From: an uncultured Victivallis sp.
GTDB taxonomy: Bacteria; Verrucomicrobiota; Lentisphaeria; Victivallales; Victivallaceae
NCBI GenBank assembly: GCA_944389815.1
Contig: CALXNS010000017.1
Coordinates: forward strand, 1-64,000
Reading direction: 5' to 3'
DNA length: 64,000 nt
Both the position numbers and the translations under genes were made by a program. A model generated the notes under the pieces. It was given only the letters and a program-made list of their open reading frames with translations. It did not search any database and had not been told where the DNA came from. Every line of letters starts with the position of its first letter. The stretch's first letter is position 1. Positions 1 to 64,000 of the stretch are shown here, in pieces.

Positions 1-2
1 CG

Positions 3-98
3 GTACGCCACTCCCATTTCGAAGAGGTAATCCGGCAGAATTTCTCCCGGCGGTATCTGCCCCGCAAAACCGGAATTTCTCCGGAGCATAAATCATAA
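3..98 (+). CDS. C-terminal tail of an AraC-type regulator (5' end outside window)
   Basis: The window opens inside an open frame that ends with TAA at 96-98 and has no start codon. The 31 visible residues include HFEEVIRQNFSRRYLPRK, which resembles the last recognition helix and closing segment of AraC/XylS DNA-binding domains (pattern HFxRxFRRxFGxSPxxY). The other two forward frames read less like protein. Such regulators often sit beside sugar-catabolic modules like the one that follows. The assignment rests on a very short stretch, so it is tentative, and the effector cannot be guessed. Confidence 0.4.
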   Translation, partial: VRHSHFEEVIRQNFSRRYLPRKTGISPEHKS

Positions 99-196
99 CT
101 CCTGCTTCCCGCACCGGAAAAATCAAACCGTTCGAGGCTCCGCCGGACGTTGAACAATTGTACCTTGTCAGGCCACGTTGAACGCATTTCAGCATA

Positions 197-262
197 ATGT
201 ACACAAAAAAAGAGGAAAAATACGTGTTTTGTGTGTACATTTTTTGTAATTAATGTGCACAT
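197..262. promoter_or_regulatory. Repeated palindromic half-sites upstream of the GntR-LacI regulator
   Basis: Three related elements lie in the 110 bases before the regulator. ATGTACAC is at 197-204, its reverse complement GTGTACAT at 233-240, and the perfect palindrome ATGTGCACAT at 253-262. The first two flank an A-rich then T-rich core, so TGTACACAAAA and TTTTGTGTGTACA form an imperfect inverted repeat. This arrangement is what one expects of an autoregulatory operator for the dimeric regulator encoded immediately downstream. That it binds this regulator is inference. Confidence 0.5.
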
Positions 263-306
263 GGCCCATAATTTAATTGAAAGAAAACAAAACAGACGAG
301 GTTTTC

Positions 307-1440
307 ATGCTGCTGAAAGAACGGGCGAATACCCTGGGAGCGGAACTGCAGAAAGAACTGAAACATTTCCGCACGGGAAGCAAATTTTACGGAATCCGCG
401 ACATTCTGTCACGTTATCATGTCAGTCGCCGGGTGGTGGATCTGGCCTTGAAAACGCTGGTCAACGACGGGTTGCTCGAACACCGCAGCCAATATGGTTA
501 CTACGTGCGCAATTTCCATCGGCGGCGTAAAATCATTTTCTACCACAACCAGTGGGTCAACGAGGAGCTGCGCGAAATCTCCCTCTATTTGCAGGAAGAA
601 TTCAAGCTTCTGGCCGATTATTACGAAATCGGCGCCTTCTCCTATGATTACCGGAGCAATCTCATTACCCTCCTGGAACAATCTCCCGCCGACGTGCTGG
701 TCGTCTGCCCGCCGGCCCGCCCGCTCACCCGGGAGGAGATCGTATACGCGGCGGAGAGCCCCCGGCCGATCATCTTCATGGATCGCAACCTGACCGACGC
801 CTCGCTGCACTGCACCTTCCGGAAGTTCGAATACGGCATCATGGAACTGGTTGAATATCTGGTCGGGCTCGGCCATCGAAATTTAGGCCTGCTCGTCGCC
901 GAACCTCTGGTGGGCGGCAACCGAATCGAAATGGACGCCTTTCCGGAGTTTGCCCGCCACAGGGGGTGTCATGTCACGGTGCTGCCGTGCAATGCGGAAG
1001 CGGGCAATTATTCGCCGACCCTGGCACACGATGTGCTTTCAAACTACCTTGAGAACCACAAACCGGATTTCACTGCGCTCTTCGTCATCAGCGACTACGC
1101 CGCTCAGGGAGCAATCCGGGCGTTGACCGCATACGGCTACCGGGTTCCGGAGGACATCAGTGTCGTGGGTTCCGGTTCCGCGCTCTGCGCAAACTACACG
1201 GAACCGCCGCTCACTACGCTGGGGGTGGATCTTCGCGAAAGCATCTCCCGGCTGGCCCGGGAAATTCATCGGATGTGGGAGCGTTTCGACAGCGGGGAAC
1301 GTCTCGCGGTCTTCTCCGTTCCCAGAGTCACGGAACGCGCCAGCACCCGGCGACGGCGCCTTCAAGTTCCCGCGAAATTGAACGTTCTTCAGGAACAGCA
1401 TACGTATCGTTCGAATTTTCAACCCAAGGAAAGGAATTGA
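307..1440 (+). CDS. GntR-type HTH / LacI-type sensor hybrid transcriptional regulator
   Basis: Probable sugar-responsive repressor or activator. The first 75 or so residues form a winged-helix GntR-like domain (FYGIRDILSRYHVSRRVVDLALKTL, cited only as its location near residues 28-52). The rest resembles a periplasmic-binding-protein-like LacI sensor with the typical EYLVGLGHRNLGLL segment and a PEDISVVG motif near the end. I start it at ATG 307 because ACGAGG lies 5 bases upstream. An in-frame TTG at 277 would add ten residues but has no ribosome binding site. It is followed after 3 bases by a pseudopilin gene, then a glycosidase and an oxidoreductase, so it likely controls that module and itself through the upstream palindromes. 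The ligand is unknown. Confidence 0.8.
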   Translation: MLLKERANTLGAELQKELKHFRTGSKFYGIRDILSRYHVSRRVVDLALKTLVNDGLLEHRSQYGYYVRNFHRRRKIIFYHNQWVNEELREISLYLQEEFKLLADYYEIGAFSYDYRSNLITLLEQSPADVLVVCPPARPLTREEIVYAAESPRPIIFMDRNLTDASLHCTFRKFEYGIMELVEYLVGLGHRNLGLLVAEPLVGGNRIEMDAFPEFARHRGCHVTVLPCNAEAGNYSPTLAHDVLSNYLENHKPDFTALFVISDYAAQGAIRALTAYGYRVPEDISVVGSGSALCANYTEPPLTTLGVDLRESISRLAREIHRMWERFDSGERLAVFSVPRVTERASTRRRRLQVPAKLNVLQEQHTYRSNFQPKERN

Positions 1441-1443
1441 AAA

Positions 1444-2202
1444 ATGCATCATACATTCTGTCGCAAAATATCCGATACCCGCTTCATGAAACAATTCACA
1501 TTGATAGAATTGCTCGTCGTTATTGCGATCATCGCCATTCTGGCGGCGATGCTGCTTCCCGCTCTGAACCAGGCCCGGGAACGGGCCAAGTCGATCTCCT
1601 GCGTCAACAATCTCAGCCAGGTGGTCAAGGGAGTGATGTTCTACTCCAACGATTACGCCGACTGGCTGGTGACGCACGACAATACGCGCGGCGCCGGGAA
1701 AAACTTCACCTGGGGCAAGCAGATGGCTGAATTCACCAACTATCTCTCGAAGAACGTGCTCTACTGCGCCTCGCGACCGCTGGCGCCGACCGACTCCACC
1801 GGAGCCGCCACGGCATGGGCCAACACCACGTACGGCATCTACCGGTATGATCTCGACAGCATGGGCTATTACAACGAAAAACTGACCGAGCAGGGAAATT
1901 TCGCGACAAAATTGAGCACCGGAGACGCGGTCTACTATTCGATGCGCAAAATGAAGGCGCCGGGCGTCACGCCGATGTTCTGCGACACCGATTCCTACAA
2001 CGACGCATTCAACCGGATCGGCCAGAGCCTCTGGACCTACAATCCGCGCAAGGACGTCGAATCAGCAGCCGCCTCATTGAACCACGGCAACACCGGAAAC
2101 CTCGGTTACATGGACGGTCACGTCGGCACTTCCAGCCTCAATGATTTCTGGGTGGACGGCTTCACCCGGGTGATTGTGGGCGGAAGCCTGACTTCCCGGT
2201 AA
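1444..2202 (+). CDS. Type II pseudopilin-like protein with H-X9-DG C-terminal motif
   Basis: Exported prepilin-like protein of the family that is greatly expanded in Lentisphaerota and Planctomycetota. Near residue 17 it has the class III signal [18 protein letters not shown] followed by [12 protein letters not shown], the hydrophobic helix and start of the globular domain. The residue before the cleavage-site Phe is Gln, not the usual Gly, so processing efficiency by a prepilin peptidase is uncertain. Near the C-terminus [14 protein letters not shown] fits the H-X9-DG motif. AAGGAA precedes the ATG. The gene lies between a sugar regulator and a secreted glycosidase, without secretion genes nearby. 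That context suggests a surface or periplasmic role in glycan capture, but the function of this family is not established. Confidence 0.85.
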
Positions 2203-2247
2203 AATCAGAGAGCGCGAAACCCGGATTTCCTTCCAGTCGCCTGTCCC

Positions 2248-2268
2248 GCCGGCGAAAGATCCGCCGGC
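2248..2268 (+). other. Intercistronic hairpin between pseudopilin and glycosidase genes
   Basis: GCCGGCG at 2248-2254 pairs perfectly with CGCCGGC at 2262-2268 around a 7-base loop. No T-run follows, so it is not a standard terminator. It could protect the upstream message or attenuate expression of the downstream gene. A second 7-bp stem (ACGCCGC 5240-5246 with GCGGCGT 5265-5271) lies just after the glycosidase gene. Confidence 0.4.
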
Positions 2269-2287
2269 GTCATCAATGGAGAATTTC

Positions 2288-5230
2288 ATGTTCAAGAATA
2301 TTTCATCTGCCCTTGTTTTGTCTCTCTGGCTGACAATTGAACTGGCCGGAGCTGAACTGCACCCCTTTCCATGGTCGAAGGACCTGAATGACCCGGCACA
2401 CTTCCGTCCTCACAGTTCCGGTGAGTGCCGGATCAGCGCCGACGGCGAAGGCGTCGTCAAGATTCAGGCCGAATTTCCCCCGGGGGTCGACCGCTGGTGC
2501 TATCCGAAACTGATCTTCCGGAAACCGGTGGAAAATTTCGAAGATGCCGAAGAGCTTCGCTTCGAGGTTAAATTCGATCCCGATCCCAAAGGGTTTCGTT
2601 ACGCCTACCTCATGCTCGACGGTCACCCGAATTATCCGCTGCCCCGGCCGGACGGTTCCTGGCAGAAGGTCGTGGTCAACTTCAAGGCGGCGAAGATCGA
2701 TCCGGCCAAAGTCACGATGCTGGAGATCGGCGCCAATCCCGGAAGCGACAAGCTCACCTACCGCCTCCGCAATCTTGAAGTTCTGAGCAGCAAACCATGG
2801 ACTCCCGCAACCTTCGACGCGGCCGACGCCATTGTCATTGACGCGCCCGGCACGTTGTTTCTGGACAGCGAAACACCGACGTTCCGCCTCCGCGGCGGCG
2901 TTGACCGTCCCGCAGCTTATCTTCTGCGTGACTGGAAGGGCGCCGAATTGCGCCGGGGGGATTGGCCGGATGCGGGCAAAGGAAAACTCCAATTTCCCGG
3001 CCTGCCGCGTGGATATTACACGCTGGAACTCTCCGGCAGGGACGGCATTTCCTTCACAGGGACGCGCAGTTTCGCCGTCGTCAGCGACCCCGCCGCCAGG
3101 ACGCGCAATCCGGAGAGCTTCTTCGCGCTCGATTCGGCGCAGAGCTGGCTGGCCCGCGCCGACAATCGGAACATCCGCTTTCCGACGGATGCTTTCCAAC
3201 TTGTTTCCGATGTCGCATATCGTTCCGGCGCGGCGATGGTCCGCGAACGAATGCATTGGAGTGAAACGGAACCCAGACCCGGCGTATTCCAGTGGCGGCA
3301 GTACAAGACCAACGCCGATCTTTTGCAGGCACGAAACATCCCCGTCCTCGGCATGTATCACAACGCGCCCGCATGGGCAAAACCACAGGACGCCGTTGCG
3401 GCGCTGCCGGTGGATCTGCTCGCACTCCATGATTTCGCCAGAGAGCAGGCGCGGGAATTTCAGGGGCAGATGACCGTCTGGGAATTCTGGAACGAACCGG
3501 ATATCTATTACACGATCGAAGGCGCATGGGATTACGCTTCGGCGCTCAAGGCCGCCTATCTCGGTTACAAGGCGGGCGATCCGCAGCTTCCGGTCGCTCT
3601 CGGCGGAATTGCGAAAACGCGCCTCACGCCTTATAATGAGACGCTTATGGCCAATGCCGCCGGAGAATATTTCGATATTTACAGCATTCACTTTTACGAT
3701 CCGCTGGTGGATTATCCGGAATTGTGCCGGAATCTCTTCGCATTCCTCAAACGCTACAACCTCGACACGCGGACGGCGTGGGTGACGGAAAACGGCTGCC
3801 GCGCCGAAGGCGCCGGAGAACTTGACAGTTACATTTCCGGCCTCAAACAACACTCTCCGGAACAGGAACTCCTCGTGGCCGAATTTCTCCCCAAAGCGAT
3901 GATTCAGCTGCAATTCAACGGCTTCGACCGTGATTTCTTCTTCGTCCTCCCCCCATACGGGGAACAGGGCGGAACGAAGGTCTGGGGCTTGATGCGGCTC
4001 GATTACACCGCCAAACCGGCACTCGTCGCATTTTCCAACCTGGCGGCAAATCTTGAAAACGCCACGCTGGAAGGCGCTATCGACCTCGGCGATCCTGCGC
4101 TCTGCGCCTATCTCTATCGGCAGGAAGACGGTTCCCAGACGCTCGTCTACTGGACGAAATCGGAACTCGACACCGAACCTTTGAGCGACAATTTGAAACG
4201 GAGCGATGAGAAAGTGCGGCAATTTTCGCTTCCGGTTTCCGGAACGCACTATTCGGGCTGCGACATTTTCGGCACGCCATTCGAGCTTGATGCCGCGAAC
4301 GGCGTCCTCGCAGTGACGTCGACCCGGATGCCGGCATTCCTCAACGGGCTATCCGGCCTCCGGCCGACCAGAAGCCCGCTCCGGTCAGCGGAACGGCAAA
4401 ATGCCGACCGGAGCGATTTCAATCGCGCGATCGTCTTCCAGACGCAGCTTTCCAATGATTTCACCCTCTCGCTCGACCGGGAATCCGCGGACATCTGCCG
4501 GGAAGATGTTTTCCTGAAGCTTACCGCATGGAACCTTTCCGCCCAGGAACAATCCGGTTCGATCGCCATCTCCGGGGGAAAAGTCATCGGCCTGCCCGCA
4601 GAGTGCGCCATTCCCGCCTTCAGCAAAGTGGAATATCTGCTGAAATTCACACCCGATATCGACGAAGAGCGCCGGGGGGAGTTCCGCGTAAACGGCCATT
4701 TCAATCAGCAACCGGTCACTTCGCTGTTGATTCCACTTACCTGTTACAACAACCTCGATCACCCCGCCCGGGTGCAGGAGTTCCCGGAGATGCTCAAACC
4801 GTCCAACTGGCGGGAGAACTCCTCCGGCACGATGGAAATCTCTTTCGACCCGGAAGAAAACGCCATCGCCTTTGCCGCAAAATTCACCCCCGCCGATCAC
4901 GATCGCTGGTTCTATCCGGAATATTTGCTGCATCTTCCGCAGGAATCTCTGGAGAACGCCATCGGCATCTCTTTTGAAGTAAAGGCCGTTCCGCCTTACG
5001 GCATCCGGCAGATGCTGGTCATGGCGACCCCCGGCGTCGAACGCGAAACCGGAGAAGCCTATTTCCTCAAGGCGTCAAGCCCGAGCGACGAATGGGAGAC
5101 GCGCACGGTTTCCTTCGGCCAGCAGAAGTTCGATCCGGCAACCATCCGGATGCTCCGGTTCGGCATGAATACGACCCGGGACGAAATCTCGTTCCTGCTG
5201 CGAAACGTTAAAATTCTCTATGGGAAATAA
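2288..5230 (+). CDS. Secreted multi-domain glycoside hydrolase (clan GH-A, GH39/GH5-like)
   Basis: Large exported glycosidase of about 980 residues. ATG 2288 is preferred over 2276 because TGGAGAA sits 6 bases ahead of it, giving a signal peptide that ends near LAGA at residue 22. Residues about 275-620 look like a TIM-barrel catalytic domain. EFWNEPD places the likely acid/base Glu near 403, and WVTENGC the likely nucleophile Glu near 501, the two-glutamate arrangement of clan GH-A. A module near residues 22-166 (DRWCYP, FEVKFDP, TYRLRNLEVL) is repeated at 830-980 (DRWFYP, FEVKAVP, SFLLRNVKIL), so the catalytic core is bracketed by two related, probably carbohydrate-binding, beta-sandwich modules. 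Substrate is not predictable from sequence alone. It shares a transcription unit with the regulator, pseudopilin and oxidoreductase. Confidence 0.75.
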   Translation: MFKNISSALVLSLWLTIELAGAELHPFPWSKDLNDPAHFRPHSSGECRISADGEGVVKIQAEFPPGVDRWCYPKLIFRKPVENFEDAEELRFEVKFDPDPKGFRYAYLMLDGHPNYPLPRPDGSWQKVVVNFKAAKIDPAKVTMLEIGANPGSDKLTYRLRNLEVLSSKPWTPATFDAADAIVIDAPGTLFLDSETPTFRLRGGVDRPAAYLLRDWKGAELRRGDWPDAGKGKLQFPGLPRGYYTLELSGRDGISFTGTRSFAVVSDPAARTRNPESFFALDSAQSWLARADNRNIRFPTDAFQLVSDVAYRSGAAMVRERMHWSETEPRPGVFQWRQYKTNADLLQARNIPVLGMYHNAPAWAKPQDAVAALPVDLLALHDFAREQAREFQGQMTVWEFWNEPDIYYTIEGAWDYASALKAAYLGYKAGDPQLPVALGGIAKTRLTPYNETLMANAAGEYFDIYSIHFYDPLVDYPELCRNLFAFLKRYNLDTRTAWVTENGCRAEGAGELDSYISGLKQHSPEQELLVAEFLPKAMIQLQFNGFDRDFFFVLPPYGEQGGTKVWGLMRLDYTAKPALVAFSNLAANLENATLEGAIDLGDPALCAYLYRQEDGSQTLVYWTKSELDTEPLSDNLKRSDEKVRQFSLPVSGTHYSGCDIFGTPFELDAANGVLAVTSTRMPAFLNGLSGLRPTRSPLRSAERQNADRSDFNRAIVFQTQLSNDFTLSLDRESADICREDVFLKLTAWNLSAQEQSGSIAISGGKVIGLPAECAIPAFSKVEYLLKFTPDIDEERRGEFRVNGHFNQQPVTSLLIPLTCYNNLDHPARVQEFPEMLKPSNWRENSSGTMEISFDPEENAIAFAAKFTPADHDRWFYPEYLLHLPQESLENAIGISFEVKAVPPYGIRQMLVMATPGVERETGEAYFLKASSPSDEWETRTVSFGQQKFDPATIRMLRFGMNTTRDEISFLLRNVKILYGK

Positions 5231-5319
5231 GATGCTTCAACGCCGCCCTTCGATGTTGCGCAGTGCGGCGTGAAAGCGCACTCCATTTCCCGCAGAAAAT
5301 CTGGAAAGGATTTTGATCA

Positions 5320-6606
5320 ATGGTAACCGCCATCATCGTCGGCGCGGGACACCGCGCCATCTGTTATGCGAATTACGCGCTGGAGCATCCGGATAAACTC
5401 CGCATCGTCGGCGTCGCCGATCCCTCCCCGGAACGCCGCCGGATGGCGGCGGAGAGATTTCATCTCGTTCCGGAACAATGTTTCAATTCCGCCGAAGCAC
5501 TCGCCGCACTCCCGAAACAGGCCGATGCGATCATCAACGGCACCATGGATCGCCAGCATGTTCCCACCACGATTCCGCTGCTGGAGCGGGGATACGACGT
5601 ACTGCTGGAGAAACCGTTTGCCGTCAACGTCGAGGAGGTCAAGGCGCTGGAGGCGGCGGTTCGGCGCACCGGACGGAAAGTCATGATCTGCCATGTGCTG
5701 CGCTATGCGCCGTTCTATTACGAACTCAAACGGCGGGTTCTGGATGGCCGGATCGGCAAACTTGTCACGCTGGAAACCGCCGAACACGTAAGTTACCACC
5801 ATTATTCGACCGCGTTCGCACGCGGCAAATGGCATCGGCTGGACGAATGCGGCTCCTCGTTTCTGATGTCAAAATGCTGCCACGATCTCGACTTGCTTAC
5901 CTGGTACATGAGCGGCATTCCCCCGGTTCGGGTCGCCAGTTTCGGAGGGTTGCATTACTTCACCCGGGAAAACGCTCCCGTGGAAGCCGGGGAACACTGC
6001 CTGATCGATTGTCCGATCGAAAAAACGTGTCCTTATTCCGTCCGACAGCTCTACTTGAACCATCCGGACCGCTGGGTTTTCTACGTCTGGCCGGAATTGG
6101 AGGAGTCAGGCGATCTGTCGATCGAAGCGAAGAGCGCCCGGTTGAAGGATCCGACCAACCCCTATTCCCGCTGCATCTGGAAAATGGACAACAACGTCGC
6201 CGACCGCCAGTCCGTCATGATCGAATTCGCCGACGGCGCCGTCGCCACCCATAACCTCGTCGGCGGAACCAGCAGACCGATGCGTAAAATCCATCTGCTC
6301 GGCACCACCGGAGAGTTGGAAGGCGTCTTTGATGACAATGAATTCGTCCTCCGCCATATCGACACCCGCCCGGGGTGTGAAACGCGCGAGGAACACTTCA
6401 ATTTGAATGATCTCGGCGACACCACCGGCGCTTTCGGCGGCCACGGCGGCGGCGACGGCAATCTGGCGGCGGATTTCGTCTCGCTGGTTGCGGGCGGGAC
6501 ACCTTCGATTTCCTGCACGATGCTATCCGATTCCATCAACGGTCACCTGATCGGGTTTTATGCCGACCAGGCGATGCGCGAACACCGGGTCGTCGAATTC
6601 AAATGA
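5320..6606 (+). CDS. Gfo/Idh/MocA family oxidoreductase
   Basis: NAD(P)-dependent sugar or sugar-derivative dehydrogenase, presumably cytoplasmic. The N-terminus has the dinucleotide-binding Rossmann signature VGAGHRA, and LLEKPFA near residue 100 contains the EKP Lys used for catalysis in this family. The middle segment with CPIEKTCPYS is a cysteine-bearing insertion seen in a subgroup of these enzymes. AAGGA precedes the ATG. It is the last gene of the plus-strand module after the secreted glycosidase, so it may process the released sugar. It converges with miaB 37 bases downstream, and no terminator is evident between them. Confidence 0.88.
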   Translation: MVTAIIVGAGHRAICYANYALEHPDKLRIVGVADPSPERRRMAAERFHLVPEQCFNSAEALAALPKQADAIINGTMDRQHVPTTIPLLERGYDVLLEKPFAVNVEEVKALEAAVRRTGRKVMICHVLRYAPFYYELKRRVLDGRIGKLVTLETAEHVSYHHYSTAFARGKWHRLDECGSSFLMSKCCHDLDLLTWYMSGIPPVRVASFGGLHYFTRENAPVEAGEHCLIDCPIEKTCPYSVRQLYLNHPDRWVFYVWPELEESGDLSIEAKSARLKDPTNPYSRCIWKMDNNVADRQSVMIEFADGAVATHNLVGGTSRPMRKIHLLGTTGELEGVFDDNEFVLRHIDTRPGCETREEHFNLNDLGDTTGAFGGHGGGDGNLAADFVSLVAGGTPSISCTMLSDSINGHLIGFYADQAMREHRVVEFK

Positions 6607-6643
6607 ATTGAATTGACGGGAAATCAAATCGGCTCAAATCCGA

Positions 6644-7987
6644 TCATCCCTGCACCGAACCGGAAAGCGAAACGTTCCCGGCGCGTTCAATACGGATCTT
6701 CCGCAACGTCCCCGGTTCAATGCCGGGCACCGGTTCGAAATGGACGACCCGGTTCGTTCCGGTCCGTCCGCACCAGCGTGCCGGATTGCGGGGACTCACC
6801 CCTTCGACCAGAACCTCCTGAAGGGTGCCGACCTGTCCCTGAAGCAGACGCGCCACGCGGGAGTGAAGATCATCAAGCAATATTTGATTTCGCTCCTCTT
6901 TGACATGCTGCGGCACCGAATCCTCCAGCGCCGCCGACTTCGCCCCCGGGCGAGGCGAATATTTGAAGATGAACGCATTGTCGAAACCGACCCGGTTGAG
7001 CAGTTCGCGCGTCCATTCGAAATCCTCGTCGCTCTCCCCCGGAAAACCAACGATCACATCGGTCGAAAACGTCAGATCCGGAATCGCCGCCCGCAGTTCG
7101 CACACCTTCTCCCAGTACGATTCCGCCGTGTACTGCCGGTTCATCGCCCGGAGAATCCGGTCCGAACCCGATTGCAGCGGCAGATGCACGTTGTGACAGC
7201 AGCAGCGGCTCGCGGCCATCGCCGCGATCAGCCGGTCATTGAAGTACGTCACATAAGGCGACGTGAAACGCACCCGGAGAAGTTCCGGAATCCGATCGAG
7301 TTCTTCGAGCAGTTCCGCGAAGGGCGACACCCCCGGCGGCGGCGGATTGATGTTCCCGCCAAGACCGTAAGCTGCGACATTCTGTCCGAGCAGCATGATC
7401 TCCCGCACTCCGGAAGCGACCAGTTCCCGTGCCTCCTCAAGTACGTCATTCATCTCCCGGCTGACCTCGCGGCCGCGCACATAGGGAACGATGCAGTAAC
7501 TGCAGAAACGATTGCATCCCCGGGTGATCGCGATCTGCCCGTGCCACGCATCCGGAGCGCCCGTCGGACGGAAGTGGCTGCCCATTTCATTCAACACCGC
7601 CGCCGACTCCCGGAGATCCGCCACCTGACGACGATCGGCCCGAATCGATTCGAGCAATGGAACAAGCGTATGCAACTGCCCGGTGCCGAGCACGAAATCC
7701 AGATGCGGCAGTTCCTGGAACAATTCATTTCCGAGCCGCTGTGCCATGCACCCCAGGGCGCCGATCACGAGATCCGGTTTCTTCTGCTTCAATTTCTTCA
7801 TGTAACCGATTTTGCCGATCGCCTTGCGCTCCGCCTGTTCGCGGACGCTGCAGGTGTTGAAAAGCAGCACGTCCGCCTGCTCCTCGTCCGCGACGATTTC
7901 ATATCCCGCCTTCGACAGCATTCCCGCCAGCGCCTCCGAATCGCGTTCGTTCATCTGGCAGCCGTAGGTTTTGATAAATACGCGCAT
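6644..7987 (-). CDS. miaB: tRNA-2-methylthio-N6-dimethylallyladenosine synthase
   Basis: Radical SAM methylthiotransferase that adds a methylthio group to i6A37 of tRNAs reading codons that start with U. The N-terminal UPF0004 domain begins FIKTYGCQMNERDSE and supplies three cysteines (YGC, NTCSV, GCMAQ) for the auxiliary iron-sulfur cluster. The radical SAM motif RGCNRFCSYC gives CX3CX2C. A TRAM RNA-binding domain closes the protein near residue 385 onward. The open frame extends upstream to 8119, but ATG 7987 aligns with the family start and is preceded by GGGGGAAG. It lies 20 bases after proB and is probably cotranscribed with it. Confidence 0.96.
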   Translation of the reverse strand: MRVFIKTYGCQMNERDSEALAGMLSKAGYEIVADEEQADVLLFNTCSVREQAERKAIGKIGYMKKLKQKKPDLVIGALGCMAQRLGNELFQELPHLDFVLGTGQLHTLVPLLESIRADRRQVADLRESAAVLNEMGSHFRPTGAPDAWHGQIAITRGCNRFCSYCIVPYVRGREVSREMNDVLEEARELVASGVREIMLLGQNVAAYGLGGNINPPPPGVSPFAELLEELDRIPELLRVRFTSPYVTYFNDRLIAAMAASRCCCHNVHLPLQSGSDRILRAMNRQYTAESYWEKVCELRAAIPDLTFSTDVIVGFPGESDEDFEWTRELLNRVGFDNAFIFKYSPRPGAKSAALEDSVPQHVKEERNQILLDDLHSRVARLLQGQVGTLQEVLVEGVSPRNPARWCGRTGTNRVVHFEPVPGIEPGTLRKIRIERAGNVSLSGSVQG

Positions 7988-8007
7988 GAAAAGCTTCCCC
8001 CGGTTGC

Positions 8008-9153
8008 CTATTCCCCGCCCAGAAGCGTCAAATTGTCGCGGTGTATGACCTCTTCGTCGACATTCGGACCGAGCACCGCCTGCACCTCTCCGGTGTGGCG
8101 TCCGCAGATCTTCAAACAATCCGCCGCATCAAAGTTGACCAGTCCGCGCGCGAACGGAACTCCGTCCGGTCCGGAGATTTCCACCGCGTCGCCACGCCGG
8201 AAGCTGCCGCTCACGAAACGCACTCCGGACGGCAGCAGACTGCGTCCCTGTTCCATGATCGCCTGCCGAGCACCGCCATCGACCATCAGCGCCCCGGAAA
8301 CCTTGCTGAAAAACGTGATCCAGCGCTTCCGCCCGGACAACCTGTGCCGCCGCGGCAGAAAGACCGTCCCGACATCTTCGCCACGCAGAATCGATTGCAG
8401 CATTCCCTTCTCACGACCGTCGGCAATCCAGAGATATTCGCCCGCGGCGGTGACGATTTCGGCGGCGCGAAGCTTCGAACTCATGCCGCCGATGGAGAAT
8501 TCCGAATTATCGGTTCCGCCGGCCATGCCGCGGATCGTATCGTTCACCGCCGGAATTACCGAAAGCCGTTCGCCGAGTTCGCCGTCGGCGTTCCGTGAAC
8601 GCAATCCCTGTTCCGTCGTCAGAATCACCGTCAACTGCGAACCGGTCAGCGACGCGAGCATCCCGGCCAGCGTATCGTTGTCGCCGAATTTCAACTCATC
8701 CACCGAAACCGAATCGTTTTCATTGACGATCGGCAATACCCCCGCATCCCACAAAGAACCGATGCAGTTCATCACGTTCAGGCAGCGACCGCGGTTCCGC
8801 AGATCCGCCGCAGTCAGCAAAAGCTGCGCGGTCCGAAAGCCCCGCGCCCGGCACTCCTCGTCGTAGATCGCCATCAGCCGGCTCTGCCCGATCGCCGCGA
8901 GCGCCTGAATGCGTGCAAGTTCCCGGGGACGGCGTTTCAAGCCGAGCGCCCGCATGCCCATTCCAACCGCGCCGGAAGAGACCAGCAGCACCCGGCGCCC
9001 GCTTTCCCTTACTGCGGCGATACCGGAAACCAGTTCCGCAATCGCCTCCTGACTGGTCAGCAGCCGCGTTCCGGCCTTGATGACGACCTGATGCGCCTGG
9101 CTTAGAAGTTCACGGCGCACTGAAAGAGTTTCATTTTCCATAAGAGTAACCAT
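8008..9153 (-). CDS. proB: Glutamate 5-kinase with C-terminal PUA domain
   Basis: Catalyses ATP-dependent phosphorylation of glutamate, the first step of proline synthesis. The amino-acid-kinase domain starts VVIKAGTRLL and includes the VSSGAVGMG loop, VNENDSV and FGDNDTLAGMLA, all characteristic of ProB. The final 85 or so residues form the PUA domain (GALMVDGGARQAI, FRRGDAVEI, FARGLVNF). At about 381 residues it matches the bacterial two-domain form. Neither ATG 9153 nor ATG 9141 has a clear Shine-Dalgarno sequence, so the start is uncertain by four residues. No proA or proC is visible in the window. Confidence 0.95.
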   Translation of the reverse strand: MVTLMENETLSVRRELLSQAHQVVIKAGTRLLTSQEAIAELVSGIAAVRESGRRVLLVSSGAVGMGMRALGLKRRPRELARIQALAAIGQSRLMAIYDEECRARGFRTAQLLLTAADLRNRGRCLNVMNCIGSLWDAGVLPIVNENDSVSVDELKFGDNDTLAGMLASLTGSQLTVILTTEQGLRSRNADGELGERLSVIPAVNDTIRGMAGGTDNSEFSIGGMSSKLRAAEIVTAAGEYLWIADGREKGMLQSILRGEDVGTVFLPRRHRLSGRKRWITFFSKVSGALMVDGGARQAIMEQGRSLLPSGVRFVSGSFRRGDAVEISGPDGVPFARGLVNFDAADCLKICGRHTGEVQAVLGPNVDEEVIHRDNLTLLGGE

Positions 9154-9194
9154 TGTGGATTATCGTTTTCGAGATCGAATTAATATATCACAAA

Positions 9195-11051
9195 TCACTT
9201 GACTTTCAACAACGTATAATCTCCGCCCTCCGGAACTTCCTGCAACTCCAGTTCCCCCGAGCGCAGCAACTCCACCAGCTGCAACGCAAAAACCGCATTG
9301 AGCTCCTCGTAATACGGCATCGGATCCGGGTCGCGCGACGAAGCTCCGACCAGCAGATAATTCACGTCGGCCTGATGGAGTTCGTCCAGCAGTTCCGCGG
9401 CATTCGACGGCGGCGGCGTGAAGAAACGCTCCTGAAACACCGGAGTTCCGATCACATAACGGCGCGGCACGTACAATCCGCGCCGTTCGAACAACAACAT
9501 GATCCGGGAGTCCGCAGGAGTATTCGCACCGATGAAATCGAGCATTTCAATAAATTCCGGATCCTGTGTCGCGTATTTCAAAAATTCCACCCGTTTGTCC
9601 ATCGAAGGCTCCACGACCCGCCAACTGCGCCAGTAATGCACAAGTCCGGGCACGAAAAGCGAAAAACATGCCGTCACAATCAAAGTTCCCCAGGCGATCT
9701 GCCGCCACCGCAGCGGAAACGACCCCAGCGCCGAAACCGCCAGAAAACCGATCGGAAAATACCACGGCATCAGAAAACGCACCTGCTGCGAACTCAATCC
9801 CCAGAAAAGATAGGCGGCGATCACCATTCCAGCCACACACCAGTGCGTTTTCCATCGGCGCGACGCCAGTGCGACCGCCAATACCCCCAGCATCGTCAGA
9901 TACTGAAGGCCGAGAATAATTCCGTCATACAAATTTTCCGCGTATCCGGCCGTCACCCAGCCGGTCAGAACCCCGACGGCTCCGCTGCCGTACAGATGCG
10001 TTCCCAGCCGGGTGTGATACATCTCCACCAGCGCCGCGGCAGATTCCGGCGCAAGCAATCCCGCTCCAAACGGATAAAAAGGATTCCCGGTCGCGGCAAA
10101 CGCACGCCAGTAGAACGGTATCGCCGCCACCGCAGCCGCCGGAATAAACCACCACATGCCGGAACGCTTCTTCAGAAGCCACGCACTCAGAATCCACATC
10201 CCAAAGGCAATTCCGCCCGCGGTCATTTTCACCGCGCATGCCATTCCGGCGCAGAAGCCGCCGAAGATGCCACCGGCAATTGCTCGCTTACGCAATTGGA
10301 ACATCAGGGAAATTCCCGCAAAAAGATTCAGCGCAATGAAGGGCTCCTGATAAGTTTCCCGGTTCATCGCCAGCATCACCGGTGAAATCGCCAGCACCAC
10401 CGTCACAACGATCGCATTCCATCGCCCGAAGCGGCGCACCGACCAGTAAAACCAGCCGAAAAGCAATAAATAACTCCCCCATACCAGCAGTCGGGGGAAA
10501 CAAATTCCCCCCATCCGAATCCCGGCAAGCATCAGAAAATGCGGATAGGACGGGAACCCCGAATACGAATTGTCCGCCCGAAACGCGGTCGAACCTTCCG
10601 CAAGATAGCGAACCGGTAACGCCACCTGATAAACCAGTTCATCCCACGCATAGGGCAGCAGCAGCGCGGAACCCAGCGTGAAAATTCCCGCCGCCGCCAG
10701 AATGAGCAAACTCCATTTCCGGCGACGAAACGGAAATTCCCGCCAACTCCAGACTCCATACAGAGCCGGGAGCGCCAATCCCACCCACAATACGCCAACC
10801 GGCACGCTCAGCACGGCGGAATTCAAAAATAAACACGCCAGCGCCAGAAGATTCCCCCCCAACACCGTCCCTGGCAGCAACATCCGTGACGGTCGAATTT
10901 CACCACCTCGACAATACCGTTTCCCGAAGCAACCCTTCAACAGCGCCACACCGATTCCGGTCGACGCGAGAAACACAATCCCCACCGCCCCCAATGCTGC
11001 CGGCAAGGGCGCCAGCAAGCAGGTGATCCATTCATCGAGCGTCATGGCCAT
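9195..11051 (-). CDS. Polytopic membrane protein, glycosyltransferase 39/ArnT-like
   Basis: Integral membrane protein of about 618 residues with many hydrophobic segments through residue 470 and a soluble C-terminal part. The layout (first periplasmic loop after TM1, then YAWDELVYQVALPVRYL with acidic residues) recalls GT-C fold glycosyltransferases that use polyprenyl-phosphate sugars. NRETYQEPFIALNLFAGI lies in a loop followed by further membrane helices. It overlaps the upstream O-antigen-ligase-like gene by 20 bases, so the two are translationally linked and probably act together on a surface glycan. I recognise the class but not a specific enzyme. ATG 11045 is an alternative start. Confidence 0.6.
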   Translation of the reverse strand: MAMTLDEWITCLLAPLPAALGAVGIVFLASTGIGVALLKGCFGKRYCRGGEIRPSRMLLPGTVLGGNLLALACLFLNSAVLSVPVGVLWVGLALPALYGVWSWREFPFRRRKWSLLILAAAGIFTLGSALLLPYAWDELVYQVALPVRYLAEGSTAFRADNSYSGFPSYPHFLMLAGIRMGGICFPRLLVWGSYLLLFGWFYWSVRRFGRWNAIVVTVVLAISPVMLAMNRETYQEPFIALNLFAGISLMFQLRKRAIAGGIFGGFCAGMACAVKMTAGGIAFGMWILSAWLLKKRSGMWWFIPAAAVAAIPFYWRAFAATGNPFYPFGAGLLAPESAAALVEMYHTRLGTHLYGSGAVGVLTGWVTAGYAENLYDGIILGLQYLTMLGVLAVALASRRWKTHWCVAGMVIAAYLFWGLSSQQVRFLMPWYFPIGFLAVSALGSFPLRWRQIAWGTLIVTACFSLFVPGLVHYWRSWRVVEPSMDKRVEFLKYATQDPEFIEMLDFIGANTPADSRIMLLFERRGLYVPRRYVIGTPVFQERFFTPPPSNAAELLDELHQADVNYLLVGASSRDPDPMPYYEELNAVFALQLVELLRSGELELQEVPEGGDYTLLKVK

Positions 11052-12906
11052 GTTCCGCTTCCCATTGTTTCAGAATCCGTTCCCGGTCAATCGCGTTATC
11101 GTCGATCTGCGGATAACGGAACAGCAAACTGAAATGATCCGGCGTCAAATCCTTGAGTTGCAGCCGGGCCAGAAAATCCCGCTCCGCCTCCAGCTGCTCC
11201 GCGCGCGGCGCCCGCATCTGCTTAAGCACCATCAACCGCAACCCCGCCGTCAGTGACCCCACCGGGAAATAGAGATCCTCCCGCTCGAACCAGCGCAACG
11301 CCTCCTCCACATTTCCCGAAGCCGCATACGCCCGCCCCATCCATTGCGCCGCGTGGGAATAATGGGGAATGCGCAATTTTTCAAGTTGTTTCAACAACCG
11401 GATCGCCTCCTGCGGATTTTTCCGGTCGAAAAGCGCCATCCGGGCGGCAAACGTCAGCGATTCCGCCCGCGGCTGAATGGCCAGCGAACGCTGTAATTCC
11501 AACTCCGCAAGATCAATTTCGTTGCGTGCGCGTTCGCATTGCGCCCGGTGAAGATGCACTCCGGCCCGCAACGTCACCACGCCCGCAACACAGGCAATCA
11601 ATATCAGCACGATTCCCGCCACACGCCGCACCGTCCTGTACGGCAAGGCGTATTCCGGCAGATGATACCCCCAGAAGCATCCCCCCAGCAGCAACGCCGT
11701 ACCCCCGGACAACGGTTCGCTCAACAGCACATCCAGCATGCCATGCAGCAGCAACACCAGAAATCCCCAGCCCAGAATCCGTCCCATTAAATCACGACGC
11801 CCGGCTCGGCAGATTCCGCGGAGAATCGCCACCGTCAAACCGACGGCGAAAATCACCCCGACAATACCAAATGCGCCGGCATAAAACAATAATTCATTGT
11901 GCGGATGCGGGTGGCGGTCGCTTCCGTGCGTTGAAATATAATATTCACCCGGCAGATGCAGCGGAAGTTCGAATTCGGTTCGCGCGGCTCCAACGCCGGT
12001 TGCCCATTCAAGCGAGGCCATTCGAACGCCGCCGCGCCAGAGTTGAACCCGAGTATCGCGCGCAATTTTCCCCGCCAGAGGATAATCCTCCGCACTCCAG
12101 GTCGAAAACTCCAACAGCAATCCGAAGAGGATGCCGCACAACAAAATACATCCTCCCACGACAATGATCCGCCATTTCCGGGAAGGAATGTTCAAAAGCC
12201 CATATAAAATTACCATCGCGGCCAGTGCGGCCACCACGGTTCCCCGCGACCAATAGCCGGGAAAAATCAAAAGCGTCAGAGGTAGAATCACAATGGAAAG
12301 AATCAAAACCCATAGACCGCGTTTCTTCAATGGCAGCAGCCCCAGCGCCACCGGCAGCGAAATCCACAGCAGACTCTGATTCCAATTCCAGTTCCCGGTC
12401 AAGCCGATCGGTAAATTGACCGAAGCAAGCCGTTCCACAATCAACAACAGCAGTCCGCCGATCCCCAATATCGTGAAAAACATCGGAAAACAACGCCGCA
12501 ATTCCGACGAATATGCCGCCCCCGCCAACGGAAACAACAAATAGAAAAACGTCGCCCCCCACTGCTCCACACTCCAATGCCCCGTTGCCGCGAGCACACT
12601 CTGAATCAGTGCGATCAACACCATGCAGATCAGCACCACGCGCGACAACCGATCGCGGCGCCACAACAATACCAGCCGCCCCGGCGAAAACAATAACACC
12701 CCGCCGGCAATCAACGATAACAACGGCAGCGAAAACATCAGCAGCGACGCCGGATAAATCACCATTTCCGGTCGCAACAGGCGCAACCAGTTCGCCGGAT
12801 ACGCCAGCAACAGCGCCAGCAACAAAACCCATACAGCAAAGGGGGCTCTTTTCAGCGTTTTTATTGAATCAATCAAAATCGACCTCGCCCTGCGCCATTT
12901 TCGCAC
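11032..12906 (-). CDS. O-antigen ligase-like membrane protein with C-terminal TPR region
   Basis: About ten predicted membrane segments span residues 20-430. A large periplasmic loop contains RVQLWRGGVRMASLEWATGVG and HPHPHNELLFYAG, the Wzy_C/WaaL signature in which the HNE-type motif is typical. This family joins or polymerises glycan on lipid carriers. The last 170 or so residues are soluble and helical with TPR-like repeats (AARMALFDRKNPQEAIRLL, GRAYAASGNVEEALRWF). The frame opens with GTG at 12906. TTG 12876, preceded by GAGG at 6 bases, is a credible alternative. The overlap with the next membrane protein supports a shared glycan pathway. Confidence 0.75.
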   Translation of the reverse strand: MRKWRRARSILIDSIKTLKRAPFAVWVLLLALLLAYPANWLRLLRPEMVIYPASLLMFSLPLLSLIAGGVLLFSPGRLVLLWRRDRLSRVVLICMVLIALIQSVLAATGHWSVEQWGATFFYLLFPLAGAAYSSELRRCFPMFFTILGIGGLLLLIVERLASVNLPIGLTGNWNWNQSLLWISLPVALGLLPLKKRGLWVLILSIVILPLTLLIFPGYWSRGTVVAALAAMVILYGLLNIPSRKWRIIVVGGCILLCGILFGLLLEFSTWSAEDYPLAGKIARDTRVQLWRGGVRMASLEWATGVGAARTEFELPLHLPGEYYISTHGSDRHPHPHNELLFYAGAFGIVGVIFAVGLTVAILRGICRAGRRDLMGRILGWGFLVLLLHGMLDVLLSEPLSGGTALLLGGCFWGYHLPEYALPYRTVRRVAGIVLILIACVAGVVTLRAGVHLHRAQCERARNEIDLAELELQRSLAIQPRAESLTFAARMALFDRKNPQEAIRLLKQLEKLRIPHYSHAAQWMGRAYAASGNVEEALRWFEREDLYFPVGSLTAGLRLMVLKQMRAPRAEQLEAERDFLARLQLKDLTPDHFSLLFRYPQIDDNAIDRERILKQWEAEHGHDAR

Positions 12907-12955
12907 TCAAACATCAAGTCACGTTTCCAATACATGGAAGCCGCATTCAAAACTG

Positions 12956-12994
12956 AAAAAAAACATGTTCCGGACTCTCATTTCGCTCCGGAAC
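12956..12994 (-). terminator. Second Rho-independent terminator downstream of the 13.1-kb pseudopilin gene
   Basis: On the minus strand GTTCCGGA and TCCGGAAC form a perfect 8-bp stem with a 12-base loop, followed by ATG and then eight T residues. It lies 46 bases beyond the first terminator, so the pseudopilin transcript is doubly insulated from the O-antigen-ligase-like gene. Confidence 0.65.
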
Positions 12995-13040
12995 ACTCCC
13001 GCCTCAAGCTCATCCACCCGAAACGCAATATCGCAAAACG

Positions 13041-13074
13041 TAAAAAAAGGGAGGCTCAAATGAGTCTCCCTTTT
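13041..13074 (-). terminator. Rho-independent terminator of the pseudopilin gene
   Basis: On the minus strand GGGAGACTC pairs with GAGCCTCCC (one mismatch) around a 4-base loop and is followed by seven T residues. It starts about 20 bases after the stop codon at 13095. Confidence 0.85.
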
Positions 13075-13094
13075 CATCGAACTCAACCGAGCGA

Positions 13095-13706
13095 TTAGTT
13101 GCTCTTGTCGCTGAAGTCCGGGTTCGGGGCGATGTGGACATAACCACGATTCGCGCTGTTGTACCAGCCCTTGCCCGAGAAGCCCTTCACATGACCACCC
13201 TGGAACAGGATGTTACCGAAATCGGAGTGGTTCGGGGAGTTGCCGTTACGGGAGGCGTTGGTGCTGGCGCCATCGGAAGCGATGTCAGCCGCGATACCGG
13301 AATCCGAACGACCGTAGATTTGGGAATCACCTTCCATCATACCGCCGCAGAACGCGTAGTCGCAGTTCGCATCGGCCGTATCATAGTTCAATTCTTCAGT
13401 GCCGCTGCCCGGAGAAGTCGTCGCCGACGGGCAGATATAGACCGAGTAATCCGGCAGATAATCATTCTTGCGCAGCAGTTCCAGACCATCGGCACCCTGC
13501 GTACCGGCGCCCGGCAGACGGCTGTCATAGTCACCACCGTACTGCTTCAGAGCAAGACCGATCTGCTTCAGGTTGCTGGTGCAGCTGATACGACGGGCCT
13601 TTTCACGGGCCTGGTTCAGAGCAGGCAGCAACATTCCCGCCAGAATCGCGATGATCGCGATCACGACGAGGAGTTCGATGAGGGTGAACCCACGACTTTT
13701 CTTCAT
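13095..13706 (-). CDS. Monocistronic type II pseudopilin-like protein
   Basis: 203-residue prepilin-like protein. [21 protein letters not shown] provides a canonical class III cleavage site (Gly before Phe, Glu at +5), followed by [18 protein letters not shown]. The C-terminal [14 protein letters not shown] keeps the spacing of H-X9-DG but has Gly in place of Asp. AAGGAGA sits 7 bases before the ATG, a strong ribosome binding site. It has its own near-consensus promoter and two terminators, so it is an independent and probably abundant transcript. Its small size, strong signals and canonical cleavage site fit a major pilin-like subunit, although no pilus genes adjoin it. Confidence 0.88.
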
Positions 13707-13793
13707 TTCTTTATCTCCTTTTGATTATTTCCAGTCCGGGGTGTATTGGCTAAAAATAAATATAGCCGCGACATCTCCGCGCTCGTTATATAT

Positions 13794-13822
13794 ATTTTAG
13801 CAAAGAATTCCGAAATATGCAA
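13794..13822 (-). promoter_or_regulatory. Sigma-70-type promoter of the pseudopilin gene
   Basis: On the minus strand TTGCAT (13817-13822) and TAAAAT (13794-13799) are separated by exactly 17 bases and lie in an AT-rich tract. The expected start point leaves a leader of about 80 bases ending in AAGGAGA. Confidence 0.75.
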
Positions 13823-13922
13823 GAGCATTTTTAACTTTTTTTATTTTTTTTTCGCCTCATGCGCCTGCAACCACTCAATCCTTAATAAAAAAATTCGCCA
13901 AAATCGATCCCCGCCGCTCTTC

Positions 13923-15044
13923 TCAGACGCCGGTGCTTTCCAGCATTTGCGCCAGCTGCCAGTAACGAAAATAAAGATAAAGCAACGCCCCCGTCAAAAT
14001 CAAGGTCAGCAATATTAACACAATAAACATATTCCGCCCGATGAACAATCCCGCGTGCTTCAACGGCGACGCATTTTCCGCCTTCGGCGCATAACCGGTC
14101 TGAAACGCAAAAATATCTTCCCGCAATTCGGAAACGCTCCCATATCTTTGCCCCGGCTCTAGCGCCATCGCCTTCATGCAAATCGCCTCCAGCGCCCCCG
14201 GTACATAACGACCCTCCGGCGACGCATCCGACGGCGGAATCAATTCACCCGTTACCGTTCGGCGCAACACCTCTTCCACCGGAAGCCGCGACAGCGGATT
14301 CGTCAACGCCAGCATCGCATACAGAATCCCCCCCAGTGAATATATGTCACTTCGCGCATCCGCCGGAAAACCGTCTGCCGTTATCAATTCCGGCGCCATA
14401 TAACCGGGCGTCCCCTTGTTTCGTCCGTCACTGTCCTCCTGCTCAAAACGCCGGGCCAGCCCCCAGTCGAGAACTACGACTTCTCCGAATTCGCCGATGT
14501 TGACGTTTTCCGGTTTCAGGTCAAAATGACCCACCCCGCGGGAATGCGCAAATTCAATCGCGTTGCAGATCCGAATGAAGATTTGAAGCAGACGAACCAG
14601 GTTAAATCGCTCCGTCGCCTCCGGATCCCCTTTCCGCAACCGACGCAGCACCGACGCCAGAGACTGCCCGTGCAGGTATTTCATCGTGAAATACGGCGAA
14701 CCTGAACGATCAATCCCCAGATCATGCACCGGAACGATGTTCGGATGTTCCAGTTTCGCCGTCAAACGCGCTTCCCGCACAAAACGTTCCAGATCACGCC
14801 GGGGACGCTCGCGAAAATCCGGCATGATCGCCATCGCCACCTCACGCCCCGTGTCCGCATCGCGCACCAGGAGCACGCTTTTCATCCCGCCGAAACCGAT
14901 GCTCCGGATGAAGCGGTAACGTTCCTGCGGCTTTACCGGCAACGATTCCAGCGCCTCACAAATCTCTGCGCCGCCGCTCTCGTCCTCCGACGTACCCGTA
15001 ACCGGTATCACTCGTGTTTTGAGATCCTCTTCTCCGGAACTCAT
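13923..15044 (-). CDS. Membrane-anchored Hanks-type Ser/Thr kinase lacking the VAIK lysine
   Basis: The kinase domain spans residues about 42-320. The Gly loop reads GFGGMKSV at 50-57. The beta-3 motif is VAMA at 69-72, so the ATP-anchoring Lys is Ala 72. The helix-C Glu is probably E91. The catalytic loop HFDLKPEN at 173-180 keeps the catalytic Asp, and DWG replaces DFG at 193-195. A hydrophobic segment near residues 335-358 should anchor the protein with a very short external tail, so there is no sensor domain. It may be a pseudokinase, or a kinase using another lysine as in WNK enzymes. It lies 45 bases downstream of clpX on the same strand and could be read from that operon. Confidence 0.85.
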   Translation of the reverse strand: MSSGEEDLKTRVIPVTGTSEDESGGAEICEALESLPVKPQERYRFIRSIGFGGMKSVLLVRDADTGREVAMAIMPDFRERPRRDLERFVREARLTAKLEHPNIVPVHDLGIDRSGSPYFTMKYLHGQSLASVLRRLRKGDPEATERFNLVRLLQIFIRICNAIEFAHSRGVGHFDLKPENVNIGEFGEVVVLDWGLARRFEQEDSDGRNKGTPGYMAPELITADGFPADARSDIYSLGGILYAMLALTNPLSRLPVEEVLRRTVTGELIPPSDASPEGRYVPGALEAICMKAMALEPGQRYGSVSELREDIFAFQTGYAPKAENASPLKHAGLFIGRNMFIVLILLTLILTGALLYLYFRYWQLAQMLESTGV

Positions 15045-15089
15045 CTTTCTACACCATTACAGTCGCCATGCTTACGTTTCAACGTACCC

Positions 15090-16406
15090 TCAACGACGTT
15101 TCTTCACAATCTTCGGCGGAGCTTCCCCGCGCACCACCGCTGCATCAATCAGACAGCGACCGCCGGCTTCCGCCGGCGCGTCGAACATCACATCGAGCAT
15201 CAACTCTTCCAATATCGCACGCAATCCGCGCGCTCCCGTTCCGCGCGCCACAGCCTTGTCCGCCAACGCATCCAGCGCATCATCCGTGAATTCCAGATCC
15301 ACCTGATCCATCGCCATCAAACGCTGATACTGCCGGATCAACGCATTCTTCGGCTCCTTCAGAATCCGAACCAGATCCGCCTTCTCCAGAGGTTCCAGAG
15401 ATGTCAGCACCGGAAGGCGGCCGACGAATTCCGGAATCAATCCGAACCGGATCAAATCCTCCGGTTCGCATTTCGCATACGGATTCTTCGCCAGATGTTC
15501 GGCGTTCTGTTCCGCCTGCGCCGCCTCGTCGTCCACCAGGCGCTTGAAACCGAGCACCTGTTTGCCGCAACGGCGCTGGATGATCTTGTCCAGACCGACG
15601 AACGCTCCGCCGCAGATGAAGAGAATGTTCGACGTGTCGATCTTCAAGAATTCCTGCTGCGGATGTTTCCGCCCTCCCTGCGGCGGCACGTTGGCCACCG
15701 TCCCTTCCAGAATCTTCAACAGCGCCTGCTGCACTCCTTCGCCTGAAACATCGCGCGTGATCGAGACATTTTCCGTTTTGCGCGCGATCTTGTCGATCTC
15801 GTCGACGTAAATGATCCCGATCTGCGTGCGCGCCACATCGCCGCCCGACGCCTGGTAGAGCCGTAGAATGATGTTCTCCACATCCTCGCCCACATAACCG
15901 GCTTCCGTCAGCGTCGTCGCATCGCAGATCGCAAACGGCACGTCCAGCAGCCGCGCCAGCGTCCGCGCCAGCAGCGTCTTGCCGCTCCCGGTAGGACCGA
16001 GCAGCAGAACGTTGCTCTTGTCCAGCTCCACATCGGCGTAGGGATCCTCGCCGGAGTCCTGATTCTCCTTCGCCTGGGTCTGCAACCGCTTGTAGTGATT
16101 GTGAACCGCCACCGCCAGCGCCCGTTTCGCCCGTTCCTGGCCGATCACGAAACTGTCCAGCTCCGCCTTGATCGCCGACGGCGACGGCACCTTGAGCTGC
16201 GCGATCGGCGAAGCGCCGACATCGGCCGCCGTTTTCCGCAGCAGCGCCGGATCCGCACACAGCGCCTCGTAACCGTTCTTCAGGCAATTCGAACAGATCG
16301 CCAGCCCCTCATAACCGCTCGGCGCAAACACGACACCGGGTTCATCGCCCTCCCGACTGCCGCAGAACGCACAGATCAATTTATTTTTGTTTCCTCTGCC
16401 CGCCAT
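15090..16406 (-). CDS. clpX: ATP-dependent Clp protease ATP-binding subunit ClpX
   Basis: AAA+ unfoldase that recognises substrates and feeds them to ClpP. The N-terminal zinc-binding domain has Cys 12, 15, 38 and 41 (CX2C twice). Walker A is GPTGSGKT, Walker [10 protein letters not shown], and the [12 protein letters not shown] and SRD-type regions are present. The IGF-type ClpP-docking loop is modified here to LGF (VLGFKR). About 438 residues is normal length. GGAGG lies 5 bases before the ATG. It follows clpP by 14 bases, the conserved clpP-clpX order. Confidence 0.97.
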
Positions 16407-16420
16407 GATTCCTCCGTCAT

Positions 16421-17026
16421 TTATTTTTCAGCCGAAGGACGACTCACTACCTTGTCAACCAATCCGTATTTGACCGCCTCTTCCGCGCCCATGAAGAAAT
16501 CGCGCTCGGTATCCTTTTCGATCTTTTTGATCGATTGCCCGGAATGATTCGCGATGATCGAATTGAGCATCGCCTTCAACCGCAGAATCTCCTTCGCCTG
16601 AATGTCGATGTCCGCCGCCGTCCCCTGCATTCCGCCCCAGGGCTGATGAATCATGATCCGGCTGTTCGGCAGCGCAAAACGTTTCCCCGCGGCTCCCGCG
16701 CACAGCAGCACCGCCCCCATGGAAGCGCACTGCCCGACGCAATAGGTCTTCACATCGCACGAAAGAATCTGCATCGTATCGTAAATCGCCAATCCCGCAG
16801 TTACCGAGCCGCCGGGACTGTTGATATAAAGGTCGATGTCCTTTTTCGGATCCTCCGCCTGCAGAAACAGAAGCTGGGCAACCACCAGATTGGCGACGTC
16901 GTCGTCAATCGGGGTCCCAAGCAGAATGATCCGATCCTTCAGCAGACGGCTGTATATGTCGAATGCGCGTTCGCCCTGACCGGTCTGTTCCACCACCATC
17001 GGCACCAGAAACGATTTCGTTTTCAT
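16421..17026 (-). CDS. clpP: ATP-dependent Clp protease proteolytic subunit
   Basis: Serine peptidase that assembles into the tetradecameric chamber of the ClpXP protease. Ser 102 in [11 protein letters not shown] and His 127 in MIHQPWGG are the catalytic residues, and INSPGGSV gives the oxyanion strand. The 201 residues match the family. The N-terminus [22 protein letters not shown] is typical of the mature protein, so any propeptide is very short. AAGGAAGGCGGA precedes the ATG. It is the first gene of clpP-clpX. Confidence 0.97.
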
Positions 17027-17176
17027 TGTTCCGCCTTCCTTATACTTAAATTAGAATATGATATTTAATACTGACTGAAAAATCATACCCGTCCGCTTCG
17101 CGAAAATGCGCCATCCGGCCGGTTTTTTGAAATATATCGTTGCTTCCGGCGTTTTGCAAGAGCCCCGGCATTTCTT

Positions 17177-17749
17177 TCAACAAAGAAATGCGCCGATCAA
17201 TGCCGACGCCAGCAGCAAATACATGAAGGAAATCCGACTTTTCAACATGATCCAGACCGTCGCCACGGCAATCGCCAGCGCCGCAGGACGAATTCCGAAC
17301 GTCTCCCACGCCTCCGGTGCAAAACTCCACGGAATCGGTCCGGAAAACACTGAGAGCTCCGCAAAAATCACCGCCGCCGCCAGCACAAGACCGAATGCCG
17401 CCGGACGCATTCCCGTCAGAAATCCCTGCACCGGAAGGCTCGATTCCCAACGTTTCAGAAGTTTGATCGCCACGATCACCAGCACCGCCGCCGGCGTCAC
17501 CACCCCGAACGTCGCCGCAAGCGATCCGATCACTCCGAACTGTTCGAATCCGACATACGTCGCCGTGTTGATCCCGATCGGTCCCGGCGTCGCCTGCGCT
17601 ATCGAAACCAGATTTGCAAATTCCTGGCCTGAAAGAAGATGACGGCGCTCCACCAGATCCGCCGTCAAGAGCGGCACAAGCATGTAACCGCCGCCGAAGC
17701 AAAGCAAACCGAATTTGAAGAACAACCAGTACAATCCCCAGGGAGTCAT
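17177..17749 (-). CDS. Chromate transporter (CHR) family protein, short-chain subunit 2
   Basis: Six-helix membrane protein of 190 residues. The signature FFKFGLLCFGGGYMLVPLL near the N-terminus and AQATPGPIGINTATYVG match the CHR domain. Short-chain CHR proteins are encoded as pairs that work together as an anion (chromate or sulfate) exporter. The open frame extends far upstream, but ATG 17749 overlaps the TGA of the partner gene as ATGA, which fixes the start and shows translational coupling. Actual substrate cannot be told from sequence; many CHR proteins outside Proteobacteria have no proven chromate role. Confidence 0.88.
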   Translation of the reverse strand: MTPWGLYWLFFKFGLLCFGGGYMLVPLLTADLVERRHLLSGQEFANLVSIAQATPGPIGINTATYVGFEQFGVIGSLAATFGVVTPAAVLVIVAIKLLKRWESSLPVQGFLTGMRPAAFGLVLAAAVIFAELSVFSGPIPWSFAPEAWETFGIRPAALAIAVATVWIMLKSRISFMYLLLASALIGAFLC

Positions 17750-18366
17750 TGAATTTTCCTCCTCTGTTTCACCCGGCGGACGCTCTCCATCAATAATCCC
17801 GCCGCCACCGCCGCCACGATCAAAAGCGCGGGACTCAATCCGAATACCACCATCCCGATCAGACAGCCGATTCCGACACACCAGCCGAACCAGTCCCGCA
17901 CCGCCTTTTTCCGCATCTTCACCGCCGTGACGATCACCATTCCGACGATGCAGCCGATGATCCCCTTGAACGCTCCCTGCACCGGGGCGGAATCGATCAC
18001 GTTCTGAATGCGCTGCACCCCCGCCGCGATCAGCATGATCACCACCAGCGACGGCACAATCGAACCCACCAGCGCCGAAAATGCCCCGCCGTAACCGCCC
18101 AGCCGCCAGCCGATGTACACCGCCGAATTGCACGCCAGAATTCCCGGCACCGTCTGCGTGATCGTGATCATTTCGATGACGTCATCCTCGCTCAGCCAGC
18201 GGCGGCGGCGCACAAACTCCTCCTGCGCCGCCGCGATGATCGCGTAACCGCCGCCGATCACCAGCGCGGTGATCTTGAGAAAACTCCAGCAGAGAATCCA
18301 GTTGCGTTTCCACAACGGAATCGTCCGGTAATCGACCGTTTCCGCCGCCGCGTCCGTTTCGTTCAT
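17746..18366 (-). CDS. Chromate transporter (CHR) family protein, short-chain subunit 1
   Basis: 206-residue partner of the following gene, with the related signature FLKITALVIGGGYAIIAAAQ and TQTVPGILACNSAVYIG. The two signatures, GGGYA and TxTVPG here versus GGGYM and AQATPG there, show that the genes arose by duplication of one six-helix unit. ATG 18366 overlaps the stop codon of the esterase gene (ATGA) and has GGAGGGG close upstream, so this start is chosen over the longer frame from 18423. An esterase and a CHR pair in one coupled operon is an unusual grouping. Confidence 0.87.
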   Translation of the reverse strand: MNETDAAAETVDYRTIPLWKRNWILCWSFLKITALVIGGGYAIIAAAQEEFVRRRRWLSEDDVIEMITITQTVPGILACNSAVYIGWRLGGYGGAFSALVGSIVPSLVVIMLIAAGVQRIQNVIDSAPVQGAFKGIIGCIVGMVIVTAVKMRKKAVRDWFGWCVGIGCLIGMVVFGLSPALLIVAAVAAGLLMESVRRVKQRRKIQ

Positions 18367-19154
18367 TTCCCCTCCAGCAGAAACCGCAGCCCGCGCTGAA
18401 TATGCAGATCCCAGAATTCCCACTGATGCGCTCCGGGGGCCTCCTCATACTGGAAATTCGCATATTTGACTTCCTTCATCCGATCCCGGAAGCGCTGATT
18501 GTCCGCGCGGAGAAAATCCTCCGTCCCGCAAACCGAAAGAATCCGCGGCGCGTCCGACCCGAGTTTCGCCGTCTGCGAAGCCAGCGCAAAAAGATCGTTC
18601 CCGCTTCCCGTCACCTCTTCCGGGGTGCCGAAAATCCGTTCCAGTTCCCGGCGCATACCAGACCAATCCGCCGCCTCGATCCGCCCCGGGATGTCGGTCA
18701 CCGCCGAGAGCGCCACCGCCGCGGCGTAACGATCAGGACGGCGCAGTGCGCATTTCAACGCCCCGTAACCGCCCATCGACAGCCCCGCGACGAAGGTATC
18801 CTCGCGTTTCGTGCTCACCGGAAAGAGATTGGCCACGATCTCCGGCAGCTCCTCGGTCAGCATCGTCCAGTAACGCGGCCCCTCTTTCATGTCGGTGTAG
18901 AACCCGCGCTCGCCGTTCGGCATCACCACGGCGATTTCGTAAGCTGCCACGTGACGCTCGATGGCCGAACGGCGACTCCAGATCGTGTGGTCATCGCTCA
19001 GCCCGTGCAGCAAATAGAGCACCGGATAACTCCTCCGCCCGGAACCGCTGCTGGCCATCCCGATCTGAGTGGAGACCTTCTGCGGCAGAATTACATTCAT
19101 CTCGCAGGCGTGCCCGAGCACGTCGGAGTGAAAATGACACTCCAGAAACGCCAT
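18363..19154 (-). CDS. Esterase D / S-formylglutathione-hydrolase-like serine esterase
   Basis: Alpha/beta hydrolase of the PF00756 putative-esterase type, 263 residues, with no signal peptide. LYLLHGLSDDHTIW supplies the oxyanion region, GLSMGGYGALK the nucleophile elbow Ser, GTEDFL the likely Asp and GAHQWEFWD the likely His. It is closest in style to tributyrin/acetyl-esterase members (EstA) that act on small acyl or feruloyl esters. GGAGG lies 8 bases before the ATG. It is the first gene of an operon coupled by four-base overlaps to two CHR transporter subunits, so its product or substrate may be the anion they move, which is inference. Confidence 0.85.
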   Translation of the reverse strand: MAFLECHFHSDVLGHACEMNVILPQKVSTQIGMASSGSGRRSYPVLYLLHGLSDDHTIWSRRSAIERHVAAYEIAVVMPNGERGFYTDMKEGPRYWTMLTEELPEIVANLFPVSTKREDTFVAGLSMGGYGALKCALRRPDRYAAAVALSAVTDIPGRIEAADWSGMRRELERIFGTPEEVTGSGNDLFALASQTAKLGSDAPRILSVCGTEDFLRADNQRFRDRMKEVKYANFQYEEAPGAHQWEFWDLHIQRGLRFLLEGK

Positions 19155-19215
19155 GACTCAATCCTCCATTTTCCTCTTTTGCAATCCGCTCTTTCCATTG
19201 AAACAACGGTTCATT

Positions 19216-20085
19216 CTATTTTCTTCCACCGTCTCGCACCGACTTCAATTCCAGCCTCATCCCGTCATGGGCGAGCAAATATCCATGCGCGGCGGCGATC
19301 GCCTCCGCTTCCGCCGCATCCTCCGGCCAGAGCGTCCGGGCGATATGGTTGAGCACGCAGATCGTCTTTTCATCCACCGTTTCGGTGCCGCGGAGCGACA
19401 ACATCATCAGATCGATCATCGCCAGATCGTTATGTTCAAAACAGCGCCAGTCGCCCGCCTTTTCCATCGTCGCATCCCAGACGATGAGCCGGAGTTGCCG
19501 ATCGCCGATGAGCAACCGCTCGCGCCGCGTGAGCCAGGCGCCGTCCAATGCGTACAGAATATTTCCGTACGGCGTTTCGATCAGATAATGGAATGCCTCT
19601 TCGGAGAAATCCTTCAACGCATGATTGGCCGGCAGCACCGTGAAACGCATTTCATCTACCGTAAACCGATCCCCGCTCCGGATGGCGTGTCCCTGAAACA
19701 TACCGGCAGGCAACACTGCATCCAATTGTTCGAGCGCCTGCGGGGTGCAGTAAATATCGATTCTTTCCGCGCCGTCGCCGCGCAGGTCGAGGATTTTCGC
19801 GATGACCGCAGGCTTGAAGTGATCGTCGTGGGAATGGGTGATTACAATCGCACGCAACCCCGCCGGATCCACGCCGAAACGCGTAAGATTTTCCAATCCG
19901 GTCACCCCCGCGTCGATCAGAACTCTGCCGCCGAACAGCGTCCCCGCGCTGCCGCGCACGTCGGAGGCACCGAGTCGCGCCCAGTCATGATCCGCCGCCC
20001 CGGTACCGAGAAACCGCAGTTCAAACGCCGAGGAAGGCGCACCGGCGGAATCCGTCGTCCGCTCATTGTCGTTGTCTCTCCGCAT
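19216..20085 (-). CDS. Metallo-beta-lactamase fold hydrolase
   Basis: 289-residue MBL-fold enzyme with THSHDDH, the HxHxDH metal-binding motif, after the expected strand VLIDAG. Further candidate ligands are His in LPANHALKDF and Asp in LYALDGAWL. FLGTGAADHD at the N-terminus resembles the FLGTG start of PhnP-, RNase Z- and ElaC-type members. FHYLIETPYGNILYALDGAWL and WDATMEKAG agree with the PhnP/phosphodiesterase branch, but specificity is not established. GGAGG precedes the ATG by 9 bases. It is 21 bases downstream of parC on the same strand. Confidence 0.82.
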   Translation of the reverse strand: MRRDNDNERTTDSAGAPSSAFELRFLGTGAADHDWARLGASDVRGSAGTLFGGRVLIDAGVTGLENLTRFGVDPAGLRAIVITHSHDDHFKPAVIAKILDLRGDGAERIDIYCTPQALEQLDAVLPAGMFQGHAIRSGDRFTVDEMRFTVLPANHALKDFSEEAFHYLIETPYGNILYALDGAWLTRRERLLIGDRQLRLIVWDATMEKAGDWRCFEHNDLAMIDLMMLSLRGTETVDEKTICVLNHIARTLWPEDAAEAEAIAAAHGYLLAHDGMRLELKSVRDGGRK

Positions 20086-20106
20086 GACTTATGCCTCCAT
20101 TTTCGC

Positions 20107-22716
20107 TCAGAATCCGAATTCCTGTTGAACAATCCCGAACTCGTCGCCGACATCATCCACCGCCGGGGCCGCCGAATCGGAATCAGATCCCGCTTCAGCG
20201 CGGTTTCCGGTGTCACCGCCCGCTTTTGAAATCCCTCCGGGCGCCGTTTCTTCACGCTGCTCCGTGGCCGTGGGACGGGACGCGCTTTTCCGGCTGCCGC
20301 GCGCCGATTTCGATTTGCGACTCTTCGGAGCGGGGTCTGCGGAGAGCGTCAATTCCTCCACCTCCGGCGTGGATTCCGGCACACTCTCCGAGGTCGCAGC
20401 GTCCGGCGTGGATTCCGGCATCGCTTCGACCGCAACTTCCGGCGTGGATTCCGGCACACTCTCCGAGGCCGCAGCGGCATTCTCCTCCAACACTTCGGGA
20501 ACAGCATCGGGTTCCGTTTCCGATACGGACGCCGATACCGGCTCAACCGCAACTTCCGGCACGACATCCGCCGCCTTCTTCTCCGGCGTTTCGGAAACAT
20601 CCGCCGACCCGGTCTCCGGCACGGTCTCCGGCACGGCTTCCGGCACGGGCGACAGCTCCTCCTCCACCCCCTCCGCCTCCGGTTCGTCGACCGCCGGCGC
20701 GATCCGAGCTGCGAGCTCCTCCGGTTCCAGATAACGCAAATGGGTGATCTTCGTCAACGGCTTCGAACTGATCAGAATGCCGCGCGCCTTCGGCGTCCTC
20801 ACCGGCAGATCCATCAGATTCAATTCCCGGCTGACGTCGCCGCCGCGCGAACGCGTTTCAAGGAGCGTGTATATCGCATCCGAACGCGGCGTGAAAAGTT
20901 CCAGCCGGCATCCCGCGGGGCAGAGCGCGTATTCCCGTTCCAGAATGAACCCGCCGATCGATGAACGCTTCCCGTAATATTTCCCGGACTTCACCTCACG
21001 GTAAATCACGCCGAACAACACATTCTCATCGAGTTTGCGGAAATCGTACAGTTTGCCGATGAAAAGTTTCTCCGGCGGCAGCGGAATGACCTTGTAACGC
21101 CCGTTCTTCTCAACGCAGAGGAATTTGTCGAACTCGTTGCAGACAAGCATATCCTCGCTTTTGACCGCCGTCCCGACGTAACCGTTCTTCCGATCCCAGC
21201 CGACCTTGATGTTGTTGAGCGCCGCCTCGCGCCGGTCGATTTTCTCGAAATGTTCGATCTCGGTGCGGCGCGGGAAATTCGCGCCGTATTTGTCGAGCAG
21301 GCTCTTCAAATAAGAGATCGCGTACTTCTTCAAACTTCCGAGATGTTTCCGGATCTCCTCCATCCGGTCGAGAATTTCCGCCAGTTCGCGCCGGTTCTTC
21401 TCGATGTCGAACCGGCTGATCCGCCGCACCGGCAGCGCCAGAAGCTTGTCGATGTCCGGATCGGTGACGTCGCGCCGCAATTGATCCCGGAACGGCGCCA
21501 GACCGGTCCGGACGGCGGCGTACTCCTCGGCTTCGCTCTTGCACTCCTCGATCTTCTTGTAGATCCTGTTTTCAAAGAAAATCTGCGCCAGCGTCTTGGC
21601 GTGAAACAAATCCTCCTGCCGCGCCAGATCGATTTCCAGTTCCCGTTTCAGATATTCGAGCAATTTTGCCGTGTTGCGCCGCAGCACCTCGCTCACGGTC
21701 ATGCTGACCGGACGCCCTTCGCGAATCACGGTCATATTCACCGAAATCGACACCGAGCAGTCGGTATACATGTAGAGCGCCTGCAACGTCTTCTCCGGGT
21801 CGTACCCCCGGGTCGGCACGATCTCGATCTCCACCTTCTCGGTGGTGTAATCCGTGACCGATGAAATGCGGATCTTGTTCTTCTCCGCCGCCTTTTCGAT
21901 CGACGCGATCAAACTCTCCGTCGTCGTCGTCGCCGGAATTTCCCGGATCACCAGCCGGCGGCCGTCAACTTCAATCCGGGCCCGCAGCACGATCTTGCCG
22001 TTGCCGTCGGCGTATTCGCGCGCATCCATCAAACCGCCCTGCTGGAAATCCGGATACAGTTCGAAGGGTTCATCCCGCAGCACGTGAATCTGCGCTTCGA
22101 GCAGTTCCCGGAAATTATGCGGCATGATTCTTGTCGCCATTCCGACCGCGATCCCGTCGCTGCCGAGCATCAGAAGCGACGGCACCTTCACCGGCAGCAC
22201 GACCGGTTCGACGTTGCGGCCGTCGTAGGTGTCCACGAATTCGGTGATGTCGTTGTTGAACAGCACCTCGCGCCCCATCGGGGATAAACTGCATTCGATG
22301 TAACGCCCCGCCGCCGCCGGGCTCCCGGTGAGGATGTTGCCGAAATTCCCCTGCCGGGTGATGAAATACTCCTTGTTGGCCAGCACGACCAGCGCATCCT
22401 CGATCGACGCGTTGCCGTGCGGATGATAATGCATCGTGTTGCCGACGATGTTCGCAACCTTGTGCGTGCGGCCGTCGTAGACCTGATACAACGCCCAGAG
22501 CACGCGGCGCTGAACCGGTTTGAGGCCGTCGTCCACGTCGGGAATCGCGCGATCCTTGATGACGTAGCTCGCGTATTCGAGAAAGTTCCGATCCATCATC
22601 GAACGGAAATAATCATTCGAACCGTGGCGGCGCACCGCGGCGACGCTTTCCTCTGCGGCGCGGTCGTCGTCCGCTCCGGCGACGATTTCATCGGGATTGA
22701 CCGGTTCCTCACTCAT
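20107..22716 (-). CDS. parC: DNA topoisomerase IV-type subunit A with long repetitive C-terminal tail
   Basis: Type IIA topoisomerase breakage-reunion subunit. The N-terminal domain has the winged helix with GLKPVQRRVLWAL and the catalytic Tyr 139 in AAAGRYIECSL. The region equivalent to the quinolone pocket reads HPHGNASIED. A C-terminal segment up to about residue 672 follows, but I see no GyrA box. Residues 673-869 are a low-complexity tail, rich in Glu, Pro, Val and Ala with VPESTPEV repeats, then a basic KSRKSKSARGSRKSASR patch and an acidic end. It overlaps parE by 8 bases. A separate gyrA at 33.9 kb with full GyrA features supports assigning this pair to ParE/ParC. Compact ParC proteins are known in chlamydiae. 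Confidence 0.88.
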   Translation of the reverse strand: MSEEPVNPDEIVAGADDDRAAEESVAAVRRHGSNDYFRSMMDRNFLEYASYVIKDRAIPDVDDGLKPVQRRVLWALYQVYDGRTHKVANIVGNTMHYHPHGNASIEDALVVLANKEYFITRQGNFGNILTGSPAAAGRYIECSLSPMGREVLFNNDITEFVDTYDGRNVEPVVLPVKVPSLLMLGSDGIAVGMATRIMPHNFRELLEAQIHVLRDEPFELYPDFQQGGLMDAREYADGNGKIVLRARIEVDGRRLVIREIPATTTTESLIASIEKAAEKNKIRISSVTDYTTEKVEIEIVPTRGYDPEKTLQALYMYTDCSVSISVNMTVIREGRPVSMTVSEVLRRNTAKLLEYLKRELEIDLARQEDLFHAKTLAQIFFENRIYKKIEECKSEAEEYAAVRTGLAPFRDQLRRDVTDPDIDKLLALPVRRISRFDIEKNRRELAEILDRMEEIRKHLGSLKKYAISYLKSLLDKYGANFPRRTEIEHFEKIDRREAALNNIKVGWDRKNGYVGTAVKSEDMLVCNEFDKFLCVEKNGRYKVIPLPPEKLFIGKLYDFRKLDENVLFGVIYREVKSGKYYGKRSSIGGFILEREYALCPAGCRLELFTPRSDAIYTLLETRSRGGDVSRELNLMDLPVRTPKARGILISSKPLTKITHLRYLEPEELAARIAPAVDEPEAEGVEEELSPVPEAVPETVPETGSADVSETPEKKAADVVPEVAVEPVSASVSETEPDAVPEVLEENAAAASESVPESTPEVAVEAMPESTPDAATSESVPESTPEVEELTLSADPAPKSRKSKSARGSRKSASRPTATEQREETAPGGISKAGGDTGNRAEAGSDSDSAAPAVDDVGDEFGIVQQEFGF
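20363..20475 (-). repeat. 75-bp-period coding repeat in the parC tail
   Basis: A stretch of about 30 identical bases beginning TCCGGCGTGGATTCCGG at 20363 recurs at 20438, exactly 75 bases on. It encodes the ESVPESTPEV unit, and a diverged half-copy (AMPESTPDAA) lies between. The 75-base period preserves frame, so copy number can vary without truncating ParC. Confidence 0.75.
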
Positions 22717-24544
22717 ATTTATGCACTTCCAGATTGTTCATGATGTATTCGCGCCGCTTCGGAGTGTTGTTGCCCATGAAGAAGCCCAGCAGTTCGGGAA
22801 TGTTGCGCATGTTGTCGAGCGTCACCGGTTCAAGCCGGATGTCCGGCCCGATGAACTGCCCGAACTCCTTCGGCGAAATTTCGCCGAGTCCCTTGAACCG
22901 GGTGATCTCCGCTTTTTTCCCGAGCTGAGCGGCCGCCCGGTCGCGTTCGTTTTCGCTGTAACAGTAGACCGCCTTCTCCCGCGGCTTCTGCACCCGGAAG
23001 AGCGGCGTCTCCAAAACGTAAAGGTGCCCCGACAGCACCAGCTGTTCAAAGAAACAGAGAAAATAGGTGATGAGCAAATTGCGGATGTGCAGTCCGTCCA
23101 CATCCGCATCGGTGGCGATCACGACCTTGTCGTACCGGAGATTCTCCACCGAATCCTCGATGCCCAGCGCCTGCATGAGAAAGGTCAACTCCTCGTTGCT
23201 GTAAATTTTGTCGAACTTCTCCCCGAAGCAGTTCATCGGTTTGCCGCGCAGCGCGAAAATCGCCTGGCAGTTGACATCCCGGCACACCTCCAGCGAACCG
23301 GCGGCGGAGTCGCCCTCGGTCAGAAAGATCATCGTATCGCTCTGGCGGAGATTCTTCGGCCAGCGGTCGCCGGTATGGAATTTGCAGTCCTTGAGCTTCG
23401 GGATCCGCAGCCGGGTCTTCTGGGTGGTTTCGCGCGACTTCTTCTTCACCTCCTGGATCTGGCGATGCATTTGTTCATTGCGCGCGACCTTGTCGAGCAC
23501 GATATCGGCCACCTCCCGGTTCTTGTGGAGAAAATCGACCACCGCGTCGCGCACCGCTGAAACGATCGGACCGCGCACGTCGGTGTTGCCGAGCTTGTTC
23601 TTGGTCTGCGACTCGAAGACCGGTTCCCGAACTTTGACCGCGATCGCGCCGATCATGCCGTCGCGGATCTCGTCGGCCTTGTAGTTCTTGCCGGAGAATT
23701 CATTGATTCCCTTGAGCACCCCCTCCTTGAAGGCGGAGAGATGGGTTCCGCCGTCGTTGGTGTACTGACCGTTGACGAAGGAGAATGAGGTTTCGCCGTA
23801 ATTATCCGAATGGGTCAGCGCGAACTCCACCGTCCGGGAACGGAAGGAGATCACATCGTACAACCGCTCCTCGCCGGTCTCCGCCTCCAGGAGATCCCGG
23901 AGCCCCTGGCTGGAAAAATAACGCTGCCCATTCAAATAGAGCGACAGGCCGCTGTTCAAATACGCATACATCCACATGCGTTTTTCAAGATATTCGCTCT
24001 TGAAGGCGAAATTCGGAAAGAGCGTCCCGTCCGGCACGAAACGCACCAGTGTGCCGTTGCGTTCTTCGCACTCGCCCTCGCGCTCGGACTTCAGAACGCC
24101 GCGCTCGAACGTCGCCTCGCGGAACTTCCCCTCCCGGCACGAACGAACCAGAAAGAATTCACTCAACGCATTCGCCGCCTTCGTGCCGACGCCGTTGAGA
24201 CCGATCGAATATTGGAAGACGTCATCGTTGTATTTGCCGCCGGTATTCATCACGGAAACGCATTCGACAAGTTTATCCAGCGGAATTCCGCGTCCGTAAT
24301 CCCGCACCGAAACCGCATTCCCCTCCAGCGTCACGTCGATGCGCCGGCCGGCGCCCATGATGAATTCATCGATGCTGTTGTCGACGATCTCCTTGAGCAG
24401 AATGTAAATACCATCGTCCGGATGGGAACCGTCCCCCATCCGGCCGATGTACATGCCGGGACGCAGCCGGATGTGTTCCAGCGGCGAGAGAGTTTTGATT
24501 GCGTTGCCGTCGTATGCGATCGGAGTGGTGTTTTCCTCTGCCAT
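22709..24544 (-). CDS. parE: DNA topoisomerase IV-type subunit B (GyrB/ParE ATPase)
   Basis: ATPase subunit of the type IIA topoisomerase. The GHKL domain shows ILLKEIVDNSIDEF, DYGRGIP and GLNGVGTKAANALS. The Toprim domain has LTEGDSAAGS and DADVDG, which carry the Mg-binding acidic residues. 611 residues without a GyrB-type insertion favours ParE. No Shine-Dalgarno sequence is visible before ATG 24544. A plausible promoter lies at 24590-24617. The 8-base overlap with parC points to coupled synthesis of the two subunits. Confidence 0.92.
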   Translation of the reverse strand: MAEENTTPIAYDGNAIKTLSPLEHIRLRPGMYIGRMGDGSHPDDGIYILLKEIVDNSIDEFIMGAGRRIDVTLEGNAVSVRDYGRGIPLDKLVECVSVMNTGGKYNDDVFQYSIGLNGVGTKAANALSEFFLVRSCREGKFREATFERGVLKSEREGECEERNGTLVRFVPDGTLFPNFAFKSEYLEKRMWMYAYLNSGLSLYLNGQRYFSSQGLRDLLEAETGEERLYDVISFRSRTVEFALTHSDNYGETSFSFVNGQYTNDGGTHLSAFKEGVLKGINEFSGKNYKADEIRDGMIGAIAVKVREPVFESQTKNKLGNTDVRGPIVSAVRDAVVDFLHKNREVADIVLDKVARNEQMHRQIQEVKKKSRETTQKTRLRIPKLKDCKFHTGDRWPKNLRQSDTMIFLTEGDSAAGSLEVCRDVNCQAIFALRGKPMNCFGEKFDKIYSNEELTFLMQALGIEDSVENLRYDKVVIATDADVDGLHIRNLLITYFLCFFEQLVLSGHLYVLETPLFRVQKPREKAVYCYSENERDRAAAQLGKKAEITRFKGLGEISPKEFGQFIGPDIRLEPVTLDNMRNIPELLGFFMGNNTPKRREYIMNNLEVHKYE

Positions 24545-24589
24545 AAATCCGCGATTTACCGTGTTTCAATTCTCTGTAACAGAAGATAT

Positions 24590-24617
24590 AATGTATCATT
24601 TTTCTCTCAAAATGCAA
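24590..24617 (-). promoter_or_regulatory. Probable promoter for parE-parC
   Basis: On the minus strand TTGCAT (24612-24617) and TACATT (24590-24595) are 16 bases apart, 46 bases before the parE ATG. It lies just past a terminator, which suggests that the region upstream is a separate transcript. Confidence 0.5.
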
Positions 24618-24628
24618 GGCCGGAGACG

Positions 24629-24666
24629 AAAAAACGCCGTCGCAAACTCGCCCATGCAACGGCGTT
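24629..24666 (-). terminator. Rho-independent terminator upstream of parE
   Basis: On the minus strand AACGCCGTTGC pairs with GCGACGGCGTT (11 bp, one G-U pair) around a 12-base loop and runs into six T residues. No gene ends just before it on this strand, so it must terminate either a noncoding transcript or an attenuated leader of parE. Confidence 0.8.
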
Positions 24667-24880
24667 GCCCGAATAAATTTCACCCCCGTCCCGACGAACA
24701 GCCGCGCCTCATCTCTCAGAAGACATCCGGCCGCGGCCCGTTGAACAAAACGTCCGTCCCCCCGGTCAAGTTCCCGACGGGCGACGGAAAAGAGACGACG
24801 GGCGACGGCGCCGTTCTTCAGAACGATCGGATCGGCGCAATGGCGCTGCCGGAACCGATCCATCATAGAAATATGCAATT
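24667..24880 (-). ncRNA. Candidate unidentified small RNA or leader in a gene-free stretch
   Basis: Between the starts of parE (24544) and the phosphatase gene (25047) there are about 500 bases with no convincing protein gene. The minus strand here ends in a strong terminator and contains a local hairpin (GGATCGG to CCGATCC enclosing GCGC-CATT-GCGC, about 24827-24860), another (CGTTC-TGAA-GAACG), and a near-duplicated CCGTCGCCCGTCG. Bases 24880-25010 are AT-rich and may hold its promoter. I do not find the conserved cores of tmRNA, RNase P RNA or SRP RNA. 6S RNA or a topoisomerase attenuator remain possible. The 5' end is a guess. Confidence 0.35.
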
Positions 24881-25046
24881 CACCTCAAATAAATATCCTG
24901 CATATTTTAAACTCAAATCAAGCCGCCCCGCCGATATCCACATGCACACGGTTTTTTTCATTTTTCCAGTAAAAATGTTCTTTCGACTTTAAAAAATGAT
25001 TTTCCCGATGTATATTATGCTTTTACGACGGAGGTATTCAGCAAAG

Positions 25047-25496
25047 ATGATGCGGATTTTGTTCGTATGCACCGGCAACAGCTGCCGCAGCCCGATGGCG
25101 GAACTCTATTTTGATGCACTCTGCCGCCGGGCCGGGCGGAACGACTTCGAAGTCGCGTCCGCCGGAATCCACGCCTGGGACGGATTCCCGGCCAGTGCGC
25201 CGGCCAGTGCCGTGCTGGCCGAAGCCGGCATCGACGCGGACGCATTCCGTTCCCGGAGTCTGACGCCGGCATTGATCGAAAACTCCGATCTGATCGTCCC
25301 GATGACCGCCGCCCATCGCAGCGCCATCGCCCGGATCGCGCCGGGTGCGGCCGCCAAAATCAGGCTGCTTCTGGAATTCGGCGCGGGCGGCGGCGACGTC
25401 CCCGATCCCTACGGCGGCAGTGTCGAAGATTACCGCGACGTCTTCCGCACCATGAAACCTGCGCTGGAAAATCTCGCCGCGGTTCTGATGAAATGA
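25047..25496 (+). CDS. Low-molecular-weight phosphatase, YwlE-like
   Basis: 149-residue cytoplasmic phosphatase. VCTGNSCRSPMAE holds the CX5R active site, and DPYGGSVEDY supplies the general-acid Asp. The GNSCRSP loop has a small polar residue where classical tyrosine phosphatases such as Wzb have a bulky one, and the DPYGGS tail resembles YwlE, the protein-arginine phosphatase of Bacillus. ArsC-type arsenate reductases share GNSC but have Gln after CRS. I start it at ATG 25047 after GGAGG; ATG 25050 is equivalent. Directly downstream is the rpiB-glyA fusion, and Bacillus has ywlE-rpiB-(ywlG)-glyA in the same order, which supports the YwlE relationship. Confidence 0.82.
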   Translation: MMRILFVCTGNSCRSPMAELYFDALCRRAGRNDFEVASAGIHAWDGFPASAPASAVLAEAGIDADAFRSRSLTPALIENSDLIVPMTAAHRSAIARIAPGAAAKIRLLLEFGAGGGDVPDPYGGSVEDYRDVFRTMKPALENLAAVLMK

Positions 25497-25565
25497 AATA
25501 AAATAACATGAAATAAAGTTATCATCAACAAATTCCATATTCGAAAAATACAAAGGAGCATTTCC

Positions 25566-27287
<1,722 letters not shown>

Positions 27288-27311
27288 TACCGAAGTAAGG
27301 AGTGCGTTATC

Positions 27312-28568
27312 ATGATTGATATGAAATTGATCCGGGAAAACGCCGAGGCAGTTCGAGCGAACTGCGTCCGCCGCGGCTTTCCGGTCGACATTGACGGATT
27401 GCTCAAACTCGACGCCGACGCGCGGCTTCTCTCCCAGGAGACCGAAACGCTCCGCGCCGAACGCAACCGCCTGAGCAAGGAGTGCGCCGCCGATCCCGCC
27501 GCACGGGAAAAGGTTCGCGAAATCAAACAGCAGATCACGTCGAAGGAAGACAAGCTCGCCGAACTCAACGACAAGATCCGCAAAATCGTCATCCGCATGC
27601 CGAATATGCTCGCCCCGGACGTCCCGGACGGCCTCGACGACACCGGCAATGTCGAAATCAAAAAAGTCGGCACCATTCCGGTCTTCGACTTCAAGATACG
27701 CGACCACCAGGAACTCGGCGAACTGCTCGACATCCTCGACATCGCCCGCGGCGCCAAAGTCGCCCAGGCTGGATTTTTCTATTGGAAAGGCAAGGGGGCG
27801 ATCCTCGCGCAGTCGCTGTTCTTCTGGGTTCAGAAGGTCCTGGTCGAACGCGGGTTCACGATGTTCATGTCGCCGTGCCTGGCCAAGGAGCGCACGCTCT
27901 TCGGCACCGGGTATCTGCCGTTTTTCGCCGATCAGACCTACAACCTCGTCGGCGAAGACCTCGCTTTGATCGGAACCAGTGAACAGACGCTGGTCGGATA
28001 TCATGCCGACGACGTGCTCGACGCCGCCGACCTGCCGCTCTGCTATACCGCGTTCACGCCGTGTTTCCGGACGGAAGCGGGCAGTTACGGCAAGGCGTCG
28101 CGGGGTATTTTCCGGGTTCACCAGTTCCACAAGGTCGAGCAGATCGTCTTCTGCAAGCCGGAGGACTCGGTCAAATACCACGAAATGTGCCTGGCAAATG
28201 AAGAGTACATCCTTCAGCAGCTCGGAATCCCATATCACGTGGTCAACGTCTGCGTCGGCGACCTCGGCGCGCCCGGATATAAGAAATACGACATCGAAGC
28301 GTGGTTCGCCGGTTTCAATGCCTACCGCGAAGTGACCAGCAACACCAATTTGACCAGCTTCCAGAGCCGTCGGCTCAACATTCGTTACAAAGACGGCGAC
28401 GTCCGCGATTATGTTCACACCATCAGTGCCACGGCGGTCACCGACCGGGTCATGATCGCGATTCTCGAAAACTTCCAGCAGGAAGACGGCACCGTCATCG
28501 TGCCGGAAGTGCTCCGCCCCTTCTGCGGATTCGACCGGATTGAACCGGCCGCAAAGAAGAATAAATAA
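27312..28568 (+). CDS. serS: Seryl-tRNA synthetase
   Basis: Class II synthetase charging tRNA-Ser. The N-terminal coiled-coil arm spans about residues 30-105 (LLSQETETLRAERNRL). Motif 2 is near PCFRTEAGSYGKASRGIFRVHQF, and motif 3 is represented by the C-terminal helix following TAVTDRVMIAILENFQ. At 418 residues it is of normal length. AAGGAG lies 9 bases before the ATG. It ends the plus-strand phosphatase, rpiB-glyA, serS run, and serine use in GlyA next to SerS is a sensible metabolic pairing. A strong terminator follows. Confidence 0.96.
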   Translation: MIDMKLIRENAEAVRANCVRRGFPVDIDGLLKLDADARLLSQETETLRAERNRLSKECAADPAAREKVREIKQQITSKEDKLAELNDKIRKIVIRMPNMLAPDVPDGLDDTGNVEIKKVGTIPVFDFKIRDHQELGELLDILDIARGAKVAQAGFFYWKGKGAILAQSLFFWVQKVLVERGFTMFMSPCLAKERTLFGTGYLPFFADQTYNLVGEDLALIGTSEQTLVGYHADDVLDAADLPLCYTAFTPCFRTEAGSYGKASRGIFRVHQFHKVEQIVFCKPEDSVKYHEMCLANEEYILQQLGIPYHVVNVCVGDLGAPGYKKYDIEAWFAGFNAYREVTSNTNLTSFQSRRLNIRYKDGDVRDYVHTISATAVTDRVMIAILENFQQEDGTVIVPEVLRPFCGFDRIEPAAKKNK

Positions 28569-28597
28569 TATTCCGCCCGCACACGAACGGAAATATG

Positions 28598-28630
28598 AAA
28601 AGCCCGGCAGCTGTTCCTGCCGGGCTTTTT
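28598..28630 (+). terminator. Rho-independent terminator of serS, probably bidirectional
   Basis: AAAGCCCGGCAG pairs perfectly with CTGCCGGGCTTT around a 6-base loop and ends in a T-run. A four-A run on the other side gives a weaker T-tract on the minus strand, where it would serve the convergent speD gene. Confidence 0.9.
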
Positions 28631-28672
28631 ACGTCCCATGCCTTCACGAATCATGGCAACTCAGAAGAGAAT

Positions 28673-29491
28673 CTACCTGATGTGAGGCTGAAGTCGATAA
28701 TATTCTCCCTCCAACCGAATCATGGCAAATTCAGCAATTTCACGCGGTTCGAAAAATTCCTCGGAAAACACATCCAGATACGCCGTCCGTTTCCGCCGGT
28801 CGAACCGCATCGCCAGAAAACCTCCCGAAAGCGGCAGCAATCCGGCGGCCCGGTCTTCATCAAATCGATCCAGCCGCCACCGCCCCGGCGTCTGATGCGG
28901 CAGCAGCGTCGCGGCGAAATCCATCGCGAACGCTTCGATTCCGACGGCGTCGTCCAACACTGCCGAACGACAGCAGTAGACATCGACACACGCCGAAATC
29001 GCCGCCGCACGGGTCGATTCAAACCGCGCCCGCCACGAGAGCGAATAACGAAACTCCCGTCCTTCGGTTACCGGAACCAGCCGCTCCACGCCGTTGTTTC
29101 CGACAATCCCGCGATTCATCATGCTGGAAACGATCCACTGTCCGGCATGAAGACCGTCACGGATCTCCGCAATCGCCCGGTCGAAATCAACCGAATCGCC
29201 ACAGGTGAAAAGATCAACCGCCGCATAATCGTGTTCCGGCCAGGCGTGCACGGCGAAATGCGACTCCGATATCACCACCACACCGCTTACGCCCTGCGGT
29301 TCGAACGCGTGAAATACCGCATCCACCACCGTCGCCCCGGAACGCTCCGCCGCAGTGAGAAACACCTGTTTCACCTGCTCTACGTCCGCGAGAATTCCTG
29401 GATCACAATCGTAAAATTCAACCGTCATATCACGGCCAAGCGCCAGACCGGGCGCATCATGATGCCCGGCCATCGATCTATTATCAGACAT
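28673..29491 (-). CDS. speD: S-adenosylmethionine decarboxylase proenzyme, two-lobed
   Basis: Makes decarboxylated AdoMet for spermidine synthesis using a self-generated pyruvoyl group. The N-terminal half has the bacterial SpeD core SESHFAVHAWPEHD. Ser 77 is the pyruvoyl precursor after Glu 76, and His 82 and Cys 97 occupy the +5 and +20 positions expected from the Thermotoga enzyme. Classical SpeD of this class is about 120-140 residues, but this protein has 272. The second half (GGFLAMRFDRRKRTAYLDVFSEEFF) looks like a degenerate second SpeD lobe without the Glu-Ser cleavage site. It would therefore resemble an intramolecular heterodimer. AGAGGAG precedes the ATG. No speE is visible in the window. 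Confidence 0.9.
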   Translation of the reverse strand: MSDNRSMAGHHDAPGLALGRDMTVEFYDCDPGILADVEQVKQVFLTAAERSGATVVDAVFHAFEPQGVSGVVVISESHFAVHAWPEHDYAAVDLFTCGDSVDFDRAIAEIRDGLHAGQWIVSSMMNRGIVGNNGVERLVPVTEGREFRYSLSWRARFESTRAAAISACVDVYCCRSAVLDDAVGIEAFAMDFAATLLPHQTPGRWRLDRFDEDRAAGLLPLSGGFLAMRFDRRKRTAYLDVFSEEFFEPREIAEFAMIRLEGEYYRLQPHIR

Positions 29492-29536
29492 TTTTTCTCG
29501 GGCTCCTCTTTCCCGATTCCATTTCCCGGTTCAACT

Positions 29537-31165
29537 TCAACGCTGCTGGAAGAAGGATTGATCGAAACGACTCCGGGAAAGAATCTGCTCCCAGAATCCG
29601 CTGAGCGCCAACTCGGAACGATATCTCCGATAACTCTCAGTATATTTTTCGCGTTCCTCCGCGAATTTCGCCATATCCGCCGGTATGCGTTTCTCCAATT
29701 CCACCAGAAGCGCGCCGTCCGCGGTGTCGCGCGCAACCGATATCGCCCCGGGACGCAGCATCGTCGCCAGATCCATGATCGTGAAGTTCTCGTACGAAAG
29801 CGTGTTCATCGACAATTCCAACGTCTTGAACTTGCAGTTCTTGAGCTCCGAAAACGCTTTCGCGCGCGCCGCCGGATCCGTGATCTTCGCCAACTGCGCG
29901 GAAGCTTTTGCCGCCGCCTCGCGCGCCGCGGTGATCGCAGCGTATTGCATGTAATCCTCGTTGACCTCCTTCGCCACCTCGTTGAAGGTCGCCGGACGCT
30001 CCGCAACCTTGCTCACCGCCAATCCCACATAAGCGGCGTTGTCCGTGGCAACCGCATTGGTCACCGGACTGGCGTCGTAGGTTTCACTGAGTTGGCGAAC
30101 CAGCTCCGCAGATGAGACTCCACCAACGCCTGCCGCATCGAAATCCACGGTCCCGCCGTCAATCACCTTGCCCTGATTTTCTGCGGCAAGCCTGCGGAAG
30201 GTCGCAATTTGCTCCGCCGAATCCTGCCCGTCCATCGCCTCATAGGCGGCGGCGGCGAAATCCGAGGCCCGGCGCAGCGCACCTTCACGCATCCCATTCT
30301 CGATGAAGAGCTTTTTCACCTCTCCGGCTACGGCGCTGTATTCCGGAAGCTTGCTGTCTCCAACCTTCATGAAACGACCGATGTTCGCAGTGAAGAACTT
30401 CTCCAGATTCTCCTCCGTCGCCGCCTTCTCCGCCGATGCACGATACGGTTCGAACGGAAACTCCACCAGAAGCGACGTCACCTTCCCGGAAATCCGGTAC
30501 GATGCGCCATTCTCCTCGAAGAATCGTTTCAACCCGGCCGCATCCGGTTTGACCGACGCACGGAAATCCGCCCCGGTGAACTCCGCCACTTTCACAACGT
30601 AACCCACGTTGAATCTGCGGTAATAATTCTCCACCTCCGCCGGGGAAACGATCGCCCCGGCACCGATCGTCGAAATCAGCTTCTGAATCGTCAACACATC
30701 ACGGTACGCGGCAATCACGTCCGCTTCACTGATTCCGCTGCGGCGGAACATTTTCATCTCATCCTGATAACGATCCATGCTGAATGTTCCGTTCTCCAGA
30801 AAACTGGGGCATTGCTTCATCAGATCCGCCACCTCCTTGTCACCGGCGGTCACTCCCATACGCTCGGCCGCGCGCAGAATGCAGATGTCGCCGAAAATCT
30901 GTTCCGGCCCCGGTTCCCGACTCATCCCCTGATTGAGCATGTTGAAGATTTCCAGACTCCGAGCCATGTCCCGAAAATCGCCATAAGTCACCTTTTCGCC
31001 GCAAGTCTCCCCGATCGAGAGATTTTCCGGGTTCGAGAACATGTCCAGACCGAACTGACCCGGCGTGAGAAAACCCATGAACGATACGATAATCACCACC
31101 GTGAACGCCCCGAACAGCCAGCGGTGGTGACGGTGGAACATGGAATTGAGTTTCTTGATAATCAT
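29537..31165 (-). CDS. PpiD/SurA-like periplasmic folding chaperone
   Basis: Inner-membrane-anchored protein of about 542 residues. A short cytoplasmic basic N-terminus (HRHHRW) is followed by one membrane segment, LFGAFTVVIIVSFMGFL, and a long periplasmic part. The segment near residues 60-200 (ILRAAERMGVTAGDKEVADLM) matches the SurA-type N-terminal chaperone domain. The PPIase region is divergent, and I do not see a confident parvulin core. ATG 31165 is preferred to 31174 because GGAAGG sits 9 bases ahead of it. It lies between cdaR and speD on the same strand. Confidence 0.72.
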   Translation of the reverse strand: MIIKKLNSMFHRHHRWLFGAFTVVIIVSFMGFLTPGQFGLDMFSNPENLSIGETCGEKVTYGDFRDMARSLEIFNMLNQGMSREPGPEQIFGDICILRAAERMGVTAGDKEVADLMKQCPSFLENGTFSMDRYQDEMKMFRRSGISEADVIAAYRDVLTIQKLISTIGAGAIVSPAEVENYYRRFNVGYVVKVAEFTGADFRASVKPDAAGLKRFFEENGASYRISGKVTSLLVEFPFEPYRASAEKAATEENLEKFFTANIGRFMKVGDSKLPEYSAVAGEVKKLFIENGMREGALRRASDFAAAAYEAMDGQDSAEQIATFRRLAAENQGKVIDGGTVDFDAAGVGGVSSAELVRQLSETYDASPVTNAVATDNAAYVGLAVSKVAERPATFNEVAKEVNEDYMQYAAITAAREAAAKASAQLAKITDPAARAKAFSELKNCKFKTLELSMNTLSYENFTIMDLATMLRPGAISVARDTADGALLVELEKRIPADMAKFAEEREKYTESYRRYRSELALSGFWEQILSRSRFDQSFFQQR

Positions 31166-31191
31166 CGGCTGCATCCTTCCCTGTTATTTCT

Positions 31192-32160
31192 TTATTTCGT
31201 GATCTTCACTTGAATTTCTTCCGGATAAATCGACCGCACATCAATCCGGTCGCCTTTCACATAACATTTCACCGCCACCGTGTAAACCCCCGGTTCCGTC
31301 AATCCGGCCAGATCCAGGTAGGGCTTCACCTCTTCCCGCGGCAATTCCGACACGGTCTGCTCCAGGCCGCTCACCGTCACTTCCACACGGCTCGCGCCAA
31401 GCAGCTCCACCCGCGGCAACCGTTCCGCCCCGGGCTCGATCAACAGTCCCACCGGAAGCGCCTTGAACGTTCGCGACGCCACGTTTTTCACGATATCCAC
31501 CTGCACGGTCACCCGCGTCGGCAACGAAATCACTCCCGCCGGAACTTTGAGCGATGCGGTGTATTCAAACGACTCCGTCACCGACGGATCCAGTTTCACC
31601 GGCAATGTCGAAATCTGTTCGAGATCGTTGATCAACTGTTCCGGCCCGGTCAGCTGCACTTCACTCGGGATGCAACGAACTTCGCCGACCGTATAATCAC
31701 GTGACAGATTTTCCGACTCCAGCACCGCACGAACCGTGGCGTTCCGGCTCTTCCGACGCTGCAGATTCAGCACCAGTTCCTGTTCGCCCGGGTCTATCGC
31801 CACCACGCGAACTCCTTTCTTCCGAAAAAGTTCCGGCGTCAGATGCACCGTGTACGGCTGCCCCGCGACAAAATTCTTGTAACTTACCGGAACCGTGACG
31901 CGAAGATCGTTCCCGGTCAAATTCTTCATCATCAATTTGCTCGCCCGAACCGTAACTGTAATGTGATGCGCCTGCGGCTCCATATCGATCAATTCCGGCG
32001 GCAGCGCAATCTCCACCGGAACCCCGCTGATCCGCTGCTCCTCGGCCAATTTTTCCTCCACGCCCAAATAGACCATCAACGCAAATCCGAGCGCTATCAA
32101 TTTGCGCCAGAAATCACGCCGGACCAATGAAATCAACCAGGAGAGACACTTATTCCACAT
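31192..32160 (-). CDS. cdaR: YbbR-domain protein, CdaA regulator
   Basis: Single-pass membrane protein with an N-terminal TM helix (FWRKLIALGFALMVYLGV) and about three extracytoplasmic YbbR repeats, recognisable from PVEI, VTVRASKLMMKNL, PSEVQLTGPEQLIND and SRVEVTVSGLEQTV. In Firmicutes CdaR binds and modulates the membrane diadenylate cyclase CdaA. The preceding gene is cdaA, and the two overlap by 11 bases. The open frame extends 30 codons further, but ATG 32160 has AAGGAGA at 6 bases and gives a normal N-terminus. Confidence 0.85.
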   Translation of the reverse strand: MWNKCLSWLISLVRRDFWRKLIALGFALMVYLGVEEKLAEEQRISGVPVEIALPPELIDMEPQAHHITVTVRASKLMMKNLTGNDLRVTVPVSYKNFVAGQPYTVHLTPELFRKKGVRVVAIDPGEQELVLNLQRRKSRNATVRAVLESENLSRDYTVGEVRCIPSEVQLTGPEQLINDLEQISTLPVKLDPSVTESFEYTASLKVPAGVISLPTRVTVQVDIVKNVASRTFKALPVGLLIEPGAERLPRVELLGASRVEVTVSGLEQTVSELPREEVKPYLDLAGLTEPGVYTVAVKCYVKGDRIDVRSIYPEEIQVKITK

Positions 32161-33022
32161 CGCGCTTCTCCTTTCGCGTACCCGCTTCCGATGATAATCC
32201 GTCCGCTTCCGCCTCGAACATCTGTACCGTCTCGGCCAGGTCACTTTCATCCTGTTCCTGAATCAACAAACGTTCAAGCAGCTCCTCCAACTCCTCCACC
32301 GAAAGATCCCGGTGCAGAACACCACGACAGGCAATGCTGATCGAACCGGTCTCTTCCGACACCACGATCGTCACCGCATCAGTTTCCTCGGAGATTCCAA
32401 GCGCCGCCCGGTGGCGCGTACCGAGACGACGGGAAATGTTCTCCGCACGCGTCAACGGCAAAATCGCACGCGCAGCCACAATCCGGTCGTCACGCACGAT
32501 CACCGCACCGTCGTGCAGCGGGGAATTCGGATAGAATATCGACTCCAGCACCATCGCGTTCACCTTGATATCCACCCGGATCGAATCGTCCACGATCGCC
32601 TGCATTCCGATTCGCCGTTCGACCACCATCAGCGCTCCGCATTTCCGACGCGACATGTTTCCTGCGGCCGTCACCAGTTCGCCGATCACCTCGCGCCGCC
32701 GTTTGCCGCGCCAGATCGTGAAACTACCCAGCTGCGCAAAAGCGCGGCGCAGTTCCGGCTGGAAAATAATGAACAGCGCCGGCCCGATCGTCACCCACAA
32801 CCCTTCCAGCAGCCAGCTGATCACTTCCAATTGCAACCGGTACGAGAGCAGCGACAGCACCAGAAGTAGCACCATCATCCCCGCCAGAACATACGAGCCG
32901 CGCGAGCCGCGCAGATAATAAAGCGTCTTGTATATCAGTACCGTCAATAAACCGATCTCTACAAGCGGACGAAAACCGTTCCAGAACGTCTCCGCCGTAT
33001 CAAACCAGAAAGGCATGTCCAT
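32150..33022 (-). CDS. cdaA: Membrane diadenylate cyclase CdaA
   Basis: Synthesises c-di-AMP from two ATP. Three membrane helices lie in residues 15-85, followed by the DAC domain. The catalytic DGA is in SPLHDGAVIV, and GTRHRAALG provides the RHR motif. The C-terminal tail after residue 245 is acidic (ELEELLERLLIQEQDESDL). Together with folP and cdaR it forms a tight operon; folP stops 3 bases before the ATG. c-di-AMP normally controls potassium and osmolyte balance and envelope stress, but no obvious c-di-AMP effector gene lies in this window. Confidence 0.94.
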   Translation of the reverse strand: MDMPFWFDTAETFWNGFRPLVEIGLLTVLIYKTLYYLRGSRGSYVLAGMMVLLLVLSLLSYRLQLEVISWLLEGLWVTIGPALFIIFQPELRRAFAQLGSFTIWRGKRRREVIGELVTAAGNMSRRKCGALMVVERRIGMQAIVDDSIRVDIKVNAMVLESIFYPNSPLHDGAVIVRDDRIVAARAILPLTRAENISRRLGTRHRAALGISEETDAVTIVVSEETGSISIACRGVLHRDLSVEELEELLERLLIQEQDESDLAETVQMFEAEADGLSSEAGTRKEKRDVE

Positions 33023-33025
33023 CGC

Positions 33026-33865
33026 TCATTTCCCTTCCCGGAGTTTCCTGTGCACCAGCAAGGCGTCGCGCACCTGCCGCACATCGTGAACACGAAGAAT
33101 TTCCACTCCGGCGTCGGCCAGATGCATCACCCCGGCCAACGTCCCGCCCAGACGCATACGTGGTTCCTTTTGATCCAGAAATGCGCCGAGAAACGATTTC
33201 CGCGAGATTCCCGCCAATACCGGACCCAGCGTGCGGAACGCCCCAATCTCACGCAACAGCGTCCAATCCTGTTCCGGCGTCTTGGCGAAACCGATTCCCG
33301 GATCATAAATGAGATTCGTTTCCGGCATCCCGGCCGCCTTCGCCTGTGCCGCCGCCGCGGACAATTCCCGCTTCACGTCGGCGACCACGCCTCCGCCATA
33401 CACGCAGAATTCCGCCTGACGCATATTCTCCGGCGTCCCGCGCGAATGACAGAGCACCAGCGCCGCGCCGTATTCCGCCGCGGTTCGCGCGAGTGCCGGA
33501 TCGTACCGGAGCAGCGAAACATCATTGATGATTTCCACCCCCTGATCCAATACCGCACGCGCCACCGCGCTTTTGCGGGTATCGACGCTGAGCACCACGC
33601 CGGGCCGGAGGCGCTTCAATTCCCCTACCAGCGGCACAATCCGTTCCAACTCTTCCGCAACCGGAATTTCCCGTGCCGCCGGACGGGTCGATTCCCCTCC
33701 CACATCCAGAAGGTCGGCCCCGTCGTCCAGCAATCGGAGTGCGCGGTCAAGCGCATCGGACGACGACGACGAACTCCCCTCGCTGAAGGAGTCGCCGGTC
33801 GCGTTGACGATCCCCATCAACAGCGGCCGATTATAACTCTGCCGGAACCGGTTGAATTCAAACAT
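33026..33865 (-). CDS. folP: Dihydropteroate synthase
   Basis: Condenses p-aminobenzoate with hydroxymethyl-dihydropterin pyrophosphate in folate synthesis. LLMGIVNATGDSFSEG corresponds to the pterin-binding signature MGILNVTPDSFS, with Ala and Gly replacing Val and Pro. DVGGESTRP and SVDTRKSAVA are intact, and SRKSFLG carries the pyrophosphate-binding Lys. A run of six serines after SEG is unusual in this loop. ATG 33865 with CGGAGAA upstream is preferred to GTG 33901. The folP-cdaA adjacency is also common in Bacteroidota. Confidence 0.94.
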   Translation of the reverse strand: MFEFNRFRQSYNRPLLMGIVNATGDSFSEGSSSSSSDALDRALRLLDDGADLLDVGGESTRPAAREIPVAEELERIVPLVGELKRLRPGVVLSVDTRKSAVARAVLDQGVEIINDVSLLRYDPALARTAAEYGAALVLCHSRGTPENMRQAEFCVYGGGVVADVKRELSAAAAQAKAAGMPETNLIYDPGIGFAKTPEQDWTLLREIGAFRTLGPVLAGISRKSFLGAFLDQKEPRMRLGGTLAGVMHLADAGVEILRVHDVRQVRDALLVHRKLREGK

Positions 33866-33928
33866 GCCGTTTTCTCCGAGCCGGAAATTCGCTGCTGTCA
33901 CAGAACGAACTATCCGGGGGGTGATTTT

Positions 33929-36604
33929 TTATTCTTCGTTCCCGTCCGTTTCACCCGGTGCCGCAACGTCCTCCGCCACCGGCGCCGGATTTTCCGCCGG
34001 CGAAACAGGTGTCGATTCCGTATCGACCGTCGCATCGCCTGCTGCACCGTTCTCCGCATTGTGCTCCCGGCCTTCCACTTCGATGAGCTTGGCCACGCCG
34101 GTGATCCGGTCGCCGGGGTTGAGGTTCATGATCCGAACGCCCTTCGATGCCCGGCCGACCCGCCGGATTTCGTCCGCGGGAATCCGCACCAGCTGGCCGC
34201 GCTCGGTCGTCAGGAGAATTTCATCGCCTTCGGTGATCTGCACCACGCTCAGAACATGTTCTCCCTCCCGCAGCCGGATGTTCACCACCCCTTTCGCGCC
34301 GCGGTTGGTCTTGCGGTAGGTGCTCACGTACGAACGCTTGCCCATGCCGCCGTCGGTCACGACCAGCACCTCAGGGCCGCTGCCGTAAACCGGCGCCTCG
34401 TCGTCAACATTTTCCACGGAAATTCCTTCGGCGTCGGCTTCCTCGTCGGAAATAACCTCGTCATAAAGGTGTTCCCGGATGATTTCCAAACTCACCACCG
34501 AATCCCCCGGGATCTTGAACCGCATCCCGGTCACGCCGCGCGCGGTCCGCCCCATCGGACGGATCTGTTCGTCGTCCTGATCGAAGAGACAGGCCATGCC
34601 GAGCCGGGTCGAAAGCAATATTTCATTGCCGTTCTCGCTGATGCCGGCGCCGATGAGATCGTCGTCATCCTCGATGACCAGTGCCCGCAGCCCGGTTCGA
34701 CGCAGATTGCGGAAGAGCGCAAGTTCGCTCTTTTTGATGTAACCGTTGCGGGAAGCCATCACGATGTATTTATTCGGGTCGTCGAATTCGTCCGGCCGCA
34801 CCGTCAGCATCGCGCAGATCTTTTCGCCGGGTTCGACTTTGATCATATTGACGATCGCCCGTCCCTTGCCGGTGCGCGACCCCTCCGGAATTTCGTACAC
34901 GTTGAGCCAGTACATGAAACCGCGGTCGGTGAAGAAGAAGATCAGATCGTGACTGTCGGCATTGAAGAGATGTTCGACATGATCCTCCTCTCTGGTCTCC
35001 ATGCCGATGATCCCCTTACCGCCGCGGTGCTGCGTCCGGTAGGTGTCCGCGGGAACGCGCTTGATGTAACCGGTGTTCGACACGGTAATCACGCAGCTGT
35101 GGCGCGGAATGAGATCGGCGATGTTGAGATCCGAATCGTCCATGGTGATCTCCGTCCGGCGCGGATCGGCGTATTTCTCCTTGATTGCGAGCAGTTCGCT
35201 CTTGATGACGCCGATCCGCATCTCCCGGCTGGCGACGAGTGCGCGAAGATATTCGATCCGCTTCATGAGTTCCTCGAATTCCGCCTTCAGCACTTCGATG
35301 GCCAATCCGGTCAATTGATGCAGCCGCATATCGAGAATCGCGTCGGCCTGAAGCTGGGTGAATTCAAACCGCGCTATCAAATTGGCCGAAGCATCCTGGC
35401 GGCTGCGCGACTCGCGGATGATCTGAACGACTTCATCGATATTGGCCAGCGCCTTCATCAATCCTTCGAGGATGTGAGCCCGGGCCTCGGCCTTCTTGAG
35501 ATCGAATATCGACCGGCGCAACACCACTTCCAGCCGATGATCGATATACGCCTGCAAAACCTGAGGCAGATTCATCGTCCGGGGGCGGTTGTGGTCGACC
35601 ACGAGCATCGTGCAGCCGAAGGAGGTTTCGAGCAGCGTGTGGGCGAAGAGCTGATTGAGCACCACGCTGGCCATCGCCCCGCGCTTGACTTCGACGACGA
35701 TCCGCATACCGGTACGGTTGCTGGTTTCGTCGCGCAGTCCGGAGATGCCGGTGATGCGTTTTTCATTGACCAGTTCGGCGATTTTCTTGACCAGCTGTTC
35801 CTTGCAGACCGCGTAGGGAATTTCGGAAATGATGATCTGTTCGCGGCCGTCTTTTTCGACGATGTCGGCGCGGGAGCGGATCTTGACGCTGCCGTGCCCG
35901 GTCTGATAAAATTGCCGCAGCGAATATTTTCCACGGATGATCGCTCCGGTCGGAAAATCCGGTCCCGGAAGATATTCCATCAATTCGTCGACCGTCGCCT
36001 TGGGATTGTCCAGCAGGCAGACGGTTGCGTCGATCACTTCACCGAGGTTGTGCGGCGGGATATTCGTCGCCATGCCGACGCCGATGCCGGTGGTACCGTT
36101 GACCAGCAGCTGCGGAAACGCCGCAGGCAGCACTTCCGGCTCGGTCTCCGACTCGTCGAAGTTGGGGATCATGTTGACGGTATCCTTTTCGATATCGCCC
36201 AGCAGTTCCTCGGCCAATCGTTCCATCCGGCACTCGGTGTAACGGCTCGCCGCGGCGGGGTCGCCGTCGATATTCCCGAAATTGCCCTGACCTTCGACCA
36301 GCGGCATGCGCATGGAGAAATCCTGAGCCAGCCGCACCAGCGCGTCATAAATCGCCGCATCGCCGTGCGGGTGGTATTTTCCCATGACTTCGCCGACGAC
36401 GCGGGCGCATTTGACCGTGGCGTGCGACTTGGTCAATCCGAGCTGCCGCATCGCGTAGAGAATGCGGCGGTTCACCGGCTTCAAGCCGTCGCGCACATCG
36501 GGAATTGCACGCCCGACGTTGACGCTCAAGGAATACTGCAGATACGCAGTATGCATGATATCTTCAATATTAACCGGAATATCCCGATTCCCAAGTTCGC
36601 TCAT
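33929..36604 (-). CDS. gyrA: DNA gyrase subunit A
   Basis: Breakage-reunion subunit of gyrase, which introduces negative supercoils. The winged-helix domain has GLKPVNRRILYAM, and Tyr 122 in AASRYTE is the catalytic nucleophile. HPHGDAAIYD shows Ala at position 83 and Asp at 87 in E. coli numbering, which coincides here. The C-terminal beta-pinwheel contains QHRGGKG, the GyrA box that distinguishes gyrase from topoisomerase IV. The last 50 or so residues are an acidic low-complexity tail. It has a near-consensus promoter and no gyrB partner nearby. Confidence 0.96.
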   Translation of the reverse strand: MSELGNRDIPVNIEDIMHTAYLQYSLSVNVGRAIPDVRDGLKPVNRRILYAMRQLGLTKSHATVKCARVVGEVMGKYHPHGDAAIYDALVRLAQDFSMRMPLVEGQGNFGNIDGDPAAASRYTECRMERLAEELLGDIEKDTVNMIPNFDESETEPEVLPAAFPQLLVNGTTGIGVGMATNIPPHNLGEVIDATVCLLDNPKATVDELMEYLPGPDFPTGAIIRGKYSLRQFYQTGHGSVKIRSRADIVEKDGREQIIISEIPYAVCKEQLVKKIAELVNEKRITGISGLRDETSNRTGMRIVVEVKRGAMASVVLNQLFAHTLLETSFGCTMLVVDHNRPRTMNLPQVLQAYIDHRLEVVLRRSIFDLKKAEARAHILEGLMKALANIDEVVQIIRESRSRQDASANLIARFEFTQLQADAILDMRLHQLTGLAIEVLKAEFEELMKRIEYLRALVASREMRIGVIKSELLAIKEKYADPRRTEITMDDSDLNIADLIPRHSCVITVSNTGYIKRVPADTYRTQHRGGKGIIGMETREEDHVEHLFNADSHDLIFFFTDRGFMYWLNVYEIPEGSRTGKGRAIVNMIKVEPGEKICAMLTVRPDEFDDPNKYIVMASRNGYIKKSELALFRNLRRTGLRALVIEDDDDLIGAGISENGNEILLSTRLGMACLFDQDDEQIRPMGRTARGVTGMRFKIPGDSVVSLEIIREHLYDEVISDEEADAEGISVENVDDEAPVYGSGPEVLVVTDGGMGKRSYVSTYRKTNRGAKGVVNIRLREGEHVLSVVQITEGDEILLTTERGQLVRIPADEIRRVGRASKGVRIMNLNPGDRITGVAKLIEVEGREHNAENGAAGDATVDTESTPVSPAENPAPVAEDVAAPGETDGNEE

Positions 36605-36698
36605 CTTTCTTTCCCAGCCGTTATATAATAGAAATTATTTGTTCGTATATTTTCACAATGCGCTCCGCGCATCGGCCCCGATGGTCCTAAAATAGCGT

Positions 36699-36727
36699 AA
36701 TATACCACGGCGGAGCGGCTTTAACAA
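36699..36727 (-). promoter_or_regulatory. Sigma-70-type promoter of gyrA
   Basis: On the minus strand TTGTTA (36722-36727) and TATATT (36699-36704) are separated by 17 bases. The leader would be about 90 bases. The spacer is GC-rich, as is usual for supercoiling-sensitive gyr promoters in other bacteria, but that link is inference. Confidence 0.65.
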
Positions 36728-36780
36728 GCATTCAAGCAGAAAAAATTGCCCTAAAAAGCATCTTTTTCCCCCTCGGGAAA

Positions 36781-37395
36781 TCAGCGTGACAGTTTATGAA
36801 AATCGAGGAGGGAGTTCAGCCAGTTGTTCAGCGTCTTCCAATAAGTTTCCGGCACTGCGGGCAGGCGGGAATTTTCGACGCCGGCGGCGACGAGATTTTC
36901 GAGGAAATCGTTCTGTTCGGGTGAAGTTGCCTCAGGCAGCAGGCCGTTTTCATAAAGATAAGTGACTTTCAGGACGACCGCGCTCTGTTCGAGGGTCCAT
37001 TTTCCGCTGACCTCTTCGCGGATCGAAAGCTGAACCAAAATGGAACGCAATGCGTCGTAGGTGTAGGGCAGCGGCACACCCGCGACGGCGTTTTTGAGCA
37101 GAAATCCTCCGATCCGCCCGGCAAAGCGGAAGTTGCGCAGATCCGCCGCAACCGCGTCGAACGACGTCGCAAGTTCCAGCTGCCGCGCCGTGTGCAGTTC
37201 GGAGTTCCCGCTCTCCTCGAACTCAACCTCCAGCTCACGGAAGAGATCCGCTGCCGGAAAATTTTTCCCCGAAAGGCGCAGTGCGCCGTTGGCCACCAGC
37301 GACAACTTCCCGTAGTCCGGAGAGATCCCGGAGAGCAACAGCGCATGTTCCTTGTACGGCTGTTTGGACAGCACGATCATCTGCGTAGAGATCAT
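36781..37395 (-). CDS. recO: DNA repair protein RecO, short form
   Basis: Recombination mediator that works with RecR to load RecA on SSB-coated DNA. The N-terminal OB-fold start (IVLSKQPYKEHALLLSGIS, DYGKLSLVANGAL) is characteristic. The helical C-terminal part follows, without the four-Cys zinc site present in many RecO proteins. At 204 residues it is shorter than the usual 230-260. ATG 37395 with GGAGAA at 6 bases is chosen over the longer frame. It follows gatB by 16 bases and is probably cotranscribed with it. Confidence 0.82.
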   Translation of the reverse strand: MISTQMIVLSKQPYKEHALLLSGISPDYGKLSLVANGALRLSGKNFPAADLFRELEVEFEESGNSELHTARQLELATSFDAVAADLRNFRFAGRIGGFLLKNAVAGVPLPYTYDALRSILVQLSIREEVSGKWTLEQSAVVLKVTYLYENGLLPEATSPEQNDFLENLVAAGVENSRLPAVPETYWKTLNNWLNSLLDFHKLSR

Positions 37396-37411
37396 CGAAT
37401 TCTCCGGAAAC

Positions 37412-38851
37412 TCAATCAAGTTGCTTTTTCAGCTCGGCGACCACCAGCTGAGGATTGGCCTTGCCTTTGCTGAGTTTCATCACCTGGCCGACCAGGAACT
37501 GCAGCACTTTGGCATTGCCGTTCCGATACTGTTCGACCTGGGCGGGGTTTGCGGCGATCGCTTCGGCGACCACTGCGGCGATTGCGCCGGAATCGCTGAC
37601 CTGAACCAATCCACGTGCCTTGACGATCTCCGACGGACGCGCGCCGGTCTCGAACATTTCGGGAAAAATCTCCTTGGCGATTTTTCCATTGATGGTTTTG
37701 TTTTCAATTAAATCGGTCAATTCGGCCAGGTTCGCCGGAGTGATTTTGCAATCGTCGATCGGGCATTTCGTTTCGCCGAGCACCCGGAGCAGTTCAGAAA
37801 TCACCCAGTTGGCGACCAGTTTCGGAGCTTTGGCCAGTTTCGCCGCCGCATCGAACCACGCTCCGACGAAACGATCCTGCGTCAGAACCTCCGCGTCATA
37901 CGAGGTCAAGCCGTAATCGGCGACGAAGCGCGCCCGGATCGCATCGGGCATTTCCGGAAGCGTCCGACGCAGCTCGTCAATTTCCTCCTCGGTAAAAACC
38001 ACCGGCATCAGGTCCGGATCGGGGAAATAACGGTAATCGTGTGCCTGTTCCTTGGTGCGCATGAGATAACTTTCACCGGCGTCATCATTCCAGCCGCGGG
38101 TCTCCTGGCGCAACGTTTCGCCGTTGTCGAGTGCGGTGCTCTGACGCCAGATCTCGTATTCAACCGCGCGGTGGGCGGCGCGGAAGCTGTTGAGGTTCTT
38201 CAACTCGATCTTGGTGCCGAACTCCTTCTGTCCCACCGGACGCAGAGAGATATTCACGTCGCACCGCATCTGCCCCTTTTCCATGTCGCAGTCGCTGATA
38301 TCGCCGTATTGCATGATCTCCTTGATCCGGGTGAGGTAGGCGTAAGCTTCATCAGCGGAACGCATATCCGGTTCGCTGACGATTTCAAGGAGCGGCACAC
38401 CGGAACGGTTGTAATCCGCGCCGGACGCGCCGGCGGCGTGATTGAGTTTGGCGGGATCCTCTTCGAGGTGAATGCGGGTGATCCCGATCGTTTTCTCCGG
38501 GAGCGGCTCCCCGGAGAACCCGGTTCCGGAGAGTGCAATCGAACCATTCCGGCAGAACGGCAGATCGTACTGGCTGATCTGATAATTCTTCGCAAGATCG
38601 GGGTAAAAATAACTTTTCCGGTCAAACTTGCTGAAGCGTGCGATTTCGCAACCAGTCAGCAACCCGGCGCGCACCGCTTTGAGAATCGCCTCATGATTCG
38701 GCACGGGCAATGTACCGGGATACCCGAGACACACCGGACAGGTGAGGGTGTTGGGTTCGGCGCCGTAACGGTTTGGGCACGAGCAGAACATCTTGCTTGC
38801 GGTACGAACCTGAACGTGAACCTCCAGGCCGATCACTGCTTCATATTTCAT
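37412..38851 (-). CDS. gatB: Aspartyl/glutamyl-tRNA amidotransferase subunit B
   Basis: Kinase and tRNA-binding subunit of GatCAB, which converts misacylated Glu-tRNA-Gln and Asp-tRNA-Asn to the amide forms. EAVIGLEVHVQ at the start and the zinc site Cys residues in FCSCPN and LTCPVCLGYPG are typical. So are KSYFYPDLAKNYQISQ and the YqeY-like C-terminal tail domain. Full length at 479 residues. GGAAGGA precedes the ATG. gatA and gatC are not adjacent, so subunits must be encoded elsewhere. Confidence 0.97.
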   Translation of the reverse strand: MKYEAVIGLEVHVQVRTASKMFCSCPNRYGAEPNTLTCPVCLGYPGTLPVPNHEAILKAVRAGLLTGCEIARFSKFDRKSYFYPDLAKNYQISQYDLPFCRNGSIALSGTGFSGEPLPEKTIGITRIHLEEDPAKLNHAAGASGADYNRSGVPLLEIVSEPDMRSADEAYAYLTRIKEIMQYGDISDCDMEKGQMRCDVNISLRPVGQKEFGTKIELKNLNSFRAAHRAVEYEIWRQSTALDNGETLRQETRGWNDDAGESYLMRTKEQAHDYRYFPDPDLMPVVFTEEEIDELRRTLPEMPDAIRARFVADYGLTSYDAEVLTQDRFVGAWFDAAAKLAKAPKLVANWVISELLRVLGETKCPIDDCKITPANLAELTDLIENKTINGKIAKEIFPEMFETGARPSEIVKARGLVQVSDSGAIAAVVAEAIAANPAQVEQYRNGNAKVLQFLVGQVMKLSKGKANPQLVVAELKKQLD

Positions 38852-38889
38852 ACGGAATCCTTCCTGCTTGCTGATAACATCATCTCTAT

Positions 38890-38918
38890 AATGTACCGGA
38901 ATACGATCGTTTTGTCAA
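38890..38918 (-). promoter_or_regulatory. Promoter of gatB-recO
   Basis: On the minus strand a perfect TTGACA (38913-38918) is followed after 17 bases by TACATT (38890-38895), 38 bases before the gatB ATG. Confidence 0.65.
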
Positions 38919-38953
38919 ACCCGATGACAAAAAAACCTGCAATGGAAATGTAC

Positions 38954-38987
38954 AAAAAACCCGGTTGCGGAAATTCCTCAACCGGGT
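38954..38987 (-). terminator. Rho-independent terminator of gdhA
   Basis: On the minus strand ACCCGGTTG and CAACCGGGT form a perfect 9-bp stem with an 11-base loop, followed by six T residues. It begins about 60 bases beyond the gdhA stop. Confidence 0.88.
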
Positions 38988-39048
38988 GTAGCGCTCAGAA
39001 AAACCGGTTCATTCATTGCGAAGAACCGGAATTCTTGTCCTGTGTCCG

Positions 39049-40392
39049 TCAGATGCCGAGATCGATCATCGCATCGGCGACCTTGCGGAAGCCGGCGATG
39101 TTCGCGCCCATGACGTAGTTGTCGGGCTCGCCGAATTCGGCCGCGGCCGAACGGGCGGCGTTGTGGATGTTGATCATGATGCCGTGCAGTTTCTCGTCAA
39201 CTTCGGCGGCGCTCCAGGAGAGACGCATCGCGTTCTGGCTCATCTCAAGGCCGCTGGTGGCGACGCCGCCGGCGTTGGAAGCCTTGCCGGGGGAGAAGAG
39301 CACCTTGTTGCCCTGGAGATATTCGGTCGCCTCCAGCGTGGTCGGCATATTGGCGCCTTCGCAGACGCAGAAGCAGCCGCCGGCAACCAGAGCCTTGGCG
39401 TCATTGATATCGAGTTCATTCTGGGTGGCGCACGGCAGCGCGACATCGCAGCCGGTCAGCTGCCACGGACGCTTGCCTTCGAAATACTGCGCCTTCGGGA
39501 ACGCCTTGGCATATTCGCTGATGCGGCCGCGGCGGACATTCTTGAGTTCCTGGACGAAGGCGAATTTCTCGTCATCGATTCCATCCATATCGAGGATGGT
39601 ACCGTTGGAGTCGGAGAGCGAAAGCACCTTCGCGCCGAGCTGGGTTGCCTTCTTGCAGGCATACTGCGCGACGTTTCCGGAGCCGGAGACCAGCACCTTG
39701 CGCCCGGCGAAATCCTTCCCGCGGGTGGCGAGCATTTCGCTGGCGAAATAGACGCAGCCGAATCCGGTCGCTTCCGGACGGATCAGACTGCCGCCCCAGT
39801 TGAGCCCCTTGCCGGTCAGCACGCTGTCATAGCTGTTGACGATGCGCTTGTACTGCCCGAAGAGATAACCGATCTCGCGGCCACCGACGCCGATGTCACC
39901 GGCCGGGACGTCAGTCGACGGGCCGATGTGACGGAAAAGCTCGCGCATGAAGCTCTGGCAGAACGCCATGACTTCCCGATCCGACTTGCCTTTCGGGTCG
40001 AAGTTGGAACCGCCCTTGCCGCCGCCCATCGGCAGCGTGGTCAGACTGTTCTTGAACACCTGCTCGAAACCAAGAAACTTCAGAATGCTCAAATTGACGG
40101 AGGGGTGGAACCGCAGCCCCCCCTTGTACGGTCCGATCGCACTGTTGAACTGGACGCGGTATCCGGTATTGACCTGAATCTCGCCCTTGTCATCCACCCA
40201 GGGAACCTGGAAGATGATCGCCCGTTCCGGAATGACCATGCGTTCCAGAATCTTGTTCTTCTCATACTTCGGCTGGGCATCGAGAAGTTTGCCGAGCGAG
40301 CTGAGGACTTCCGTCACGCTCTGCATGAACTCTTTTTCCTGGCCGTTAGTCTGCTGAAGATTTTCCAGCACGCGCTGCACATACTTGCTCAT
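39049..40392 (-). CDS. gdhA: Glutamate dehydrogenase, hexameric NADP type
   Basis: Assimilates ammonium by reductive amination of 2-oxoglutarate. Length 447 and motifs fit the bacterial small-hexamer family: YKGGLRFHPSVN, LPMGGGKGGSNFDPKGKSD containing the catalytic Lys, PAGDIGVGGREIGYL, and the nucleotide-binding VSGSGNVAQYA. ATG 40392 is preferred to GTG 40401 because AAAGGTG lies 6 bases ahead of it. Upstream is a consensus sigma-54 promoter with inverted repeats, so expression is probably nitrogen-controlled. It has its own terminator and is monocistronic. Confidence 0.96.
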   Translation of the reverse strand: MSKYVQRVLENLQQTNGQEKEFMQSVTEVLSSLGKLLDAQPKYEKNKILERMVIPERAIIFQVPWVDDKGEIQVNTGYRVQFNSAIGPYKGGLRFHPSVNLSILKFLGFEQVFKNSLTTLPMGGGKGGSNFDPKGKSDREVMAFCQSFMRELFRHIGPSTDVPAGDIGVGGREIGYLFGQYKRIVNSYDSVLTGKGLNWGGSLIRPEATGFGCVYFASEMLATRGKDFAGRKVLVSGSGNVAQYACKKATQLGAKVLSLSDSNGTILDMDGIDDEKFAFVQELKNVRRGRISEYAKAFPKAQYFEGKRPWQLTGCDVALPCATQNELDINDAKALVAGGCFCVCEGANMPTTLEATEYLQGNKVLFSPGKASNAGGVATSGLEMSQNAMRLSWSAAEVDEKLHGIMINIHNAARSAAAEFGEPDNYVMGANIAGFRKVADAMIDLGI

Positions 40393-40460
40393 ATTCATCA
40401 CCTTTCATAAAAAATAATGGAGCGATCACAATCAAATCGCATTTATGAAAATTATTCTTA

Positions 40461-40476
40461 AGCAAAAATCATGCCA
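40461..40476 (-). promoter_or_regulatory. Sigma-54 (RpoN) -24/-12 promoter of gdhA
   Basis: On the minus strand TGGCATGATTTTTGCT matches the consensus TGGCAYRN4TTGCW at every fixed position, with GG and GC at the required spacing. Transcription would begin near 40450, giving a leader of about 58 bases. This is the only such match I noticed in an intergenic region of the window. Confidence 0.75.
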
Positions 40477-40499
40477 ATTCACATAACCCAATATCCATG

Positions 40500-40564
40500 A
40501 ATAAAATGACAATTTTTCAACAAAAAATCCCCTGCATCATTAATTACATTATTGTCATTTTATT
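40500..40564. promoter_or_regulatory. Perfect 14-bp inverted repeat upstream of the gdhA promoter
   Basis: AATAAAATGACAAT at 40500-40513 is the exact reverse complement of ATTGTCATTTTATT at 40551-40564, with 37 bases between them. The shared core TGTCATTT occurs again near 40653-40660. These sites lie about 25 to 190 bases upstream of the -24 element, where enhancer-binding activators of sigma-54 act. The 342-base gap 40393-40734 thus holds the gdhA control region plus the terminator at 40671-40704; I see no gene in it. Confidence 0.6.
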
Positions 40565-40670
40565 TGAATATTACAACAAAAATGGAATTTAATCAAAGTC
40601 GCGATTCACAACCTGCTGGGAACGCTGATTTTTTCCTTATTTTGTTACAATTTTGTCATTTCATATCATT

Positions 40671-40704
40671 AAAAAAAACCTCACGTCAATTCGCGTGAGG
40701 TTTT
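40671..40704 (-). terminator. Rho-independent terminator of the secretin/pilus-like operon
   Basis: On the minus strand AACCTCACG pairs with CGTGAGGTT around an 8-base loop and runs into a tract of T residues. It lies 30 bases beyond the stop of the last secretin gene. Confidence 0.9.
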
Positions 40705-40734
40705 GGTTTGACGGTTACACCACCACTGCCAGAC

Positions 40735-43326
40735 TCACCGATTCCGCCCGAAATCCGGGATGCCGCGCGAACGTTCTTCCGCGGGGAAGAAAGCCGAGCC
40801 GTCCGGTTTCACCAGCCGGCAGGTCAGGAAAACCAGAATATTACGTTTCTCTGCATCGGTGTACTTCGACTGGAAAAAGCGACCGATAACGGGCAAATCC
40901 CCCAGAATCGGAATTTTGTCATTCACGACTTCAGTCGTATCGGACGCCACACCGCCGAGCACCACGGTCTCTCCATCATAAACGGTAACGGTCGTATTGA
41001 TCTCACGACGATCGAAGATCGGCATCTTGTAATATTCACCATCGGTGTCGCCGTTCGAATCAACGGAGCGGGCGTCAAACTCCATCCAGCCGGAGAGCGT
41101 CTGGATCGGCAATATCACCTGAGCGGTAATCGTCCGGCGTTCCACGTCAACCTCCGGCGTGATATCAAACGTGATCCCCAATGGAGTCGGATCGGATTCA
41201 AACGTCGGCTGCGGGTCGGCACGGGTACCACGCCACGAACTCGTCGTCGCATTGGAGTCGCCATCTCCGCCTGCATTGTTTTCCGGCAGGTCGACGGTTT
41301 CCCATTCATCCGGGAAATACCGCTCAGTGACCATTGCAACGTGCGCGGACTGCCCGGGCAGCGTGGTCACACGTGGAGAAGCCAGCACGTCCTCGCTGTC
41401 GGCCCAGTTCAACGCAAACATGCTTGCCGTAAACCGGGTACCGTCCGTATCCTCCCAGACGAAGGAGAAGGTGCTTTCCGACATCGGATCGCGCGTACCG
41501 GTCGCCTGACCGCCACTGCCACTGCTCCCCATTTCGTCCCGGTAATAACGCATCAGCTCATTGGAGGAAGCATCGATCTTCGACGTTGACGTGACGTTGT
41601 TACCGACCGTCGTTTTCGCCGCGTTAACCGCGTATTGATAATTAAACGCCAACTCTTTCAGGTCAGTCTGAGAGATTTCGATGAACTTGGCAATGATCTG
41701 CACCATCGGTTCCTGCTGTTCCAGATAATCCGTAATCATCTGGCTGATCTTATCAAGATTTTCCGGGGTGTTGGTCACAATCAGACGGCTGATCATCGGA
41801 TCGTAAATAATCTGGGAACCATTCGGAAAATCAATCCCGTTCCCGGCAAAAAACCGAATCAGGTTATTCGGGTCGGAAATTTCGCCGTCCAGCGAAGAGG
41901 TCAACGCCTGCTGTTCGACCGGATAGATTCGCGTCTCCATCTCATCAAGAGCAACATCCTGCGGCGCCAGAATAACCGCATATTTCTCCACGCGATATTT
42001 CAGCTTCGCCGTGGCACAGAGCTTGATGATCGCGTCCATCAGCGACGTGTTGTTGATCAACAATGTAATGAGCTGTTCCTTCTTGATGGGATTGCCATCC
42101 TCATCATATTCCAACTCCTCTTCACCTTCGCCCCCCATTCCCTGAGGGCCCATTGCCTGCGGCATTCCCTGCGGCATTCCCTGCGGCCCGTAAGCGCCGG
42201 GCATTCCCTGCGGCCCCATCATCATATCCCCGGGATAGCCGCCCATATTCTGCTGATTTTCCTGCATTGCGGAATTATCCGACCGCCGCAGAAAAATATT
42301 GATTCCCACCTGTTCGGGATCCAGTTCACGGCTCTGCTTGATCAAGCTCTTCAACGCCGCCGGAACCGTGACCTCCTCAAAGTCGATACTGGGAATAATA
42401 ATGCTGTTCAATTTCTTCAACAGCGGACTTTCTTCCGGTTCGGCTTTCTTCTGAGGTTCATTCTCTATGAAATTCTCACTGAGGCTCTCAGATCCCTCAG
42501 GAACAATCGGAATCGCAAACTTCCACTCAACCTCGGAGATCATTTTCCGATGCGTGACCTTATACCGGTCTTTGCCGACTTTGCCAATCCGGATATTCAT
42601 CGCCTTCATATTTTGAAGCGCATCCGCATTGTACGGGTCGATCAGAAGCACCTCCTGAAATTTTCGGAGAGCCTTGGTATATTCACGGACATTGGCCAAC
42701 TCACGCCCCTGCTGAAGCAGCACTTCAATCTGATATTCCTGCGTCTTCAAATTCGGCAGCAGCTTTTCCGGAGCGACATCCGCGCGCATTGCCGCTGCAG
42801 CACGTTTCCGTTCATAGATTTCAACCTTGCGCTGTAACTCATCAGCTCCTTCCGGATAATATTTCTGAGCCTCTTTACAAAGATTAATCGCAGCTTCAAA
42901 ATCCTGCGCCTGCGCCTGACGATCAGCCTGATCCATCGCCTCTTCGGCCATATAGTAATAACAAAGTCCGATCTGCCGCTGGCAATGTTCCACTTTGTCC
43001 TGAAACACCGGCGTGTTGTAGGAACGGAAAAGCTTCACCGCCTCAAGATATTTATCACGCGCTTTGATGTATTCACCGTCCGCCAGAAATGCGTTCGCCT
43101 CCCGCACCAGTTCGGTCCCGCGAAGCTCTACTTCCTGCCTCCCCGCATCGGCACGATTAATCAACGCCTGCTCAGCAGCCGACACTCCATCCGCCTGCAA
43201 TGTCAACACATCGCCGGCAGCATCCCGCGGAGTCGGAATCCGCTGCTCCGCATCGGCGGCACCCACCAGTGCGGCGGCGCCCAATACCATGAGGAATCCC
43301 AGAAATCTTGTCTCTCGATATAACAT
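40735..43326 (-). CDS. Secretin (GspD/PilQ superfamily) with TPR-like N-terminus and Met-rich insert, copy B
   Basis: Outer-membrane channel protein of 863 residues. A signal peptide ends near AADAE. Residues 60-260 form TPR-like helical repeats (ANAFLADGEYIKARDKYLEA, YTKALRKFQEVLLIDP). The secretin core includes VTNTPENLDKISQMITDYLEQQEP and the C-terminal barrel signature TVVLGGVASD, then PILGDLPVIGRFFQS and RNILVFLTCRLV. Residues about 359-400 are a Met/Gly/Pro/Gln-rich insert with repeated GPQGMP. It ends GIPDFGRNR, close to the GAPDFNR end of the adjacent paralogue. It is the last gene of the operon and corresponds in position and type to Amuc_1098 of Akkermansia. Confidence 0.9.
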   Translation of the reverse strand: MLYRETRFLGFLMVLGAAALVGAADAEQRIPTPRDAAGDVLTLQADGVSAAEQALINRADAGRQEVELRGTELVREANAFLADGEYIKARDKYLEAVKLFRSYNTPVFQDKVEHCQRQIGLCYYYMAEEAMDQADRQAQAQDFEAAINLCKEAQKYYPEGADELQRKVEIYERKRAAAAMRADVAPEKLLPNLKTQEYQIEVLLQQGRELANVREYTKALRKFQEVLLIDPYNADALQNMKAMNIRIGKVGKDRYKVTHRKMISEVEWKFAIPIVPEGSESLSENFIENEPQKKAEPEESPLLKKLNSIIIPSIDFEEVTVPAALKSLIKQSRELDPEQVGINIFLRRSDNSAMQENQQNMGGYPGDMMMGPQGMPGAYGPQGMPQGMPQAMGPQGMGGEGEEELEYDEDGNPIKKEQLITLLINNTSLMDAIIKLCATAKLKYRVEKYAVILAPQDVALDEMETRIYPVEQQALTSSLDGEISDPNNLIRFFAGNGIDFPNGSQIIYDPMISRLIVTNTPENLDKISQMITDYLEQQEPMVQIIAKFIEISQTDLKELAFNYQYAVNAAKTTVGNNVTSTSKIDASSNELMRYYRDEMGSSGSGGQATGTRDPMSESTFSFVWEDTDGTRFTASMFALNWADSEDVLASPRVTTLPGQSAHVAMVTERYFPDEWETVDLPENNAGGDGDSNATTSSWRGTRADPQPTFESDPTPLGITFDITPEVDVERRTITAQVILPIQTLSGWMEFDARSVDSNGDTDGEYYKMPIFDRREINTTVTVYDGETVVLGGVASDTTEVVNDKIPILGDLPVIGRFFQSKYTDAEKRNILVFLTCRLVKPDGSAFFPAEERSRGIPDFGRNR

Positions 43327-43352
43327 AATATTTGAATCTCCGCCGTTAGTTA

Positions 43353-45968
43353 TTACCGATTAAAGTCCGGCGCACCAACTGCCGCGTTCCGACGAATCGG
43401 AACACCGTCGTTACTGACCAGCCGGGTTGTTACGAAAAGCAGGAGATTGCTGCGCGTCGCCTCTTCCGACTGCGCCTGGAAGAAGCGGCCTATGAACGGC
43501 AGATCACCCAATATCGGCCACTTATCCGTCCGCGATGTCGTCGAATTGTCCACCATTCCGCCGAGCACAATCGTCTCACCATCGTACACCGTCACGTTGA
43601 CGCGAAGATCACGCCGCGAAATCATCGGCATCCAGACGTTATATTCATTACGCGTTTCATGTTCGACCGGCTGAAGCGTCTGCCCAAGCCATTCGCCGGC
43701 AGGATTGTATGAGTCCACGTATTCCATCGTGGTCAGAATACCTTCAACGATGATCGGATAATTGTCTCGCCCGAGATAATTCGTCACCTCTGCATTCACT
43801 TCCAGGGAGATCGTGTAATTGTCCGGATTCACCCGCGGCGTCACATCAAAGATGATACCGATTTCATTCTCATCATCGAAACTCGGCTCCGGCACGGTAA
43901 TCGTCACGGTGCCGTTGTCTTCCTCAATTTCATACGTTTCCCAATCGGTCGGGAAGTAATAGGCCTTCACCATCTTTACTTCCGCACGAGTCCCGTTCGA
44001 CGTCATCAGTTTCGGTGCAGAAAGCGTCTCGGCGTGTTCGTTGCGGCTGAGCGCATTGACCGTCAGCGAAATATTCAACGGCAAATCCGAACCAAACGGG
44101 TAACGCGAACCGAATAATGCCGGAAAAATATTCCAGTTATTCACCACCGCGCCATTTACATTTGCATTATTCGCTCGGATGTTCAATGACCGATCCGCCC
44201 CCTGACCGAACGCCCAACCGTTCTTCTGGGAGTCCTCCCGGGTACCATCACTGCCCATATTGGAGCCCAGCATCGCCATCGACCAGTCAAACCCAAGTTC
44301 CTGCAGATCCGTTTCGGATATCTCCACTCCCTTGATTTCAACCATCACCAACGGCGTCTCAATGGCATCCAGCTGTCGGATCAATTCATCCATGCGCCGC
44401 AGATTGTCCAGGGTGTTACGGACACGCAACCGGCTGGAACGTTTATCATATGAAATGGAAGCGCCGGAACCTTCTTTGAACTTCACTCCACGAAGTTCGA
44501 AATAACGCTTTAATTTCGCTTCCGTCAACCGGGCTGCCGTCACGGTACTGGTGACATCCTCAAGGAATGTCTTGGCATCCGCGCCTTCCCCGGTTCGTCC
44601 CAGACGATTCCCTTCAGTATTTCCGCCGCCACCAAGAGCGCCGCCACCGCCACCGCCGCCAGGGGCACCTCCCGGCATGCCACCCATACCCATACCGCCC
44701 ATACCGTCACCCACTCCGACGGAGTCAAGGCTCGGATCGCTGGCAATGCCGGAAATCAGATTTCCACGCACCTGAAATGACTGCGTCTGCATCTCGTCAA
44801 CCTCGGGACCAATAAATACTCCATTGGACTCCACCCGGTACTTCAACCCGGTATCCTGGCAGATATAGCGCAATACTTCGCTCATCGGAATACGGGAGAA
44901 GTTGATCGTTATTCGACCACGCTCTCCCATCGCCCGCACTTCGTCAGCCGTGATACCTGTTGAGATCGCAACGCCAATCTTATCAGGATCATAAATTTTA
45001 CTGAACTTATTGAGCAGACGGATTACCGACATGATATCAGCATCGTCAATTTCAATCGTCGGAAATACAATTCGCTCCATACGGGCATAAATATCCTGCG
45101 TATCCACCACCGTCTTCTCGCCCGCACGCACCACCGTCGTGTCGAGATCAGCAGGAAACACCGGCTCCGCCCATTGCCATTTCGCGTACGCCATCATACC
45201 GGCAACATCTGCAATGTGACGCTGTTGACCATAGGTGTAGAACTGGTTGTACAAACGTTCCATCATGGCAATTGCGTCAAGATTGTTCGGATCAATGATG
45301 AACACCTGCTCCAAACGATTGCGAGCCTCGTCGAAACGCTGCTTTTCGAAGAAAGTCTGCGCTTCCGCCAGCAATTTGGCAATCTTGATTTCATTGGCCG
45401 CATAATCAGGATCCGCCTTATCCAGTGAAGTATCCGTCCGGAAAGCCTCTCCCTGCATCTTACGCCGACAATATTCCACCAGCTCACCAGCCTCCTCGGT
45501 GAATGCAGGATCGCGTTCCTGCGCCTCAGAGGCAATCGAAATCGCATCCGAATAACGCTTGTCCGCCGCCGCCAATCGCGCCCGGAAAAGAATCGCACGA
45601 GCCCATTCACCACGACAGGCCTTCAGTTCCGCTCCGATCCCTTCCAGACGCTGTGCGGCCAACTGCCCCTTCATCCCTTCCAACTGCTGAACAACCGCTT
45701 CATAAATTTTTACAGCAGATTCATATTCCGCCTTCGATCGGAATTCTCGAGCCGATTCCAGCTGCTTATCCTGTTCGGAAAAGATTTCCCGAATCTTCTC
45801 CTCCTGTTGCTGTTCCGCCGCGGCCCGCTCGCGCGCCTGCATCGCAGTCACGGCGTAATGCCCGGTCTCTTCGGCCGCAGCTGCACTGCCGCCGATCCCC
45901 GAAACCGCAACCACCAAACCGATCGCGAACATCCTCCGCGAAAGACTTTTCCGGCTTGAGATTTCCAT
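43353..45968 (-). CDS. Secretin (GspD/PilQ superfamily) with Gly/Met-rich insert, copy A
   Basis: 871-residue paralogue of the next gene with the same plan: signal peptide (GSAAAAE), TPR-like repeats (residues 75-280), N-domains, and a secretin barrel with ETIVLGGMVDNS, PILGDLPFIGRFFQAQ and SNLLLFVTTRLV. The insert at about residues 416-450 is Gly/Met-rich (GMGGMGMGGMPGGAPGG). AEVKMVKAYYFPTDWE here parallels AHVAMVTERYFPDEWE in copy B, so the duplication covers the whole gene. Two secretins in tandem could form mixed rings or two alternative channels. It lies 72 bases downstream of the zinc-ribbon protein gene. Confidence 0.9.
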   Translation of the reverse strand: MEISSRKSLSRRMFAIGLVVAVSGIGGSAAAAEETGHYAVTAMQARERAAAEQQQEEKIREIFSEQDKQLESAREFRSKAEYESAVKIYEAVVQQLEGMKGQLAAQRLEGIGAELKACRGEWARAILFRARLAAADKRYSDAISIASEAQERDPAFTEEAGELVEYCRRKMQGEAFRTDTSLDKADPDYAANEIKIAKLLAEAQTFFEKQRFDEARNRLEQVFIIDPNNLDAIAMMERLYNQFYTYGQQRHIADVAGMMAYAKWQWAEPVFPADLDTTVVRAGEKTVVDTQDIYARMERIVFPTIEIDDADIMSVIRLLNKFSKIYDPDKIGVAISTGITADEVRAMGERGRITINFSRIPMSEVLRYICQDTGLKYRVESNGVFIGPEVDEMQTQSFQVRGNLISGIASDPSLDSVGVGDGMGGMGMGGMPGGAPGGGGGGGALGGGGNTEGNRLGRTGEGADAKTFLEDVTSTVTAARLTEAKLKRYFELRGVKFKEGSGASISYDKRSSRLRVRNTLDNLRRMDELIRQLDAIETPLVMVEIKGVEISETDLQELGFDWSMAMLGSNMGSDGTREDSQKNGWAFGQGADRSLNIRANNANVNGAVVNNWNIFPALFGSRYPFGSDLPLNISLTVNALSRNEHAETLSAPKLMTSNGTRAEVKMVKAYYFPTDWETYEIEEDNGTVTITVPEPSFDDENEIGIIFDVTPRVNPDNYTISLEVNAEVTNYLGRDNYPIIVEGILTTMEYVDSYNPAGEWLGQTLQPVEHETRNEYNVWMPMISRRDLRVNVTVYDGETIVLGGMVDNSTTSRTDKWPILGDLPFIGRFFQAQSEEATRSNLLLFVTTRLVSNDGVPIRRNAAVGAPDFNR

Positions 45969-46040
45969 AGCTCGTTGTCTACCTTCGTTAATTTATCGCT
46001 ATTCGCAAAATATTTTTCTATTTCAATTCATCTCTTCTCA

Positions 46041-47303
46041 TCATTGCCGACGACGACGGCCATCCGGCATCCCCTGCGGTCCCATCATCATCATATTCGT
46101 CTGCGGCGTGCCGAATTCATCAAATACGACAATCGTCGCATCTTCCGGGACCATCCCTTCCTTCGTGACGACCATCTTCCCGCCGCGTTCATCCAGACTC
46201 TTGTCGTCTTCCAGTGACCTGGGATCCTCCAGGTTGACTGTCATCGCACTCGGGTTGATCGAGGCAATCCGGTATGCTGAAATCCCTGTACGGCGATTCC
46301 CCATGTTGAACGCCTGCCCGACATCATAAATGTATTCCCGATTATCCGCCGTATCAATGACAATCGCCTTACGGTCTGGTGAATACACATCACGCCCCAC
46401 CTGCATTTCAAGCTTCTCTTCTCCGTCCTCCTGCTCCAGCGTGATGATTGATTCATCCTGAACCAGCGGCGACCCGCCCTCTCCCGACGGCACCGTCTTG
46501 CGGCGAAGTTCGGCATCCTTGATCGTATAACGCTTGGAGCCTATCTGAACGCCTTCTCCAATCGACTTGAATTCCGTCTTGCCATCCTTGTCCGTACTGT
46601 TGATTTGAATAAGCCACAATGTCTTGTCATCGCTGCTGTTCGTGTTGATCGCCATCAGTTTATACGGAATCTTGATCGTACGCAAATCTACGAGTTTCAA
46701 TCGGTACCAGAGCGGCGGGTGCGATTTCGCATTCATCGGCGAGGTGCCGAAACGATATTCGAACAGATTCGAAAAACCATCTCCATCCTTGTCCAGACGA
46801 CCATCGGTCGGATCGTTGGGATCCAGCCCGAAACGCGTCTCGTCCTGATCGGGAATTCCGTCTCCGTCCGCATCATCCGCAGTGATCGTATACGTAATGG
46901 TTGTACGCTCCGGAGGTGTGCGCAACTCCTTCCCGCAGTTCGAAAACGGACATTTCCCGCCATCTACCATGTATGAACGGGGTATGATCTTACCGCAATG
47001 CGGACAACGCGCCATTGGAAACGCCACAACCAGATCCGAGAAATGTTCCGCATTCTCCGGATCGCGCGCCTTCGACTCATCCCAATGCAACTGAGTGCTC
47101 GCCAGCTGCATCTTCACGTCAAACTGCGACTCCTCCGGATTTACCGGCTTATAATCCGCTTCACGACTCGGGAGATTCAAATCCGAATCCTTGATCTCAC
47201 GAGTCTGATCAATGATGATAACCACGTAGATCATCGACACAATGAACGCCAGCAACAGAACAAGGAGAATCAACTTCTCATAATGTTTCTTCAAGAATTC
47301 CAA
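46041..47303 (-). CDS. Single-pass envelope protein with zinc-ribbon and calcium-type repeats (Amuc_1099 position)
   Basis: 420 residues. One N-terminal TM helix (residues about 11-31) is followed by a periplasmic part. Cys 100, 103, 118 and 123 (CPHC, CPFSNC) resemble a zinc ribbon, unusual outside the cytoplasm. Residues 144-182 contain two thrombospondin-3-like calcium loops (DADGDGIPDQDE, DKDGDGFSNLFE). The C-terminus is MMMMGPQGMPDGRRRRQ, nearly identical to part of the Met-rich insert of secretin copy B. The start is TTG 47303 with GGAGG 6 bases ahead; no ATG fits. Gene order places it where Amuc_1099 sits. It may connect inner membrane and secretin, in the manner of PilP or GspC, but that is inference. 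Confidence 0.75.
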   Translation of the reverse strand: MEFLKKHYEKLILLVLLLAFIVSMIYVVIIIDQTREIKDSDLNLPSREADYKPVNPEESQFDVKMQLASTQLHWDESKARDPENAEHFSDLVVAFPMARCPHCGKIIPRSYMVDGGKCPFSNCGKELRTPPERTTITYTITADDADGDGIPDQDETRFGLDPNDPTDGRLDKDGDGFSNLFEYRFGTSPMNAKSHPPLWYRLKLVDLRTIKIPYKLMAINTNSSDDKTLWLIQINSTDKDGKTEFKSIGEGVQIGSKRYTIKDAELRRKTVPSGEGGSPLVQDESIITLEQEDGEEKLEMQVGRDVYSPDRKAIVIDTADNREYIYDVGQAFNMGNRRTGISAYRIASINPSAMTVNLEDPRSLEDDKSLDERGGKMVVTKEGMVPEDATIVVFDEFGTPQTNMMMMGPQGMPDGRRRRQ

Positions 47304-47327
47304 AATGAACCTCCGCCTCGTTCCCGT

Positions 47328-48665
47328 TTAGTTGCCGTTGTATACGACGTAATCCACGTCAATTATCGCACGACAATCCTGTTCCGCACCGACAAGCGTA
47401 TCTCCATAACCTCGACGCTCCCAGAACGGTCGTTTTTTATCCGCTTCAATCTCTGCCTGCCGACGACGCTCCATCTCCGCAAGCATCTCTTCCTCCGTCA
47501 TCTGCTCCTGCCCTCCCGGCATCATTCCCGGCATCATCATATTGTTTCCACCACGCGAGCGGCGGGTGCGCATCCCCGGCTGGGGCATCATCATCCCACC
47601 GCCTCTTTGCGATTGCGGCCGCATTCCTGAACGCTGCTGCTGGAACTGCTGCAACAATGCCGCCTCATCCAATTTTTCTTCCGGCTGAAACAGTACCTCC
47701 GCAGGATCCGCCGTCGCATACAAAAAGATACTGCGCACAATATAAAAGCGCGAATCCTTATAGCCTTCATCCAGCAGCTTCGCCAATTTTCTGATCGCTT
47801 CCATCTTCCCGGTGACTTCAAAGGAATAGTGATAAATCAGATACGAACCAGACTCCTCGCCTTCGATGCTCCGCTTCGAAAACTTCGTCAATGCCCCGAC
47901 TCCGGATTCCGTGAGCCGTTTGACAATATCACCAATCACATCCCACTGTGCCGCAATCTTCGGAATACTTTCCGGCGTGTAAAGCTGCTTTTCCATGTCA
48001 AAAGAGAAATACGACGCATCATCCTGCAACGTTACTTTCCCTTCCGTCATATCCACCAGCTTATCACGGTAATCCCGCATGAACAGCCGCAATTTGTCTA
48101 TCTTTCCCTCCATCGTCCGAGGAACCCCCAACGACGAAAGGAATATCTCATCCATACGGAAATCACTGATCGGCTCCGTAATCACGGATTCGGCCAGCTT
48201 GCGGAATTGAATCATCGCCTGATCCCAATTCTTGAACTGCTGCTGAAACTCCTTATAGAAAATTCCCTGCTGAGCAACATTCGTCGCGTCAATCGCATCC
48301 CAACCCTCATGAAACTTCTCTTTGAAAGCGTCCACCGTGAGCTTTTCACCTTCTACCGGTTCCAGCTTCGCAACAAACTGTTCCAACGCTTCCGTCAGCG
48401 GATGCGAAAACACCTTCTCCAGACGTTTGGCCGCGGCTTTATAAGTGTCCACATCCTTCTGGATCAAGGCCAGATTTCCCTCCACCGGAGCTGGGTCTTT
48501 ATCAATCAACTCCTGAATCTTTTCACGCAATGACGATACCTCATTGCTGTATTTCGACATTTCACTATGCTCCAAAGCAGTCCAGACCAGAAGCACACAT
48601 ACCGCAATAAACGATACACTGATTACCAGAATCAGTATCAGATTTTTTTTCAGAAAGCGATTCAC
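47328..48665 (-). CDS. Amuc_1100-like PilO-type inner-membrane protein
   Basis: 445 residues with an N-terminal TM helix (residues about 8-28), a coiled-coil region (SSLREKIQELIDKDP) and an alpha/beta periplasmic part containing YHYSFEVTGKMEAIRKLAKLLDE, the ferredoxin-like motif expected of PilO/GspM-type proteins. The general layout and the gene order after a PilM homologue match Amuc_1100 of Akkermansia. Residues 346-389 are Met/Arg/Gly/Gln-rich (GGGMMMPQPGM, NNMMMPGMMPGG), followed by a conserved-looking ending. The start is GTG 48665 with GGAG 8 bases ahead. It follows the PilM-PilN gene by 14 bases. Confidence 0.8.
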   Translation of the reverse strand: MNRFLKKNLILILVISVSFIAVCVLLVWTALEHSEMSKYSNEVSSLREKIQELIDKDPAPVEGNLALIQKDVDTYKAAAKRLEKVFSHPLTEALEQFVAKLEPVEGEKLTVDAFKEKFHEGWDAIDATNVAQQGIFYKEFQQQFKNWDQAMIQFRKLAESVITEPISDFRMDEIFLSSLGVPRTMEGKIDKLRLFMRDYRDKLVDMTEGKVTLQDDASYFSFDMEKQLYTPESIPKIAAQWDVIGDIVKRLTESGVGALTKFSKRSIEGEESGSYLIYHYSFEVTGKMEAIRKLAKLLDEGYKDSRFYIVRSIFLYATADPAEVLFQPEEKLDEAALLQQFQQQRSGMRPQSQRGGGMMMPQPGMRTRRSRGGNNMMMPGMMPGGQEQMTEEEMLAEMERRRQAEIEADKKRPFWERRGYGDTLVGAEQDCRAIIDVDYVVYNGN

Positions 48666-48679
48666 TGCTGTTCTCCGTG

Positions 48680-50539
48680 CTATTTCTTAATCGGCTCTTT
48701 CAATTTGAAGACAATTTCAAACGCCGTCATATTCAACGTCTGTGTGTCTGAAGTGAATTTGACCAACGTCGATCCTTCGTCCTTGCCTTCAACGAAATAT
48801 TTACTATTCGTACAGAGTCGCTCCCGCAACTCATTCTCCAGCAATGTCTTCCCCTCCGTCAACAAAGAATATCCCCGCAGACGGATCTCCTTTACTTCGT
48901 GAATATTCACCGGATCTGGATCCGGCGTCTCCTCTTCCTCGCCCGTCTGCTGCATCGCGGGATCCCCGAACAGTCCGGCCATCCCCATTGGAGGCATCGG
49001 CCCCAAACCCCCGCCCATCGGTCCGCCGGAAGCGGTCTCCGGCGTCGGTTCGACTACATCGCCAATTCCTACAATACTGGTCAACCAGACGTTGTCTGGC
49101 ATCCGTTCCTGAATCTCTTCGAGCATCCCCGTCCATTTGCCGCGATCCGCCAGAAATTGATAAGCCGCCTCGTATTCGCTCTTCGCCGACCGATACTGGC
49201 CCATCAACCCATTCACCCGATCCATCATTTTCGTCGTCGCTTCCACGCTGCTTTGCACACGCTCCACTCGCGACTTATCGAAATTCAAACGCCGATTCAC
49301 TCCTGCCGCAAAAATCAGAAGGCACAATATCAACGATACCGCACTGATGTAAAAATAGATTTTCTTACGATCAAGCTCCTTCTGCCGTTTGATCGAATTC
49401 GGCACCAGCGAAATGTCAATCGGGCACTGCGTCACACTCCGCAGACTCAATCCAATCAACTCCTGGAACATCGGCGCAATCGCCTGCAACGCATCCTTAT
49501 TCACGTTGTCGGCAATTGTGATCGCACCAAAGGTATTCAAATATTCAACCGGCAGGCGTAATTTTTCCTGGAAGAAATCCGTGATGTACAACATCGTTGA
49601 GCCGCCGCCCGACAGCAACACACGCGTCGGCGCATTTCCGCCATGGCTCGACCGCCATACATTGATCGAACGACTCACTTCCCCGTGAAGTCGGGTCATC
49701 ACGTTTCGCGCTATCTTCGAAATCGTCGCGGCCACCTCCGATTCCGGCTCCTCGTATGCGCCTCCAAGCGCCACAAAACCATGCCGCTGCTTCAAATCCT
49801 CCGCCTCTTCAAAGCCGATGCTGAACTCCTTGGCCACCTGCTGCGTAATCGCATCCCCGGCAATCGGAATACTGCGGATAAACACACGGTTGTGATCTGC
49901 TATCATCAGGTTCGACCCGCGACCACCTATGTTGAGAAGCAATACACACTCATCGTCCTGGCATTGCGTCGCCTTCGCCGCATTGAATAACGCAATCGGA
50001 GCAATCTCCACGGAAAGAATCTCTTTCCCGGAATCCTCTATCACATCCGTGTATTGCGTGATCTGATCGGTCTTTACGGCCACGAACAACGCCTCGTATT
50101 CTTCGTGCGCATCCGAAATCTCCAGCGTCGACCCGTCTTCCTGCGTCTCCAGACGGCTCTCCACCCACTCGTGTTTTAACAACTGGTAGTCCCAGACCAC
50201 CTCGTCCATCGGATACGGTACCGTCTGGCGCGCCTCGAATTCAATGATCTTATTCACCGCGCCGGGATTTCCCATCAACGGAGGAAGCTTGCTTAAACGG
50301 GAAAAGGAATTCTGCCCGGAAAGCGATAAACGCACTTGTTTGGCGGTAAAATTATATTCGCTCAGCAACTCATGGTACACTTCCGCAAAGGCCTTGCCCG
50401 CGCCCTCTTCCTGTTCCACCAGTTTGCGAAACGCAAAATTCCGCAGAACAATCGTACCACCGGGAACAAAAACAAACTCCGCCAGCTTGAGATTGTCTCC
50501 ACCGATGTCGATCGTCAATACCGAGTGCTCTTTTGCCAT
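48680..50539 (-). CDS. PilM-PilN fusion, pilus-type inner-membrane platform protein
   Basis: 619 residues. Residues 1-375 are PilM, an actin-like protein (VLTIDIGGDNLKLAEF, FEARQTVPYPMDEVVWDYQL, LLLNIGGRGSNLMI, RVLLSGGGSTML). The PilM tail continues without a stop into IDISLVPNSIKRQKELDRKK. This is the motif that in separate PilN proteins lies at the N-terminus and binds PilM. A TM helix (394-414), coiled coil and periplasmic domain follow. A Gly/Met/Pro-rich stretch lies at 504-530. ATG 50539 aligns with PilM starts; a GTG 33 bases upstream is possible. The fusion makes PilM and PilN obligately 1:1. The position equals Amuc_1101. Confidence 0.87.
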   Translation of the reverse strand: MAKEHSVLTIDIGGDNLKLAEFVFVPGGTIVLRNFAFRKLVEQEEGAGKAFAEVYHELLSEYNFTAKQVRLSLSGQNSFSRLSKLPPLMGNPGAVNKIIEFEARQTVPYPMDEVVWDYQLLKHEWVESRLETQEDGSTLEISDAHEEYEALFVAVKTDQITQYTDVIEDSGKEILSVEIAPIALFNAAKATQCQDDECVLLLNIGGRGSNLMIADHNRVFIRSIPIAGDAITQQVAKEFSIGFEEAEDLKQRHGFVALGGAYEEPESEVAATISKIARNVMTRLHGEVSRSINVWRSSHGGNAPTRVLLSGGGSTMLYITDFFQEKLRLPVEYLNTFGAITIADNVNKDALQAIAPMFQELIGLSLRSVTQCPIDISLVPNSIKRQKELDRKKIYFYISAVSLILCLLIFAAGVNRRLNFDKSRVERVQSSVEATTKMMDRVNGLMGQYRSAKSEYEAAYQFLADRGKWTGMLEEIQERMPDNVWLTSIVGIGDVVEPTPETASGGPMGGGLGPMPPMGMAGLFGDPAMQQTGEEEETPDPDPVNIHEVKEIRLRGYSLLTEGKTLLENELRERLCTNSKYFVEGKDEGSTLVKFTSDTQTLNMTAFEIVFKLKEPIKK

Positions 50540-50629
50540 TTTTATCAGATGTTCCGCTGTTTTCGCAACCACCTCGAGCTGCGCGGGCTTTCACCCTGGA
50601 TTTTTATTCTGTATATTTACGAAACCGCC

Positions 50630-51283
50630 TCAAGGTTTGATCAAATCAAAATCATCGATGCTCGCATACTGCCACGGGGTCTTGTTGCGCGGCCATAACG
50701 AACCTTCAACTTCAACCAGCGGCTTCTGCTGCAACAATTGATTGAACCATTGGCGCCCCGCCCGGAGATCCGTTCCTCGAAACGGATAATAACCTTCGCC
50801 AATCACCTGACCCCCGCGATCAAGAAATTGCGCCTGCACGGAAAATGTCGAACTCCCCACCGTGCTCGCCGATCCCGATACCGGAAGATAACGATCCAGC
50901 AGATGCGGAGGAATCATCATCGTAGCAACATGTTTACGACCATCAAGCGGAATCGTCCAGAATTCCGTCTTCCCGGAAAACACAAACGTCACCTTTCGAC
51001 CACCGGTCTGACCAACGCACACCGCCTTCATCGACAATACCACGTCATCAATCCAGACATTACGCGCATTATCTTCGGTCTTCGGATAAAACTCCACCCG
51101 GATTATCAACCACTTGTTCCGAAGATCTCCGCTCGGAACACTGATCGAATTGTCTTTCCCCGCCGGATTCGAGGAGGTGCTCACCAAATCAATCTTGATC
51201 CTGGTCATCAACTCCGCTCCACATGCAGAACCGGTCAGGATCACCGCAATAACCAGAAGCAGAAGCTTGCAAATTGGTTTCAT
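50630..51283 (-). CDS. Exported protein of unknown function (Amuc_1102 position)
   Basis: 217 residues with a signal peptide (KPICKLLLLVIAVILTGSACGAE). The remainder is rich in beta-strands (WLIIRVEFYP, VTFVFSGKTEFWTIPL, STFSVQAQFLDRGG) with no recognised catalytic motif. It sits directly before the PilM-PilN gene, in the place of Amuc_1102, which is reported to have an immunoglobulin-like fold. Homology beyond position is only suspected. ATG 51283 is chosen because GAGAGG lies at a proper distance; ATG 51289 would abut it. A Cys near the cleavage site does not fit a standard lipobox well. Confidence 0.6.
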   Translation of the reverse strand: MKPICKLLLLVIAVILTGSACGAELMTRIKIDLVSTSSNPAGKDNSISVPSGDLRNKWLIIRVEFYPKTEDNARNVWIDDVVLSMKAVCVGQTGGRKVTFVFSGKTEFWTIPLDGRKHVATMMIPPHLLDRYLPVSGSASTVGSSTFSVQAQFLDRGGQVIGEGYYPFRGTDLRAGRQWFNQLLQQKPLVEVEGSLWPRNKTPWQYASIDDFDLIKP

Positions 51284-51311
51284 CTCCATCCCTCTCCCGA
51301 CTTGCCCGATC

Positions 51312-51683
51312 TTACTGCGCCGCAGACTCCGTCGTCTCTGAAGCTGTCACTCCTCCAACATCCGGAGAATTTAACGCCGCAGCTCCAGCAGATCCGCTCC
51401 CAGCTTCCAGCTGCTGCATCACTCCGCGATCCTGATCGTTCAGCTTTACCCCATGACCGATCAGAGAAGCAAGAATCAGCGTAAGCAGAAAGAAAATCGC
51501 AGTCATGATTACCGTCGCCCGGGTCAGATGACTCCCCGCCTGCGCTCCGAATACCGATTCTCCAATTCCGCCGAACGTGGCGCCAAGCCCTCCGCTCTTC
51601 GACGGCTGCACCAGTATGATCCCGATCAGCAGCAGCGAGATCACCACCACCAGCGCATACAGCAATACGGTTAACGTCGACAT
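51312..51683 (-). CDS. secG: Preprotein translocase subunit SecG
   Basis: Two-helix partner of SecYE in the Sec translocon. The first TM is TVLLYALVVVISLLLIGIILVQ, followed by the conserved cytoplasmic loop SKSGGLGATFGG and GESVFGA, then the second TM (IMTAIFFLLTLILASLIG). The 123 residues include an Ala/Gly/Ser-rich C-terminal extension. The open frame runs upstream to 51761, but ATG 51683 matches SecG starts. It has its own promoter and lies 28 bases ahead of the pilus-like operon, so transcripts may continue into it. Confidence 0.93.
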   Translation of the reverse strand: MSTLTVLLYALVVVISLLLIGIILVQPSKSGGLGATFGGIGESVFGAQAGSHLTRATVIMTAIFFLLTLILASLIGHGVKLNDQDRGVMQQLEAGSGSAGAAALNSPDVGGVTASETTESAAQ

Positions 51684-51766
51684 CCAATTTACCCTTATTC
51701 TTTGGCCGGCCTCCTCGCCCGGAAACGGTACCCGGACACCGGGACCGGCACATGACAACACAGTTA

Positions 51767-51795
51767 ACAGTAGCGCATCGACGGGAAAATGTCAA
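51767..51795 (-). promoter_or_regulatory. Promoter of secG (and possibly the pilus-like operon)
   Basis: On the minus strand a perfect TTGACA (51790-51795) and TACTGT (51767-51772) are 17 bases apart, about 85 bases before the secG ATG. Confidence 0.55.
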
Positions 51796-51841
51796 CCCCT
51801 TTCCCGTCACTTTGCACTAATATTGTCAATATTTTTTTAAA

Positions 51842-52612
51842 TTAACGGGCAATCGCGTTATGAATCAGCGCCGAAAAGCTTTCCGCCTTCAACGCCGCTC
51901 CGCCAATCAACCCGCCGTCGATGTTCGGCTGCGCCACCAGTTCCGCCGCGTTTTCCGCCTTCATGCTGCCGCCGTACTGGATCCGGACGCCTTCACCGAC
52001 TTCTGCCCCGAACATATCCTTGAGCGTGCAGCGAATGAAGTTGTGCGTCAGTTCCGCCACTTCCGGCGTCGCCGTCTTTCCCGTGCCAATCGCCCAGACC
52101 GGTTCGTAGGCGATCACCACATTGGCCATGTCCTCGCCGGTCAACCCTGCCAGGCCGCCCTCCAGCTGCGTGCCGATCACCTTCTCCGTGTTGCCGTTTT
52201 CACGATCTTCCAGCAGCTCTCCAACGCAGACAATCGGTTTGAGCCCGGCCTTCACCGCCGCCTTGATCCGCGCATTGACCGTCGCATCCGTCTCGCCAAA
52301 GTACTGACGCCGTTCGCTGTGACCGATGATCACATATTCGATCCCGAGCTCCGTGAGCATCGACGCGGAAATTTCCCCTGTGAACGCGCCGCTCTCCGCC
52401 CAGTGAATATTCTGCGCTCCAACTTTGATGTTGCTCCCGCGCGCAGCTTCCACCACCGCGGCAATCGTCGTGAACGGCGGGCAGACCACGATATCCGCCA
52501 CGCCCGGACACACATCGGCCACCAGCGGCTTCAGCGCCTCAACCAGCGCACGGCCTTCCGCCGCGGTCTTATTCATCTTCCAATTGCCGGCGATAATCAC
52601 TTTTCGACTCAT
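51842..52612 (-). CDS. tpiA: Triosephosphate isomerase
   Basis: Glycolytic interconversion of dihydroxyacetone phosphate and glyceraldehyde 3-phosphate. AGNWKMNK has the active-site Asn and Lys 12, IGHSERRQYFGE the electrophilic His, YEPVWAIGTGK the catalytic Glu, and QYGGSMK closes the phosphate site. Full length at 256 residues. ATG 52612 is used; a GTG at 52618 with GAGAGG upstream is an alternative. tpiA before secG is a widespread bacterial neighbourhood. Confidence 0.97.
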   Translation of the reverse strand: MSRKVIIAGNWKMNKTAAEGRALVEALKPLVADVCPGVADIVVCPPFTTIAAVVEAARGSNIKVGAQNIHWAESGAFTGEISASMLTELGIEYVIIGHSERRQYFGETDATVNARIKAAVKAGLKPIVCVGELLEDRENGNTEKVIGTQLEGGLAGLTGEDMANVVIAYEPVWAIGTGKTATPEVAELTHNFIRCTLKDMFGAEVGEGVRIQYGGSMKAENAAELVAQPNIDGGLIGGAALKAESFSALIHNAIAR

Positions 52613-52687
52613 TTTCACCAAATCCTCTCATTCATCTTCTTGATGTTTGCTTTTTATGCGGAATTCAAAAAAAATCCTTCAACAAGA

Positions 52688-52716
52688 AAAATAACACCGC
52701 TTTTCCCGTTTTTCAA
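52688..52716 (-). promoter_or_regulatory. Promoter of tpiA
   Basis: On the minus strand TTGAAA (52711-52716) and TATTTT (52688-52693) are 17 bases apart, 76 bases before the ATG. Confidence 0.55.
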
Positions 52717-52777
52717 CCCGCGACTCGAAAATCTCTTCGCAATAAATCTTGTTTTCCCTCTTTCCGGCGAATACTCT

Positions 52778-53224
52778 TCACTCGTCGGACTCCTCCGCCT
52801 CCGCCGCGCTCCCTGAATCATTCATCACCGCCACCGCCGACGCCGAACGCGTCCGACGCCAGAATATCCACAGCCCCAGCATCCCGGTCGAACTCTCCGA
52901 CAACCGCACATCCTCCACCGCATCCGCCTTCAACCGTTTCGAATAACCGTCCAGCATCCGGTACATGTATTTATCCCCCAGCTGATTCACGAAGGGATCC
53001 CAGTCCATCCGGTTCGGACGTCCCGGGGCGCCCGTCCACAGCGGAATATAATAAAAAAGAAACACGCCGTTGTTCGCCGCCTCAAGATTGGCAATCACCC
53101 GCTTCCCCGAACTGCTCAACTGTTCCGCCACCGGCTTGTCATGCCGGATCGTCGACGTCACGCACCCGGTGAACAGTGAAAGCAACAGCGCGCCCCACAG
53201 AAAAAGAACAACCGCTTTCCGCAT
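52778..53224 (-). CDS. Small lipoprotein of unknown function
   Basis: 148 residues starting at ATG 53224, with AAGGG 9 bases upstream. The type II signal peptide is RKAVVLFLWGALLLSLFTGC, so the lipid-modified Cys is near residue 21. The body contains FLFYYIPLWTGAPGRPN, a pattern common to small lipoproteins in which a hydrophobic strand precedes a GxP turn, and ends with an acidic Ala/Ser/Glu tail. The Asn-Gly-Val-Phe-Leu-Phe segment recalls Bor/Iss-type lipoproteins only weakly. Function is unknown. It lies downstream of dppB and upstream of tpiA on the same strand. Confidence 0.75.
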   Translation of the reverse strand: MRKAVVLFLWGALLLSLFTGCVTSTIRHDKPVAEQLSSSGKRVIANLEAANNGVFLFYYIPLWTGAPGRPNRMDWDPFVNQLGDKYMYRMLDGYSKRLKADAVEDVRLSESSTGMLGLWIFWRRTRSASAVAVMNDSGSAAEAEESDE

Positions 53225-53335
53225 CTTCATCACCCTTCCGAATCCTGTAGCTTGTTTTTTCATCATCTTTTAACATAAATCTCTTTCCCGGATTTTACAA
53301 ATCCCGTCCCCCATCAACAGCGGCTCCCACGCTTT

Positions 53336-54355
53336 TCACGACCGCGTCAGTTTGATCCGCGGATCCGCCGCCACATAGAGCAGATCCGAAATCAGAATCC
53401 CCGCCAGCGTCAGCGCTCCCGCAAACGCAAACAACGCCATCTGCAGCGGATAATCCCGGCTCGACAGCGCCACCAGCGACAAGGCTCCCATTCCCGGAAT
53501 ATTGAAAATATATTCCACCAGCACACTTCCTGCCACCAGACCCGGCAGCAACCCTCCGAACAACGTAATCAGCGTAATCAACGCATTCCGGAACGCATGG
53601 TGCCAGATCACCACCGTCTCCGGAACCCCCTTCGCCCGCGCCGTCCGGATATAATCGGAATGAATCACTTCAAGCATCCCGCTTCGCGCGTACCGCGACA
53701 ACCCGGCAAAACCACCGTAGGCCAGACAGAATACCGGCAGCGCGTAATGACGCAGCGTCTCCCATTGCAGACGCCAGATCGACAGATTGTCCACATCGTC
53801 CGGCGTCACTCCCTTCAGCGGGAAAATCGGAAAACTGCCGCCCTCACACAGCAGCGCCTGCAACAGCAACCCCACCCACATCACCGGAAGCGAATACAAC
53901 AGAAACAACCCGAATGCACTCACCCGGTCAAACCACGAATCCGCATAAATCGCCGCATACACCCCCAGCGGAATCGCCAGCAGATAGGTGATCACCACCG
54001 CCCAGAAGTTCAACGTCACCGTCACCGGAAGCCGTTCCAGAATCAGCGCCGTCACCGGACGACCCGGATCCACCGCCGCGGACACGCCGAAATCGCCGTC
54101 GCAGACTACCGCTTTCAACCATAGATAAAACCCCTTCAGAACCGGTTCGTCCAGGTGCAGCCGTTCACGCATGGCGTCGTTCCGCATCAACGCCCCCTTC
54201 GACGCGTCAAGCGCGCTCCCGGATGCATCGCTCCCGAACATGCTGCTCCGCGTCGGATCCCCGGGCGCCAGCCGCAGCAGAACGTAACTTACCAGCAAAA
54301 TCACCAGCAGCGTCAACAACGCTAGAATCAGGCGTTTCAACAGATAAAACATCAT
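53336..54355 (-). CDS. Peptide-type ABC transporter permease, DppB/OppB family
   Basis: 339-residue inner-membrane permease with six expected helices. The N-terminus LLKRLILALLTLLVILLVSYVLLRLAPGDP and the EAA loop YIRTARAKGVPETVVIWHHAFRNAL are characteristic of DppB/OppB proteins that import peptides or, in some clades, oligosaccharides. Normally dppB is followed by dppC and ATPase genes, but here the next gene is a lipoprotein. It is coupled to the preceding MFS gene by an ATGA overlap. Partners must be encoded elsewhere, or the operon has been broken up. Confidence 0.88.
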   Translation of the reverse strand: MMFYLLKRLILALLTLLVILLVSYVLLRLAPGDPTRSSMFGSDASGSALDASKGALMRNDAMRERLHLDEPVLKGFYLWLKAVVCDGDFGVSAAVDPGRPVTALILERLPVTVTLNFWAVVITYLLAIPLGVYAAIYADSWFDRVSAFGLFLLYSLPVMWVGLLLQALLCEGGSFPIFPLKGVTPDDVDNLSIWRLQWETLRHYALPVFCLAYGGFAGLSRYARSGMLEVIHSDYIRTARAKGVPETVVIWHHAFRNALITLITLFGGLLPGLVAGSVLVEYIFNIPGMGALSLVALSSRDYPLQMALFAFAGALTLAGILISDLLYVAADPRIKLTRS

Positions 54356-55620
54356 CGCACCGCGTCTCCCGTCTTCTTCGCCTCACCGGGCACTTCCACT
54401 CGCCCGAGAAGCCACCCCCCGAGCAGAAACGGTATCGACAACAGCACAATCCCGTACTCCGATCGGTTCCAGAACGCCACCGCAATACCGATCAGCAACG
54501 GCCCGACGATCGTCGTGAATTTCCCGAATATATTGTAGAACCCGAAAAATTCCGCCGCACGATCACGCGGAATCAGGCCGCTGAACAACGAACGGCTCAA
54601 CGATTGAATCCCTCCCTGCGACGTGCCGATCAGAAATGCCACAAGCAGAAACAGCCCCAGTTTCCATTCCGCCGATTCCATCAGCGTCATCACCCCGACC
54701 AGCAGCGTGATCGTCACATAAATCCCGATCGCCACGTAAATCATTCTGCGCGCCGAATACCGTTTCGAAAGTTTCCCGTAAAGCAGCGTGAAGGGAAATC
54801 CCAGAAACTGCAATCCCAGAATCGTCCCGATCAGCCAGAGCTCCGAAATCCCGATGTCACGGCTCAATGGAGTTGCCATCATCAGAATCGTCCCCACTCC
54901 GTCGATATAGAGAAAATAGGCGATCAGGAAGATCACCGCATTCCGGTATTTTCCCAGTTCCCGCGCCGTCCGCGCAAGTTTCCGGAACCCGTCCAGCGGC
55001 GAAACGCGCCGACGCACTCGACGTTTCTCCCGGATATCCCGGAACAGCGGCAGCGACAACACCCCCCACCACACCGCCGTCACCACGAACGCCAGTTTCG
55101 TCGTCCACTCCGCCGCGTCTGCGGCGAAGGCGACAATCAGACAGAACAGAAAAGGAATCACACCCCCGATGTATCCCCACGCGTATGCCCGGCTCGACAA
55201 CCGGTGCATCCCGCCACGTGGCGAAATATCCGGCAGCAACGCATCATAAAATGAATTCCCCGCCATGAAAGCCACCAGACCGATGAAGTAAAGCGCAAGC
55301 ACCCAGTACGCATCCCCGGCTCCGGCAAAACAGAAGCCCGCCGTCGCCCCCAGGCCGAGTACGAGAAAAATCCCGAGATAACGTTTTTTGCCGCCGCCGG
55401 CATCCGCCAGCGTCCCCAGATAAGGCGCCAGCACCCCCGCCGTCAGCCCCGCAAGCGATCCGGCATACCCCCACCACGCGGTCGCTTCGGCATCTTCCCA
55501 GACTCCGTGCGCCGAATTCTTGAAGAGCAACGGCGCGAACACCGTCCGGACGATCAATGCGAACGCCGCCGACCCCATGTCGTACAGAATCCAGCTCAAT
55601 TGCGCCCGCGTGAGTCTCAC
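54352..55620 (-). CDS. MFS transporter, UMF1/Atg22-like
   Basis: 422-residue transporter with twelve hydrophobic segments. The N-terminus LSWILYDMGSAAFALIVRTVFAPLLF and the GNSFYDALLPDISP segment after TM4 are diagnostic of the UMF1 (Atg22-like) branch. The GTSQGGIQSLSRSLFSGLIP loop is also typical. Substrates of bacterial members are not established. The start is GTG 55620 with a GAGGGAGGG tract about 9 bases ahead. It follows lolD by 16 bases and overlaps dppB. Confidence 0.87.
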   Translation of the reverse strand: MRLTRAQLSWILYDMGSAAFALIVRTVFAPLLFKNSAHGVWEDAEATAWWGYAGSLAGLTAGVLAPYLGTLADAGGGKKRYLGIFLVLGLGATAGFCFAGAGDAYWVLALYFIGLVAFMAGNSFYDALLPDISPRGGMHRLSSRAYAWGYIGGVIPFLFCLIVAFAADAAEWTTKLAFVVTAVWWGVLSLPLFRDIREKRRVRRRVSPLDGFRKLARTARELGKYRNAVIFLIAYFLYIDGVGTILMMATPLSRDIGISELWLIGTILGLQFLGFPFTLLYGKLSKRYSARRMIYVAIGIYVTITLLVGVMTLMESAEWKLGLFLLVAFLIGTSQGGIQSLSRSLFSGLIPRDRAAEFFGFYNIFGKFTTIVGPLLIGIAVAFWNRSEYGIVLLSIPFLLGGWLLGRVEVPGEAKKTGDAVR

Positions 55621-55636
55621 AAGCCGCGTCCCTCCC

Positions 55637-56347
55637 TCACAGACGGCACATCACGCCGTCACGAAGTTCGGAAACATGATCGGCCAGTCCGGCAATTTCC
55701 CGGTTATGAGTAATCATGACAATGGAACGCTCCGGATGTTCCCGCCGAAGTTCCGCAAAAAGTTCAAGAATTCCATTCCCCGTGGCCGAATCCAGATTTC
55801 CGGTCGGTTCATCCGCCAGCAGGAGCTCCGGATCATTCACCAGCGCACGCGCGATCGCCGCACGCTGCTGTTCCCCGCCGGAAAGTTCCAGCGGACGGTG
55901 GCGCAGACGCGCTCCAAGACCGACCCGTTCCAGAAGCGCTCCGGCACGTTTCCGCGCGGCCGATCCCGTCTGTCCGGACAGACGCGCCGGAAGCATCACG
56001 TTTTCCAGAATCGAAAGTTCCGGCAGCAGATGATACGCCTGGAACACGAAGCCGAAACGACGATTCCGGAACACCGCCGCCGCGCGACGACTCAATTTCG
56101 TCAAATCCGCCCCGCAGACCGTGATCGATCCTGAATCGGGTTTTTCCAGTGCGCCGATCAAGTTGAGCAGCGTCGTCTTCCCGCTCCCGGACGCTCCCAG
56201 CAGACACGCCCATTCCCCACGGCGCACCGTCCAGTCGACGCCGCGCAACACCTCCAGTTTCACGCTGCCGATCCGGTAAGTGCGCGTCACGCCCGCAAGC
56301 TCAATTACCATTTCATCGCCGTTGTTCATTCCAGTTCCGTCATTCAT
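55637..56347 (-). CDS. lolD: Lipoprotein-releasing ABC transporter ATP-binding protein
   Basis: Powers release of outer-membrane lipoproteins from the inner membrane. Walker A is GASGSGKT, the Q-loop FVFQAYHLLPELSILENVMLP is typical for LolD/MacB, the signature is LSGGEQQR, Walker B is LLLADEPTGNLD, and the switch His follows in MITHN. 236 residues. The gene overlaps the permease gene by 8 bases, so the pair is synthesised together. Confidence 0.9.
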   Translation of the reverse strand: MNDGTGMNNGDEMVIELAGVTRTYRIGSVKLEVLRGVDWTVRRGEWACLLGASGSGKTTLLNLIGALEKPDSGSITVCGADLTKLSRRAAAVFRNRRFGFVFQAYHLLPELSILENVMLPARLSGQTGSAARKRAGALLERVGLGARLRHRPLELSGGEQQRAAIARALVNDPELLLADEPTGNLDSATGNGILELFAELRREHPERSIVMITHNREIAGLADHVSELRDGVMCRL

Positions 56348-57608
56348 AACGCAGTGCCTTTGCCGGGTCGAGCCGCGCCGCCCGCAACGCCGGAAGCAGC
56401 GCTCCCAGCGTGCAGAGAATCACCGACGACAGCACGATGAACAATACATCCCCGGTCACAATGTGCGCCGGAAGTTCGTTGAAAAAATAAAATTCCTTCG
56501 GAAACAGCTCCTGTCCCGTCCATTCCGACACCCGATGCATGATGTCGTTGCGGAAATGGATCACCAGAAATCCGAGCAGCGTCCCGCAGCCGCTGCCGAG
56601 CACCCCGATCAGAAATCCCTGCAGCACGAAGATCATCGTCACCGCCCCGTCGCTCGCTCCCAGCGCCTTCAACACGCCGATTTCGCGCGTCTTCTGATAG
56701 ACCGAGGTGATCAACGTGTTCGTGATGCTGAACGCCGCCACCAGCACGATGAAGATCAACAGAAAAAACATCATCCTCTTTTCCACTGCCAGCACCCCGA
56801 GCAGCTGCTGGTTCTCCTCCTGCCACGTCGTCAACCGGAGCGTACCGGGCAGTTCGGCACGGATTTTTTCAACCAGATCTTCCTGGTCGAACGCATCCGG
56901 CCCCCAGCAGTAAATCGCCGTCGCCGCGCCCCACGGCAGATCCAGCAGCTCCGCCGCGTCATCGATCCCGGCAAAGAAAATCCGGCGGTCGAAATCCGAT
57001 TTCCCCACCGAATATATCCCCGTTACGGTGAACTCCGCAGGAAGATAGGCGGAACTGTCCGGATTCACCTCCATCGAACCATCCGGTTTGAAATGCACCA
57101 GTCCCGTGAGGCGCTGCGCCGAATGCAGCAGCACTTTCGAACCGACCCCGACCCGCCAGCGCGCCGCCATGTACGAACTGATCACCACTTCTCCGCGCCC
57201 GAGCGAGAGACGTCCCTCCAGAATTCCCTCCTCCAGATTCAGCCGCCGCCGGAGATCCTCCTCGTTCGCCCCGAAAAGAATCGACTGCGTGTCCAGATGC
57301 CGCCCCGACTGCACCAACACCGGCGACAACACCACCGGCGACGCGTCCGCTCCCGCCGCGCGCACGATCGAGACCGCCTTCTCCGGATCGGCGATGCCGC
57401 GGTTCCAGCTGTCCCGGATCTGAAAATGCGCCTGCGTCTCCACGAGCTTCTCCTTCATGAGATCCGTGAATCCGGTCATCACCGCCAGAACCACCATCAG
57501 CACGGCCACGCCGAGCGTTACGCCGAGTATGCTCGAAAACGTAATCAGCGAGACCGCATTGCGTTTCGGACGAAGATAACGCCCCGCAAGAAAAAGTTCC
57601 GTCAACAT
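56340..57608 (-). CDS. lolC: Lipoprotein-releasing ABC transporter permease (LolC/LolE)
   Basis: 422-residue permease with one N-terminal TM helix (VSLITFSSILGVTLGVAVLMVVLAVMTGF), a large periplasmic domain (residues 50-270) and three C-terminal helices carrying the FtsX core (SITNTLITSVYQKTREIGVLKALGAS). The N-terminus FLAGRYLRPKRN matches LolC/LolE. One permease gene with one ATPase suggests a homodimeric (LolF-like) arrangement. A plausible promoter lies at 57648-57675. Confidence 0.9.
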   Translation of the reverse strand: MLTELFLAGRYLRPKRNAVSLITFSSILGVTLGVAVLMVVLAVMTGFTDLMKEKLVETQAHFQIRDSWNRGIADPEKAVSIVRAAGADASPVVLSPVLVQSGRHLDTQSILFGANEEDLRRRLNLEEGILEGRLSLGRGEVVISSYMAARWRVGVGSKVLLHSAQRLTGLVHFKPDGSMEVNPDSSAYLPAEFTVTGIYSVGKSDFDRRIFFAGIDDAAELLDLPWGAATAIYCWGPDAFDQEDLVEKIRAELPGTLRLTTWQEENQQLLGVLAVEKRMMFFLLIFIVLVAAFSITNTLITSVYQKTREIGVLKALGASDGAVTMIFVLQGFLIGVLGSGCGTLLGFLVIHFRNDIMHRVSEWTGQELFPKEFYFFNELPAHIVTGDVLFIVLSSVILCTLGALLPALRAARLDPAKALRYE

Positions 57609-57647
57609 GAGAAGATTTCTTTCCTGTATGCGAAAAACATATTCGGT

Positions 57648-57675
57648 AATATAACGCCGCTCCGGTCGAACTCAA
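57648..57675 (-). promoter_or_regulatory. Probable promoter of the lolC-lolD-MFS-dppB cluster
   Basis: On the minus strand TTGAGT (57670-57675) and TATATT (57648-57653) are 16 bases apart, 40 bases before the lolC ATG. Confidence 0.5.
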
Positions 57676-57781
57676 GTTTCCGGATGCATTTTTCCCGAAG
57701 AGTTTTTCTTCCCGATTCCCGATTGCCCGGACTCATCCGCCCCGAGCCGGGCCGGGCATATCCTTTGCGTCCACGACCCGG

Positions 57782-60586
57782 TCAGAGACGCGTTCCGTTG
57801 AAAATGATTTCGAAATCCTTGAGTTCGTCGTTCTCTTCAAATTTCAGCTCAACCCCTTCCGGCGCGGTCGCAGATATGTGCAGTTCATCGCCCCGCCTCC
57901 GCCACTCCACCACGACACGACCGCCCGAAAAGAGCGGACGCGCCCCGCGTGCCCATTCCAGACTCCCCGGACGCGGCGAGATCACAAACCGTTTTCCGCC
58001 CGGTGCCGCATTATGAATCCCCAGCACCAGGCGCGGCAGAAAATAGAGCGGCGCCGCACTCCACGCATGACAGTGACTCCGCGTCGGAAAATCATCCCCC
58101 ACATCCAGCGCCGCGGGATAGGTCTCCCACACCGTCGTCGAACCGAGTTCCAGCATCGGAAGGTAGTCCCGCCGGATCCGGTCGAGAATCTGCCCGGGCA
58201 GATGGAGTTTCTCCAGCGTCTGATAATAATAGAACGACGCGAACGGCGACGCCACCGGAATCAATTCCGACCGCGGCGACACCGTGTTCGCCCGGGCACT
58301 GGCGAAACGCTCCGCCGGCGCCGCATCGAACAATACCGCCAGCATGCTCGTATGCACGCTCGACTCCTCCGACGCCGTCCCGTCCGGCCCGATCGAATCC
58401 GGCCAGGCCAGCCGGCGCGAATCCCACGTCCGGTCGAGCGCCGCAATCAATCGCTCCCGGAAGCGGCGGAAACGTTCGCCGTCCGCCTCCTCGCCGAGCA
58501 CTTCGGCCGTCCGAGCGGCCGACTCCAGCGCCCCGGCCAGAAAGAAACTGTTGTGCAGCAGAATCGGCTGCTCCGTGGAGGTCTTGCTCCAATCGAAAAG
58601 ATTCCATTCGCCCGCGGCAAAAAGACCGCTCTTCTGATCGATCATCCCTGCGGCGTTATCCAGATTGAGCCGCACCATCGGCCACACTTCGCGCACGAAT
58701 TCCAGATCGCCGCTCTCTTCGTAATAGTCCCACACCGAGAGCACCCACATGAAACTCCACACCGGAATGATCGAATTCCAGCCCGACGGCACCTGATCGC
58801 CCACCAGCGGCAGATGTTCCAGCGACTGCCCCGCCAGCCGGATGCAGCGCCGCACCAGGTCGTAAGCGCCGTAGGTCGACATCGCAAACAGCGATTCGCT
58901 GCGGGCGTCGCCGACCCAGAGCGTCTGTTCGTAGAGCGGACAGTCCGTGAAGGTGTCCTCCATGCAGAGTTTCAACGTCCGTGCGGAAATTTCGTAAACA
59001 CGGTTGAAGAGATCATCCGACGAGGCGAATTCCCCGTAAGGCACCACCGGATACGTCGATTCCACCAGCCGCAGAAACTGTATCCGCACCGGTTCATGGA
59101 AATTCCGCACCGTAAGAAAGAGATAACGCCCCCCCCGGCGGCGCAGACTCGTGTAACGATTGTACCCTTCGCGGCAGACGTATCGGAGCGAATTGCGGTA
59201 ACCGGGCGTGTGCTGCACCCGGCCGTCCGGCGTAACGTATTCCACCGCGGCGATGTCGACGATCGTCCCCGCCGGCGCGAACAATGCGAAATTCCAGTAC
59301 CCGACATTCTCCTCGCCGAGGTCGCAGCACAGCTCCACATCCCGCCCCGGCACCGGATTGATCACCGTGCAGCGGTCGTCGCAGTAGATGAGATGATCGG
59401 GATTTTCCACATCACCCGGCTGCGCCGGTTCAGGCCGCCGGAAATCGAAGGAGAGCGCCGCGGCATCTTCGCCCAGCTCCGCAGGCGTCAGGACACGCCC
59501 TTCGGGATAAGCCGTGCAGAACTCCGCCGCATTGCGCGCAGCGAACGCCCGTTCGCAGTGACGCATAAAACAACGCGTCCGTTCCTGATAGGCCGCATTC
59601 GCCCAGGGCGCCGGTGTCGAACGCTCTATTTTGCAGCACTCCGGAAGCACCACCGCCGCCGGATACGGCGAATCATCATAAGGATTGCCGATCACCAGTT
59701 CGGCATCCGCCGGGAAACCAAGTTCATACGTCGTAATATGACCGCTCATATCTTCGGGCGCGGCCACCAGCAGATTGCTCCCGGCACGAAATTCCACCTC
59801 GCCGTTGATCGCCATTTTGCCATTCACCGCCAGCCGCACCCCGCGCGACGCAACCCGCACCATCTGCGTAACCGGAGAATTCACCTTCAGCACGAGAAAC
59901 ATCCCGAACGTCGTACAACTCTCCACGCTCGTCTCACCGGGAAACACCAGCTGCTGCCCGCCGACCGCCACCGTGACCAGCTGCGGCGCAACCCGGGCGC
60001 ACCCGATCACCCGGCGCAGTGAAAACTCCCGCCGGGAAAGCGGCGGACAGTCCCGCTCCTGAAGATCCTTCCACGGACCATCCTCCGCCCCGGCGATCAC
60101 CACCGCCGGACGCCACGGTGCGTCGGGCCGGGTCGCGTCATACAACTCCACCGGCGCCTGCTGGCAGGAGGATTTCACCGTATTGGAAACCCATTGCCCC
60201 ACGGGGGCGGAACTCCAGTCTCCGTCGGTGATGATCCGCAGATCGTCGCAGTCGAGCTGTGCAAGCAGTCCCGCCCGCTGCGGCACATGTTGAAACGTTC
60301 CGGATCCGTGATACCACACCTCGACTTCAATGCGGTTGACCCCGATCCGCAGCACGCCGTCGAGATCGATCCGATCGTAACGGTAATGGTCCGGATATGC
60401 GCGGCAGGGGCCGTCGGCCAGCCATTGCCCGTTGACCCGCAGCCGGTACACCGTATCGGCGGCTATCCGCAGCATCGCCTGCGTGGGAAGCGTCTCCAAC
60501 CGGAAATCCCGGCGGAATATCGAACAAATATTGAAGGCGCGGCCGTCGGAATCATCCGACCAGATCCAGTTGGCGGAAAGTTTCAT
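57782..60586 (-). CDS. Alpha-L-rhamnosidase-like glycoside hydrolase (GH78)
   Basis: 934-residue enzyme without a signal peptide. Residues 1-330 are beta-sandwich modules (NWIWSDDSDGRAFNICSIFRRDF, RLRVNGQWLADGPCRAYPDHYRYD) typical of GH78. The (alpha/alpha)6 barrel follows. DCPLYEQTLWVGDARSE corresponds to the family motif DCPxRxExxxWxGD with the general-acid Asp/Glu cluster, and TTVWETYP with SHCHAWSAAPLYFL contains the second catalytic Glu region. A C-terminal beta-sandwich ends the protein. The substitution of usual QRDER by LYEQT suggests a divergent specificity. It lies downstream of the debranching enzyme on the same strand. Confidence 0.85.
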   Translation of the reverse strand: MKLSANWIWSDDSDGRAFNICSIFRRDFRLETLPTQAMLRIAADTVYRLRVNGQWLADGPCRAYPDHYRYDRIDLDGVLRIGVNRIEVEVWYHGSGTFQHVPQRAGLLAQLDCDDLRIITDGDWSSAPVGQWVSNTVKSSCQQAPVELYDATRPDAPWRPAVVIAGAEDGPWKDLQERDCPPLSRREFSLRRVIGCARVAPQLVTVAVGGQQLVFPGETSVESCTTFGMFLVLKVNSPVTQMVRVASRGVRLAVNGKMAINGEVEFRAGSNLLVAAPEDMSGHITTYELGFPADAELVIGNPYDDSPYPAAVVLPECCKIERSTPAPWANAAYQERTRCFMRHCERAFAARNAAEFCTAYPEGRVLTPAELGEDAAALSFDFRRPEPAQPGDVENPDHLIYCDDRCTVINPVPGRDVELCCDLGEENVGYWNFALFAPAGTIVDIAAVEYVTPDGRVQHTPGYRNSLRYVCREGYNRYTSLRRRGGRYLFLTVRNFHEPVRIQFLRLVESTYPVVPYGEFASSDDLFNRVYEISARTLKLCMEDTFTDCPLYEQTLWVGDARSESLFAMSTYGAYDLVRRCIRLAGQSLEHLPLVGDQVPSGWNSIIPVWSFMWVLSVWDYYEESGDLEFVREVWPMVRLNLDNAAGMIDQKSGLFAAGEWNLFDWSKTSTEQPILLHNSFFLAGALESAARTAEVLGEEADGERFRRFRERLIAALDRTWDSRRLAWPDSIGPDGTASEESSVHTSMLAVLFDAAPAERFASARANTVSPRSELIPVASPFASFYYYQTLEKLHLPGQILDRIRRDYLPMLELGSTTVWETYPAALDVGDDFPTRSHCHAWSAAPLYFLPRLVLGIHNAAPGGKRFVISPRPGSLEWARGARPLFSGGRVVVEWRRRGDELHISATAPEGVELKFEENDELKDFEIIFNGTRL

Positions 60587-60758
60587 CGTAAATGTTTACT
60601 CCAGATAGTCTCGCTGCGGCGTTTCCTGCATTTTCTTCATATCAAAATCGATTATATAAATATAGCACCGGATGGACGGAATGCCAGTATCGTTTTCGAT
60701 GGATTTCCGACCGCGCTCCCTGCGAAAGGCCGTTTTCGTCGGCCACGTGTTGAGTTGA

Positions 60759-63700
60759 CTACTTGCCGCTCCTGAGCAATTCGTACACCCGGAAGAACTC
60801 CGATCCGCTCCACGCCTGCGCCGGACACCCTCCCGCATGATGCGGCGCGTCGCCGTCGGCCACCTCCGGCAATTCGCCCGGAACGCCGCTTTCAAAATAT
60901 CCCGCCGCCGACAGCAACAGCGCCAGCGCCCGTTCCCGCGCCGCTTCCCCGTGCACCAGATAGAGTGCTTCGCAATACGACGGGAACGGCCAGCACCAGA
61001 CGGTGCCGTTATGATACGCGACCTTGCGCGCGGTATCCTCCGGCCCCCGGTAGAATCCCCGGTAAGGTGCGGCCGGATCGTTGAGCAGCACGCCGTCACG
61101 CCACACCGGAAGGAGGTATTCCACCGGCCGGTCGGCCAGACTGCGGATGCCGCCCGGCACGATCAATTCCTCGCAGCCGTCGAGAATCGCCCGGCGACGC
61201 GCCGGATCGGTCACCGCGCCCAGCGTCAGCGCGAAAAGCTGGTTCGGACGGATGTGGTCATCCGCCTCCGCCGCGGCGGCTCCGACGCCGGAAGCTGCGT
61301 GGAGACAATCCGAACAGCGTGACGGATTCCGCCGGAAATAAAGCGTCTCCAGCGAATGACGCACCCGGCCGGCCAGTTCCGTCTCGCCGAGGAACGTCAA
61401 CGCCGCATGCCAGAGCGCCTGAATTTCAATGGGATATCCCTCCCGCGGCGTCCCGGCGGGAAAGTTGGTGTCCATCCACGTGAAATGCGCCGGGCTGAAG
61501 ATCAATCCGGACGCTTCATCCATCCGGATTCCGTTCGGCGTACCCCGCCTGTAATGCGCGACGATCGAACGGAGCACTTCGAGCAGCGCCCGCCCGCCGC
61601 AATCGGCCTTGAGCAGCGCATCATTCCCCGCCGCCGCCACGAAATCGCGCACCGCGACGATCAGCCACAACGGCGCATCGCTGGTATCGCGGTTGGCGTC
61701 GTCGTTGCCGCGGATCATGTTCGGAATTGTCCCGGCGCGTTCGAACGAGGCGAACTGCCGGATCACCGCCTCGGATTCCGCCCGGAATCCCCCCCGGATC
61801 AGGCCGCGCAACGCAATGAGCGTGTCACGTCCCCAGTCCAGAAACCACGGATACCCGGCGATCACCGTGCTGAACGCATCCCGTTTGACCAGGAAACGGC
61901 GCATCGCCGGCAAAAAGAGCTGCTCCGGTTCGACGGCCGTTTCAAACGCATCCTCCCGCGGCCACCGCACCTCGATTGCCGCCGACTCCGGCGCGGTAAC
62001 ATGGCCGGTCAGCACCACGGATTCGCCGCCTGCAAGATCAATTTCAAAATATCCGGGACTGAAAAGATCGGTTTTATCCTCCAGCCCGTAATACCGCTCC
62101 AGCGGCAGATCGACCATGTAATTCCATTCCGGCTGCGAAACGAACCGTCCGGCGGACATCCGCAGCATCAGATTCCGTTCCGCCGGTGCGAAGTCGAACC
62201 CGTCCTCCCGCACCCGTGTCGCCGCGGGAAATCTCTGTTCCGGACCGGTGTACGCCTTGGTCAACTGATGGTTGATCCGATCCTCGACGTCGGCGCGCAG
62301 AATCAACCGCATCGGCGTAACGTCGTCCAGTTCGCTCTCCGCCGCCCGCGTCAGCCGGCGGAACATGAAGCGCACCGCATCCCCGTCGACCGCGCCCTCG
62401 AACGTCACTTCAAAACGCACCCGGCACCCCTGACCGCACGGCAATGCGAACTCCCAGCGCGCCCGATTCTCCGGCGTCGCCCGGAATGAAGTCAACGACT
62501 CAAGATCGATCACCTGCGAATAACCGTTCACCCGGATCCAGCCGCGCAGCCGCGTCCACATCGTGTGGCGATCCACCGGATAACGCCGATCGGCGTTCGC
62601 CGCGAGAATCGCATTGTATTTGCTCGTCAACCGCCCCCACGCGGCGGGAAACAGACTCATGCCGCCGTTGGAATTCGCCGCAAAAGCGCACCGGTTGCTG
62701 CTGCGCACCGCCGCCGCATCGACTTCCATCTGGATCTTCCGTCTCTCGCCCGGCGGCAGCAGCAGAATCGTCCCGGAGGAAACCGCACTCGTGCCGTCCG
62801 CGCCGAACGAAACCATCTCCAAAGTCAGAACCGTTTCGCGTTCCTGCGGCGGAACCGGCGGTTCCAGAAGCACGATCTGCCGCCCGTCATCTCCCGGTAT
62901 GCTCGAACCAGCATAACAGGTGAAATCCCCCGTCCGAAGACGAATCCGGAATTTACGCGAACTCTCCACCAGCAGCAGATCTCCCGACGCAATCATCACC
63001 CGCCGCCGCGGATCGAACGCCTCGTTCCAGTGCGTCACCGCCGCGCCGAGCTCTTCGGCGAATTTTTCCGGATCATGCCGGAGCGCCTCTCCCGGCGACC
63101 CGGCCATGGCCGCCCGCTGCAATCCCAGTCGCGCAACCCGCAACGCATATCCCATCGCGTCGGCCCGCTGCCGGAGGACACGGGGCGGTTCACCGGAAAA
63201 CTCCGGCAGCGCCTCCTCTTCGAAGGAGACACAGCAACCGTCTCCAGGAGCCAGTTCAAACACCAGATCGTTCCCCTCCCGGCGGAACTCCATCGCACGT
63301 CCGGTTAACAGATCGACGCCGCGTTCCGGCGTCAGCCCGGCCGGCCAGTGAACCGGAGAAACCGCTCGGCAATCCAGATTGAGCAATATCAGCAGCCGTT
63401 TCCCCTCCGCCGAACGGCGCAGCGCGGCCAATACGTTGCCCGAACCGGTCTGCACGAGTTCGACCCGGGACCCGGTAATGAACGCCGGATGATCGGCGAG
63501 CAATTGATTGCAGCGCCGGATCAACGCGACCAGATTCGGCGACGCGCCCCAGTTGAGAGCGCTCGCGCCGTGGACATCGATCTTTTCCGTCGCAAAGAAT
63601 TCCGCCCCGTTGGCGAAGCCGAATGAACCGTTCTCCGCCAGCAGCGCCGTCACCAGAAACCGCAGTCTGGCAAACCGCGGCGATTCCGCCGCCAGCCGCG

Positions 63701-64000
63701 CATTGTCGTGCGTTTCGGCGAAATTGACCAGCGTCCCGAACCGGTGGCTGCAAGTTTCCACATAGGGAAAATATCCGCTGATCTGATCGCGCGAATAATT
63801 CTGGAACAACTCCGAATACCCCCAGTCCAGTCCGGAACCTCCGAGCAGCGCCTCCTGAACCCGCGCCGGACCGCCGAGTCCCTCCAGCAGAAAGACCGTG
63901 TCCGGAAATTCCCGCCGCACCCGCGCAACGATGTAATTCCACGCCGCCTCGGGCAGCATGTAACCTGCGTCGCACCGGAAGCCGTCGACTCCCCGGCGGC
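60759..64000 (-). CDS. Bifunctional glycogen debranching-type enzyme, GH13 plus GDE (GH133-like), 5' end outside window
   Basis: The frame stays open to the right edge, so the N-terminus is missing. The first visible part is the end of a GH13 barrel: GVDGFRCDAGY at 63963-63993 holds the catalytic nucleophile Asp, FLLEGLGG the acid/base Glu and FAETHDNAR the stabilising Asp. After an alpha-amylase C-terminal sheet and a long middle region, the last 400 or so residues form the amylo-alpha-1,6-glucosidase domain (GYPWFLDWGRDTLIALRGLI, NRDTSDAPLWLI, ADDHIRPNQLFAL, YHNGTVWCWPF). Residue order matches the transferase-plus-glucosidase plan of eukaryotic AGL and of some bacterial enzymes. Activity on glycogen is inferred. 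Confidence 0.87.
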   Translation of the reverse strand, partial: RRGVDGFRCDAGYMLPEAAWNYIVARVRREFPDTVFLLEGLGGPARVQEALLGGSGLDWGYSELFQNYSRDQISGYFPYVETCSHRFGTLVNFAETHDNARLAAESPRFARLRFLVTALLAENGSFGFANGAEFFATEKIDVHGASALNWGASPNLVALIRRCNQLLADHPAFITGSRVELVQTGSGNVLAALRRSAEGKRLLILLNLDCRAVSPVHWPAGLTPERGVDLLTGRAMEFRREGNDLVFELAPGDGCCVSFEEEALPEFSGEPPRVLRQRADAMGYALRVARLGLQRAAMAGSPGEALRHDPEKFAEELGAAVTHWNEAFDPRRRVMIASGDLLLVESSRKFRIRLRTGDFTCYAGSSIPGDDGRQIVLLEPPVPPQERETVLTLEMVSFGADGTSAVSSGTILLLPPGERRKIQMEVDAAAVRSSNRCAFAANSNGGMSLFPAAWGRLTSKYNAILAANADRRYPVDRHTMWTRLRGWIRVNGYSQVIDLESLTSFRATPENRARWEFALPCGQGCRVRFEVTFEGAVDGDAVRFMFRRLTRAAESELDDVTPMRLILRADVEDRINHQLTKAYTGPEQRFPAATRVREDGFDFAPAERNLMLRMSAGRFVSQPEWNYMVDLPLERYYGLEDKTDLFSPGYFEIDLAGGESVVLTGHVTAPESAAIEVRWPREDAFETAVEPEQLFLPAMRRFLVKRDAFSTVIAGYPWFLDWGRDTLIALRGLIRGGFRAESEAVIRQFASFERAGTIPNMIRGNDDANRDTSDAPLWLIVAVRDFVAAAGNDALLKADCGGRALLEVLRSIVAHYRRGTPNGIRMDEASGLIFSPAHFTWMDTNFPAGTPREGYPIEIQALWHAALTFLGETELAGRVRHSLETLYFRRNPSRCSDCLHAASGVGAAAAEADDHIRPNQLFALTLGAVTDPARRRAILDGCEELIVPGGIRSLADRPVEYLLPVWRDGVLLNDPAAPYRGFYRGPEDTARKVAYHNGTVWCWPFPSYCEALYLVHGEAARERALALLLSAAGYFESGVPGELPEVADGDAPHHAGGCPAQAWSGSEFFRVYELLRSGK

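Follow-up and report, generated by a model that had tools for sequence, protein, structure and literature searches.

Concerted change of Met/Gly/Pro-rich linkers in five proteins of a Victivallis PilM-N-O and secretin cluster

Relationship of the cluster to known systems

In Akkermansia muciniphila, the genes Amuc_1098 to Amuc_1102 encode abundant envelope proteins that are thought to form pili-like structures (PMC5332112). We analysed a 64,000-nucleotide stretch of DNA (hereafter the window), the beginning of contig 17 of an uncultured Victivallis sp., a gut bacterium. The window carries on its minus strand a conserved gene cluster that, judged from its matches to Amuc_1102 and Amuc_1100, is the Victivallis version of Amuc_1098-1102. 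Its first gene (50630-51289) encodes a secreted protein of 219 aa, an Amuc_1102 homologue with a profile match to the Amuc_1102 structure 7dsz (1.8e-19). It is followed by a PilM-PilN fusion of 630 aa (PilMN, 48680-50572; Pfam PilM_2, 1.2e-26; FtsA, 1.2e-10), a PilO-like protein of 445 aa (47328-48665; profile match to 6lad/6kny, 8e-12; Foldseek match to Amuc_1100, 2e-7), a zinc-ribbon protein of 420 aa (46041-47303) and two secretins, A of 871 aa (43353-45968; Pfam Secretin, 1.9e-33) and B of 863 aa (40735-43326; Pfam Secretin, 1.5e-26), all delimited by simple open reading frame (ORF) calls. As in Akkermansia, homologues of Amuc_1102 and Amuc_1100 thus stand in one cluster with a PilM/FtsA-like protein, a further membrane protein and a secretin. 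In contrast to Amuc_1098-1102, the Victivallis cluster has two secretins rather than one, its PilM is fused to a PilN part, and its disordered inserts, described below, are missing from the aligning stretch of Amuc_1100.

The cluster also resembles the PilMNOP-PilQ machinery of type IV pili in having a PilM domain, a PilN-like membrane part, a PilO-like fold and a secretin. PilM and secretin were recognized by Pfam and PilO by its fold via Amuc_1100, a separate Pfam match for PilN being absent; the structural match of the PilO-like protein to Pseudomonas aeruginosa PilO (2rjz) is weak (Foldseek probability 0.97, E 0.2). Unlike in PilMNOP-PilQ, no PilP was found, and a membrane protein with a zinc ribbon and a calcium-motif-like region is present instead. 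This zinc-ribbon protein, which combines a transmembrane helix, a CxxC-type zinc ribbon, a DxDxDG region and a beta-rich domain, appears to be an undescribed, conserved envelope protein that is widespread in the phylum: residues C100, C118, C123 and D171-D175 are conserved in the relatives compared, Pfam gave matches below the cut-off only, and a structure search with the modelled fold returned no PDB match. Of 289 genomes in the phylum, 230 gave a match to its gene; many weaker ones cover only a portion of the protein.

Using the PilM gene as a marker, the cluster was detected in 59 of the 61 genomes searched, and a comparison of the loci showed that its gene order is kept in relatives. Two adjacent secretins are found in Victivallales and one in loci annotated as Kiritimatiellae or Verrucomicrobia (L097, L099, L101-L105, L107-L110), corresponding to a duplication or loss relative to 40735-45968 of the window. 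An additional PilM-like gene lies at a separate locus in one genome (L084, G060:C108), with no other cluster genes in the surrounding 12 kb.

Hydropathy analysis gave a single transmembrane helix in PilMN (approximately aa 407-425), and one N-terminal transmembrane helix each in the PilO-like protein and the zinc-ribbon protein; both secretins begin with a signal-like sequence. Taken together with the protein families, these features place the PilN part of PilMN, and all five of the segments considered below, in the periplasm by prediction.

Met/Gly/Pro-rich segments and their restriction to the operon

The original prediction described a Met/Gly/Pro-rich low-complexity segment in each of five cluster proteins, and all five lie in frame where it had placed them. 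The first (48953-49027) is a loop in the PilN part (PilMN aa 516-540, GGPMGGGLGPMPPMGMAGLFGDPAM). The second (47499-47630; aa 346-389 of the PilO-like protein) lies between helices 334-346 and 391-410, before the last strand, and the third (46044-46100) forms the C-terminal tail of the zinc-ribbon protein (aa 402-420). The fourth (44617-44718; secretin A aa 417-451) is Gly-rich, contains 4 Met and lies in the N-domain region, ahead of the secretin domain, and the fifth (42127-42250; secretin B aa 359-400) contains internal GPQGM repeats. Also as predicted, the nine residues MMMGPQGMP are common to the zinc-ribbon tail and secretin B. Pooled, the segments contain 35 Met in 210 residues (approximately 17%), with an uneven composition in that Gly makes up most of the secretin A segment (16 of 25 residues) and the tail of the zinc-ribbon protein is short. 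AlphaFold models of two of the five proteins, the PilO-like and the zinc-ribbon protein, have pLDDT values below 50 at residues 347-385 and 402-420, respectively, coinciding with segments 2 and 3, and the segments are accordingly predicted to be intrinsically disordered. In relatives the positions of these linkers are kept and their sequences are not: the sites, including the PilN-part loop, are hypervariable, gap-rich and 0 to 179 residues long, and the secretin A insertion shrinks to 5-13 aa across most of the order.

We then asked how specific such segments are, using a fixed criterion by which a 25-aa window had to contain 4 or more Met and 12 or more Met+Gly+Pro. Within the 64,000 nucleotides, 5 of 38 ORFs pass, exactly the five segment-bearing genes. 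A 672-kb sample, 20% of this genome, comprising 553 other ORFs and including all other detected secretin-type ORFs, yielded no comparable linker, a single weak window of another kind passing (QMGMGGFHMHARTGLGTPYLGPEFM), and linker-like windows elsewhere in this genome average 2.2% Met. Met-rich linkers are likewise absent from the six other secretin-type ORFs found and from the sampled type II secretion and pilus regions. In G026, whose operon is also Met-rich, a 400-kb sample gave one membrane-type window in 315 ORFs, and other linkers contain 2.4% Met. Among the loci of relatives, the criterion is passed by 40 of 334 operon genes versus 2 of 485 neighbouring genes, both of the latter encoding small membrane proteins that look homologous to each other and lie directly downstream of secretin B or one gene past it. 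No Met/Gly/Pro segment occurs in the secreted product of the first cluster gene, which serves as an internal negative control. A system-specific signal, for which a genome scan had been proposed, therefore holds in the sampled fifth of the genome. The five proteins belong to unrelated families, and the view that their common composition does not descend from common domains stands. The claim that no such feature has been described agrees with the literature searched, in which a query for methionine-rich low complexity with secretins returned shell-matrix papers only. Two sequence patterns tried as genome-wide scans proved too unspecific: ATGATGATG gave 93 matches, 5 of them in the operon, those that were read lying mostly in another frame or within signal peptides, and GGNATGCCNGG was discarded for the same reason.

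As the window genome consists of 135 contigs and this feature was the reason for choosing the window, an artefact of metagenome assembly or of window choice had to be considered. It is refuted by related genomes, since Met-bearing linkers are present in the record of the named Victivallis vadensis DSM 14823 (L089) and concerted Met-rich linkers occur in unrelated genomes.

Concerted change of linker composition across relatives

The share of Met among linker residues varies across relatives from none to 22% and is high in a minority of lineages. Genomes in which all or most of the five linkers are Met-rich are that of the window, L039/L040, L042, L051, L055/L057, L062 and L097, the last lying far outside the order; in most other genomes Met is near zero in every one of the five. 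The zinc-ribbon tail alone is Met-rich in L067, L069, L071, L072 and L076, which belong to other families of the order. When phylogenetic contrasts of Met content were computed on a tree built from the ordered regions of the proteins, linker Met was correlated between proteins with a mean r of 0.41 (68 genomes), a value reached by none of 5000 permutations (maximum 0.17); a smaller set of 48 genomes gave 0.51. Pairwise values range from 0.12 (PilMN and zinc-ribbon protein) to 0.61 (secretins A and B). The PilMN-PilO pair gives 0.55, and these two strongest pairs are those expected to touch, PilN and PilO because they form a heterodimer in type IV pili. Removing linker length lowers the mean r to 0.27 and the value for PilMN versus the zinc-ribbon protein to -0.04, so that part of the correlation arises because linker length varies too. 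Genome-wide common Met use was rejected as the cause, as Met in the ordered parts is correlated neither between proteins (-0.03) nor with linker Met (0.01). An alignment-free count led to the same result: with approximately one genome per genus, at least three Met-rich proteins occur in 7 of 67 genomes against 0.9 expected (0 of 5000 permutations), and leaving out the window genome gives 6 of 66 thinned genomes, the expectation of about 0.9 having been calculated with the window included. The linkers thus change in concert, a pattern suggesting that they function as a single unit. The effect is not restricted to Met, since Ala content is correlated as well (PIC r 0.28).

The original prediction had named absence of the segments from close relatives with an intact locus as grounds for giving up a system-specific signal. 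This was found in part: two congeners with intact loci have 2 Met (L035) and 1 Met (L038) over all five linkers, and several other Victivallis relatives keep Met-bearing linkers. Met is consequently not essential, and the machine works without it.

We favour, tentatively and with a rough probability of 0.42, the explanation that the segments are matched, fast-evolving disordered periplasmic linkers of one trans-envelope machine that meet in the assembled complex; we infer both the contact and the role in assembly. The machine would be a PilM-N-O and secretin assembly, the Victivallis counterpart of Amuc_1098-1102. Its linker compositions evolve together: in several separate lineages, once one has become Met/Gly/Pro-rich the others tend to follow, with no sign of recent DNA copying between the genes. 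The PilN, PilO and zinc-ribbon linkers would crowd one periplasmic space together with the N-domains of both secretins, and probably they contact one another there. Selection would then keep weak, non-specific interaction properties matched, namely flexibility and Met side chains acting as soft hydrophobic stickers, and matched linkers may help the inner-membrane and outer-membrane parts to assemble.

The main rival, which we place close to this reading and likewise consider possible, is shared circumstance without contact. Proteins in the same compartment, encoded in one operon, expressed at one level and weakly constrained in their linkers could have linker composition set lineage by lineage, through drift or through selection on protease resistance, translation or amino-acid supply, and would come to look matched without interacting. 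That Ala, Pro and acidic residues also covary between linkers, more weakly than Met, fits such an origin, as do the dispensability of Met in congeners and the finding that words differ between lineages, with GMPG/PGMP-type words recurring as low-complexity sequence would. Against it, the six other secretin-type ORFs, the sampled type II secretion and pilus regions, the secreted first gene of the cluster and the neighbouring genes all lack Met-rich linkers.

A different form of mutual contact, which we consider unlikely, would be a cohesive code, in which weakly self-associating Met/Gly/Pro segments on the five proteins know each other and not other secretin systems and form a small periplasmic mesh that nucleates assembly, each lineage having its own version of the code and its five segments co-evolving. 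The Met-rich low-complexity region of yeast Pbp1 self-associates, and like the Victivallis segments it is disordered and not enriched in aromatic residues (PMC8394241). Unlike Pbp1, the Victivallis segments are predicted to be periplasmic, are short (19-44 aa), are spread over five proteins of one machine and vary between lineages.

Shared words, Met spacing and the origin of the likeness

The nine-residue match MMMGPQGMP exceeds every match produced by shuffling the residues of both linkers 200,000 times (maximum 8), a null that is generous because secretin B repeats GPQGMP internally, and the word is not conserved even within the genus. Across genomes, different proteins of one genome have 154 4-mers in common versus 67 +- 9 in residue shuffles, an excess to be read as an upper estimate because shuffling destroys local repeats. 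Long words of this kind (MMMGPQGMP here, GMDMGGGP in V. vadensis, MMDPMMM in L062), together with tandem repeats inside individual linkers (Met-Met period 5), are what one would expect if slippage, recombination or gene conversion had carried a repeat from gene to gene within the operon. Spreading of a repeat was suggested in the original prediction. The codons do not bear this out. Synonymous codons in shared words agree at 68 of 126 positions versus 68.8 expected, and at 2 of 5 in MMMGPQGMP, so recent DNA copying between the genes is rejected; local slippage may lengthen single linkers but leaves the matching between genes unexplained. We regard repeat spreading as very improbable, and the origin that remains would be convergence of the proteins themselves, or DNA copying ancient enough for synonymous sites to have become randomized.

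Met-rich copper-binding regions are found in bacterial proteins of the CueO/PcoC type and in eukaryotic Ctr1, and like them the Victivallis linkers contain Met clusters with Gly, Pro and Asp. A Met-based sensor of Cu(I)/Ag(I) or of oxidation, in which metal binding or Met oxidation would loosen or tighten the complex, could draw on the high Met content (up to 22% over five linkers), the predicted periplasmic location and the precedent of Pbp1, whose Met low-complexity region can act as a redox switch (PMC8394241). The Met-Met distances, however, are enriched at 5 (z 9.3) and 4 (z 5.5), mildly at 3 (z 3.3) and not at 2 (z 1.2), which does not correspond to the MxM/MxxM spacing of Cu(I) motifs, and unlike in the CueO/PcoC/Ctr1 regions His is virtually lacking (0.1% of linker residues). 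Moreover, Victivallis is a strict anaerobe and would have less need for an oxidation sensor. Together with the loss of Met in L035 and L038, the spacing weakens the earlier proposals of an essential tag or a metal or redox sensor, and we judge the latter improbable.

The locus provides a clean natural case in which disordered segments on several unrelated proteins shift composition together, and close relatives without the feature serve as internal controls. Should the linkers interact, matching of composition could be used to tell which proteins make up a machine, with consequences for the Amuc_1100 system of Akkermansia. Amuc_1100 is studied as a probiotic protein, and we know of no machine function for it.

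Two further observations concern individual relatives. In L046 and L047 the PilMN and secretin B linkers are rich in Ala and Pro, with AAAPAP common to both, another matched composition. In L054 (10659-11444) and L059 (11474-12001), a gene a short way downstream of secretin B encodes a small single-transmembrane protein that also has a short stretch rich in Met (PNMPDMMMPLMDTM and MEPGMEMPLFEMM, respectively) and is possibly a further part of the machine in those genomes.
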